DNA of 37,307 nt from positions 1 to 37,307 of the forward strand of contig JAFAYP010000305.1 of the NCBI GenBank assembly GCA_019240305.1. Direction: 5' to 3'. Made by a program: the position numbers and the translations under genes. Origin of the DNA: Solirubrobacterales bacterium. GTDB lineage: Bacteria > Actinomycetota > Thermoleophilia > Solirubrobacterales > Solirubrobacteraceae. The notes beneath the pieces were generated by a model. The model saw only the letters and a program-made list of their open reading frames with translations. It was not told where the DNA came from and did not search any database. The number at the start of each line of letters is the position of its first letter. Within the stretch, counting starts at the first letter, position 1. Of the stretch, positions 1-37,307 are shown piece by piece.

Positions 1-248
1 ACGGCAACGACATCACCCACCCGCAGATCTGAGACCTCATGGCCGACGGCCACGATTGCCCCGGCGAACTCGTGCCCGGGGATGATGGGATAGCGCGTAC
101 CGTCGAACTCACCATCGATGATGTGCAGGTCGGTACCGCAGATGCCACAGGCATCAGGAGCGACGACTATCCCGTCGGGAGCTGGAGCGGGATCTGCGAC
201 GACCTCGATGCTCACGGAACCAGGTTCGGATAACACAACCGCCTTCAT
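1..248 (-). CDS. Zinc-dependent alcohol dehydrogenase, N-terminal part (cut by window edge)
   Basis: The frame starts at the ATG ending at 248 and stays open to base 1, giving 82 residues of the GroES-like N-terminal domain of the medium-chain zinc dehydrogenase family. Visible motifs are CGICGTDLH at residues 34-42, where Cys37 is the expected catalytic zinc ligand, and GHEFAG at 58-63, with His59 as the second ligand. Members oxidise alcohols or polyols with NAD(P). The start overlaps the stop of the upstream kinase gene as ATGA, so the two are probably translated together in one leftward operon with the SorC regulator. The NAD-binding half lies outside the window, so cofactor and substrate cannot be judged. 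A polyol or sugar-alcohol substrate is inferred only from the neighbouring permease and regulator. Confidence 0.88.
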   Translation of the reverse strand, partial: MKAVVLSEPGSVSIEVVADPAPAPDGIVVAPDACGICGTDLHIIDGEFDGTRYPIIPGHEFAGAIVAVGHEVSDLRVGDVVA

Positions 249-1069
249 TGCACCTCGTTTCCTCGCGTGTGACAACATGCATCACTCTCTGCCAGCAGTG
301 CCTGCATGTGCTGGCGGTGCGCGATGATCCACCGTCGCGTCCGCTCGGCGCGCATCCGGTCGCCCGCGCGCCACTGGCGCCCGAAGGCCTGGTGACCGTC
401 GGCTATGGCGTCGCGGACGATGCGATAGCACCAGTCCAACGCGCTGAGCGCCGCGTCGGAGACGCGAGCACGCTCAGGCTCGGGCAGCCCATAGGCTTCA
501 ACGAAGGTTCGCAGGCGCCCGATTGACCGGCCGCGCAGCGGCTGGGGCACGTCGCGCTCGTCGCGCAAGGGCGCCCAGAGACGACCGGCGCAGGCCACGT
601 CCCACACGGCCGAGCCCGGGCAAGCAAGATCGAAATCGATCAGTGCCACTGCGTGGCCTCCAGAGAAGATGAAGTTGTCGAGGTTGGGGTCGTTGTGGGT
701 GACCAAGCCGCCACGATAAGCCGACGGCAGCGACTGCGGCCACACATGGTCGGTGGCGTCGAAGGACGCAACCGCCTCGTGATAGCGGCGGAGAAGCACG
801 GCCACGCTGATCAGGGCCTCGTCGGTGAGGGCCCAGGCCTCGTATGGCGCCACCACGGCGTCACCGGGGATGAACGACAGCATCTCCCGGCCTTGCTCGT
901 CGATCCCGAGAAAGCGAGGTGACCCGTCGAAACCGACTCGCTCGAGGTGGTCGAGGAGGGCGTGGGTGCTCGCGCTCGTCCGCGATTGAGGCCGGCGTAC
1001 CGTGTCGCCGACGCGAGTGACCTTCCCGGCGTTAGTGAGGCCGCCATGCAGCTGTTGCTCCTCAGGCAA
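245..1069 (-). CDS. APH-family phosphotransferase (small-molecule kinase)
   Basis: This 274-residue protein has the aminoglycoside/choline kinase fold. The catalytic loop HNDPNLDN lies at residues 125-132, with Asp127 as the expected base, and the metal-binding IDFD at 144-147. The N-terminal stretch GGLTNAGKVTRVGDTVRRP (residues 9-27) is the nucleotide-binding beta hairpin typical of this subgroup. The start is a TTG five bases beyond the stop of the SorC gene. I see no in-frame ATG that would keep the hairpin, and the ribosome site is weak, so translation is probably coupled. The stop overlaps the ATG of the dehydrogenase. Members phosphorylate antibiotics, sugars or amino alcohols. Its position between a sugar-sensing regulator and a dehydrogenase favours a metabolic kinase over resistance, but this is inference. 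Confidence 0.85.
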   Translation of the reverse strand: MPEEQQLHGGLTNAGKVTRVGDTVRRPQSRTSASTHALLDHLERVGFDGSPRFLGIDEQGREMLSFIPGDAVVAPYEAWALTDEALISVAVLLRRYHEAVASFDATDHVWPQSLPSAYRGGLVTHNDPNLDNFIFSGGHAVALIDFDLACPGSAVWDVACAGRLWAPLRDERDVPQPLRGRSIGRLRTFVEAYGLPEPERARVSDAALSALDWCYRIVRDAIADGHQAFGRQWRAGDRMRAERTRRWIIAHRQHMQALLAESDACCHTRGNEVQ

Positions 1070-1074
1070 GGGAG

Positions 1075-2046
1075 TCAGACGTCCTCGAGAAGCTGCCTGG
1101 CCAAGCCAGTGTGCGTGACCAGGCTCTTGACGAACCCACCGTGGATCGCAGCTCGAACGGCAGGCGCCTTCGCCGACCCGTAGGCGACTGCGATTACCTC
1201 GGGAACGGCCCGCAGCTGCTGCGCCTCGATCGCGATGACTCGCTCGGTCAGCGGGGTTTCGATCGGAGTTCCCTCCGCATCAAGCTGAATCCCGCAGAGC
1301 TCGGCGCGGACCCCCAGGTCATAGAGCTCACGACGCTCCACTTCACCCACCGCGTCAGCAACGGTTGAGAGACCTGGCTGCCACGCTCCCAAGCCGACCA
1401 CTGCCTTGGTCAGTTCGGGGAACTTGCTCATGGCACGTAGGACATCAGGCTGAGTGCGGAGGGCCCGTGCGGTGGCCGCATCGGGCACGATCATCGGGAC
1501 GTAGAAGAACAGGGCGTGGCCCGTCGAGGTGCGTGCGACATCGCGGACGAGGTCGATCGAGCTCTCGTCAAAGGCAGGTGAGGGAAGCGCGCCGGTCAGC
1601 TGGACCACGGCGCAGGCGGAGAGTCGCGTTAGGGAGCGCCTCACTGCGATCAGTGCTCTCGCCCAGGCCAATCCGAGCACGTCGTCGGCCTCAACGATCT
1701 CAGTGAGCAACCGCGCGCCGGCAGTTCCGAGGTTGGTACGCAGCAACGAGTCGTCCTGCTCGGGGGAGTCGACCACAACGCAATGGCGAAGCCCGTAGGC
1801 GGTCCTCAAACGGACCGACAGATCGAGATCTAGACTGCCACGGTAGTCGAGCTCGATGCGAACCAGGCCCGTGTCTCGCGCCTGCTCAAGCAGTCGAGCC
1901 ACCTTAAAGCGGCTGACTCCGAGCTCGTCCGCGATGTCGCTCTTGCTCGCGCCCTCCAGGTAGTACCGGCGGGCTGCGGTCGCTGTCACGACTAGTGCGG
2001 CCGGACCGGGACTTCTTCCCAGCGCCACAGACCGGCTCCTTTCCAT
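1075..2046 (-). CDS. SorC-family sugar-binding transcriptional regulator
   Basis: This 323-residue protein has an N-terminal helix-turn-helix at about residues 27-62 (RRYYLEGASKSDIADELGVS and the following recognition helix), then a long SorC/DeoR-type effector domain. SorC proteins are cytoplasmic tetramers that bind a sugar or sugar phosphate and switch the adjacent catabolic operon. The ATG ending at 2046 is the first plausible start. The gene leads a leftward operon with the kinase and dehydrogenase and is divergent from the sugar permease at 2182, which is the usual arrangement for a local regulator. The 135-bp gap holds inverted repeats that could be its operators. Effector and target are inferred from context only. 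Confidence 0.92.
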   Translation of the reverse strand: MERSRSVALGRSPGPAALVVTATAARRYYLEGASKSDIADELGVSRFKVARLLEQARDTGLVRIELDYRGSLDLDLSVRLRTAYGLRHCVVVDSPEQDDSLLRTNLGTAGARLLTEIVEADDVLGLAWARALIAVRRSLTRLSACAVVQLTGALPSPAFDESSIDLVRDVARTSTGHALFFYVPMIVPDAATARALRTQPDVLRAMSKFPELTKAVVGLGAWQPGLSTVADAVGEVERRELYDLGVRAELCGIQLDAEGTPIETPLTERVIAIEAQQLRAVPEVIAVAYGSAKAPAVRAAIHGGFVKSLVTHTGLARQLLEDV

Positions 2047-2050
2047 CGCT

Positions 2051-2152
2051 CATCTGAGCTGATCAAGCGAATTCTTGCACAGATGTTGACTTTTTCGGTC
2101 CCGCCAGGCACGCTAAGCGGCGAAGTGAGCACCCACGCGCTCATATGAGCGC
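2051..2152. promoter_or_regulatory. Divergent SorC/permease control region with palindromes
   Basis: The gap between the SorC gene and the permease contains a perfect 16-bp palindrome, GCGCTCATATGAGCGC, at 2137-2152. It also contains an outer inverted repeat, CATCTG at 2051-2056 against CAGATG at 2080-2085. TTGACT at 2086-2091 could be the -35 of the rightward promoter, although no good -10 follows. The palindrome lies just upstream of the purine-rich ribosome site of the permease, where a bound repressor would block transcription. Assignment to SorC is an inference from position. Confidence 0.55.
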
Positions 2153-2181
2153 TGGAGCGGTGGAGGGGAGAAACAGGCGCA

Positions 2182-3663
2182 ATGGCAGAGGCTCGTACCC
2201 AGACCAGCCGGCGGTCGGCTCCGCAGCGAAGCGAGTCCGCGCCGGCTCAATTCACCGGCCTGCTCGTAGCGGCCGCCGTGGTGTCGGCGATCGCGGGCCT
2301 GCTCTATGGCTACGACACGGGCATCATCTCCGGCGCGCTGCTCCAGATCAAAAAGGAGTTCGGGATCGGAAGCGGCATGCAGCAGGTGATCGCCTCCAGC
2401 ATCCTGCTCGGCGCCGTCATCGGGGCTTTGATCTGCAGCCGCGTGTCTGAACGCATCGGCCGCCGGCGGACCATCCGGGTGATCTCGTGCGTCTTCGTGG
2501 TCGGCGCCATCGGGAGCGCGATCGCTCCCACTCCGATACTGCTATCGGTCGGCCGGCTTATCCTTGGCTTCGCGGTCGGGGGTGGGACGCAGACAGTGCC
2601 GATGTACGTGGCCGAGCTGGCGCCCCCACAGCGTCGCGGACGCCTCGTGCTCACCTTCCAGCTGGCGATCGGCGTCGGCATCGTCATCTCCACGATCGTC
2701 GGCGCGACCGGCGCGATCTCCTGGCGAACCGCGATCGGCTCAGCCGCGGCGCCCGCCACGCTGATGCTGATCCTGATGCTGCGCCTGCCCGAGAGCCCGC
2801 GCTGGCTGATCAAGGACGATCAGCAGGACGCCGCTCGACAGGTGCTGGGTCGGATTCGCCCTTCGGGGGCCAACATCGACCCCGAGATGCACGACATCGT
2901 TGAACTGGAGCAGCAGGAGCGCCAAGCCCCCGAACGGTGTCGCGGCTGGAGCGGCCTGCGGCCACGGTGGATCCGACCCGCCCTGATCGTCGGGTGCGGG
3001 ATCGCGATCTTCACCCAGCTGAGCGGAATCGAGATGATCATCTATTACTCCCCCACCATCCTCACCAACAACGGCTTCTCGACCTCTGCGGCACTGCGCG
3101 TCAGCGTCGGCCTCGGGGTGACCTATCTCGTGATGATGATTGTGGGGCTCTCGATCGTCGACCGAGTCGGCCGCCGGCGCCTGACCCTGACGATGGTGCC
3201 AGGAGCAGCCGTCAGCCTCACGGTGCTCGGCGCGCTCTTCGTCACCGGCAACAGCGGGCGGAGCAGCACCTGGTTCATCATCGCCTGCCTCATCGTCTTC
3301 ATGTTCTTCAACGCCGGAGGGCTGCAACTGATGGGCTGGCTGACCGGCTCGGAGATCTATCCCCTCGCCGTCCGGAGCGCAGGAACCAGCGCCCAGGCAG
3401 CGACTCTCTGGAGCACCAACCTCCTGATCACGCTCACCCTCCTGACGATCATCAACGGAATTGGAGTCGGGCCGACCATGTGGCTCTACGCGGGCTTCAA
3501 CGTCGCCGCGTTCCTCTTCGTGTGGCGCCGCATGCCGGAGCTGACCGGACGCAGCCTCGAGCAGATCGAAACCCAACTGCGTGACGGACGGTTCCGTCCT
3601 GAGGACTTCAGCGGCACGCGCGCACCACCAACTCCGGTCAGTTCGGCCCCAGCGGCAACCTGA
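2182..3663 (+). CDS. MFS sugar/polyol:proton symporter (sugar porter family)
   Basis: This 493-residue permease carries the signatures of the sugar porter family. GYDTGIISGALL lies in the first helix, RIGRRR in the loop between helices 2 and 3, PESPRWL after helix 6, QLSGIEMIIYYSPT in helix 7, DRVGRRR between helices 8 and 9, GSEIYPLAVR near helix 10, and PELTGRSLEQIE at the C-terminal end. It is predicted to be an inner-membrane importer with 12 helices, using the proton gradient to take up a hexose, pentose, inositol or polyol. The ATG is preceded by a GGAGGGGAG ribosome site about 12 bases away. It is divergent from the SorC regulator and is probably induced with the kinase and dehydrogenase. 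The substrate cannot be read from sequence. Confidence 0.93.
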   Translation: MAEARTQTSRRSAPQRSESAPAQFTGLLVAAAVVSAIAGLLYGYDTGIISGALLQIKKEFGIGSGMQQVIASSILLGAVIGALICSRVSERIGRRRTIRVISCVFVVGAIGSAIAPTPILLSVGRLILGFAVGGGTQTVPMYVAELAPPQRRGRLVLTFQLAIGVGIVISTIVGATGAISWRTAIGSAAAPATLMLILMLRLPESPRWLIKDDQQDAARQVLGRIRPSGANIDPEMHDIVELEQQERQAPERCRGWSGLRPRWIRPALIVGCGIAIFTQLSGIEMIIYYSPTILTNNGFSTSAALRVSVGLGVTYLVMMIVGLSIVDRVGRRRLTLTMVPGAAVSLTVLGALFVTGNSGRSSTWFIIACLIVFMFFNAGGLQLMGWLTGSEIYPLAVRSAGTSAQAATLWSTNLLITLTLLTIINGIGVGPTMWLYAGFNVAAFLFVWRRMPELTGRSLEQIETQLRDGRFRPEDFSGTRAPPTPVSSAPAAT

Positions 3664-3674
3664 AAAACCTGGCC

Positions 3675-3706
3675 GACGGCGGCGCTTCTGTCAAGCGGCG
3701 GCCGTC
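3675..3706 (+). terminator. Candidate terminator hairpin after the permease
   Basis: Twelve bases after the permease stop, GACGGC (3675-3680) pairs with GCCGTC (3701-3706), and CGCTT pairs with AAGCG inside it around a CTGTC loop. There is no T-run after it, so it is at best a weak intrinsic terminator or an end-protecting hairpin. Confidence 0.35.
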
Positions 3707-3763
3707 CTCGCGCCCGTACAGGCCAGAGGGGACTTCGGGTAGGGCGTCAGGAAAGCCTCTCTC

Positions 3764-4360
3764 GGGCCGCATCCCTGCGTTGGCAAACCCGGCCCCCAAG
3801 CCACCCAAGGGCCGCCAGGGTGAGGCGGTCGCGTTTGAGGCCGGGATCGAACTGGATGTGGCGGCACTGGAGCGCCGGCGTGAGGACCGGCGCAGCAGGT
3901 AGCGCGAGGCCTCCCATCAGCTCGACGCCCACCGCGAGCGCCAAGCTCGGCCGATCACCGATCCACGCCGGCCTGACGTTGACCCCGATGGTCACCGGAT
4001 CATCATCGGCATGACCGCCTCCTTCACGCTGGTCGACCGCCTCGGACGACACCTCCTCCACGTCGGGATCCTGCTCATCGCCGCAGGCGACGCCGCCGTT
4101 GCCCTCGTTCTCACCGGAGCTCACGGCGCCTCGACGTGGGGACCTCGTCCCGGGCCTGCTGTTCGCCGGCGTCGGCGCCGGCACCAGCTTCGCCCAGCTC
4201 TTCGGGTTCGTCCTCAACAGCGTCAACATGCAGGAGGTCGGATCCGCCCTCCGGTGTCCTGGAGGCGACCCAGCAGCTGTCGACCTCGCTCGGCGTCGCC
4301 GTCCTCGGCACGATCTTCTTCGCAGGCCGTTCGGTGGCCAGAGATTGGATGGCGCGACTG
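3764..4360 (+). pseudogene. Decayed DHA2-type MFS efflux transporter (C-terminal half)
   Basis: Pieces of the C-terminal half of an EmrB/QacA-like pump can be read in three successive frames. AGLTLTPMVTG lies near 3967-4000, a DRLGRHLL loop motif and the helix VGILLIAAG at about 4011-4120, LVPGLLFAGVGAGTSFAQL with NSVNMQEVGSA at about 4140-4244, and SGVLEATQQLSTSLGVAVLGTIFFAG at about 4244-4325. The last piece is the highly conserved helix-13 region of DHA2 pumps. At least two frameshifts separate the pieces and there is no continuous frame, so this is a dead gene. The stretch 3764-3900 holds another open frame, ending in ELDVAALERRREDRRSR, that I do not recognise. The N-terminal half is absent. 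Boundaries are approximate. Confidence 0.7.
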
Positions 4361-4384
4361 TCGGCTGGGTGGTGTTCCCCTTGC

Positions 4385-7006
4385 TCATAGCTCGTGGCGG
4401 TCACTGATGCCCAGTTTTTGCATGGCGCGGTAAAGGTGTGATTCGACGGTGCGGATGGAGAGCACCAGCTGGTCGGCGATTTGGGCGTTGGAGAGTCCGC
4501 GGGAAGCGAGTTGGACGAGTTGCTTCTCGCGTTTGGTGAGTGAGATCCGGGCGTGGTCCATTCCTTCGATTCGCGGCGCGATGCCGCCTTGGCCGCGTGC
4601 GTGGAGGTCGTGGCTGCGGCTGGCCGCGCGCCGCGCGGAGTCCTGCCGACCGGCTGCGGCAAAGGCGCTTGCCGCGTGCGCCGCTGCCTCGGTGGCGTAC
4701 CGCAGCGCGCCGATCGATTCCATCTCGTCTGCGGTCCGGAGCAGCGTTGTACCATCGTTGGCGGCGAGGGCGGTGGCGTGGGCGGTGGCGTGGGCGGTGT
4801 AGGCGGCGAGGAGTCGGGCGTCGCAGCGCTCGGTCAGCTCTGCGAGCATCGGCGTGAGCCGGCGAGCTGAGGCCCCGGCGCGTAGCGCTTCGTAGGTGAG
4901 GCGGCCGGCGTAGATCGGAAGGTCGGCGAGCTGTCGCGCGGTGTCGAGGAGGAGCTGCTGGGCGCGCAGCGGGTCGCCCTCGGCATGAGCCGCCCAGGCC
5001 TCGGCCCGCGCGAGGTAGGGCAGCTGGTTGGGGAGCGGGTCTCTGTCGGCCAGGGCGGCCCGGCAGCGCTCCAGGGTGGGCGTGACCTCCGGCAGGTTGC
5101 CGGTGAAGCAGGCGATCCCGACTTGCATCGATCTGGTGATCATGAGCAGACCACCCGCGTCGTGGCGCTCCAGCTGGAGCTCGGCCTCGGCCAGCCATCG
5201 TTGGGAGTCGTTGAAGCGCCCTTGCGAGAAGCGCAGTCCGCCGAGGGCCAGCGCGCCGCGGCCGGCGGCGGCGCTGTCTCCGAGGCGCACGCCGTCGGCG
5301 AGCGCGTTGGTAGCCCAGCTGTCGAGCTCTTCCCAGCCTTGACCGGTCTCGATGGCGATGACGCTCCAGAGCATGAACGCGAGCTGGTCGGTGAGGTCGC
5401 GCAGCGGCACGCTGGGGCGGATTTGGCGCGCCAGTGTGTAGGCCTCTTGGGTTTGGCCGCTGTAGAACAGGCTGGCGGCGCGCAGGGGCGCGAGTTGGCG
5501 CTGCGTCTCAGGATCTTCGTTGGCGTCGGCGAGGCTCGCGCCGGTGGCGGAGACGGTGGCGCCGGGACGCTGGCGTGCGGCGGCGCGCAGGCGCACTGGG
5601 GCCAGGCGCCGTCGCCATTGCGGGGTCGTCCACCACGACTCCGCGCGAGCGATCACAGCGGCCAGCTCATCCGGTTGGTTTAGCCCCCAGTAGAGGACCT
5701 CGGACTGCTGCTCAAGGTAGTCAAGCGCGACGTCCTGGGTGTCTAGCGTCGGCTCGATGCCGGCGAGGATCTGCTGGGCTTGCTCGTACTGGTTTTGCAT
5801 GCTGTGGGCGCGTGCGAGCACCAGCGCCGCCGGCACCCCGGCTCCTGCGTTGATGGCTCGCTGGGCCAGTTGCCCGGCCAGCGCGGGCTCTCCGGCGAGG
5901 TTGGCGGCCTGCGCCGCCTCGAGCAGCAAGCTGATGTTGATCTCTTCGCCGGCGTCAAGCAGCCAGCGCGCGACCCGCAGCTGGTCTAGGGCTCCGGGCT
6001 GCTCACGTTGGCGTACGACGGCGGCGAGCTTGAGTCGTGCTTGGCGTGCCCTGAACGTGGGGAGGTTGGCTCGAATGGTCTCGCCGTAGAGGGGATGGGC
6101 GAGCGTGACGGCTGGAGAGGCGGACTCGCTGACCTGGATTAATCCCCGCTCTTCCAGTGCCATGAGCGTCTCGCTGGCGGCCATCGTCATCATCTCTGAG
6201 AGGGCGAGCGGTTCGCCGAGGGTCAGCAGCTCGAGCGCCTCGCGCTCGGGCTGGCTCAAGCCCGTCATGCGCACGGCGATGAGTTCGGCGAGCGATGCGC
6301 TGACGGGCGGGCGCACCGGCAGTCTCCACAATCCGCTGATCTGGTGAAGCGCCCCGCTGGCGAGTGCCCCGACCATTAGTTCGCGAACATAGAGGGCGTT
6401 GCCGAGACTGGTGTCATAGATCCAGCCCTGCGCGGCCTGCTCGATCGGACCGCCGACGATCGCCTCCGCCAGGGCGGCGGTCTCTGTTACGTCCAGAGCG
6501 TCGAGTTCCAGGCGGTCGCCGCCGGCGTCCTTCCATAGCGACGTGATCGCGTCGGGCCGGGACTCGCCAGCGCGGACCGTTGCCAGCACAAAGGCGCCGC
6601 CGTCTATCGCCAGCTCCAACAGCACCGCGGCGGAGCTCGGATCGAGCGAGTGCGCATCGTCAACGACCAGCAGCGGTGGCTTGCGCCCCGCCAGCTCCCG
6701 AATCGCACGTGCGATGCTTTCCATCAGCTCGCGCGGGTCGTCCGCGCGCGCTGAGCTGGCAATCAGGCTGCTCAGAGCCGCCAACGGCACAGTGGCCGCG
6801 CTCGCCGTCGCTTGCACCCATTTTGTCGCGACGCCCTGCTCGTCGGCCTCCCGCAGCGCTTCGCGGGCCAAGCGCGACTTGCCGACGCCGGCAGCGCCGA
6901 TCACCGTCATCCCACTCGCACCCGCTGACTGCGCGCGGGCGATGAGCTCCAGCTCGCTGCTGCGGCCGACCAGCGGCCATCTGCGCTGCGACCGTGAAGA
7001 CGGCAC
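4385..7006 (-). CDS. Large ATP-binding LuxR-family regulator (LAL-type)
   Basis: From the GTG ending at 7006 the product is 873 residues. An AAA/STAND-type ATPase module opens the protein, with a WPLVGRSSEL start box at residues 10-19, Walker A GAAGVGKS at 37-44 and Walker B LLVVDDAH further on. A long alpha-helical, TPR-like middle follows. The last 55 residues or so form a LuxR/GerE helix-turn-helix containing LTKREKQLVQLASRGLSNAQ and a following RTVESHLYRAMQKLG. LAL regulators are ATP-dependent activators. A TTG at 7129 would give 914 residues, but the extra N-terminus looks unlike the family and would put the 18-bp palindrome at 7033-7050 inside the gene. I therefore prefer the GTG, which lacks a clear ribosome site. 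It is divergent from the membrane protein and hydrolase genes, its likely targets. Confidence 0.88.
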   Translation of the reverse strand: MPSSRSQRRWPLVGRSSELELIARAQSAGASGMTVIGAAGVGKSRLAREALREADEQGVATKWVQATASAATVPLAALSSLIASSARADDPRELMESIARAIRELAGRKPPLLVVDDAHSLDPSSAAVLLELAIDGGAFVLATVRAGESRPDAITSLWKDAGGDRLELDALDVTETAALAEAIVGGPIEQAAQGWIYDTSLGNALYVRELMVGALASGALHQISGLWRLPVRPPVSASLAELIAVRMTGLSQPEREALELLTLGEPLALSEMMTMAASETLMALEERGLIQVSESASPAVTLAHPLYGETIRANLPTFRARQARLKLAAVVRQREQPGALDQLRVARWLLDAGEEINISLLLEAAQAANLAGEPALAGQLAQRAINAGAGVPAALVLARAHSMQNQYEQAQQILAGIEPTLDTQDVALDYLEQQSEVLYWGLNQPDELAAVIARAESWWTTPQWRRRLAPVRLRAAARQRPGATVSATGASLADANEDPETQRQLAPLRAASLFYSGQTQEAYTLARQIRPSVPLRDLTDQLAFMLWSVIAIETGQGWEELDSWATNALADGVRLGDSAAAGRGALALGGLRFSQGRFNDSQRWLAEAELQLERHDAGGLLMITRSMQVGIACFTGNLPEVTPTLERCRAALADRDPLPNQLPYLARAEAWAAHAEGDPLRAQQLLLDTARQLADLPIYAGRLTYEALRAGASARRLTPMLAELTERCDARLLAAYTAHATAHATALAANDGTTLLRTADEMESIGALRYATEAAAHAASAFAAAGRQDSARRAASRSHDLHARGQGGIAPRIEGMDHARISLTKREKQLVQLASRGLSNAQIADQLVLSIRTVESHLYRAMQKLGISDRHEL

Positions 7007-7032
7007 CGAGCCGCACTCTAACCGCCCTAAAT

Positions 7033-7050
7033 GCAGTAGTCGACTACTGC
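7033..7050. promoter_or_regulatory. Perfect 18-bp palindrome between LuxR regulator and membrane-protein gene
   Basis: GCAGTAGTCGACTACTGC is identical to its own reverse complement and sits about 100 bp upstream of the ATG at 7150 and 27 bp upstream of the preferred regulator start. LuxR-family activators usually bind such dyads. It is the best candidate operator for the regulator at 4385-7006. Binding is inferred, not shown. Confidence 0.6.
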
Positions 7051-7149
7051 AGACAGTCCCGACCGGGTGCGGCAAGCTCCTCGCCATCTCGAGGTACGAG
7101 GAGACCTTCCCCCGCCTCGCCGCCCTCAATCAGATCGACTGGAGGAAGC

Positions 7150-7761
7150 ATGCCGTCAACCACCATCTCCGACTCCACCGCCGCCGGTGCTCGCGACCAC
7201 GGTGGGCCGAGGCTGGGCATCTATGTGGCCTTCGTGCCATGGGTGCTGTTCACGCTCGTGGCTCAGCATTCGACACTGAAATGGGCCGCCATCGCCGCGC
7301 TGGTCGTCTCAACGGCGATCGCCCTGCCCTCGCTGCTCAAGGGCCGCCCCAAGCTGCTGGAAATCGGAGCCGTCCTGACTTTCGTCGGCTTCACGGTGGT
7401 GGCGCTCAACGATCCCGGCGCCAGCGAGTGGGTGACCCGCTATGCGCGCGCGATCGCTGCGGCCATGCTGGCGCTGATCGCGTTTGGCTCGCTGCTGATC
7501 GTCCCCTTCACCGAGCAGTACGCCCGCGAGTCGGTCCCGCGCGAGTTCTGGTCCTCACCGCGGTTTAGGGAGATCAACCGCCGGCTGACGGCGATGTGGG
7601 CGCTGGTGTTCGCAGTGATGGTGCCGGCGCACGTGATCGCCGGCGCGATCGACACTCATCGCGCCAACCTGATCTTCAACTGGGCGATCCCGATCGTACT
7701 GATCGTGTGGGCGGCCAAGCGCACCGCCAAGGTCAGCGACGCCGCCGGCCGGGAAGCGTAA
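7150..7761 (+). CDS. Six-helix integral membrane protein of unknown function
   Basis: This 203-residue protein starts at an ATG seven bases after a strong GGAGGA ribosome site. It has six hydrophobic stretches: near residues 22-40 (LGIYVAFVPWVLFTLVAQ), 44-63, 68-88, around 102-122, around 150-172, and around 180-196 (LIFNWAIPIVLIVWAA). A short hydrophilic N-terminus precedes them and a basic tail follows. I do not recognise a catalytic motif, and the family is unknown to me. Its stop overlaps the start of the next gene as TAATG, so it is made together with the alpha/beta hydrolase. Both are divergent from the ATPase/LuxR regulator. A role in moving or sensing the hydrolase substrate is possible but unsupported. 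Confidence 0.82.
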   Translation: MPSTTISDSTAAGARDHGGPRLGIYVAFVPWVLFTLVAQHSTLKWAAIAALVVSTAIALPSLLKGRPKLLEIGAVLTFVGFTVVALNDPGASEWVTRYARAIAAAMLALIAFGSLLIVPFTEQYARESVPREFWSSPRFREINRRLTAMWALVFAVMVPAHVIAGAIDTHRANLIFNWAIPIVLIVWAAKRTAKVSDAAGREA

Positions 7762-9026
7762 TGACGACCGCTCGCTTCAGCGACGACGATTTCCAGTACG
7801 GCCTGGAGGTGGCGCTCGGCGCCAGCTACCGCCAAGCCGCCGATGTGGGCGAGGTTCTTGCCACCGCCGGGCGGATCGAGGACGGCGACGCAGACTCGTG
7901 GGTGCAGGAATGGACGGCGACCGCGGGCACAGCGTGGTCGGCGGCCATCGAAGCCGAGCACCACGGGCGGCGGGTCAGCGCCCTGGCCCACTTCCGGCGA
8001 GCCGCGACCTACTACGCCACCGCTCTGTATCGGATCTCGCACTCCAGCGAACCTGAGCGCGAGCTGGAGCTCTGGCGCCGCCAGCGGGAGTGCTGGGAGC
8101 ACGCGGTCGACCTGTTCGCGGCTCCGGGCGAGCGCCTGTCCATCCCCTATGAGGACACCACCCTGCCGGCTTACTTCTTCCGCGCACCTGACTCAATACC
8201 GGGCGAGTGCCGGCCGCTGGTGGTGGTCAACAACGGTAGCGACGGCGCCACCTCGCAGATGTGGGTGCACGGCGGCGCGGCGGCCAGCGACCGCGGCTAT
8301 CACTGGATGACCTTCGACGGTCCCGGTCAGCAGGCCGCTCTGTTCGAGCAGGGAATTCCGTTCCGACACGATTGGGAGGCCGTCCTGACACCCGTGCTCG
8401 ACGCCATGCTCGCGCGTCCCGACGTCGACCCCGACCGGGTCGCCGTGATCGGCATCAGCCAGGCCGGATACTGGGTCCCCCGCGCGCTGGCGTTCGAGCA
8501 CCGGCTCGCCGCCGCCGCGGTCGATCCCGGCGTCGTCGACGTGTCCAGCTCCTGGCTTGACCCGTTGCCAGAAGCGATGCGCAACCAGCTCCGCGATGGC
8601 CTGCAAACCGCGTTTGACCGCGAGATGCATCTCGTGGGCTTGTTCTCACCCCAGACCACCGCCACCCTGCGCTTTCGCGGCAAGCCTTACGGGCTAGACG
8701 GCAGCTCGACGTACGCGCTGTATAAGACGGTCAGCGCATACCAGCTCGGCACCGAGATCCGCGAAATTGCCACTCCGGTGCTGATCACTGACCCTGAGGA
8801 CGAGCAATTCTGGCCCGGGCAATCCCAACAACTCTACGACCACCTCCGCGTCCCGAAACACCTCGTTGCCTTCCGCTCCCATGACGGCGCCGGGCGCCAC
8901 TGTGAGCCGCTGGCCTGCGCCCAGCGGGACACCCAAATCTTCGACTGGCTCGCGAAATACCTCGGCGACGACCACCAGGACGAGATGGCCAGCACGACGG
9001 CGCCAGCCGCGAGCCGAACACGATGA
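7761..9026 (+). CDS. Alpha/beta hydrolase, FrsA / dihydropseudooxynicotine-hydrolase-like
   Basis: This 421-residue cytoplasmic protein has an alpha-helical N-terminal cap of about 140 residues followed by an alpha/beta hydrolase core. PLVVVNNGSDG begins the core and probably forms the oxyanion region. The nucleophile elbow is GISQAG, within VAVIGISQAGYW. The acid is probably the Asp in TDPEDEQFW and the base the His in GAGRHCE near the C-terminus. Length and cap match esterase/C-C-bond hydrolases of the FrsA and 2,6-dihydropseudooxynicotine hydrolase type, so a ketone or ester of an aromatic or alkaloid compound is a reasonable substrate guess. The ATG overlaps the stop of the membrane-protein gene (TAATG). 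The upstream in-frame extension belongs to the overlapping gene and is excluded. Confidence 0.88.
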   Translation: MTTARFSDDDFQYGLEVALGASYRQAADVGEVLATAGRIEDGDADSWVQEWTATAGTAWSAAIEAEHHGRRVSALAHFRRAATYYATALYRISHSSEPERELELWRRQRECWEHAVDLFAAPGERLSIPYEDTTLPAYFFRAPDSIPGECRPLVVVNNGSDGATSQMWVHGGAAASDRGYHWMTFDGPGQQAALFEQGIPFRHDWEAVLTPVLDAMLARPDVDPDRVAVIGISQAGYWVPRALAFEHRLAAAAVDPGVVDVSSSWLDPLPEAMRNQLRDGLQTAFDREMHLVGLFSPQTTATLRFRGKPYGLDGSSTYALYKTVSAYQLGTEIREIATPVLITDPEDEQFWPGQSQQLYDHLRVPKHLVAFRSHDGAGRHCEPLACAQRDTQIFDWLAKYLGDDHQDEMASTTAPAASRTR

Positions 9027-9805
9027 CCGTTTCTTTGCCTACTTCGCCAATCCTCGGAGTCAAGTCGTGTGAGGTGGTGTAGGTCGTGGATGGTCGCGGT
9101 CGGTCCTGGACGCAGCGCCAGCCGATCCAGACGAAGCCGCGGCGCGGGCGCCGCACTCACCTCCTTCCAGATCCTCGGTTCGTGCGGGCGATTCGCGGGG
9201 TTTAGGCAGTGAGATCGAGTTACTGCCCAACGACGACACCAGGGACAGCGCGCGGCCCTCGCCTCTTGCCGATCGTCCCCACAAGCCGCCGCGCCGGCGA
9301 CGGCCCACGCGCCGAACCGGCGGCCGGCCGTACCGACGGCGACAGTCGCGGCACACGCCGACGTAGTGTGCCTTGACCGCCCGCGCCTTCTCGCCGGTCG
9401 GGTCATAGAACTACGCCTTGACCGCCCGGCGTCGCTCAAGAACCCGATCTGGTGGCGCGGATGGCGCTTTTCTCGACACTCGGCATCACGCTAACTCGCG
9501 CAGTTGGCCTTTCGGTCGAGGTCGGCTGAGCGGTCGCCTGGCCGCTGACCCGTGGCCGCCCGACGCGACACCAACCGCCGGCGCGCATCAGGCAGGGCGT
9601 GCAGCAAGCCCCCTGTGGTAGATCCAACGATCCGGCGCTCCCGCCGCTGCACCTGCGACGCTTGTCTCCACGGGGTGGTGCACCGACCGCTTGAGCCCGC
9701 CGACATTTCCGTGATCGCATGTGGAGGATCAGACGACTGGGCCGCTGTGGTCGACGCGCGTTGTCCGGCGAGCCCGCACAGCACGAGGGGCTATCAGCAG
9801 ACCAT
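9027..9805. other. Gene-poor stretch with decayed coding sequence
   Basis: No intact gene is supported between the hydrolase and the next MFS gene. One recognisable remnant, listed separately, lies at about 9290-9455 on the minus strand. The remaining open frames are arginine- and proline-rich and look like chance readings of GC-rich DNA. Confidence 0.6.
9290..9455 (-). pseudogene. Remnant of an HNR-type (homing-endonuclease-associated repeat) protein
   Basis: Read leftward from about 9450, the frame gives RVLERRRAVKA, a TAG stop, then FYDPTGEKARAVKAHYVGVC and RDC, and then RRRYGRPPVRR. I associate the pattern FYDPxGEKAxAxKAHYxGxCRxC, followed by a domain containing RYGRxP, with small zinc-ribbon/HNR proteins common in Solirubrobacterales. 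Here the first part is broken by an in-frame stop, and most of the segment between the cysteine pair and RYGRPP is missing. The piece is therefore a decayed, internally deleted copy. Family recognition is from memory of the pattern, so confidence is moderate. Confidence 0.4.
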
Positions 9806-10999
9806 CTAGCGAGGAACCTCGCTGGCAACAGGGGTGGTGGCGTGGTGACGGACAAGGGCTGCCGCGGCGAGGATCGCGAGGGCGGGGAGGAGCATGAGAC
9901 CAAGGCGCAGTCCGACGGCCTGGGCGATAGCGCCGACGATCAGGGGGCCAACGATCTGACCGGCCGCCGCGGTGGTGAAGACCTGTCCGAGCGCCCGGTC
10001 GGCGCTGTGCGGGCTGGCGCCGATGTGCAGCGAGGAGGTCAGCGGGAAGGCGGCGCCGATGCCCGCACCGACGATCACTAGCCCAGCGGCAGCGACGGCG
10101 CCGCCGGTCGCGGCCAACAGGACGGGTAGCCCGACCAGGGCCATGACCAGGGATGCGATGAGCAGCCGTTGGGTTGCCAAGTGGCGGGCGAGCCGACTGG
10201 CGAGCAGTCGGCCGGTGAGGTTGGCGGCGTACAGGCCCGCCACCATCACCACGGCAAGCCGACGTTGCAGGCCCACCGCGTCGGCGAGATAGCTGGCAAG
10301 CCAGAAGCTCAGCGAGAACTCCAGCGCCACCACGGCGAAGACCACGACCAGGGTGCACATCGGCCAGCGGCAGCGACGACCAGCGCCCGATCGCGCGGAC
10401 GGCGGGTGGTGTTCGGCCGCCGCGGGCTGCGGCACGCGGATGACCCAGAACAACGCGTCCGCCGCCACGACGATGACGGCGCCGATCACGAACGCGAACC
10501 GCCACGTCAGCGCGGTGGCCGCCAGCCCCCCGACCAGCAGCGGGCAGACGATGCCGCCGCAGCTGACTGCTACCTCGCCCTCGGTCATCGCCGTCGTGCG
10601 CTGCGGCCCGTGCGCGTCGGCCAACGCCGCCCACAGCCGCACCAGCGCCGAGGTGCCCCCCAAGCTCACGAGGAACGCCGCTACCACGGTGACCACGGCC
10701 GTATCGCCGTAGCCGATAGCCAGGCCGGCGACAGCCGCGCCGACCAACCCCAGGCGGATGATCGAGGTTCGGCCTGGTCTATCTCGAACCCGGGCAGCGA
10801 TCAGCCCGGCGAGGCCGCCGCCGACCGCGAAGGCCACCTGATGCAACGCCGCCATGGCATAGCCGATGTGCTCGACAGCCCGGAGGTAGGGCAGCGCGGG
10901 CCCCAGCACCGCGTTGAGAAAACCGAACGCCAACAGCGCGGCGAACGCTGCCCACGTGAACCGATCACGGCGGTAGCCAGTCCCGGGCCGCTTTCTCAC
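9806..10999 (-). CDS. MFS transporter, 12 helices (drug or metabolite efflux)
   Basis: From the GTG ending at 10999 this is a 397-residue protein of normal MFS length. A basic N-terminus (RKRPGTGYRRDRFTWAAF) precedes twelve hydrophobic stretches in two halves. The cytoplasmic loop after helix 2 contains ARVRDRPGRTSIIRLG, and the equivalent loop in the second half contains LASRLARHLATQRLLIAS. The longer open frame back to 11287 adds a proline- and arginine-rich stretch with no membrane character, so I reject it. A strong AGGAGGAG ribosome site precedes an out-of-frame ATG at 11019, whose seven-codon reading ends at a TGA overlapping this GTG. Translation may be coupled, or a one-base frameshift may have occurred. 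Substrate unknown. Confidence 0.82.
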   Translation of the reverse strand: MRKRPGTGYRRDRFTWAAFAALLAFGFLNAVLGPALPYLRAVEHIGYAMAALHQVAFAVGGGLAGLIAARVRDRPGRTSIIRLGLVGAAVAGLAIGYGDTAVVTVVAAFLVSLGGTSALVRLWAALADAHGPQRTTAMTEGEVAVSCGGIVCPLLVGGLAATALTWRFAFVIGAVIVVAADALFWVIRVPQPAAAEHHPPSARSGAGRRCRWPMCTLVVVFAVVALEFSLSFWLASYLADAVGLQRRLAVVMVAGLYAANLTGRLLASRLARHLATQRLLIASLVMALVGLPVLLAATGGAVAAAGLVIVGAGIGAAFPLTSSLHIGASPHSADRALGQVFTTAAAGQIVGPLIVGAIAQAVGLRLGLMLLPALAILAAAALVRHHATTPVASEVPR

Positions 11000-11019
11000 A
11001 CCATCGCGCCGATCGTCAT
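10996..11019 (-). CDS. Possible 7-residue leader peptide coupled to the MFS gene
   Basis: An ATG at 11019-11017 lies two bases from a near-perfect AGGAGGAG ribosome site. It encodes MTIGAMV and ends at a TGA sharing two bases with the GTG start of the transporter (GTGTGA). It could be a leader that delivers ribosomes to the transporter start, or the true transporter start displaced by a one-base indel. Sequence alone does not decide between these. Confidence 0.35.
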   Translation of the reverse strand: MTIGAMV

Positions 11020-11231
11020 CGCTCCTCCTGACGCAGTCCTGATTCGGCGGGCTCGCCACCCGCTGCGACTCAGGGCTGCTCACCCAGTCGGCGCGGGCAA
11101 GATAGAGAGACGAGATCGTCTTCGGTGCTCGGGGAGCACCGGCGGCTCGTTGACCACGTCCCTGTTTGCCGGGGGGCGGAGGGCTCGTGCGTGAGCGGGA
11201 CGAGTGACGGGCTTCCCGATCGCTTTCGCGC

Positions 11232-11510
11232 TCATGCGTGCGGCGCTCTGGCTTCATCTTTGGATATCGCTGTGAGCAGATGGTCAAACGTCGCGGCGCC
11301 GCTGGCCTCGCCGAAGATGAGCGCTTCGATGCCGGCGCCGTTGGCGGCGGCTCCGACGGCCGCGGCGAGGCGGGGATCGCCGAGGCGCTCGGCGCTGAGA
11401 GAGCGCAGCTCGCCCAGCCGGTCGGCGAGGCGCTGACGCAGACGGGCGTCGCGGCCGGCAGCGCACACGAACTCCAAGAACAGGAGCGCGAAGTCTCGAT
11501 CGAAGGGCAT
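11232..11510 (-). pseudogene. TetR-family C-terminal domain fragment without a DNA-binding domain
   Basis: The 92-residue frame begins MPFDRDFALLFLEFVCAAGRDARLRQRLADRLGELRS and ends in a helix ATFDHLLTAI. The pattern (bulky helix, then ARD followed by LRxRLAxRL, then a GDPRLAAA helix, then a final FDxLL helix) is that of the ligand/dimer domain of TetR/AcrR repressors. The roughly 100 N-terminal residues that should carry the helix-turn-helix are missing. The ATG lies two bases after the stop of the VOC gene, so the piece may still be translated as a downstream partner. I treat it as the scar of a deletion that fused the tail of a repressor gene to the VOC gene. Confidence 0.6.
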
Positions 11511-11512
11511 CG

Positions 11513-11941
11513 CTAGGAGAAGACCTTTGCGGCGGCCGCGACGACCTCCTCGTGAGGGACGTCGCGCAGGTGCTGGGCGATGTTCCAACGGTGCCCGAAG
11601 GGGTCGTCGAGCTGACCGTGGCGATCACCCCAGAACATGTCGGCAAGCGGCTGGCGGACCTCCGCCCCGGCGGCCAGCGCCCGCGCGAACACCGCATCAG
11701 CATCGTTCACCTCCAAAGCGAGGACAACGGCGGTGCCGCCCACCGACGGTGGGGCGAGCACCGCCATCTCGGGAAACTCATCAGCAATATGTAAGACACT
11801 CCCGTTGAGGCGCAGCTGGATGGACATCAGGCGGCCGTCTGGAACGGGGATTCGGTCGATCTCCTCGGCGCCGAAGGCATCTCGATAGAAGGCGGCGGCG
11901 CGCTCGGCATCTTGAACGACGATATGGGCGGTGATGGACAT
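11513..11941 (-). CDS. VOC-family protein, PhnB/glyoxalase-like
   Basis: This 142-residue protein has the paired beta-alpha-beta-beta-beta modules of the vicinal oxygen chelate fold. It opens with AHIVVQDAERAAAFYRDAFGAEE, the classic glyoxalase/PhnB N-terminus, and closes with WGDRHGQLDDPFGHRWNIAQH, the characteristic PhnB/YdcE ending. Such proteins bind a metal or small ligand and include bleomycin-resistance and isomerase members. The ATG ending at 11941 gives the family's usual length, whereas extending upstream adds residues with no similarity. It is divergent from an AraC regulator whose start is 64 bp away, so control by that regulator is likely. No enzymatic activity can be assigned from sequence. 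Confidence 0.88.
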   Translation of the reverse strand: MSITAHIVVQDAERAAAFYRDAFGAEEIDRIPVPDGRLMSIQLRLNGSVLHIADEFPEMAVLAPPSVGGTAVVLALEVNDADAVFARALAAGAEVRQPLADMFWGDRHGQLDDPFGHRWNIAQHLRDVPHEEVVAAAAKVFS

Positions 11942-12005
11942 ACGAGGACCGTAAGCGGCTCGCCGTCCTGGGTCTTGAACGTTCTTGTCGCCTAGGATCC
12001 GTCCT

Positions 12006-12827
12006 ATGCCGACCGAGCGGGTTCGGATGTGGCGACCTGTCGACCAGGAGCGCATCCTCCTCATGGCGGGAGAGACCACCCGCTACGCCATCGAGCCCCG
12101 AGGCGAGTACGTCTTCGGGATCGTCGCCAACCAGCCGATGCGCGCGCGCCGTGGCCGCGAGCACCATCTCGTGCGCCCAGGCGACCTCGTCGCGTGGGAC
12201 CCATCCGCGCCCCACGCCGGATCGGCCGTCGACGCTCGGGCCTGGACCGCCCGACTCGTGCTCATCGAAGTCGCCGATCTTCACGCGCTTGCCGCTGACC
12301 CCGAAGCCGATCCCCTGACCAGCGTCGAGTTTCCCCAACCCGTCATCTCCGACCCCGACCTTGCCGACAGGTTCATGCGCCTGCACCTCGCACTCGAGTC
12401 ACCAAGCACTCGCCTGGAGCGTGACGAGCGACTCGCGGAGTGGCTACACGACCTGATCGAGCGGTCCTGTCCTGTCCGCAGAGCTAAGCCGTCGCTCACC
12501 CCACGCGATGATCGCGCGCTGCGGCGGGCCTGCGAGTACCTCGCTGACCGCCCCGAACGCAACGTCGGGCTCGATGAGCTCGCGGCGGCCGCCGGCATCG
12601 GAAAGTTCCGGCTCGTCCGCCTGTTCCGCGATCGGACCGGTCTGCCACCACACGCGCTGCAGGTCGCCCACCGCATCCGCGGCGCACGCCGCCTGCTCGA
12701 AGCCGGCCAGACGATCGCGGCGGTCGCCGTCGCAACCGGGTTTGCCGACCAGAGCCACCTCCACCGCCACTTCCTACGCAGCCTCGGCGTGACACCCGGC
12801 GAGTACCTGCGTCGTCTCAGCGCCTGA
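12006..12827 (+). CDS. AraC-family transcriptional regulator with cupin sensor
   Basis: This 273-residue protein has an N-terminal AraC-binding cupin domain, in which HHLVRPGDLVAWDPSAPHAGSAVD at about residues 53-76 is the typical sugar/effector barrel. The C-terminal domain has two helix-turn-helix motifs, the first in NVGLDELAAAAGIGKFRLVRLF and the second in TIAAVAVATGFADQSHLHRHF, closing with GVTPGEYLRR. The ATG at 12006 is preferred over a TTG 21 bases upstream. It is divergent from the VOC gene and probably controls it or itself. AraC proteins usually activate transcription after binding a small molecule. The ligand here is unknown. Confidence 0.92.
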   Translation: MPTERVRMWRPVDQERILLMAGETTRYAIEPRGEYVFGIVANQPMRARRGREHHLVRPGDLVAWDPSAPHAGSAVDARAWTARLVLIEVADLHALAADPEADPLTSVEFPQPVISDPDLADRFMRLHLALESPSTRLERDERLAEWLHDLIERSCPVRRAKPSLTPRDDRALRRACEYLADRPERNVGLDELAAAAGIGKFRLVRLFRDRTGLPPHALQVAHRIRGARRLLEAGQTIAAVAVATGFADQSHLHRHFLRSLGVTPGEYLRRLSA

Positions 12828-13131
12828 GTGACGAGCGGCAAGATCTTTGGCTGTCCTCGCGTCGCACGCACACGAAAGCTCGCCCTGCATCGACGTTCGG
12901 GGTGCAGCCCGAGAATGGCGGCGAGAGACCCCGGAATGCGCGGGGAGGAGCGATGTGTCGGGCGGGAGGCGGCCCGCTGACCAGCGGACCTGCCTCTGGC
13001 GCGAATGGGAGGGTCAATCCAGGTGGGCTGCGGCGACCTGCTTCTGCCCGATTGCGCTGCTAGCGCGCTCGCCGTCAACCGGCGTGGGTCGGGTCAGCGC
13101 GCTCACGTCTGGTCTGTCGAGGTCGTGGACG
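12828..13131. other. Intergenic stretch without a supported gene
   Basis: The 304 bases between the AraC gene and the convergent YdeI-like gene have no frame with protein-like composition on either strand. I saw no convincing terminator hairpin or repeat. Confidence 0.6.
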
Positions 13132-13728
13132 TCAGCCGTGGATGCGTTCGCCGCGGCGCAGCATATCGACGTATTTGGCGATGCGGCGCGCACGTGTTTC
13201 CGGGCGTTTGGCGTCGTTGATCCGCCAGATGATCGCGTAGCGGTTGTGGGCGTCGAGTTGGGAGAAGGCCGCGGCTGCTCGCGGGTCGTGTTCGAGTTCG
13301 CGTTGGAGGTCGTCGGGTACGGTTGCGTTGCGCTGTCCGGCGTAGGCGGCGTTCCAGCGGCCGTCGGCTATGGCGCGTTCGATCTCTGCGAGTCCGGCGG
13401 GTTGCATTCGTCCTGCACTGATCAGTTGTTCTGCTTTTTCGCGGTTGGTCTGTGACCACCGGCTGCGGCTCGAACGCGGGGTGAAGCGCTGCAGCCAGTA
13501 GCGATCGTCGTGAGCGGCCTTCTGCCCGTCGATCCAGCCAAAGCAGAGCGCCACCTCGAGCGCCTGCGCATAGCTGACCGACGGTGGGTCTACGCCCTTC
13601 TTGGCGAGCTTGAGCCAAATCCCAAGGTGGGTGTCGTGGTTGGTCTTCAACCATGCCTCGAACTCGGTCTCCGAGGCGAACCGGATGAGTTCTCCTGGAG
13701 GTTTGGTGGCCTGGCGTTTGGTGCTCAC
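13132..13728 (-). CDS. YdeI/OmpD-associated (bacteriocin-protection) family protein
   Basis: This 198-residue protein matches the YdeI/OmdA family throughout. It opens with LIRFASETEFEAWLKTNHDTHLGIWLKLAKKG, continues with YAQALEVALCFGWIDGQKAAHDDRYWLQRFTPRSSRSRWSQ, and ends in the basic helix KRPETRARRIAKYVDMLRRGE. Family members are small cytoplasmic proteins, some linked to bacteriocin or cationic-peptide tolerance, with no established reaction. The GTG start overlaps the stop of the upstream ABM-cupin gene as GTGA, so it is translationally coupled to that damaged gene. Length is normal for the family. Confidence 0.9.
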   Translation of the reverse strand: MSTKRQATKPPGELIRFASETEFEAWLKTNHDTHLGIWLKLAKKGVDPPSVSYAQALEVALCFGWIDGQKAAHDDRYWLQRFTPRSSRSRWSQTNREKAEQLISAGRMQPAGLAEIERAIADGRWNAAYAGQRNATVPDDLQRELEHDPRAAAAFSQLDAHNRYAIIWRINDAKRPETRARRIAKYVDMLRRGERIHG

Positions 13729-14428
13729 GGGCGGGCGACCATCTCGCCGTCGCCGGCGTCGTGAGATCCGAAGGCGAGCACTTCGAGCCCATCTGGGCCT
13801 GCTTGAGGCTCCCTTGCTGAAGCTGGGGCGACGCGAACGGCGTCCAGCGGCTGCAGCTCGAATGCCTGCTCGTCGACGGTGATGCGGCCGCTGCCGCTCA
13901 GGGCGACGTAGATCTCTTCGGCGATCGAGTGGCGGTGAGCCCAGCGCTGCGGTTTGCCAGGTGGCAGCCGGCAGTGGGTGAGCCCAATTTGGACCGCGCC
14001 CAGCGGTTCACGAACGTAGCGCGCTTCGCCGACGCCCTTGAGGTCGTAGCGGGAAAGGAGCTTGCTGTCCTTTGAGAGGTCGGGAGCTTCGAGGATCGAG
14101 AACCGTGTGGCTCCGGTCATCCCGCGGATCACGCGCGCGCCGCCCAGGGCCCCGTCGGCAACCTTCGGATCCTCTCCGAGGATCTCCATCACGCCGGCGG
14201 CATCTTCGCGGACACCGTCAAGCTTGAGCGCCGCGTCGCATTGCTCGCGGCTTGCCCAGATCTCGATGACTCGCACCACGTCAGGATCGACGTGATCGCG
14301 ATGGACGAGCCAGTCTTGGCAACCGGGCGCGTCTGCCACCAGGAGGCTGGGTGCAGAAGTCGCTCGGCGAGCTTGTCGCCCTCGCCCGGGCGGGCGTGGA
14401 AGGTCACGAATCGGCTGATAACGGTCAT
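13725..14428 (-). pseudogene. ABM monooxygenase-like domain fused to a cupin domain, frameshifted
   Basis: The ATG ending at 14428 opens MTVISRFVTFHARPGEGDKLAERLL, the standard start of an antibiotic-biosynthesis-monooxygenase (ABM) ferredoxin-like domain. Its continuation SLLVADAPGCQDWLVHRD and VVRVIEIWASREQCDAAL lies in another frame, so a one-base shift occurred at about 14346-14360. After the ABM domain the frame runs without a stop into TGATRFSILEAPDLSKD and a cupin barrel with WAHRHSIAEEIYVALSGSGRITVDE. Repaired, the product would be about 234 residues. ABM domains oxidise or bind aromatics and quinols, and the cupin may bind a metal. Either the gene is broken, the sequence has an error here, or only the cupin part is made. 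The downstream YdeI-like gene overlaps its stop. Confidence 0.75.
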
Positions 14429-14733
14429 GGCTCAACCATAGGCGCGGTTCAGGCCGTTGTCTTGGAAAACTGCGCCTGACGCCCGCGAGCCTGCAACCTG
14501 ACAGCTTCGGCGGCGCCGGCTCCTGCGTTTGCGTATCGACGCGTATCCCGAGAACGAGCTGGACCGACTTGCCTTGCGCAGGATCCGGCGGGAGCTGCGG
14601 TGATCCGCGCCGATCGATCGCGCGACAGGCGTATTTCACGCGGCAGGCACGACGATGAGCGATCGGGCCGGCTGACGCAGCTAACGCCGTGGTGGTCGTG
14701 GCGACAACGGGAGGTCAGCTGCGGCCGGAGCCG
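14429..14733. other. Intergenic stretch, possible tiny gene remnant
   Basis: No intact gene is supported. On the plus strand at about 14500-14600 a short frame reads RRRRLLRLRIDAYPENELDRLALRRIRRELR and stops. It looks protein-like but is too short to identify and may be the tail of a lost gene. Confidence 0.4.
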
Positions 14734-15158
14734 CTAGACGAGGACGATCATGAGAAGTCCTTCGGGCCCGCGGATGTAGCACAGGCGATACACGTCTTCG
14801 TACTGAACGACTTCGCTACTGACAAGCCGTGCTCACGGAGCCGGGCGAGCGTCTTGTCGATGTCGTCCACGGCGAACATCACGCGGAGATAGCCGAGAGC
14901 GTTCACTGGCGCTTTACGGTGATCGGCAACCACAGGGGGCCTGAGAAATCGCGAGATCTCGAGCCGGCGGTGGCCGTCCGGCGTGCGCATCATCGCTATC
15001 TCGACGCGCATGTCACGCAGTCCGGTAACGCGCTCGGCCCAGTCTCCGTCGATCGTGGATTGGCCTTCGAGCTCAAGGCCGAGCTCGCCAAAGAACGCAA
15101 TCGTCGCCGGCCCGTCCTCGACGACGATGCCGACGTTGTCCATGCGTTGAACCGGCAT
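14734..15158 (-). pseudogene. VOC-family protein with a C-terminal frameshift
   Basis: The ATG ending at 15158 opens VQRMDNVGIVVEDGPATIAFFGELGLELEG, a glyoxalase/VOC domain, and continues well to LGYLRVMFAVDDIDKTLARLREHG. From about 14825 the expected ending changes frame: the adjacent frame reads SSEVVQYEDVYRLCYIRGPE followed by GLLMIVLV and stops at 14734. This is the typical VOC close, with the acidic metal-ligand region. In the original frame translation ends early at 14748 with unrelated residues. A single-base indel at about 14810-14825 explains this. The repaired length is about 141 residues, usual for the family. It is either inactivated or a sequencing error. Confidence 0.75.
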
Positions 15159-15381
15159 ACGCCTAATCTATTCGCCCGGCAGGAGCTTGCCGGCCGGCCG
15201 CTTTGCTGGCCGACCCGACGAGCTCCGCGATCGTGCGCGGACCCTGACCGAATTGGTGACGCGATCCAGGCAAGATCTGCTCTCGCGATCGTCCGACCAC
15301 CTGGCCGGCCCGCTGCAGTTGACCCGCCCAGCACGGCGAGTGGGGGAGGCGGCGGGCAGCCGGCGAGGCTCGTCTTGCTCT

Positions 15382-15813
15382 TCAGCCGGCGGTGTGAAGA
15401 TGCTTGGCGTGACGGCGGTAGGAATGTGTGATGACCCATTGCATGATGACCCAGGGCCCCCAGGTCATTGCGGGCCAGATGGGCCAGGCGTAGCCCGAGC
15501 CGGTAAGTAGCCAGATCGCGACCATGATGGCCATCGCGGTCAGGAAGGTGGCGATGCTGTAGCGCAGGGCGCTGCGGGCGGTGTGAGCGGCGCTGGTGCG
15601 CTGCTCAGTCTTGCGCCGCTGCCCGATCCAGAGCTCGAGGTCAGCCGTGATCGGGGCGAGTTCGCCGAGGGTGCGCGCGGCCCAGGTGTGCTCGAGGCGC
15701 TCTTCGAGCTCGGTGAGGTCGAGGCGCCCGTCGGCCGCAGCAGCACGGAGCGTCACGGCGAGGTCCTCGCGCTGGGCGTCGCCGATGCGCTCGACGCCTG
15801 GGGAATTCGGCAT
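15382..15813 (-). CDS. DUF1707 domain protein with two transmembrane helices
   Basis: The 143-residue protein begins with the DUF1707 module: RIGDAQREDLAVTLRAAAADGRLDLTELEERLEHTWAARTLGEL, an actinobacterial SHOCT-like helical hairpin. A charged linker and two membrane helices follow, YSIATFLTAMAIMVAIWLL and a tryptophan-rich WPIWPAMTWGPWVIMQWVI, with a basic tail. I chose the ATG ending at 15813 because family members have only a few residues before RIGDA. An ATG ending at 15906 has a better ribosome site (AAAGGA) and would add 31 residues of low complexity. Such proteins are small membrane proteins of unknown role. No operon partner is evident. Confidence 0.83.
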   Translation of the reverse strand: MPNSPGVERIGDAQREDLAVTLRAAAADGRLDLTELEERLEHTWAARTLGELAPITADLELWIGQRRKTEQRTSAAHTARSALRYSIATFLTAMAIMVAIWLLTGSGYAWPIWPAMTWGPWVIMQWVITHSYRRHAKHLHTAG

Positions 15814-15978
15814 CTCTTCGTGGCGGTGGCGGCGGCCTGCGTTGTGGCACCGGGGGGCGGCGGTGCCGGCGGTGGCGATGCTCCTCTGGTGGCGGGGGTG
15901 GCACATGGTCAGTCCTTTCGGGTTGGGTGGTTGGGGGGATCGCCGGGCGAATGGGGGCGAGTCGTCGAGGGCGTTGCT

Positions 15979-17544
15979 TCACCCGACGGGAGCCGGGGCG
16001 GCGACCGGGGCCGGCGCGGGCGTGACGGGCTCGGACGCGGGCGACGTCGCACCGGGGAGCTTCAGCGCGGCGATCGCCCCCAGGAGGCAAACGCCGGCGG
16101 CGGCCAGGCACGCCAGGTCGAAGCCGTGCATGAAGGACGCGGTGACGTCGTGGGTGAGGGCGACGTGCCCGGCGCGACGGGAGGTCACGGCGAGCGCGGC
16201 GCCGACCGAGCGCCGAGCGGCAGCCGCTGCTTCGGCCGGGAGATGCGCGACCGCCGTGCCGGCGAGGTGATGGAGGTACAGGGAGGTGAAGATGCTGCCG
16301 ACGACGGCGACGCCGAGCGCTCCGCCGGCCTCACGCGTGGCGTCGTTGACGGCCGAGCCGACCCCGGCCTTGGCGGCGGGCAGAACGGAGAGGATCGACT
16401 CGGTCGCCGGGGTCGTCGTCAGCCCGAGGCCGACGCCCATGAGGATCATTTCGAGGGCCATCTGCGTGTAGGGCTGATCTTGCGGGGAGCCGGCGATCCA
16501 CGCGAAGGCGGCTCCGAAGGCGAGCAGACCGGTGACGACGACCCGGCGGGTCCCGAAGTGCGTGGCGAGCCACGGGCTGAGCGCGGAGCCGGCGCCGATC
16601 GCGACCGCGACGGGCAGGATGCGTAGGCCGGTCGACAGCGTGCCCCAGCCGCGGACGAGCTGCATGTACTGGGTGACGAGGAAGATGAAGCCGAACAGCG
16701 CGAAGAAGGCGACGGTGACCGAGGCGCTGGCGGCCGAGAAGGCCGGCACGCGGAACAGCAAGAGGTCGATGATCGGGTGGGTCTGGCGTCGCTCGATGAC
16801 GACGAAGGCAGCGGCGGTGAGGACGGTGGCGATGAAGCCGGCGATTGTCGGCGCCGAGGCCCAGCCGGAGGTGGGGGCCTCGATGATCGTGTGGACGAGC
16901 AGGCAGATCGTTGCCGAGGACGCGGCCAGGCCGGTCCGATCGAGACGCTCGGGGCTCTCCGAGCGGGACTCCGGGATGCAGCGAACGGTCATCAGCGTGG
17001 CGATCACCGCGACCGGGGCGAGCGCGAAGAAGACCGATCCCCACGCCAGGTGCGCGAGCAGCAGTCCGCCGGTGACCGGTCCGGTGGCGACCCCGAGGCC
17101 CGTGACCGCTCCCCACAGTCCGATCGCCTGGGCGCGCTCGCCGCGATCGGGATACGCGTTGGTGATGATCGACAGGGTCGTGGGATAGATGAGCGCGGCG
17201 AAGGTCCCCATCACGAACCGGCAGGCGACGAGCTCACCGGCGCTTGTCGAGAAGCCGGCCGCGACGCTCGCCAGCGCGAAGCCGCCGAGCCCGACGAGCA
17301 GGGTGGGCCTCCGTCCGTAGCGATCGCCGAGCGAGCCGCCGGCGAGCACGAGCGAGGCGAACGCGAGGCTGTAGCCGTCGACGACCCACTGCAGGATGCC
17401 GGTGCTCGCGTGGAGGCGGGCGGCCAGCGTCGGCAGCGCGACGTTGACGATCGTCGTGTCGAGGTTGATGGCGAAGACGGCCAGACAGACCGTCAGCAGC
17501 AGAAGGGAACGGCGGGCTGTGTGGGCGGGCACGGGGGCCTCCAT
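15979..17544 (-). CDS. DHA2 (EmrB/QacA) family MFS drug-efflux transporter
   Basis: The 521-residue protein starts at MEAPVPAHTARR and has 14 predicted helices. DHA2 signatures are INLDTTIVNVALPTLA in helix 1, LQWVVDGYSLAFASLVL in helix 2, GSLGDRYGRRPTLL in the following loop, a GAVTGLGVATGPVTGGLL motif C in helix 5, and AVNDATREAGGALGVAVVGSIF in helix 13. It exports hydrophobic drugs or aromatics in exchange for protons. Alternative starts at 17568 or 17580 are possible. The promoter TTGACA-16 bp-TATGCT on the minus strand would start RNA near 17569, allowing a nearly leaderless message. The divergent TetR gene and twin operators show that it is repressor-controlled. Confidence 0.93.
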   Translation of the reverse strand: MEAPVPAHTARRSLLLLTVCLAVFAINLDTTIVNVALPTLAARLHASTGILQWVVDGYSLAFASLVLAGGSLGDRYGRRPTLLVGLGGFALASVAAGFSTSAGELVACRFVMGTFAALIYPTTLSIITNAYPDRGERAQAIGLWGAVTGLGVATGPVTGGLLLAHLAWGSVFFALAPVAVIATLMTVRCIPESRSESPERLDRTGLAASSATICLLVHTIIEAPTSGWASAPTIAGFIATVLTAAAFVVIERRQTHPIIDLLLFRVPAFSAASASVTVAFFALFGFIFLVTQYMQLVRGWGTLSTGLRILPVAVAIGAGSALSPWLATHFGTRRVVVTGLLAFGAAFAWIAGSPQDQPYTQMALEMILMGVGLGLTTTPATESILSVLPAAKAGVGSAVNDATREAGGALGVAVVGSIFTSLYLHHLAGTAVAHLPAEAAAAARRSVGAALAVTSRRAGHVALTHDVTASFMHGFDLACLAAAGVCLLGAIAALKLPGATSPASEPVTPAPAPVAAPAPVG

Positions 17545-17548
17545 GAGG

Positions 17549-17603
17549 TTGACACTGTCAAGCAGCATGTTCGGCAGCATAGCGCTCTACTTGACGCTGT
17601 CAA
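17549..17603. promoter_or_regulatory. Twin TetR-type operators and promoter between DHA2 pump and repressor
   Basis: Two near-identical dyads, TTGACACTGTCAA at 17549-17561 and TTGACGCTGTCAA at 17591-17603, start 42 bp apart, about four helical turns. On the minus strand the second contains the -35 box TTGACA, followed by 16 bp and the -10 TATGCT (17581-17576). The first would cover about +8 to +20. A repressor on both would block the pump promoter. The rightward TetR promoter may use TTGACG at 17591 and start near its ATG. Confidence 0.75.
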
Positions 17604-17627
17604 GCGAGCCTGGAAGACTCTCGCTCG

Positions 17628-18323
17628 ATGCCTCCATCCTCAGCCGATCCCGGCCCTACCCCAGGCGCGACCTCAGCCGATCCCGGCCGCACCTCAGACG
17701 CCGGCTCAGCCGGCCCGGGGCGGGGCGCGCTCCTCGCCGCCGCACGTGCCGAGCTCGCCGACCACGGTCACGCCGACATCAGCCTGCGCGCCGTGGCTCG
17801 TCGCGCCGGCGTGTCGCACGCGGCACCCAAGTACCACTTCCGCGACCGGGCGGGCCTGCTCTCGGCCGTCGCCGCCGAGGGCTTCGACGGACTCACCGAG
17901 CGGCTGCGCCGCGCCGTCGCCACCGCGACCGAGATGCCGATGACCGCCCTCGGCAAGGCATACATCGACTACGGGCTCGAGCACCGGGCGCTGTTCGACC
18001 TCATGTTCCGCCCTTCGGAGCTACGCACCGACGACTCGGAGTTGGCACGTGCCCAGGCCGGCGCCTTCGGCGTGCTCGCCGAGACGGTCGCAGCCTCCGC
18101 CGAACCGGCCGCCTCACCCGAGGCAGTCAGCGAGCTAGCCTTGACAAGCTGGGGGCTCGTTCACGGGCTCGTCACCCTCGCCCGCGACGGCGCGCTCGCG
18201 AACGCCAGCGGGACGACCGATCCCGCCGCCGCCGCCGAGCTCACCCACCACCTCGCCGACGCCTTCACCCGGCGGGTATTCGCGCCGGCGATGACCCATC
18301 ACCCGGAGCCCACACAGACCTAG
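17628..18323 (+). CDS. TetR/AcrR-family repressor of the DHA2 pump
   Basis: The 231-residue protein has a proline-rich N-terminal extension with a repeated SADPGPTPGAT / SADPGRTSDA unit at residues 4-25. A TetR DNA-binding domain follows: ALLAAARAELADHGHADISLRAVARRAGVSHAAPKYHFRDRAGLL. The C-terminal half resembles the WHG-type ligand domain (YIDYGLEHRALFDLMFRPSEL). The ATG has no ribosome site, so the message may be leaderless. It is divergent from the DHA2 pump and is expected to bind the twin dyads at 17549-17603 and release them when a pump substrate binds. The N-terminal repeat (two near-copies of about 27 bases) is unusual for the family. Confidence 0.92.
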   Translation: MPPSSADPGPTPGATSADPGRTSDAGSAGPGRGALLAAARAELADHGHADISLRAVARRAGVSHAAPKYHFRDRAGLLSAVAAEGFDGLTERLRRAVATATEMPMTALGKAYIDYGLEHRALFDLMFRPSELRTDDSELARAQAGAFGVLAETVAASAEPAASPEAVSELALTSWGLVHGLVTLARDGALANASGTTDPAAAAELTHHLADAFTRRVFAPAMTHHPEPTQT

Positions 18324-18432
18324 CCGACGGAGTACCCAGCCCGAAGGCCGACGCGCGACCGGGACGGCGTTCGGCACGGAAGCAGCATTCCCTACCGAGG
18401 CGTACCGTCGGCGCCGATGCCGAAGCGACGAG

Positions 18433-18882
18433 TTAGTCAGATATGGGTGCAGCTTGGGCTTCGGCTATGCCTGCGACCGCCATCACACGGCAGGCTTCGA
18501 CGACCGCCTGACTGTCCTCGTAAGCGTGGAGGTACACGATGCGACCGCGCCGGATCCGGATGATGTGCGCGCCGTGGTTGTCATACGGCGCATCCGCTTT
18601 CGGGGTCACGTGAGCAACCCACTCGACCGCCACCCGGGCGTTCCAGATCGGGCCTGCGACGTTGACGCTGAGCACCTCGAAGCGCAGGTCGAACAGACGA
18701 AACAGCCGCTCGAACCATCGACGCACGGCATCACGGCTGTGGCGCTCCCCAGCGAGCGGATGATCGCCCGCAAAGACATGATGGACATCCTCCGCGAGAC
18801 CCTCAAGCGCCGTCGTGTAGTCGCCTCGGCTCAGGCCGTCAAACGTCGCTCGGACTCGGCGCTCGATGATGAAGCCAAGCAT
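18433..18882 (-). CDS. NTF2-like / SnoaL-like protein
   Basis: The 149-residue protein has the cone-shaped NTF2 fold pattern. An N-terminal helix RRVRATFDGLSRGDYTTALEGLAEDVHHVFAGDHPLAGERHSRDAVRRWFERLF is followed by strands FEVLSVNVAGPIWNARVAVEWVAHV and the ending NHGAHIIRIRRGRIVYLHAYEDSQAV. This ending is typical of SnoaL/ketosteroid-isomerase-like proteins. Members act as isomerases, cyclases or ligand binders, and none of these activities can be assigned here. The internal ATG ending at 18882 is preferred; an upstream start adds 18 unrelated residues. It stands alone between a TetR and a MarR gene. Confidence 0.82.
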   Translation of the reverse strand: MLGFIIERRVRATFDGLSRGDYTTALEGLAEDVHHVFAGDHPLAGERHSRDAVRRWFERLFRLFDLRFEVLSVNVAGPIWNARVAVEWVAHVTPKADAPYDNHGAHIIRIRRGRIVYLHAYEDSQAVVEACRVMAVAGIAEAQAAPISD

Positions 18883-19096
18883 CTGCCACAGCCTACGCCA
18901 GACTCGCTGCCGCCCTGGTTGGATCCAGCAGCGCACGACGGACCTGCTCTCATTCTGCGGCGGGCGTTTCGACCCGCATCGTCCCGCCCCTGCTCTGCGC
19001 GGACAGGACGACCGAGCGTGGCAGCGCCCCGACCATCGTCAGCACGCTCGAGGTTGGCGAGATGCAGTGCTGACCCTCGGTGGCGGCTGGTGGGCG

Positions 19097-19573
19097 TCAG
19101 CGGTTGTCGCGCAGGATCGCGCGGCCTTCGGCAAGCAACCGACTGAGCGCGTCGCAGCGCTCGTCGCCGAGCAGTTCACACAGGCGGTCCTGCAGCTCCT
19201 GCTCGCGCGCGAGACCCTCCTTGGCCATCGCCCGTCCCGCTTCTGTCACGAACAGCCCGACGCCGCGGCCCGAGCCCAGGCGCCGCTCGAGCAGGCCGAG
19301 CTTTTCCAGGCGCGCGGCGACCTGGCTGATCGCCTGCTGGGTCTTGGGGATCCGGCGTGACATCTCGGCGACGGTGATTCCGGGCTCGGCGAGCACGGCG
19401 GCAAGCATCCCACTGGAGGCCAGGGTGAGCGGCGTACCGGCGAGCGCCGCCTCGCCCATCAGCTCGACGTAGGTGCAGACCTCCCACAGCAGGTCGTTAA
19501 GCCCGTCCTTGCCAACGAGCGGCGACGCATCGCGTGCGGGCGCCACAACGTGCGATACGTCCGGGGCGGTCAT
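19097..19573 (-). CDS. MarR-family transcriptional regulator
   Basis: A winged-helix protein of about 158 residues. GITVAEMSRRIPKTQQAISQVAARLEKLGLLERR is the DNA-binding helix-turn-helix, and GSGRGVGLFVTEAGRAMAKEGLAREQELQDRL is the wing and the start of the C-terminal dimer helix. MarR proteins sense phenolic or oxidative ligands and repress adjacent efflux genes. ATG codons ending at 19573 and 19585 are both possible and neither has a good ribosome site. It is divergent from the split DHA2 pump at 19656, and the gap carries interleaved CTTGT/ACAAG repeats. Autoregulation and repression of the pump are inferred. Confidence 0.88.
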   Translation of the reverse strand: MTAPDVSHVVAPARDASPLVGKDGLNDLLWEVCTYVELMGEAALAGTPLTLASSGMLAAVLAEPGITVAEMSRRIPKTQQAISQVAARLEKLGLLERRLGSGRGVGLFVTEAGRAMAKEGLAREQELQDRLCELLGDERCDALSRLLAEGRAILRDNR

Positions 19574-19603
19574 CGACACCAGCATAGCGCAATTCCGCAA
19601 GGG

Positions 19604-19648
19604 CCTGGTAAACCAGGCTCTTGTTTATACAAGTTCTTGTGTTAGGAT
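19604..19648. promoter_or_regulatory. MarR-type operators and pump promoter
   Basis: The gap contains the inverted repeat CCTGGTAAACCAGG at 19604-19617. Three alternating half-sites follow: CTTGT (19620-19624), ACAAG (19629-19633) and CTTGT (19636-19640). They form the overlapping dyads CTTGTTTATACAAG and ACAAGTTCTTGT. TTGTTT at 19621 and TAGGAT at 19643-19648, 16 bp apart, fit a promoter for the pump with a start close to its ATG. Binding here would occlude polymerase. Confidence 0.6.
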
Positions 19649-19655
19649 GGACCCC

Positions 19656-20345
19656 ATGTTCTCTTCTCCTCCGCATCCACACAAGACGCTCACCCTGACC
19701 GCGGTGTGCCTGGCCACCTTCATGCTGCTCGTCGACATCACGATCGTGATCGTCGCGCTGCCCTCGATCCGCTCAGGCCTGCAAACGAGCTTCTCCGACG
19801 TGCAGTGGACGATCGACGCCTACTCGCTGTCGCTCGCCGCGCTGCTGTTGCCCACCGGGTCGCTCGCCGACATCCTCGGCCGCCGACGCGTGTTCGCCGC
19901 CGGCCTGACCGTGTTCACGCTCGGCTCGCTGCTGTGCGGCCTCGCCGGCTCCGGCCTCGAGCTCATCCTCTTCCGTGCCCTGCAGGGGATCGGCGGCGCG
20001 ACGCTCTTCTCGACTTCGCTGGCGCTGCTCGCCCAGACTTTCCACGGCCGCGAGCGCGGCTTTGCCTTCGGCATCTACGGCGCGGTGATCACCGTCGCCG
20101 CGGCCTGCGGTCCGCTGCTCGGCGGCGTGCTCACCAGCGGCCTGTCGTGGCGCGCGATCTTCTTCGTCAACCTGCCGATCGGCGCGCTCGCGATCCTGAT
20201 CACGCTCGCCGGCGTACAGGAGTCCCGCCCGCCGCAGTCCCGCCGGATCGACGTGCCCGGCGCCGCGGTGCTCACCCTCGGCCTGGTCGCGCTCGTGTAC
20301 GGGCTGATCGAGTCCGGGCAGACCGGCTGGGGCGCTGACCGGTGA
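19656..20345 (+). CDS. DHA2 MFS transporter, N-terminal half (gene split by a frameshift)
   Basis: The frame encodes 229 residues: the first six or seven helices of an EmrB-like pump, with DITIVIVALPSIRSGL, VQWTIDAYSLSLAALLLPTGSLADILGRRRVF, and GAVITVAAACGPLLGGVLTSGLSWRAIFFVNLPIG. It stops at a TGA at 20343-20345, just after SGQTGWGADR, where intact relatives continue without a break. The second half follows in the next frame from a GTG overlapping this stop (GTGA). An ATG nine bases upstream (19647) is an alternative start. The gene is probably one 480-490 residue pump with a one-base deletion, although GTGA re-initiation could still produce both halves. Confidence 0.8.
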   Translation: MFSSPPHPHKTLTLTAVCLATFMLLVDITIVIVALPSIRSGLQTSFSDVQWTIDAYSLSLAALLLPTGSLADILGRRRVFAAGLTVFTLGSLLCGLAGSGLELILFRALQGIGGATLFSTSLALLAQTFHGRERGFAFGIYGAVITVAAACGPLLGGVLTSGLSWRAIFFVNLPIGALAILITLAGVQESRPPQSRRIDVPGAAVLTLGLVALVYGLIESGQTGWGADR

Positions 20346-21115
20346 TCGTCGCCTTCGCGGTCGCCGTCGTCGCGCTCGCCGCCTTCCCGCTCGTGGAGCG
20401 CCTGTCCCGCGAACCGATGCTCGACCTCAGCCTGCTGCGCAAGCCGACGTTCGTCGGCGGCCTGATCGCCGCGTTTGGCATGAACGGCTCGCTGTACGCG
20501 GTGCTGCTCTACATCACCGTCTACCTACAGACCGGACTGCACTACTCGGCGCTCGGCTCAGGGCTGCGGACCGCCGTCATCACCGCGGGCGCGATGCTCA
20601 CCGCCCTGCCCGCCGGGCGCCTCACCCAGCGCGTCCCGGTCCGCTGGCTGATCGGCCCCGGCCTCGCGCTCGTCGCGATCGGCCTGCTGCTCATGCGCGG
20701 CATCGGCGCCGACACCTCATGGACGCACCTCATACCCGGCTTCGCGATCGCCGGCGCCGGCAGCGGCCTGGTCAACGCGCCGCTCGCCTCCACCGCCGTC
20801 GGGGTCGTCCCACCCCAGCAGTCCGGCATGGCCTCCGGCATCAACACCACCTTTCGTCAGATCGGCATCGCCACCGGAGTCGCCGCGCTCGGATCTATCT
20901 TCGCCTCGCGCATGCGCGGGGCGACACGCGCGACGCTCACCGCCCACTACGCCACCTCGCTCGACGCGCTCCTGCTCGTCGTCGCGCTCGTCGCCCTCAC
21001 CGCCGGAGCGATCGCTGTGATCCTCATCCGCCCGCGCGACTTCCACAACGCCCCACCGCCAACGACAGGTGCCGACCAGCAAGCATGCGACAACGAGCCC
21101 GTCGTCGTCGCGTGA
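20342..21115 (+). CDS. DHA2 MFS transporter, C-terminal half (gene split by a frameshift)
   Basis: The GTG at 20342 begins VIVAFAVAVVALAAFPLVERLSREPMLDLSLLRKPTF, the loop after helix 7 of a DHA2 pump. The frame runs through VNAPLASTAVGVVPPQQSGMASGINTTFRQIGIATGVAALGSIFAS, the conserved helix 11-13 region, to a normal C-terminus, 257 residues in all. Added to the first half it gives about 486 residues, the usual length. The overlap with the upstream TGA is exactly that of a translationally coupled pair, and no ribosome site precedes it. Function as two half-transporters is possible but undemonstrated. Control is probably by the divergent MarR protein. Confidence 0.78.
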   Translation: MIVAFAVAVVALAAFPLVERLSREPMLDLSLLRKPTFVGGLIAAFGMNGSLYAVLLYITVYLQTGLHYSALGSGLRTAVITAGAMLTALPAGRLTQRVPVRWLIGPGLALVAIGLLLMRGIGADTSWTHLIPGFAIAGAGSGLVNAPLASTAVGVVPPQQSGMASGINTTFRQIGIATGVAALGSIFASRMRGATRATLTAHYATSLDALLLVVALVALTAGAIAVILIRPRDFHNAPPPTTGADQQACDNEPVVVA

Positions 21116-21656
21116 CCGATGACGCGCCGGGAACGCTGTGATGTGCGCTACGAGGCCTTCCCCAGTTCGCGCAGGCTGCCGCCGACGGCAGGTTCACGGT
21201 GCCGATCGCCCCGACCTTCCCGCTGGAGGACGGGCGAACGGCGCTTGAGATCAGCCTTGGCGGCCACCCCCGCGGCAAGCTCCTGCTGCTTGCCGGCAAC
21301 TTGGCCCCGACGCCTGACAAAAGGGCCGGGCCGGCCTGCGGGCGGAGTACACAATCACCGGTGCACGCGGCTCTCACAAAGAGTCGCCACAGCTCGGAGG
21401 GGTCGTTTCTCAATGACGATCGTCAAGAAGCCAAAGCTGAAGTCACCGCGATGACACCCACGCACTCTTGGCAACGTCGGGGGGCGTTTACCGCTCCCCA
21501 CCGACAGCACTGCGCGGGACATCTTCGGCCGGGCCGGCGTCATGTTCGGGCATGTCGAAGGCTTTCGAGCCCGAGCAGCGATGCCCGTGGACCTCGCACC
21601 GGGCTGGACGATGTGAGCTCGGTGCCAAAGGGCGCGATCTCCTGAGCGACGGTGGG
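21116..21656. other. Gene-poor stretch with an oxidoreductase tail
   Basis: Apart from the oxidoreductase fragment listed separately, no intact gene is supported. At about 21460-21620 a plus-strand frame reads RTLGNVGGRLPLPTDSTARD, then IFGRAGVMFGHVEGFRARAAMP, and stops. It looks protein-like, but I cannot assign it to a family. Confidence 0.45.
21157..21310 (+). pseudogene. C-terminal fragment of an NADPH:quinone reductase-like (MDR) enzyme
   Basis: A plus-strand frame reads GLPQFAQAAADGRFTVPIAP and then TFPLEDGRTALEISLGGHPRGKLLLLA. This is the characteristic close of zinc-independent medium-chain reductases (quinone oxidoreductase type), where ADGRL-V-PVA and FPLEDAAEALExxxxGHxRGKLVL are expected. 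All upstream domains, including the GroES-like and NADP-binding parts, are absent and there is no proper start. It is the scar of a deleted gene lying next to the split pump. Confidence 0.6.
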
Positions 21657-22727
21657 TCAGGCGGGTGCCCCGATGCCGGCGATCAGCTGTGTCAGCCTCA
21701 CGGCGTGGTCAAAGCTCGGGGCGGTGGTGGTGCCGGTCGTGATGTCCTCGCGGAGGGCGCGGTAGAGGCCGGCGACGTTCGCGGCGGCCTCCGGTAGGTC
21801 AGGGAATTCCTCGATTGTCTGCTCCTCGCCGTTGACGCGCAGCCGGAGGCGGCCCGATTGAAACCCGCGGATGGCGCCGCCCACGAGCACGATGCGGGCC
21901 TCGGTGCCGGTGATCTCGAGGTGGAACGGGGTGTCATCGGGCGGACGGCCGCCGACCACCTCCACAGACAGCGGCGCGCCCTCGTGTGTCCGCCCGAAGA
22001 CGAGGAGGTGGTCGGGGATCGATCGGATGAGCGTGTCGCCGCCCTCGACGGCGACCTCTGGATACTGGGTGCTCTGCAGGACGCAGGCCGGGGTGATTGG
22101 ACCGGTGAGGACGGTGGCGAGGTCAAGCGCGTGGCCGCCGTGGATGGCGATGTGCGTGGCGCCGTTGGCCGGGTCCTCGAGATCGGCGTCGCTCTGGGGG
22201 CTCGCCGGCCCGAAGGCGACCGTCGAGTCATACAGCCGGGCGCAGAGGATGCGGCCGAGGGCGCCGTCCTGGATGAGCTGGCGAGTCCGCTGGACCGCGG
22301 CGCTCATGCGCGCCTGCAGGCCGATGACCGCGTGGACGCCGGCATCGGCGGCAGCGTCGCGGAGCTCCTGGGCTTCGGCGACGTCGCGGCCGAGGGGCCA
22401 CTCGGTGAGGACGTGCTTGCCGGCGGCGACGGCGGCGAGGACGAGCTCGCGGTGCGCGGGGACGCGCACGCCGATGGTGACGAGGTCGATGTCGGCGTCG
22501 GCGAACAGCTCTGCGGGGTCGTCGTAGCCGCGGTCTGCGCCGAAGGCGTCCATCGCTGCCTCGGCGGATCGCCGGCTGCGCGTCGCGACGGCGGTCAGCT
22601 CGTAGCCGTCGAGGCTCTGGATGGCCGGGACGTGTGACTCCAGTGCCCAGCCTCCCGACGCGCTGGCGCCGATGATCGCGGTCCTCAGCGGGCGGTCGAG
22701 CCCGATCCTGGCTGGGCGGTCAATCAT
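21657..22727 (-). CDS. Gfo/Idh/MocA-family NAD(P)-dependent oxidoreductase
   Basis: The 356-residue protein has an N-terminal Rossmann fold with AIIGASASGGWALESHVPAIQSL at residues 17-39 and ELTAVATRSRRSAEAA. It continues with the family's conserved GKHVLTEWPLGRDVAEAQEL, where Glu replaces the usual catalytic Lys of the EKP motif (TEWP rather than EKP). The C-terminal alpha/beta domain contains GGHALDLATVLTG with a conserved histidine. The pattern resembles the Gal80/Idh subgroup. Members oxidise or reduce sugars and cyclitols, but the EKP change leaves catalysis uncertain and a regulatory role is conceivable. The ATG overlaps the preceding TetR-like fragment by eight bases. It may be the last gene of the aromatic operon. 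Confidence 0.88.
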   Translation of the reverse strand: MIDRPARIGLDRPLRTAIIGASASGGWALESHVPAIQSLDGYELTAVATRSRRSAEAAMDAFGADRGYDDPAELFADADIDLVTIGVRVPAHRELVLAAVAAGKHVLTEWPLGRDVAEAQELRDAAADAGVHAVIGLQARMSAAVQRTRQLIQDGALGRILCARLYDSTVAFGPASPQSDADLEDPANGATHIAIHGGHALDLATVLTGPITPACVLQSTQYPEVAVEGGDTLIRSIPDHLLVFGRTHEGAPLSVEVVGGRPPDDTPFHLEITGTEARIVLVGGAIRGFQSGRLRLRVNGEEQTIEEFPDLPEAAANVAGLYRALREDITTGTTTAPSFDHAVRLTQLIAGIGAPA

Positions 22728-23055
22728 CGCCGCCGCCTGCGCGCAGTCCGGCGCCGGCGAGGAAGGTGAGGGCGGCCTCGAGGACCTCCAGCGTCTCCCC
22801 GTGGCTGAGCGGGCGACGGCGCCGCCCCAGCCGGCGATTGCGCGCGGCGCTGAACGCGCTGGTCATCGCGGCGGCGACCAGGGCGGGTCGAACGTCGCCG
22901 GCACGCGCGTCGAGGGGCCACGTCGGGGACGGCGGCGATTCGTCTTGACAGCGGTGGGGCGAACGGCCTCGGTCTTCTCGCTGCGGCCACCTTTGCGGCC
23001 GTCGGCAAGGCTCGACGGAGTTCTCCGAACCGGACGCATCGGAAGACGCGCTCAT
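22720..23055 (-). pseudogene. Degenerate TetR-like frame with no helix-turn-helix
   Basis: A 111-residue frame from the ATG ending at 23055 starts MSASSDASGSENSVEP. After an arginine-, serine- and proline-rich stretch it ends with DVRPALVAAAMTSAFSAARNRR and SHGETLEVLEAALTFLAGAGLR, helices resembling the last two of a TetR repressor ligand domain. No HTH pattern is visible. The adjacent frame at about 22930-23010 reads GGRSEKTEAVRPTAVKTNRR, as expected just before a TetR HTH, which suggests a frameshift plus a deletion. It overlaps the Gfo/Idh/MocA start by eight bases. The identification rests on short helical patterns. Confidence 0.4.
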
Positions 23056-23222
23056 CACCTTCTGGTCCGCGTCCTCGGCGGCCTTGACGGAGCCTATGGC
23101 GGGGCGCTCCACTCGTGCGTGGTCTGGTCTAATGCCGCTGTGGTGTGCGTTGGCGAGTAGGCCCGGCGTCGATGGCGGGGACTGCTCATCAGGTTTGTCG
23201 CGGCGACGCGCCGTTGATGGGA

Positions 23223-23996
23223 TCAGGAGACGGCCGTTGGCGCCTTCGCGGGGGCGAGCACGAAGTTGTAGTCGATCTTCAGGGTGCCGTTCTCGGCGCG
23301 TTCGGGGTGGACGACGAGCTCGGCCTTGACGGCGCTGGCGACGTCGGAGTCGAGGTAGTCGCTGGTGTCGATGAACAGCTGGGTGACGAGCGGTTCGAGG
23401 TTGCCGGCGGAGATGATGAGGTGGATGTGCGCTGGGCGCCAAGGGCTCCATCCGGCGGCCGCCGTCATCGCGTGCGTCGGGCCGTCGAGCGGAATCGTGT
23501 ACGGACCGGGGATGACCGTCCGGAACTCGTAGTGACCGTTCTCGTCGGCGGTCACCTGGCCGCGAAGGTTGCCGTCAGGCGGGCCTGGCATGAAGCTCGA
23601 GTAACGGCCGTCCGCGTCGGCCTGCCACACGTCAAGGTTGGCGCCGGCGAGCGGATTGCCGTCGGTGTCCAGAACGCGCCCGGTGACGAGCGTGGGATCG
23701 CCCTTCTCCTCGAGACGATGGGGAAGCTCGAACGGGGCGTGGAGGTGGGGAGCGCCCGGCAGGTGGAATGGGCCAAGGATGGTGCCTTGCGAGCCCGCGC
23801 GGTCGCTGAAGTTTTGCTCCTCGACCCAGTGCTCGATGTAGACGTCGCCGAACAGCGGCCACTCGCCGGCTTCACCGACATCAATCAACCACTGCTTGAC
23901 CCCCTGGTACTCGTCATAGGTGACGTCGTGCTCAACGATGACCTCGTGCAGTTTCTGCAGGACGTCGCTGATAAGCAGGTTGGCTCGGTCAGACAT
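23223..23996 (-). CDS. catA: Catechol 1,2-dioxygenase (intradiol ring-cleavage dioxygenase)
   Basis: The 257-residue protein has the N-terminal helical dimer domain of catechol dioxygenases and an intradiol core. All four non-haem Fe(III) ligands are visible: Tyr132 in DGRYSSF, Tyr166 in PGPYTIP, and His190 and His192 in RPAHIHLII. It is expected to cleave catechol with O2 to cis,cis-muconate in the cytoplasm. The ATG ending at 23996 has a strong AGGAGGAG ribosome site, and the upstream extension is spurious. It lies 20 bp downstream of the muconolactone isomerase gene in the leftward operon. A hydroxyquinol dioxygenase is the main alternative, but the neighbouring catB- and catC-like genes favour catechol. 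Confidence 0.92.
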   Translation of the reverse strand: MSDRANLLISDVLQKLHEVIVEHDVTYDEYQGVKQWLIDVGEAGEWPLFGDVYIEHWVEEQNFSDRAGSQGTILGPFHLPGAPHLHAPFELPHRLEEKGDPTLVTGRVLDTDGNPLAGANLDVWQADADGRYSSFMPGPPDGNLRGQVTADENGHYEFRTVIPGPYTIPLDGPTHAMTAAAGWSPWRPAHIHLIISAGNLEPLVTQLFIDTSDYLDSDVASAVKAELVVHPERAENGTLKIDYNFVLAPAKAPTAVS

Positions 23997-24016
23997 GGCT
24001 CTCCTCCTGGTGTTGA

Positions 24017-24292
24017 TCAAAGTGCGTTGGGGTGGCGCGCGAGCGGGGTGACGCGAATGTCGAGGTAGGGAAACAGCGGTAGCCCGGAGAGCAGCTCGTG
24101 CAATTCGTCGACGGAGTCGACGTCGAGGATGCTCACGTTGGCGTTTCGGCCCGCAACGCGCCACAACTGCGGCCACCGACCATCAGCCTGTGCGGCCTGA
24201 GAGTAGGCCCGCTCGCGGTCTCGGAGCTGCTGGGCCCGTTCGGGCTCCATGTCAGGAGGCAGCCGGACCTCCATCTCGGCCATGAAAAGCAT
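24017..24292 (-). CDS. catC: Muconolactone delta-isomerase
   Basis: The 91-residue protein matches muconolactone isomerase in length and pattern: MLFMAEMEVRLPPDMEPERAQQLRDRERAYSQAAQADGRWPQLWRVAGRNANVSILDVDSVDELHELLSGLPLFPYLDIRVTPL. It is a small ferredoxin-like subunit that forms a decamer and converts muconolactone to 3-oxoadipate enol-lactone. Its ATG shares one base with the stop of the cycloisomerase gene (TGATG), so translation is tightly coupled. The gene order catB-catC-catA is a known arrangement for the ortho-cleavage pathway. Confidence 0.94.
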   Translation of the reverse strand: MLFMAEMEVRLPPDMEPERAQQLRDRERAYSQAAQADGRWPQLWRVAGRNANVSILDVDSVDELHELLSGLPLFPYLDIRVTPLARHPNAL

Positions 24293-25431
24293 CAGCCGTC
24301 ACTGCGGTAGCGGCTGAGCGCACCGGGATCGACAAGCACACCGAGCCCCGGCTGATCAGGCACGGTGACGCGCCCGTCGACGATCTCCGGCGGTGTGACG
24401 AGGTCGCCCGCGAGGTCGAGGAAGTTGGCGGCCTCGATCGGGGTCGTGGCCAGCTCGGCGTCGCTTGCGGCAAAGGCGATCGAGGCCCACGCGCCGAGCG
24501 CACCCTCGTACTGGCTGCCGATAATCGCGCGGGTGGCGGTCGCGCGGCAATATGCGAGGATCGCCGCGGATTCGACGAATGCCGTGCGCGCGATCTTGAT
24601 GCTCACCTGGCTGACAGGGCCCGCGACCTCGCGAGCGACGTCGGTGAGGCTGAGACAGCTCTCGTCGCCGCCGATCGGTATCGGCGAGGCCTCGCTCAGC
24701 TGCTGGCGGCCTGCAGCGTCGGCAAGATCAAGCGGTTCCTCGATTGCCTGCACGCCCAGTTCGAGCAGTGCCGGCTGAGCCTCACGGGCCTGCGCGAGGG
24801 TCCAGCCGCGATTGGCGTCGACGTAGAGCGTCGCATCCCGCACGGCCTCGCGGACCGCGCGGACGCTCGCCACGTCAAGCGCGACGTCGCGGCCCACCTT
24901 GACCTTGAAGGTGGTGATGCCGAGCCGCTCGTGTAGAGCGACCGCATCTTGGGCCATCTCCTCTGGAGTGCCGAAGCTGATCATGCACGCGACCGGCAGC
25001 GAGTCGCTTGCGCCACCGAGCATCCGGCCACAGGAAACACCGACCAACTGGCCGGCGAGATCGGCCAGCGCGACCTCAACCGCGGCACGGGCGCAGCGGT
25101 TGCCAGACAGACCGGCACAGACCGCCCGCGCGCGCTCATGCGCGACTGGATCGACGCCCTCCAACCGCGGCGCGAACCAGTCGCGCACCGCACGGAGGAT
25201 CGACCCCTGCGTCTCTCCATAGGTGTAGGGGCGCGGCTGGGCCTCCGCGCAGCCGACCAGCCCGGCGTCACTGTAGACGCGGACCAGGACGTTGTCGGCA
25301 ATGGTGATCGTGCCCGACGCGAACCCGACCGAGCGACGCAGCGGCAAGGCGACCGGGATCGCCTCGACGGCGACCACCCGAGCGTCGGTTGACGCGATTG
25401 TCGTGGAAAGCACGTCACCCTGGATGCTCAT
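24292..25431 (-). CDS. catB: Muconate cycloisomerase (enolase superfamily)
   Basis: The 379-residue protein has the capping domain and TIM barrel of the muconate-lactonising subgroup. The catalytic KxK motif is at Lys176 and Lys178 (TFKVKVG). Metal ligands are Asp205 (VDANRGW), Glu231 (IEEPL) and Asp256 (GGDES), and Lys279 (SIKIART) is the opposite acid/base. It should turn cis,cis-muconate into muconolactone. The ATG ending at 25431 lies four bases after the flavin reductase stop; a longer frame to 25476 is not supported. The downstream catC starts on its stop. Other enolase-superfamily reactions share these residues, so the assignment also relies on catA and catC beside it. Confidence 0.92.
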   Translation of the reverse strand: MSIQGDVLSTTIASTDARVVAVEAIPVALPLRRSVGFASGTITIADNVLVRVYSDAGLVGCAEAQPRPYTYGETQGSILRAVRDWFAPRLEGVDPVAHERARAVCAGLSGNRCARAAVEVALADLAGQLVGVSCGRMLGGASDSLPVACMISFGTPEEMAQDAVALHERLGITTFKVKVGRDVALDVASVRAVREAVRDATLYVDANRGWTLAQAREAQPALLELGVQAIEEPLDLADAAGRQQLSEASPIPIGGDESCLSLTDVAREVAGPVSQVSIKIARTAFVESAAILAYCRATATRAIIGSQYEGALGAWASIAFAASDAELATTPIEAANFLDLAGDLVTPPEIVDGRVTVPDQPGLGVLVDPGALSRYRSDG

Positions 25432-25435
25432 GGCG

Positions 25436-25933
25436 TCACCATCCCCAGCTCGTGAACACGGGCTCGTTGGCCACACGAGCGAACTGGCCGGAGTGAAATA
25501 GCAGCGGCTGGCCTACCCGGGCGGAGAAGCCGCGAACCTGACCGACGTAGAGGGTGTGGTCGCCGGCCTCGTGCTCGGCGTAGCAGTCGCAGACGAAGTG
25601 CGCGATCGCGCCGTCAACGACAGGCGTATCGTCCGTCCAGACGAACGGGTCTGGCTGTTCAGGATCGGGACGGCCGGCGAAATGCATCGCCAGCCGCTCC
25701 TGCTCGGTGGCCAGCACCGACACCCCGTAGCGGCGGGTGTCGGGCAGCATCTGGTGCATCCGCGCGCGGTTGTCCACCGAAACGAGGATCAGCGGTGGCT
25801 GCAGCGACACCGCCGTGAAGGCGTTCGCCGTCATCGCGTGAACCGCGCCTTTCGCAGCGGTCGAGACGACCGTGACTCCAGTCGCGAATCGACCGAGGGT
25901 GTCGCGCAAGGCGCGCGGGTCGAGATCGTTCAT
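25436..25933 (-). CDS. Flavin reductase component of the phenol monooxygenase (HpaC-type)
   Basis: The 165-residue protein belongs to the flavin reductase-like split-barrel family. The opening LRDTLGRFATGVTVVSTAAKGAVHAMTANAFTAVSLQPPLILVSVDN, followed by the SVLATEQERLAMHFAGR segment and the ending LLFHSGQFARV, are typical. It uses NAD(P)H to make free FADH2 or FMNH2, which diffuses to the HpaB-type oxygenase encoded two genes upstream. Its ATG overlaps the stop of the FAD synthetase-like gene (ATGA), so oxygenase, FAD maker and reductase form a coupled block. A flavin preference cannot be read from the sequence, although the neighbour suggests FAD. Confidence 0.92.
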   Translation of the reverse strand: MNDLDPRALRDTLGRFATGVTVVSTAAKGAVHAMTANAFTAVSLQPPLILVSVDNRARMHQMLPDTRRYGVSVLATEQERLAMHFAGRPDPEQPDPFVWTDDTPVVDGAIAHFVCDCYAEHEAGDHTLYVGQVRGFSARVGQPLLFHSGQFARVANEPVFTSWGW

Positions 25934-26472
25934 GTCGCCTCCGCCATCTCGTGGCCGAGCACGGGAGCCCAGCCGTGTATCGCGAGCGGGGCGGGGACCC
26001 CAGCGGCCACGGCACGACGAATCGTGCTGGAGCTGATCTTGGCCGTGAGTCCCGGACGCCCCAGCACCGGCACCGCACAGACCTCGACCCCCAGAGCCCG
26101 CAGCGCCGTGAGGTCACCCGCACCGCCGCGTCCGCAGCGGAACTCCGAACCCACACACAACACGGTCATCCGATGGCGCTCGCGCAGGCCAGCGACGAAC
26201 TGCGCGGCAGACTGGCGCATCAGCTCTGCGGTGAAGCTGAGGATCTCGACGTGATCAGCGCCGGCCGCTCGTAGCCGCGCGACCCGCTCCGCGACCGAGC
26301 AGAGGTCGGGCAGCGGACGTCGCGCGCGACCGAGCGCGACGTCCGGTCGCGGCGAGAAGGTCACCGCGACCAGCGACTTGCCGCGCCCGTCGGCCTGCCG
26401 CCGGGCATCGGCGAGCAGCGCTCGATGCCCGGCATGGACCCCGTCAAACGTGCCGACAGTGACGACAGTCAT
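25930..26472 (-). CDS. Stand-alone FAD synthetase (RibF N-terminal domain only)
   Basis: The 180-residue protein is the adenylyltransferase half of bifunctional RibF. It has the nucleotide-binding GTFDGVHAGH at residues 7-16, VAVTFSPRP at 36-43, the flavin-binding VGSEFRCGRGGAGDLTAL at 108-124, and ISSSTIRRAV at 146-155. It ends after GHEMAEAT, where full RibF proteins would begin the riboflavin kinase domain, so that domain is absent. The expected reaction is FMN plus ATP to FAD. The start is the ATG ending at 26472, four bases after the oxygenase stop, and its own stop overlaps the reductase start. The position between the two components of an FADH2-dependent monooxygenase argues for local FAD supply. 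The housekeeping RibF should be elsewhere. Confidence 0.88.
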   Translation of the reverse strand: MTVVTVGTFDGVHAGHRALLADARRQADGRGKSLVAVTFSPRPDVALGRARRPLPDLCSVAERVARLRAAGADHVEILSFTAELMRQSAAQFVAGLRERHRMTVLCVGSEFRCGRGGAGDLTALRALGVEVCAVPVLGRPGLTAKISSSTIRRAVAAGVPAPLAIHGWAPVLGHEMAEAT

Positions 26473-26476
26473 CGCC

Positions 26477-28048
26477 TCAGCGCCGGCCGGTGCCCATGAA
26501 TCGGTTGACGTCGGTTGGGTTGATGAGGTCCGGTGCGGTCCATCCGTCAAGGTCGTACTCGGCCAAGCACCGGTCAGCGAAGCCCTTGTACTCGTCAACC
26601 TTGCCGCTGGCGGTGGCGCTGAGCAGCACCTCCAGGCGGATGTTCTCGTGGTTGCCGGCGTAGTTGCGCTCATACAGCTCATGGCGCCCACCGAACTCCG
26701 AGCCCATCGCGTCCCAGAGGAGCTTCATCAGCTTGACCCGCTCGACGGCGTCATAGCCGTTGGAGCCGCGCACGTACTTGTCCAGCGTCGGGCGGATCTC
26801 GGACTTGAAGTCGACCGCGTGGGAATTGAGATAGATGAGCGCTGAGCCGAGATCCTGCTCGATGATCTCCTTGACCCGCGGGTACGCGGTGGTCGCGAAC
26901 ACGCGATAGGCCAGCCCGGTCTCCTCATTGGGCAGCACCGCGTCGCCGATCCAGGGGTCGGGGTTGCGCGCCATGGCGTCGGAGAACGCCCAGAACATGT
27001 TGCGGTAGGCGAGCAGCTCGCCGACCCGCGCCTGCACGCCACGGAAGTCCTTCGCGCCCGTGGCCTCCACGCCCTTGAGCATCAGCCCGGCGATGAAGTC
27101 CAGCTTGACCGCGAAGCGCACGCACCCGTGGAAGGTGAAGCGCGGGACAAATCCCGAAGCCGGGAAGAAGGTGTTGATCTTGTCGACGTCGCCGTAGACG
27201 AACACGTTCTCCCAGGGGACGAGCACCTCCTCGAACACGAGGATCGAGTCGTTCTCATCGAGTCGGCTGGAAAGCGGGTAGTCGAACGGACTGCCCATCA
27301 CCTCCGCCGCATACGCGTAGGACGGCCGGCAGATCAGCTTCACCCCCGCCGCGTCCATCGGCACCGCGAAGATCACCGCAAAGTCTTTGGTCTTGATCGG
27401 CGCGGCGCCGTAGTGGGCGATGAAGTTGAAATGCGTCAGCGCAGATCCGGTGGCCACCACCTTCGCCCCGGACACCACCAGCCCCTCATCGGTCTCGCGG
27501 TCAACGTGGATGTAGACGTCGCGGACTTGATCGACGCCCTTGTCGCGGTCCACCGGTGGATTGACGATCGCGTGGTTGAAATAAAGACAGCGCTCCTGCG
27601 CGTCTCGATACCAGCGCTTGGCGTTGTCCTGATAGGGCTCATAGAACCCCGAATTAGCGCCGAGGGTCCCCAGAAACGCCGCCTTGTAATCGGGGGAACG
27701 GCCCATCCAGCCATAGCTGGTCCGCGCCCACTCGGCGATCGCGTCCCGGTCGGCCACGCAGTCCTCGACCGCATGCGGAGTACGAAAGAACGGGTGAGTG
27801 AACGTCCCCGATCCCGTATCGGTCGGCGTGGTCAGCACATCCCGGTACGCCGGGTCGTGCAGCTGGTCGTACATGCGAGCGATCATCCGCGCCGCGTTTC
27901 GGAACGCCGGATGCGTGGTGACGTCGTCCACCCGCTCGCCGTAGGCCCAGATCTCGCGACGATCGCGAACCGACTCCAGATATTCCTCGCCGGTAAGCGG
28001 ACCGACGGTCGAAGAAGTCGACGATTGAGGGCCAGTCTCGGTCGCCAT
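26477..28048 (-). CDS. HpaB-family FADH2-dependent phenol/4-hydroxyphenylacetate monooxygenase, oxygenase component
   Basis: The 523-residue protein has the full HpaB family layout and length. The N-terminal acyl-CoA-dehydrogenase-like helical part begins [23 protein letters not shown]. The centre has the conserved [15 protein letters not shown] and [23 protein letters not shown], and the C-terminal HpaB domain contains [19 protein letters not shown]. It hydroxylates a phenolic ring in ortho position with reduced FAD and O2. The neighbouring catA, catB and catC genes suggest phenol to catechol, although chlorophenols or 4-hydroxyphenylacetate cannot be excluded. The ATG ending at 28048 has an AGGAG ribosome site. 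It is the first gene of the leftward operon, and a longer upstream frame reads through the promoter and is rejected. Confidence 0.93.
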
Positions 28049-28101
28049 GTCTCTCACTCCTAGTCGTGGACGGCTGACAAGCCAGGAAACTATCTCGTTC
28101 G

Positions 28102-28153
28102 CGACTTCAGTGGGACTGATCTCGACTTGACTAAGTCGTGAGACAGCATAATC
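28102..28153. promoter_or_regulatory. LysR-type binding sites between the phenol operon and its regulator
   Basis: CGACTT occurs at 28102-28107 and again at 28123-28128, 21 bp apart (two helical turns). The second copy forms the dyad CGACTTGACTAAGTCG at 28123-28138. This fits a LysR recognition site plus a weaker activation site towards the operon promoter. CATAAT at 28147-28152 lies on the regulator side, so binding at the dyad would also repress the regulator gene. Confidence 0.6.
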
Positions 28154-28162
28154 TGTTGCCTT

Positions 28163-29110
28163 GTGGAGTTGCGCCACCTCAGGGCCTTCATCGCCGTCGC
28201 CGAAGAACTGCACTTCGGCCGCGCCGCCGCACGGCTGCAGATCTCCCAGTCCCCGTTGTCTCAGTCGATCCGCTCGCTGGAGGCCGAGCTCGGTGTCGGG
28301 CTGCTCGAACGCACCACCCGCCGCGTCACGCTCCTGCCCGCCGGCGAGGCGTTCCTCCCACGGGCGCGGGAAGCATTGGCCGCCGCCACCCAAGCCGTCG
28401 AAGACGCCCGCGCTACGGCCGCCGGCGAACTCGGGCACCTCGACGTCGGATTCACCGGCTCGATGACCTACCTACTGCTGCCCCTGCTGGCCAAGGCCCT
28501 GCGCGCCCGGCTGCCGCGCCTCCGGCTGCAGCTGCACGGCGAGATGCTCACCCCCGATCAAGTCGAAGGCCTTCTCAGCGGCCGCCTCGACCTCGGCCTC
28601 CTGCGCCCACCCCTCAACCATCCCGGTCTCCAACTCGAACCGATCGGCTCCGAGCCGCTCGTCGCCGTCTTGCCGGCTAACCATCCCCTCGCGCGCCAAG
28701 ACCGAATACCAGTCAGCCGCCTCAAGGACGAACCCTTCATCACCTACCCCTCACATTTCCGATCGGTCGTTCACGACGCCGTCGCCGCGACCTGCGCAGA
28801 GCACGGCTTCTCCCCAACCGTGGCGACCGAGGTGGGAGAAACCTCCACCCTCGTGAGCTTCGTCGCCGCCGACGCCGGAGTCGCGCTCGTACCCGCCTCC
28901 GCACAACTGATGCGGATCGGCGGAGCCGTCTACCGCCAACTCCTCGGCGCCACCCACAGCGTGCAGATCGCCATCGCCTGGCGACGCAGCGACGAACGAC
29001 GGCTGCTGACAAACGTCCGGCACATCATCACCGATGAACTCACAACACTCCGCGGCGGAAAATCCCACTACACCACACCCGAACTCGACCTTCGCCAGAT
29101 CATCTTCTAG
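28163..29110 (+). CDS. LysR-family regulator of the aromatic operon (CatR/BenM-like)
   Basis: The 315-residue protein begins at a GTG with [65 protein letters not shown], the winged-helix of the CatR/CbnR/BenM branch. That branch is marked by HFGRAA and the ISQxxLSxxI helix. The effector domain follows ([57 protein letters not shown]). Relatives activate catechol and benzoate operons on binding muconate. It is divergent from the monooxygenase operon with dyad repeats between, the standard layout. The ligand (muconate or the phenol itself) is inferred. No ribosome site is evident before the GTG. Confidence 0.92.
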
Positions 29111-29337
29111 CGGTGACGTGGAAGCTGTAGACCGGAGGGTCGGGTCACAGATCCGCTGCTCGATCGCTGACATCAACCGATCGGCGGAATCTCCTCATAA
29201 CAAGAGGCGATGTCCGTCTCGAGTCGCCCGCGACCAAACCACGCACCGACCCAGTCGCCGGGTTCGTCGGCCCGATACCAGATCCGAGGCGACGATCCCC
29301 GCCGCCGCGCCCAAAGCACTTGCCATCGGCTCCTCCC

Positions 29338-29841
29338 TCACTGCGGTGAGGTCGGGTCGGGAAGCTCGCCCGCAGCGCGCAGCGCCTCGCGGCGGGCTTC
29401 CCATTCCTGCTTCAGGATCGGCATCCGCTCAACCAGGAAGTCCGCGAACGCAGCCCACTCCAACACCACCGCTCGCCGCTGCGGTGCGGCATCGGCGAGA
29501 ACGCGCAGGCCCTCTCGGGCGAGCTCGGCCTGCTCCTCGTACTCGGAGACATCGAAGCCCATTGCGTGAGACGAGGACATGGTGATACGCACCCGGTCCA
29601 TCCGCTCCCCCGCGGCCCGAGAACGCTCCACCAGGGTGAGGTTCTCCAGGTAACTGACCGCGTTCGCGATCGCGCTCCGGCTCGCGAGCAGCGACTCCGC
29701 CAGCTCGCCGATGCTCTGCTCGCGCGGGTCGCACACCGCGAGATAGCCGATCAGGCGGCCAACCATTGGTGGCATGCCGTACCGGCGGGCGAAGAGTCGC
29801 CCCGCGTGGTCCGCAAACGTGATCTCGCCATCGGACGGCAC
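29338..29841 (-). CDS. MarR/GbsR-type winged-helix regulator
   Basis: The 167-residue protein starts at a GTG. It reads ITFADHAGRLFARRYGMPPMVGRLIGYLAVCDPREQSIGELAESLLASRSAIANAVSYLENLTLVERSRAAGERMDRVRIT, the helix-turn-helix and wing of the GbsR/MarR group, followed by a long helical C-terminus. Such proteins are repressors of neighbouring transport or detoxification genes. A 20-bp dyad lies about 30 bp upstream of the start. No divergent gene begins directly to the right (the next gene is convergent with it only after 260 bp), so it may chiefly regulate itself. Target unknown. Confidence 0.87.
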   Translation of the reverse strand: MPSDGEITFADHAGRLFARRYGMPPMVGRLIGYLAVCDPREQSIGELAESLLASRSAIANAVSYLENLTLVERSRAAGERMDRVRITMSSSHAMGFDVSEYEEQAELAREGLRVLADAAPQRRAVVLEWAAFADFLVERMPILKQEWEARREALRAAGELPDPTSPQ

Positions 29842-29868
29842 GACGACGACTATACACGTCTGACTGTA

Positions 29869-29888
29869 ATAACACGAATTTGTGTTAT
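29869..29888. promoter_or_regulatory. Operator-like dyad upstream of the MarR/GbsR gene
   Basis: ATAACAC at 29869-29875 and GTGTTAT at 29882-29888 form a perfect 7-bp inverted repeat with a 6-bp spacer, AT-rich against the GC-rich background. It lies 28 bp upstream of the GTG at 29841, where promoter elements are expected. It is probably the autoregulatory site. Confidence 0.6.
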
Positions 29889-30104
29889 CACACTATCTCT
29901 CGATGCTTCGCCGCCGCGGCCTCCTCAAGGGCCGCAGCGCAACTCCCGTCCACCGAACCTGCTCTCACCTCAAGACTGGTCGAGCCGCGCGCCGGTCAGG
30001 AGTCTCGCTTCGCGAGGTGGCTCTACGACGCGTGCAGGCGTCGCGCGCGTGCGGGTGATCGGGTGCCGGGGTGTGAGCGCCAGAGCGGCTGTGGTGCCGC
30101 GCTA

Positions 30105-30668
30105 TCAGCTGACGTTGCGCTCGTGAGAGACCTCGCCGGTGAGCGCGGTGAGGATCTCGCGCAGGCGGCGTCGGGTTGCGCGGCGCGTGAGACGTCCGTC
30201 TGCGCTGAACGCTTGCTCGACTTCGGGCACGGCGAGCTCGGCGTCCAGCACGCGTGCGCCGGCAAGACCGAGAGACTTGCGCAGTTCGGCCTGCGCCCAA
30301 GTGGCGCCGAACATGCCGGTGCTCGCGCCGATGGCCGCCACCGGTTTACCGGCGAGAGCCGAGGTGGCCGGCGTGGGGCGAGACGCCCAGTCGACTGCGT
30401 TCTTCAGCACGCCAGGCGTCGACCCGTTGTATTCCGGGGTGACGAAGAGGACGGCGTCTGCCTCACGGATCGCCTCGAGGAAAGTGTCAGCGCCGGGGAG
30501 ACCGCCCCCGCTCGACCGCTCATCGGTTTCGTCGAATGGCTCGACTGCTTTGAGCTTGTCGAAGACGACCAGTTCGACATCGGGCGGCAGCTCATCGGCT
30601 GCCGCCCGGAGCAGGCGTCGGTTGTGGGAGTCGGCGCGCAGCGAGCCAACGACGCCGAGGAGCCGCAC
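30105..30668 (-). CDS. NAD(P)H-dependent FMN reductase (flavodoxin-like)
   Basis: The 187-residue protein has the NADPH-dependent FMN reductase fold. VVGSLRADSHNRRLLRAAADELPP is the FMN phosphate loop, ADAVLFVTPEYNGSTPGVLKNAVDWASR the signature PEYNxSxPGxLKNAxDW segment, and KPVAAIGASTGMFGATWAQAELRKSL the following strand and helix. Members reduce FMN, quinones, azo dyes or chromate in the cytoplasm. The GTG start lies four bases after the YceI stop, so the two genes form an operon controlled from the region at 31228-31331. The role is probably redox detoxification. Confidence 0.92.
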   Translation of the reverse strand: MRLLGVVGSLRADSHNRRLLRAAADELPPDVELVVFDKLKAVEPFDETDERSSGGGLPGADTFLEAIREADAVLFVTPEYNGSTPGVLKNAVDWASRPTPATSALAGKPVAAIGASTGMFGATWAQAELRKSLGLAGARVLDAELAVPEVEQAFSADGRLTRRATRRRLREILTALTGEVSHERNVS

Positions 30669-30672
30669 TAGA

Positions 30673-31227
30673 TCAATCCTCGTCGTCGGCGATCGCCAGC
30701 TCGAGCGTGACGGCGATCGTCACCTCCTGACCGAGAACTACTCCGCCCTGGGGAAGCGGCGCGTTCCACTGCAGGCCGACGGCATCGCGATCGACGGTCG
30801 TCTGGAGATCGAGCCCGATCTTCTCGACTTCGCCGAGGGTCACGAACGGTCCGGCGAGCCGCCCGGTTGACGTGATCGGGGTGCTCTGTCCCTTGAGCGT
30901 GAGCGTACCCTCGCTCCTCAACTCACCGTTGTCGACCGTGAGGGATGAGGACTCGACCGTGATCTCCGGGTAACGCTCGGCGTCGAAGAAGTCCGGTGAA
31001 AGCAGATGGCCGCGGAGCCGCTCGTCTTTGATGGAGAGCGATGCGACCTTGACGGTGCCGGTAAGGCGGCCGTTCTCGAGGGTCGCGTCGAAGTCGGTGA
31101 ACTCGCCGCGAAACGTTCCCACCATCATGTGGCGGACGGAGAAGTTCGCTACGGAGTGGACGGGATCGACCTTCCAAGTGCCGCTGGGGACCTCGGTGGC
31201 ACCGGGCGCCTCAGTGTCTGTAGCCAT
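30673..31227 (-). CDS. YceI-family lipocalin-like protein
   Basis: The 184-residue protein carries the YceI beta-barrel pattern from GTWKVDPVHSVANFSVRHMMVGTFRGEFTDFDATL through FDAERYPEITVESSSL to LKGQSTPITSTGRLAG and the closing GGVVLGQEVTIAVTLELAI. YceI proteins bind amphiphilic molecules such as isoprenoid quinones. No signal peptide is visible, as usual for actinobacterial members, so it is probably cytoplasmic. The ATG has an AGGAGG ribosome site. It is the first gene of a two-gene operon with the FMN reductase and is divergent from a TetR repressor, with strong dyads between. Confidence 0.93.
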   Translation of the reverse strand: MATDTEAPGATEVPSGTWKVDPVHSVANFSVRHMMVGTFRGEFTDFDATLENGRLTGTVKVASLSIKDERLRGHLLSPDFFDAERYPEITVESSSLTVDNGELRSEGTLTLKGQSTPITSTGRLAGPFVTLGEVEKIGLDLQTTVDRDAVGLQWNAPLPQGGVVLGQEVTIAVTLELAIADDED

Positions 31228-31252
31228 GCTGGCCTCCTTCGGGGAGAGATCT

Positions 31253-31317
31253 CGGACCGTAGTCCGCTTGTGTTGAGCCTAACACAAACGGACCGTAGTC
31301 CCGTTGCAGGATAGAAT
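31253..31317. promoter_or_regulatory. Nested operators between YceI operon and TetR gene
   Basis: A 13-bp element, CGGACCGTAGTCC, occurs twice in direct orientation at 31253-31265 and 31289-31301, each containing a GGAC/GTCC dyad. Between them lies a third dyad, TTGTGTTGAGCCTAACACAA (31268-31287), with 7-bp arms. TAGAAT at 31312-31317 may be the -10 of the rightward TetR promoter. The flanking GGAC/GTCC dyads resemble known TetR boxes, and the central dyad may bind a different factor. Confidence 0.7.
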
Positions 31318-31331
31318 CCGCTCATCACCGG

Positions 31332-31964
31332 ATGCTCTCCATGTCCTCCCTAGAGCTGCCACTTGCCTCGACGCCTTGTGAGCGCGCCGACGCTGCCCGC
31401 AACCGACAGCGGATCCTCGCCGCGGCAGGACGTCTGTTCGCGCGGGACGGGGTGGCGTGCACGTCGATGGACGCGATCGCAGCTGAGGCGGGAGTCGGAA
31501 AGGGCACGCTCTTTCGCCGCTTCGGCGACCGAGCCTCGCTCGCCCTAGCGCTGCTGGATGCTTCGAGCAGCGCCTTTCAGGAGAATTTCATTCGGGGGCC
31601 GGCGCCCCTCGGGCCGGGCGCTTTGCCCTGTGAGCGGCTCATCGCCTTCGGGCACGGCCTGCTGGAGCACGTCGCCGACAACGGTGATCTCATCCTGGCT
31701 TCAGAGCGCCCGTCAATCTCCGGCGGACGCCTGCACGCCGGCCCCTACGCGGCATACCGGACCCACGTGATGCTTCTCATTGCCGAGGCCGCCCCCGACC
31801 TCGACGCCGACTACCTCGCCGACGTGCTGCTCGCCCCGCTGACCGCGGAGCTCGTGCTGCACCAACTGAAGGAGCGGCAGATGCCACTCGAGCGCCTCGC
31901 CGGAGGATGGGAAAAGATGGTTCACCGGCTCCTCAACGCAGGCGTAAGGGTCGACGACCCATGA
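31332..31964 (+). CDS. TetR/AcrR-family repressor (YceI module)
   Basis: The 210-residue protein has the TetR HTH in AARNRQRILAAAGRLFARDGVACTSMDAIAAEAGVGKGTLFRRFGDRASLALALLD. The ligand domain resembles the SbtR-type C-terminus (FGHGLLEHVADNGDLILASER, then YAAYRTHVMLLIAEAAPDLDADYLADVLLAPLTAELVLHQL). An ATG nine bases downstream (31341) is an alternative start. It is divergent from YceI/FMN reductase and is expected to repress them and itself through the GGAC/GTCC dyads. The inducer is probably an electrophile or quinone, which is inferred from the regulated enzymes. Confidence 0.92.
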   Translation: MLSMSSLELPLASTPCERADAARNRQRILAAAGRLFARDGVACTSMDAIAAEAGVGKGTLFRRFGDRASLALALLDASSSAFQENFIRGPAPLGPGALPCERLIAFGHGLLEHVADNGDLILASERPSISGGRLHAGPYAAYRTHVMLLIAEAAPDLDADYLADVLLAPLTAELVLHQLKERQMPLERLAGGWEKMVHRLLNAGVRVDDP

Positions 31965-32424
31965 GAGCAAGAACAGCTGGCCCACTGCCCGAGCCCGAGA
32001 ATCGTTCGACGACCGTCCGGGGCACAGGGAGGGACGACAGCCCCGCGCAGGCACCCGGATGGCGCCGAACGCTGACCTCCTTGCGCGCGAAGCAAGAGCG
32101 TCCGCCGATCAGCCCGCCCTGGGAACCGGCACCAGCATCGCGCCCCGGCGCGAAATACATCGGTCGATCGAAACGACGATCACGTCTTGCTCGACCCGCT
32201 CGACACCCCGCTCGCTAACAACGCAAACGACGGCAAGAAACACCGTTGGCTGCCCACACATCTACGCCACCACCGATGGTTGCCTCCTTGATCTGGATGT
32301 GCACAGCTGCACTGCGGGATCAAGAGTCTTGAGTGAGTTCATAACAGGAGAGCTTCTCCGGTTAGCTACCGGCCACCAAGCTTTCAAGCGCGCTATTGGA
32401 GACAGTCTCCGGTTGGTCGGTGCT
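31965..32424. other. Intergenic stretch with two orphan palindromes
   Basis: No gene is supported between the convergent TetR and SDR genes. The right end carries two GGAGA/TCTCC dyads, listed separately. The remainder has no frame with protein-like composition. Confidence 0.55.
32347..32410. repeat. Orphan pair of GGAGA-N3-TCTCC palindromes
   Basis: GGAGAGCTTCTCC at 32347-32359 and GGAGACAGTCTCC at 32398-32410 are each followed by CGGTT and start 51 bp apart. They match the dyads at 33499-33544 upstream of the TetR gene, which are followed by CGCTT. They lie downstream of the SDR stop, where no promoter is needed for any visible gene, so they may be left from a lost gene under the same repressor. 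Confidence 0.55.
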
Positions 32425-33162
32425 TCAGGCTTGGGCTGTGGGGCGGACGATGATCTCGCCGACGTCAACGTGAGCGGGCTGCTCGATTGCGTACGTGATC
32501 GCCTCGGCGATCGCTTCCGGTCCAATCGCCATCGTGGCCTTGCCCATCGCGATTTGCGCTTTGGTCTCGGGGTTGGTGATGTCGTGGGCGAATTCGGTGT
32601 TGGTGAACCCGGGGGAGATGACGGTGACCCGCAGGGAGTCCCCGGCCTCTTGTCGCAGGGCCTCCGAGAGCACGCGAACGCCGGTCTTCGTGGCGGCGTA
32701 GACACCTTGCGCGGGGGTGATGCGGTGTACGGCCGTTGACGCGACGTTGACGAAGTGTCCTGACTGCTGGGAGCGGAACACCGGCAGCGCGGCAGCGATG
32801 CCGTAGAGGACTCCCCGCAGGTTGATGTCGATCATCGCATCCCACTCGTCGACTCGGAGGTCGTCGAGCGGCGAGATGGGGCCGATTCCAGCGTTGTTGA
32901 TGAGCACGTCGAGCCGGCCGAACCGTTCGGTGGCCAGCGCAACGAGGCCTTCTAGGTCCTGCCGGCGGGTGACGTCGGTGGCGCGCCAGGCAACCCGCGC
33001 GCCTTCCTGGCTTAGGCGTTGGGCCAGCGCGGCGAGTCGATCCTCGCGGCGCGCGCCGAGAACGATTCGGGCTCGGTGGCGAGCCAGCAGCTCGGCGGTC
33101 GCCTGACCGATCCCGCTGCTGGCGCCGGTGATTGCGATGACCTTGGCGTCAGTGTGTGACAT
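32425..33162 (-). CDS. Short-chain dehydrogenase/reductase (classical SDR)
   Basis: The 245-residue protein is a classical SDR. It has TGASSGIG at residues 12-19 for NAD(P) binding, NNAG at 89-92, and the catalytic Ser142, Tyr155 and Lys159 (YAATK). Arginines after the first strand (GARRE) suggest NADP preference. The Tyr/Lys active site reduces a ketone or aldehyde or oxidises an alcohol. The ATG ending at 33162 has an AAAGGAG ribosome site. It is the second reading unit downstream of the promoter at about 33525-33553, behind a gluconolactonase remnant, so it is probably controlled by the TetR at 33577. The substrate cannot be named. Confidence 0.93.
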   Translation of the reverse strand: MSHTDAKVIAITGASSGIGQATAELLARHRARIVLGARREDRLAALAQRLSQEGARVAWRATDVTRRQDLEGLVALATERFGRLDVLINNAGIGPISPLDDLRVDEWDAMIDINLRGVLYGIAAALPVFRSQQSGHFVNVASTAVHRITPAQGVYAATKTGVRVLSEALRQEAGDSLRVTVISPGFTNTEFAHDITNPETKAQIAMGKATMAIGPEAIAEAITYAIEQPAHVDVGEIIVRPTAQA

Positions 33163-33208
33163 GACGCTCCTTTGCTGGATAGTTGGTTAGAGCGAGAGGC
33201 CGCAGCGA

Positions 33209-33574
33209 TCAGGGGCGGCCCGCTCGCGGGCGCTCGACGGGTATCGCGAGCAAGCGCGTGTCGCGGGCTTCCATGCGTGCGGTTGGCTCAGGGTCCGGCG
33301 CGACGCACAGGTAGAGGATGCACCCGTCGCTTCCGCCGAGCATGCACCCGAATACCCCAGCATCGACCTCGATCGTGTCGGTGATTCCGGCCGCTCGGTC
33401 ACTCGCAGGATCGCGGTTGTGGATCGCATCGGCCACCCATAGCCCCTCCTCGGCGTCCAGGCAGATGACTCCGACGACGCGCTTTCGCTGCCGTAATAGG
33501 AGACCTTCTCCGCTTATGTACCTCACCGTACGGAGACCTTCTCCGCTTGTCAAGCCCGAGTAGTACGCTGACAC
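33209..33574 (-). pseudogene. C-terminal fragment of an SMP-30/gluconolactonase-like beta-propeller
   Basis: The frame contains ICLDAEEGLWVADAIHNR, then IEVDAGVFGCMLGGSDGCIL, YLCVAPDPEP, and an ending RLLAIPVERPRAGRP. This is the last quarter of the SMP-30/gluconolactonase (LRE) six-bladed propeller, where GxFxCMLGGxDGxTLYLC is conserved. The other blades are missing. The first 30 or so residues (from the GTG ending at 33574) read through the promoter and operators and are not homologous. It is a truncated gene whose 5' part has been replaced by the TetR control region, and it lies in the transcript reaching the SDR gene. Confidence 0.6.
33499..33553. promoter_or_regulatory. Twin GGAGA-TCTCC operators within a leftward promoter
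   Basis: GGAGACCTTCTCC occurs at 33499-33511 and 33532-33544, each followed by CGCTT, 33 bp apart. On the minus strand TTGACA (33553-33548) and TACGGT (33530-33525), 17 bp apart, form a promoter with one dyad inside the spacer. The other dyad lies just past the expected start. This is the same layout as the twin dyads at 17549-17603. The divergent TetR protein is the likely ligand. Confidence 0.7.
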
Positions 33575-33576
33575 CC

Positions 33577-34128
33577 ATGCGCTCTGACGCTCAGATCGCC
33601 CACGCTCGGATCATCAAGGTCGCGACCCAGTGCTTCGGAAACGAAGGCACAGAGGCCTCGCTCAACAAGATCGCCAAGTTGGCCAGCGTGGGGCCTGGGA
33701 CGCTGTACCGCCATTTCCCAACTCGCGAGCACCTCATCGACGCGTGCATGGAAAACTGGGAGGCCGAACTGCAGCGCGCGGCCGACCGCGCTGTGAGAAC
33801 TCACGACGACCCCGAGGCGCTCCTGCCCGCGTGGTTTGACGACCTCGTCGCACATATCAGCGTCTACGCGGGTGGTCCCGCGCGTCTGCTTCGGGCTCTG
33901 CGCAGCCGCGACGCGCTGTGGGCCCGGCGCTGGAAGATCCTCGATGCCGCCAACAGCACCGTCTTTGAGCGACTTCGTGACCAGGAAGCGCTCCGCGATG
34001 ACGCCGATCCGCGGCTCGTCTGTGTGCTCGTCTGCGGAGTGGCAACTGCCGTCGAGGAAGGTGAGCTCGACGCCGGCCAGTGCAAGGGACTGTTGCGAAT
34101 CGTCGCCGCCGGCACGCTGAAGCGATGA
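33577..34128 (+). CDS. TetR/AcrR-family repressor (SDR module)
   Basis: The 183-residue protein has a TetR HTH in ARIIKVATQCFGNEGTEASLNKIAKLASVGPGTLYRHFPTREHLIDACMENWEAELQ. A C-terminal domain of the SbtR type follows (PEALLPAWFDDLVAHISVYAGGPARLLRALRSRDALWARRWKILD). Its ATG lies 32 bp after the second dyad and has no ribosome site. It is divergent from the gluconolactonase remnant and SDR gene and should repress them through the twin dyads at 33499-33544. The dyads are also positioned to regulate its own promoter. Confidence 0.91.
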   Translation: MRSDAQIAHARIIKVATQCFGNEGTEASLNKIAKLASVGPGTLYRHFPTREHLIDACMENWEAELQRAADRAVRTHDDPEALLPAWFDDLVAHISVYAGGPARLLRALRSRDALWARRWKILDAANSTVFERLRDQEALRDDADPRLVCVLVCGVATAVEEGELDAGQCKGLLRIVAAGTLKR

Positions 34129-34424
34129 CGTTAGGTCGTCAGCCTGGTCGGAGAGGCGCCATGTAGGCGATGCCCGCGGCGCATACGAGAGGCAGTGAGC
34201 GCTGCTTCAACAAGACTTCTCGATCGCCCCATACCGGCACTCCGGATCTGACTGCCGCTCTACGCGCGGAGAGGGGTAGCCAAGCCGGCGTGACCCATAT
34301 AGGCGTCACGCGGCTGCCGCGCAGCGACGTGGACGACGACTCCTTTCGACATCCGGCGCGAGTCCGCGCCGGGGATTGCATCGGCGACGAAGGAGCCGTT
34401 AGCGCGCAGCCTCGCAAACGAGCG
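34129..34424. other. Intergenic stretch between convergent TetR genes
   Basis: No gene is supported. A 5-bp hairpin TGACG/CGTCA at 34126-34141 straddles the TetR stop and may help termination. The large dyad at 34289-34310 is listed separately. Confidence 0.5.
34289..34310. repeat. 22-bp near-perfect palindrome in a convergent intergenic gap
   Basis: The arms CGTGAC (34289-34294) and GTCACG (34305-34310) flank a partly symmetric CCATATAGGC centre; 9 of 11 pairs match. It lies between two convergent genes, where no promoter is needed for them, so it may be a terminator hairpin or an orphan operator. Confidence 0.45.
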
Positions 34425-35027
34425 TCACGGTCTTGGAGAGCAGCCGAGATTTAGCGTTTCCTCAAACGCGGCTTGCGCCTGCATCGCCAGCGTGCGCGGG
34501 TCGTTGCCCACGCGGGCTCGCGCGGTTTGATAGCACGCTTGCGCGATCTGGGAGGCGAGGACGGCGGTATCGCTGTCGGCGCCGCGGCTAACCAGGATCT
34601 CGGCAAGCTGCTGGGAGAACTGTTGCATCTTCAACGCCTCGCGGGCCCGCAGTTCGGGGTTGCTCTCGACAAGCTCGCAGTGGCGGGAGAAGGCCATTGG
34701 GTCTTGAGTGGCCCGAGCGCATAGAGCGACGACGATGTCGCTCAGTTGTGAGATTGCCTCCTGAAGAGTCGATGGGATCGAAGCATCGATCTCTGATCGC
34801 GCCGACGCGATCGTGGCGAGCAGGTCCTGTTCCTGGGCGAACACGACCTCCTGTTTGTCTCCGAAGTAGCGAAAGAAAGTGGTGCGACCGACATCGGCGC
34901 GGTCGGCGATCTCGGCAACCGACACGGCGGCAAAACCGCGCTCGGCGAACAGGTCCTCGGCCGCGCGCACGATGCGGTCGCGCGCTTGGAGGCGCTTGCG
35001 CTCCGCCAGCGAAGGTCGGTCGTCCAT
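34425..35027 (-). CDS. TetR/AcrR-family regulator divergent from an SDR
   Basis: The 200-residue protein has the HTH in RKRLQARDRIVRAAEDLFAERGFAAVSVAEIADRADVGRTTFFRYFGDKQEVVF. The RTTFFRYFxDKxEVVF form is common in actinobacterial repressors. A helical ligand domain follows, with FSRHCELVESNPELRAREALKMQQFSQQLAEIL. The ATG ending at 35027 is 72 bp from the divergent SDR start. The gap holds a GTACTG/CAGTAC dyad that fits a TetR box. It probably represses the SDR and NTF2-like genes. Confidence 0.92.
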   Translation of the reverse strand: MDDRPSLAERKRLQARDRIVRAAEDLFAERGFAAVSVAEIADRADVGRTTFFRYFGDKQEVVFAQEQDLLATIASARSEIDASIPSTLQEAISQLSDIVVALCARATQDPMAFSRHCELVESNPELRAREALKMQQFSQQLAEILVSRGADSDTAVLASQIAQACYQTARARVGNDPRTLAMQAQAAFEETLNLGCSPRP

Positions 35028-35068
35028 CGCGGCAAGTGTACTCGGCGCTTGGAACTAGGTCTGCTACG

Positions 35069-35085
35069 GTACTGCGTCCCAGTAC
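35069..35085. promoter_or_regulatory. TetR-box dyad upstream of the SDR gene
   Basis: GTACTG (35069-35074) and CAGTAC (35080-35085) form a perfect 6-bp inverted repeat with a 5-bp spacer, 15 bp before the SDR start and overlapping its expected transcription start. The divergent TetR protein is the likely binder. Confidence 0.65.
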
Positions 35086-35099
35086 GAACGGAGGCCCAA

Positions 35100-36074
35100 A
35101 TGAAGAGCCAAGCGCCCATAGGGATGCGCACCTATGTGATGACCGGCGCGAGCCGCGGAATCGGGAAGGTCGCGGCAGCACGACTGCTCACCGCCTCGCC
35201 GGGCGTCCACCTCGTGATCGTCGCCCGCTCCGGCGCGGCAACCCTCGCGCGCGAACTCGGCGAGAGCACCAATCATCCGCACGTCAGCGGCGCGACCGCC
35301 GACCTCTCATCGCTGGAGTCCATCCGGGCCGCCGCCCGGGAGATCAAGCGCGGCCTCGACAGCCAAGCCCTGCCGCCCCTCGCCGGCTTTATCGGGAACG
35401 CCGGCCTGCAATACCTCAGCGCGAGCAACCGCAGCGCTGACGGGATCGAAATGACCTTCGCCGTCAACGTTCTGGCCAACTATGTCTTCGTGGAGGAGCT
35501 GCGAGAGCACTTCACGGCTCCGGCTCGGATCGTGTTGACCACCAGCGACACCCATTTCGGCGATCTCAAGCACAACATGGGCATGGTCCCCGCACCCAAG
35601 TGGCAGGACCCCGCCGGCTTAGCGACCCCCGTGACCACCAGGGACGCCGACGGCGCCGCGGCAGGCCGCACCGCCTACTCGACCAGCAAGCTCGGCCTGA
35701 TCTACCTGACCCACGCCCTCGCTCGACGGCTGCCCGACGGGGTCGATGTGTTCTCGTTCAACCCGGGCCTCGTCCCCGGCACCGGACTCGTCCGCGAATC
35801 GGGCGCGATCACCCGCTTTCTGTTCTCACGCGTGATGCCCGTGATGACGCTCACGCCCTACGCCCGCAGCCTGAAGGTCTCGGGCGCCGACCTCGCCGCC
35901 GCCGCGCTGGACCCCATTAGCGCCGAAAGCGGCGCCTATATCAACGGAGCCAAAGTTGAAGCCTCCTCCCCGGAGTCATACAACCCCGATCGCGAAGACG
36001 CGCTCTGGAACGAGCTCGCGCGTGTGAGCGATCAGAAGCCGCTCACCGCAGATCTATCGGTCGCGAAACAGTAA
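35100..36074 (+). CDS. SDR-family oxidoreductase (retinol dehydrogenase/protochlorophyllide reductase-like)
   Basis: The 324-residue protein has TGASRGIG at residues 15-22, ADLSSLESIR at about 68-76 (adenine pocket), GNAG at 99-102 in place of the usual NNAG, and the catalytic Tyr193 and Lys197 in YSTSK. The extra length and the C-terminal region (SFNPGLVPGTGLVRE, then SGAYINGAKVEASSPESYNPDREDALWNELARVS) match the longer WWOX/retinol dehydrogenase-like SDRs. It probably reduces a carbonyl compound with NADPH. The ATG has a GGAGG ribosome site. The divergent TetR is its likely regulator, and the NTF2-like gene follows 49 bp downstream. Confidence 0.92.
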   Translation: MKSQAPIGMRTYVMTGASRGIGKVAAARLLTASPGVHLVIVARSGAATLARELGESTNHPHVSGATADLSSLESIRAAAREIKRGLDSQALPPLAGFIGNAGLQYLSASNRSADGIEMTFAVNVLANYVFVEELREHFTAPARIVLTTSDTHFGDLKHNMGMVPAPKWQDPAGLATPVTTRDADGAAAGRTAYSTSKLGLIYLTHALARRLPDGVDVFSFNPGLVPGTGLVRESGAITRFLFSRVMPVMTLTPYARSLKVSGADLAAAALDPISAESGAYINGAKVEASSPESYNPDREDALWNELARVSDQKPLTADLSVAKQ

Positions 36075-36123
36075 CCGTGACCTTCTTCTTCGATCCCCCG
36101 ACAACTCCCGAACGCGGCGCTCG

Positions 36124-36459
36124 GTGACCGCACGAGACATAGCGTTGGCCTACTTCGCCGCTTGGCAGGCGCGCGACGCCGATCGGTTCCGCGGGCTGCT
36201 CGCCGATGACGTCAGCTGGGAGGGACCAAGCTGGCGTGCCATCACCGCCGAGCAGTGCATGGCCGCCTTCCATCAGGCATCCAGTCTTGTCACCTCGGTC
36301 GACATCCAGCACATATGGGTCGACGGGGACGACGTACTGACCTGGATCGAAGTACGCACAGGCGACGAGTCAGCGAGGCCGATCGCAAACTGGACCCACG
36401 TGACAGACGGACGGATCACACGCATCCGCGCCACATCCGACCTCCTGCCATCCTCCTGA
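36124..36459 (+). CDS. Small NTF2-like / SnoaL-like protein
   Basis: The 111-residue protein begins at a GTG with TARDIALAYFAAWQARDADRFRGLLADDVSWEGPSWRAITAEQCMAAFHQ. It ends VDIQHIWVDGDDVLTWIEVRTGDESARPIANWTHVTDGRITRIRATSDL, the alpha-plus-beta cone of the SnoaL/polyketide cyclase-like family. The closing GRITRI strand is typical. Length is normal. It follows the SDR gene on the same strand and probably shares its transcript. No reaction can be assigned; relatives are isomerases, cyclases or ligand binders. There is no ribosome site at the GTG, so the start is tentative. Confidence 0.83.
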   Translation: MTARDIALAYFAAWQARDADRFRGLLADDVSWEGPSWRAITAEQCMAAFHQASSLVTSVDIQHIWVDGDDVLTWIEVRTGDESARPIANWTHVTDGRITRIRATSDLLPSS

Positions 36460-37041
36460 TAAGAAATTCGCATCCGACTCGTGCGCGTCCGCGGGAGCGA
36501 AAGCGCGCGAATCTTGCGCAACGCCTCAGCGCCCCCGGAGTGCTCAGGCTTCGTTCGGCTTTACGCAGGGATCGTTCAAGTGACGCATCAGCTGATCGGC
36601 GACGCGAAGCCGTGATCGCAAAGTATTTCCCTTCTCGAACGACGGGGCGGATGCGGACGAAACGTCCTGTTGCTTCGATAGGGAGGTCCGTCAGCAGCGT
36701 CCACGCTGACGAGTCAAGGCGCAGCGACTAGCGAGCTCGCCAGGCTCCTCCGGCGACTCGCGCCGCCGTGGTCCTCGTGGCGACAACCAAGGTGCACCGG
36801 CGGCTAGTCCAGTGAACCTGCGTTCGCGATGCGTGGGTCACGGCTTGACGGTCAGCGATCCACTCGTAACGACCAAGATGGCTACCGGACCGACCTAGCC
36901 TCGGTCATCGAACAAGATGACCCCGCTCCGCTCCTTTATGGGATCGCCAGTCGCCCATCCCGGCCCGGGCAGACCGCCGGGTGGACGACAGCACCGGGGA
37001 CAAGGTGGCTTTGAGTATCGTGCCATCGCCGCGCTGTGGGG
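36460..37041. other. Intergenic stretch without a supported gene
   Basis: These 582 bases have no frame with convincing protein composition on either strand, and I saw no clear hairpin or repeat family. They may contain decayed sequence. Confidence 0.5.
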
Positions 37042-37307
37042 TCAGGCTGCGGCGAGCGAGACGGACAGTGCGGCGAGTGCGATGGTTTGCAGCGCGACGC
37101 GCGCGTTGATGACCGAGTCCCAGCGGGCCTGGAGTTCTCGGGCGTCGTCAGGCACTCGGCCGGCGAGTGCCGCTGCGGTCAGGGCGGTGTTCACCGGCCT
37201 GCTGACCTGGTTGTAGACCCCGGTGAAGCTGATCAGGGCGAGTGTGGCGACCGCGCTGGCGGCGGTGCTCACCCAGTGTTCGCTCGCGGCGGCGAGCGCG
37301 ACCGTCG
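37042..37307 (-). CDS. DUF1772 (anthrone-oxygenase-like) membrane protein, C-terminal part (cut by window edge)
   Basis: The frame is open to the right window edge, so the start lies outside. The visible 88 residues are TVALAAASEHWVSTAASAVATLALISFTGVYNQVSRPVNTALTAAALAG, then ARELQARWDSVINARVALQTIALAALSVSLAAA. One membrane helix is followed by a PVN motif, a charged loop ending in RW-(3)-N-ARVA, and a final helix. This is the pattern of DUF1772 proteins, four-helix membrane proteins that include anthrone oxygenase-like members. A GTG ending at 37272 could start a shorter protein but would lose a helix. Function unknown. Confidence 0.65.
   Translation of the reverse strand, partial: TVALAAASEHWVSTAASAVATLALISFTGVYNQVSRPVNTALTAAALAGRVPDDARELQARWDSVINARVALQTIALAALSVSLAAA

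What the first reader, a model, noticed from the sequence alone, without database searches (positions are those of the whole stretch)
4385..9026. ATPase/LuxR regulator facing a membrane protein-hydrolase pair
A large LAL-type activator is divergent from a six-helix protein of unrecognised family and an FrsA/pseudooxynicotine-hydrolase-like enzyme that overlap as TAATG. A perfect 18-bp palindrome lies between. The pair may be a small uptake-and-cleave system for an unknown ester or ketone, controlled by one dedicated regulator.
Basis: partly seen in the sequence, partly recalled or inferred. Interest (0 to 1): 0.6.

Follow-up and report, generated by a model that had tools for sequence, protein, structure and literature searches.

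The report
LAL activator, shared operator, hydrolase regulon
In a family of uncultured soil actinobacteria, a large ATP-driven LuxR-type switch very probably turns on a membrane protein and a hydrolase from a palindromic DNA site, and the same site with the same promoter layout heads many other genes in relatives that carry this switch, so the palindrome marks a real regulon rather than one isolated uptake-and-cleave pair.

Summary
A LAL (STAND ATPase-LuxR) gene (probable start GTG at 7006) diverges from a 203-aa membrane protein (7150-7761) and a SMU_737/pseudooxynicotine-hydrolase/FrsA-like hydrolase (7761-9026, TAATG overlap). The palindrome is 20 bp (7032-7051), not 18. It is part of a conserved promoter module: CAGTAGYSSRCTACTG, NNGACR as -35, 17 bp, SANNNT as -10, often 6-8 nt before the start codon. 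At <=1 mismatch the module occurs 20 times in 8 of 399 genomes of the class (reversed control 0), all 8 carrying this LAL subfamily. In the family, 11 of 15 LAL-positive and 1 of 131 LAL-negative genomes have it. It heads the membrane protein, the hydrolase, transporter-like proteins, an AMP-ligase, oxidoreductases and secreted proteins. The dedicated uptake-and-cleave pair is not supported: each of the two genes also occurs at the box without the other, the membrane protein is a distant VC0807-like protein without a transporter signature, and in one genus the boxed hydrolases lost Ser, Asp and His. Best reading: an inducer-activated LAL regulon, perhaps for handling or exporting toxic organic compounds (role inferred). 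DNA binding is untested.

The parts
4385..7006 (-). LAL-type (STAND ATPase-LuxR) regulator; probable start GTG 7004-7006, longest ORF to TTG 7129
   Evidence: AAA_16 and GerE Pfam matches; homologues align from about residue 43-50 of the long ORF
7032..7051 (.). 20-bp perfect palindrome, probable LAL operator; core CAGTAGTCGACTACTG at 7034-7049
   Evidence: conserved in relatives
7050..7055 (+). -35-like hexamer CAGACA overlapping the operator edge
   Evidence: NNGACR conserved in aligned sites
7073..7078 (+). -10-like hexamer CAAGCT (SANNNT), 17 bp after the -35; transcription start predicted near 7085
   Evidence: A and T invariant in 25 aligned sites; present also at all sites in LAL-positive genomes found by a search that did not ask for it
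7150..7761 (+). 203-aa multi-pass membrane protein, distant VC0807-like; ribosome-binding GGAGGA at 7141-7146
   Evidence: helices in a low-confidence model
7761..9026 (+). 421-aa alpha/beta hydrolase, SMU_737 / DHPON hydrolase / Ayg1 / FrsA-like; probable triad Ser233, Asp344, His380

Best explanation
This is one target locus of a LAL (STAND-LuxR) regulon found in part of one Solirubrobacterales family. Shown: the palindrome at 7032-7051 is part of a fixed promoter module (operator, weak -35, 17 bp, SANNNT -10) that occurs in genomes carrying this LAL subfamily and hardly elsewhere, and it reads into the membrane protein-hydrolase operon. Inferred: the LAL rests ADP-bound until a small inducer binds its sensor; it then takes up ATP, multimerises, binds the 20-bp site centred about -43 from the start of transcription (class II geometry) and recruits RNA polymerase to a promoter too weak to work alone. 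Inferred with less certainty: the regulon handles a toxic or signalling organic compound by export and enzymatic attack; the membrane protein and hydrolase are separately reusable members of it, not an obligate pair. In the window the hydrolase has an intact probable triad and likely cleaves an ester, thioester or activated C-C bond. About 0.85 for the LAL-operator assignment, about 0.4 for the detoxification/export role; the figure below is for the regulatory mechanism.
For: Operator and -35/-10 spacing conserved over diverged flanks. Family scan: 39 sites in 12 of 146 genomes against 13 control sites. Class scan at <=1 mismatch: 20 sites in 8 of 399 genomes, control 0, all 8 LAL-positive. 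LAL-positive 11/15 with box, LAL-negative 1/131, Fisher p 1.5e-12; within genus g1 5/7 against 0/21. 16 of 28 sites have a start codon 6-8 nt after the -10. LALs beside boxes share nearly the same HTH. Hydrolase homologues in LAL-negative genomes have no box (5-8 mismatches).
Against: No binding or expression data. Genomes are related, so the Fisher values overstate independence. Four LAL-positive genomes (G133, G205, G121, G141) lack a site at <=2 mismatches, though weaker candidates exist in G133, G121 and G141. Many other LuxR-type proteins are encoded in these genomes, so the binder could be another GerE protein. Gene calls next to sites are mechanical. The role of the regulon rests on gene names only.
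Confidence: 0.78

Rival explanations
1. One reading: a small dedicated uptake-and-cleave system, in which the membrane protein imports an ester or ketone and the hydrolase cleaves it, under one dedicated LAL.
For: Overlapping genes under one promoter, conserved with the LAL in window, G203, G178, G183; intact probable triad; only one site found in the own, incomplete genome.
Against: Each gene occurs at the box without the other (G201; G133, G148 C85); other targets are diverse; no transporter signature; triad lost in g15.
Confidence: 0.1
2. The hydrolase (and perhaps the membrane protein) acts mainly as a protein partner that restrains the LAL, as Aes and MalK restrain MalT.
For: Hydrolase genes lie next to LAL genes in three genera; in g15 the boxed copies lost Ser, Asp and His, and G180 against G063 gives dN/dS 0.23; MalT is repressed by direct contact with Aes and MalK (PMC10427625).
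Against: Triad intact in the window, g1 and g11 copies; no interaction data; dN/dS is about 0.6 between the more distant g15 copies, with high synonymous divergence.
Confidence: 0.13
3. The palindrome serves another DNA-binding protein, or represses the LAL gene itself, and LAL adjacency is incidental.
For: The site lies 26 bp upstream of the LAL start, so it could affect the LAL gene; GerE-type regulators are abundant in these genomes (first-look candidate counts).
Against: Module is directional toward the target genes and tracks the presence of this LAL subfamily within three genera.
Confidence: 0.1
4. The palindrome is a chance feature without function.
For: A lone 20-bp palindrome is not extremely rare in 37 kb; a 16-bp one lies at 2137-2152.
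Against: Conserved sequence and fixed spacing; 20 sites against 0 control in the class scan.
Confidence: 0.02

Closest known systems
MalT of E. coli and the LAL (large ATP-binding LuxR) regulators
   Same: N-terminal AAA/STAND ATPase domain and C-terminal GerE HTH; inducer- and ATP-dependent multimerisation is the known mode for MalT (PMC4381067)
   Different: Operator here is a single 20-bp palindrome at the -35 rather than multiple MalT boxes; inducer unknown; only the HTH of the NCBIfam MalT model matches, and AbsR2 matches far below its cut-off (226 against 850 bits)
LuxR-type class II activation at a 20-bp lux-box-like site (general knowledge)
   Same: 20-bp palindrome centred about -43, overlapping the -35
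   Different: Regulator is a LAL, not an autoinducer-binding LuxR; many targets look leaderless
SMU_737 (3fnb), DHPON hydrolase (2jbw), Ayg1/Wdyg1 (8qd1, 8qd7), AntI (6hxa), FrsA (3mve)
   Same: Profile of the family matches 3fnb over its full length (E 2e-38) and the others over part; GXSXG nucleophile and Ser-Asp-His arrangement
   Different: About 45-80% identical relatives form a separate actinobacterial group with no characterised member found here; g15 copies lack the triad
VC0807 family (NF041646) and DUF3159
   Same: 16 of 26 homologues match NF041646, 2 match DUF3159
   Different: The window protein is below the cut-off (17.5 against 65 bits); no function is known for the family

Membership tests
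LAL (STAND-LuxR) regulators | N-terminal AAA/STAND ATPase domain with Walker A | tested here: met
   AAA_16 E 6e-14 above cut-off; GAAGVGKS in the sequence
LAL (STAND-LuxR) regulators | C-terminal GerE/LuxR HTH, total length about 850-950 aa | tested here: met
   GerE E 1e-14 at the C-terminus of 873-914 aa
LAL (STAND-LuxR) regulators | Inducer- and ATP-dependent activation of transcription | not testable with these tools
   needs purified protein or reporter
LuxR-type class II operator-promoter | Conserved palindrome at fixed distance from -35/-10 | tested here: met
LuxR-type class II operator-promoter | Bound by the neighbouring regulator | not testable with these tools
   only co-occurrence: 11/15 against 1/131 genomes
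SMU_737 / DHPON hydrolase / FrsA-like alpha/beta hydrolases | Profile match over N-terminal helical and hydrolase domains | tested here: met
   3fnb over 3-401, E 2e-38
SMU_737 / DHPON hydrolase / FrsA-like alpha/beta hydrolases | Ser-Asp-His triad | tested here: met
   window Ser233, Asp344, His380 by alignment; absent in g15 copies
DHPON-type C-C hydrolase | Glu248 near the substrate (remembered from 2jbw) | tested here: inconclusive
   alignment around the site is ambiguous, Leu266 or Asp267
VC0807 family | NF041646 score at or above 65 bits | tested here: not met
   17.5 bits for the window protein, although many homologues match
Known uptake transporter families | Match to a transporter model in Pfam or NCBIfam | tested here: not met
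   none for the window protein

The most novel reading that the evidence does not exclude
The hydrolase, and perhaps the membrane protein, is a protein partner of the LAL rather than, or besides, an enzyme: a feedback sensor that binds and restrains it, as the esterase Aes and the transporter subunit MalK restrain MalT in E. coli (PMC10427625). In genus g15 the boxed hydrolases have lost Ser, Asp and His, yet stay under the operator, lie next to LAL genes, and two of them show dN/dS 0.23, like the intact copies.
Probability: 0.13. Interest if true: 0.7.

Novelty: new member of a known kind. Interest (0 to 1): 0.5.

Why it matters
Few LAL regulators have a known operator or regulon (general knowledge). 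Here comparative genomics alone gives an operator, its promoter geometry and a target list for a LAL subfamily in little-studied soil actinobacteria, and each step can be tested with one reporter or gel shift. If the triad-less hydrolases turn out to bind the LAL, it would parallel Aes-MalT control and show hydrolase-fold proteins reused as partners of STAND switches.

Tried and rejected
Structure prediction of both small proteins gave poor models (pLDDT 57 and 38; alignments of 4 and 3 sequences), so no fold search was run. Phylum-wide hydrolase homologues (33-47% identity) show no shared neighbourhood and, with one weak exception (26% identity, G391), no LAL, so the link is confined to this family. 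Genes downstream of the hydrolase differ between genera and define no pathway. The G109 site is treated as chance: it lies inside a called ORF and the genome lacks the LAL. A regular-expression comparison of further LAL HTHs printed nothing. Paper searches found no description of this box or regulon in the held library. A recalled likeness of the membrane protein to YciB/IspZ was a lead only: one of 26 homologues matched septation protein A, at E 0.04.

Full report
What is there. The LAL gene (4385-7129 as the longest ORF; probable start GTG 7006) carries AAA_16 and GerE domains. Divergent from it lie a 203-aa membrane protein (7150-7761) and a 421-aa hydrolase (7761-9026) that share TAATG. 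The palindrome between them is 20 bp, 7032-7051. The long LAL start would put the palindrome inside the gene; most homologues align only from about residues 43-50, and in G203 the extended frame has a stop, so the GTG start is preferred.

Conservation of the locus. The membrane protein and hydrolase occur together next to related LAL genes in several Solirubrobacterales genomes: G203/L062 (LAL 69%, the other two 82%), G178 contig C316 (LAL fragment 59%, then 63 and 72%), G178 contig C188 (hydrolase broken) and G183 (LAL convergent). G101 shows the pair at a contig edge. The pair is not obligate. In G201 the box reads straight into the hydrolase. In G133 and G148 contig C85 the membrane protein has no hydrolase beside it; in G148 an MFS gene follows it, 73% identical to one beside the LAL of G133.

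The operator is part of a promoter module. The palindrome core CAGTAGYSSRCTACTG is followed by NNGAC(R) and, exactly 17 bp after that hexamer, by a hexamer with A at position 2 and T at position 6. The first pattern search did not ask for the -10, yet all 11 of its sites in LAL-positive genomes have SANNNT at that place. In 25 aligned sites the A and T are invariant, though later members of that set were found with a pattern that included them. In 16 of 28 sites with a clear gene the start codon lies 6-8 nt after the -10, as expected for leaderless messages. In the window the -35 is 7050-7055, the -10 is 7073-7078 and the operator centre is about -43 from the predicted start: the geometry of an activator overlapping the -35 (class II; general knowledge).

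The module follows the regulator. In 146 genomes of the family (<=2 mismatches) there are 39 sites in 12 genomes, against 13 for the reversed control scattered over the set. In 399 genomes of the class (<=1 mismatch) there are 20 sites in 8 genomes and no control site. The LAL subfamily (E <=1e-50) is in 15 of the 146 family genomes; the box is in 11 of these and in 1 of 131 others. The association holds inside three genera, although related genomes are not independent. Hydrolase homologues in LAL-negative genomes lack the box. LALs beside boxes share nearly the same HTH.

The regulon. Genes directly behind sites include the membrane protein, the hydrolase, an MFS protein of the DHA2 type, a multi-pass DMT-like protein (no Pfam match; named by eye), a phenylacetate-CoA-ligase-like AMP-binding enzyme, an FAD_binding_4 oxidase, a luciferase-like monooxygenase, an ABM-like protein, a GDSL lipase, another alpha/beta hydrolase, a DsbA-like thioredoxin, and small secreted or pentapeptide-repeat proteins. 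This mixture fits handling and export of a harmful or signalling organic compound better than one catabolic pathway, but that is inference.

The proteins. The hydrolase profile matches 3fnb (SMU_737) over its full length and, more weakly, DHPON hydrolase, Ayg1, AntI and FrsA. Ayg1 and AntI trim polyketides by C-C or thioester cleavage with a Ser-His-Asp triad (PMC11165489). The window protein has Ser233, Asp344 and His380 at the matching places. In genus g15 all three are lost although the genes keep the operator, and G180 against G063 gives dN/dS 0.23. The membrane protein is a distant VC0807-like protein of unknown function.

Mechanism. By analogy with MalT (PMC4381067), an inducer probably switches the LAL from a resting ADP form to an ATP-bound multimer that binds the box and recruits polymerase to a weak promoter. 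Shown here: the module, its conservation, its co-occurrence with the LAL, its targets. Inferred: binding, inducer, activation rather than repression, and biological role. A further possibility, suggested by the triad-less hydrolases and by Aes and MalK acting on MalT (PMC10427625), is that the hydrolase or membrane protein feeds back on the LAL by direct contact.

Noticed in passing
window 2137-2152: A 16-bp perfect palindrome GCGCTCATATGAGCGC lies between a SorC/DeoR-type sugar-binding regulator (1075-2046, -) and a sugar porter MFS gene (2182-3663, +), a likely operator.
   Followed up: no
window 3750-4390: Plus-strand fragments in different frames resemble the C-terminal part of a DHA2-type MFS exporter (weak tblastn, E about 0.001-0.01), convergent with the LAL as an intact MFS gene is in G133: probably a decayed gene.
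   Followed up: partly
window 21657-29110: Likely aromatic (hydroxyquinol/chlorophenol-type) catabolic cluster: GFO_IDH_MocA oxidoreductase, intradiol dioxygenase, MR_MLE cycloisomerase, FAD_syn-like protein, HpaB-type monooxygenase and a LysR regulator.
   Followed up: partly
L087, L088, L089 (genus g15 loci): Near the boxed hydrolase lie a lysyl-tRNA synthetase-LPG synthase fusion (LysX-like) and two adjacent LAL genes, with a divergent pair of boxes between hydrolase and DMT-like gene.
   Followed up: partly
L079 (G178 contig C188), behind the membrane protein: The hydrolase reading frame is broken behind an intact membrane protein gene and an intact box.
   Followed up: no

Follow-up and report, generated by a model that had tools for sequence, protein, structure and literature searches.

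Four predicted operators of a TetR-family repressor, two of them with no recognised gene to serve, in a Solirubrobacterales contig

Four copies of the inverted repeat GGAGA-N3-TCTCC lie inside 1.2 kb of a 37,307-nucleotide stretch of Solirubrobacterales DNA (the window), two of them in front of the gene for a TetR-family repressor, here called TetR2, and two just behind the stop codon of a gene for an SDR-family oxidoreductase, which raises the question of which protein reads them and why the second pair lies where it does. The original prediction placed the dyads at 32347, 32398, 33499 and 33532 with a shared CGSTT tail and the repressor at 33577. All of these statements are borne out, as is the SDR gene at 32425-33162 on the minus strand, with ten of ten arm bases present in each copy and GGTT or GCTT following every dyad, the C of the tail being the last base of the dyad itself. 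The exact pattern GGAGANNNTCTCCGSTT is detected four times in the genome (3.68 Mb assembly, 633 contigs, 73% complete), always within the window, and a reversed-pattern control yielded no match in this genome at zero mismatches. Sixty relatives contain three exact matches altogether, at loci L009, L010 and L011, scoring 13.5, 23.7 and 13.1, respectively, on the operator profile described below. The L010 site (genome G051) is on par with the window's 32398 site, yet it lies partly over the end of an open frame and its 3-kb locus yielded no relative of TetR2. Given that L010 exists, a lone site of such quality may arise by chance about once per 60 genomes; chance would not be expected to produce four dyads inside 1.2 kb. 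Among 396 genomes sampled from the phylum, an exact tandem pair (gap 12-42) is observed in nine, the window's genome included, and two tandem pairs in the window's genome alone. Of the other eight survey pairs, L130 and L131 alone combine scores of at least 16 at both sites with a neighbouring TetR2 relative that has proline at the recognition position; the remaining six have at most one site at that level and no TetR2 match within 2-3 kb.

The predicted reader, TetR2 (33577-34128, plus strand, 183 aa), scores 42 bits against the TetR_N helix-turn-helix model of Pfam, where the cut-off is 24, and 27.5 bits against the C-terminal TetR_C_43 model, barely above the cut-off of 27; its recognition segment reads VGPGTLYRHF. 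At E 1e-20 or better a relative is present in one of 60 other genomes (locus L013), and at 1e-25 in none of 398 other class members, up to eight candidates having been scored per genome. Scanning a species-genome collection with an alignment of TetR2 and L013 as query returned at least 576 relatives. The best 80 of these, 61 of which are actinobacterial by record title, were combined with L013 to give 81 loci, mostly with 3 kb on each side. From 32 of the 81 loci (best 80 of at least 576, plus L013) we collected 54 sites whose core is exactly GGRGA-N3-TCYCC into a 23-bp operator profile with the consensus TAAAC-GGAGACAGTCTCC-GTTTA, in which the core columns are fixed by selection, since sites were chosen by exact core, and the flank columns are free. 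The four dyads of the window score 27.3 (32347), 23.6 (32398), 26.6 (33499) and 21.7 (33532), and nowhere else in the window is a score of 8 reached; 30 simulated windows contained four places at 12 or above, with a maximum of 18.3. With the dyad core omitted, between 0.05 and 0.35% of window positions reach the flank scores of the four sites. In 37 of the 81 loci (best 80 of at least 576, plus L013) the 300 nt preceding the repressor gene contain a site scoring 16 or more; two or more are present in 32 loci, and 44 of the 81 have none. Judged by this conservation across relatives, the four dyads are very probably operators of TetR2.

The presence of a site is associated with the identity of a single residue, X in the segment VG-X-GTLYR: 34 of 37 site-bearing loci have P, A or S there, against 7 of 44 site-less loci (best 80 of at least 576, plus L013), giving a Fisher value of 1.7e-12 in which kinship among the loci is ignored. 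Seven of the 41 P/A/S loci in this set thus lack a site scoring 16 or more. A comparison of exact dyads extended the same set (best 80 of at least 576, plus L013) by one paralogue of the window's own genome, L140, to 82 loci: of the 41 P/A/S loci, 25 have exact GGAGA-N3-TCTCC and none has exact GGAGG-N3-CCTCC, and among the 41 others the respective counts are zero and six, all six with I. TetR2 carries P at this position. L140 (contig C152), the top-ranking TetR2 paralogue of the genome, has VGIGTLYRHF and a GGAGG-N3-CCTCC dyad upstream, which, set against TetR2, suggests a one-residue, one-base specificity switch inside this TetR branch. Eight TetR2-like proteins, TetR2 included, are encoded in the genome at E 0.001 or better, and a paralogue was rejected as reader as TetR2 alone among the eight was found to have P, A or S, three others having I, R and R and the remaining four yielding no recognition segment in a motif search. 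The product of tetR1 (start 31332), which has K at the recognition position, was likewise rejected as reader of the pair behind the SDR gene by its own, differing dyad: GGAC-N3 to N5-GTCC is present upstream in 11 of 12 tetR1 loci inspected, the window's included (21 genomes matched). Two GGACCGTAGTCC dyads lie at 31250-31320, between tetR1 and a divergent YceI gene (30673-31227), and would form a second operator system; relatives of tetR1 have dyads of this kind upstream too. The window contains three TetR-family genes inside 3.7 kb (31332-35027), with starts at 31332, 33577 and 34425. TetR2 is the best candidate reader of all four dyads because the P class goes with GGAGA while L140 and tetR1 go with other dyads; as the genome is 73% complete, a further reader or further sites may be missing from it.

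The 33.5-kb pair was predicted to control a leftward promoter, and this is corroborated by its position. The TetR2-proximal dyad (33532-33544) lies within the spacer of a putative minus-strand promoter (33525-33553) composed of TTGACA (33553-33548), 17 nt and TACGGT (33530-33525), and hand-picked relatives have the corresponding geometry TTGCnA-AAC-operator-G-TATnGT. A promoter-context profile was derived from 20 hand-picked proximal sites of 22, L024 and L096 being left out; on this profile 33532 scores 8.6, a value equalled by 0.003% of window positions on both strands and slightly below the training range of the 20 sites, 9.4 to 29.2. The distal dyad of the pair (33499-33511) is 33 bp away, and adjacent sites are 17-35 bp apart in 34 of 36 cases, the other two being 61 and 67 bp (best 80 of at least 576, plus L013). 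By sequence, the 33.5-kb pair is of the normal layout for the TetR2 branch, with a spacing of about 33 bp and one operator in the spacer of the divergent promoter. In repressor type, paired palindromic operators, spacing and the operator between -35 and -10 it resembles an autoregulated TetR gene divergent from an MFS transporter gene. Pfam assigned MFS_1 to the divergent gene in all ten relative loci submitted to it, which were picked as transporter-like from 34 with a divergent frame; some other divergent genes among the 34 are not transporter-like. The window differs from such a unit in that it has no pump, an SMP-30 remnant and then the SDR gene lying left of the pair instead, and a second operator pair about 1.1 kb away.

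The leftward promoter thus now faces a broken gene, a point absent from the original prediction. The remnant (33209-33493, minus strand) starts directly after the operator pair and comprises the last 94 codons and the stop of an SMP-30/gluconolactonase/LRE gene, the N-terminal part being absent. It is 47% identical over 81 residues (E 3e-13) to an annotated plasmid SMP-30 protein, shares 38% identity with an SGL-family protein from a genome of the same genus (L128; 85 residues aligned), and has no match in Pfam or NCBIfam. The SDR gene beyond it (245 aa; Pfam adh_short, 172.6 bits) is probably read from the leftward promoter, as a putative member of the same operon. Its two closest relatives (74% and 62% identity, from two other genera) are without dyads and lie beside a different TetR gene, and none of the other five SDR relatives compared has a site scoring 12 or more. 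At locus L098 the gene of an SDR relative lies divergently to one whose product shares 34% identity with the window's third TetR (34425).

The 32.35-kb pair fits the motif; its location is abnormal. The dyad at 32347-32359, in the context TAACA-dyad-GGTTA, is the best profile match of the window, and that at 32398-32410, immediately behind the SDR stop, has a right flank that fits the profile and a degenerate left flank. The two are spaced by 51 bp and extend from 14 to 78 bases past the SDR stop, with neither a promoter of the family type nor a recognised gene. The view that this pair has no gene to serve holds so far, as no gene was recognised at the pair or in the stretch to its left (31965-32346): six translated pieces gave no coding match in Pfam, a comparison of the DNA with 61 genomes yielded, besides the stretch itself, two short matches of 25 and 32 bases, and a search of plasmids returned no match. 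Promoter-context scores of the two sites range from -18.2 to -0.4 over both directions, below the level of proximal sites. This carries little weight, as 33499, the distal member of the normal pair, scores similarly low (-14.9 and -9.7); it implies only that the two sites are of the non-proximal type.

It is very improbable that these dyads belong to a hairpin or terminator in the SDR message, or that they arose by chance. Their closeness to the SDR stop would suit the former, and the lone chance site of similar score at L010 the latter. However, the stems are of 5 bp and a T tract is absent, the fold is no better than that of many shuffles, and the flanks match those of operators, which a hairpin would not require; chance would have to place two sites at a spacing of 51 bp within the 1.2 kb that also contains the other pair, and none elsewhere in the 73%-complete genome. 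A terminator or structured RNA at the pair was dropped on the unremarkable fold and the lack of an Rfam match.

It is also rather unlikely that the pair marks a live promoter under repressor control, serving a short RNA or a small gene that escaped recognition and running either leftward to tetR1 or rightward, antisense to the 3' end of the SDR gene. Both dyads are perfect, a leftward TTGAAA-17-TAACCG is present, and the rightward context of 32347 is within the best 0.17% of window positions. The minus strand also has the Shine-Dalgarno-like AAGGAGG at 32289, with another copy at 32082, and terminator-like hairpins at 32246-32230 and 31995-31979; two terminator-like sites in 31900-32450 compare with 0.6 (sd 0.7) in shuffles. 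Conversely, the leftward boxes agree with only 7 of 12 consensus bases and both sites remain below the family promoter-context score. The fold of 32325-32430 is unremarkable (z of -0.77 and -0.81), and neither an Rfam match, to E 1, nor a coding match in Pfam was found. A consensus promoter scan of 31900-32450 is empty as well, yet the same scan also misses the 33.5-kb promoter. Considerably more doubtful is the specific proposal that the pair drives a repressor-controlled small RNA between the SDR gene and tetR1, directed at tetR1 and antisense to it upon read-through; if it were true, one ligand would switch the SDR gene together with an RNA touching a second TetR circuit.

Relatives bear on a further possibility, to which we assign a low probability, that the pair is an auxiliary operator aiding repression of the SDR unit, either through a DNA loop of about 1.1 kb or as a roadblock to read-through toward tetR1. 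The SDR unit is flanked by operators of identical type and the dyads are perfect, which speaks for such a role, but a second operator pair is present in none of the 81 relative loci (best 80 of at least 576, plus L013). Looping is not commonly known of TetR-family dimers. Single sites far from the repressor gene number two in 503,657 bases, L027 at +1479 and L095 at -2051 (best 80 of at least 576, plus L013), and with two relatives having a site off the repressor gene an extra functional site is possible. The L027 site (4480, score 27.8), 1479 bases past the TetR start, is apparently located right before a leftward start codon.

The original prediction also took the second pair for part of a duplicated control region, of which the similarity of operators and flanks stands (a 29-nt direct repeat, 83%) and that of the spacers does not, being within chance. 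Alignment of the dyad-masked spacers was equalled by 3% of shuffles in direct and 10% in inverted orientation. A gapped alignment with the second operator removed beat all controls, but the stretch to be removed had been picked with the data in view; ungapped alignments were equalled by 13% and 3% of controls, and when controls were given the same freedom in the stretch removed, 39 of 400 and 41 of 200 were as good, which is not significant. The spacer-based argument for duplication was therefore dropped, and any claim of duplication would have to be carried by the operators and flanks alone.

We favour, at about an even chance, the explanation that the 32.35-kb pair is a detached operator pair, a control region that has lost its gene and came to lie next to the SDR gene in a recent rearrangement, and that all four dyads bind TetR2. 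TetR2 would shut the leftward promoter with one operator within the -35/-10 spacer and the other just downstream, and probably represses its own gene through the same 33.5-kb pair. An inducing ligand would release the leftward promoter and the tetR gene together, and the leftward transcript would run through the SMP-30 remnant into the SDR gene. The 32.35-kb pair would be expected to bind TetR2 as well, and a rearrangement would have stranded this control region beside the SDR gene. We infer binding, repression, ligand release, co-transcription and rearrangement alike. As the SMP-30 gene is broken, a rearrangement appears to have taken place in this stretch, and detachment of a control region explains the 32.35-kb pair most simply; the rearrangement would be recent because the dyads of the 32.35-kb pair are still perfect and the remnant is stop-free over 94 codons. 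That both dyads are perfect also argues against a detached relic, since a functionless pair should decay, and the absence of any recognised gene piece left of the pair, in Pfam, 61 genomes and plasmids, argues against a lost gene. The undecayed dyads, with 32347 the best in the window, speak for use or for very recent loss, and leave two functional readings, the short RNA and the auxiliary operator.

A described protein with the same C-terminal model as TetR2 (27.5 against 27 bits) is SbtR of Thermus thermophilus, after which TetR_C_43 is named. The SbtR site and the window's dyad are both palindromic and of similar length; the preference reported for SbtR, TGACTGGCCAGTCA (PMC4948773), differs from GGAGA-N3-TCTCC. 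Among the literature matches listed, no title or abstract opening describes a GGAGA-N3-TCTCC operator for the TetR2 branch.

The four-dyad system falls within ordinary TetR biology, its second site being mildly odd. It provides a predicted operator for a TetR branch spread over several phyla and a candidate residue-to-base rule, in which P, A or S goes with GGAGA and I with GGAGG (the latter from six loci among the best 80 of at least 576, plus L013 and L140), and the 32.35-kb pair may represent a minor example of operators that have outlasted their gene or become parted from it.
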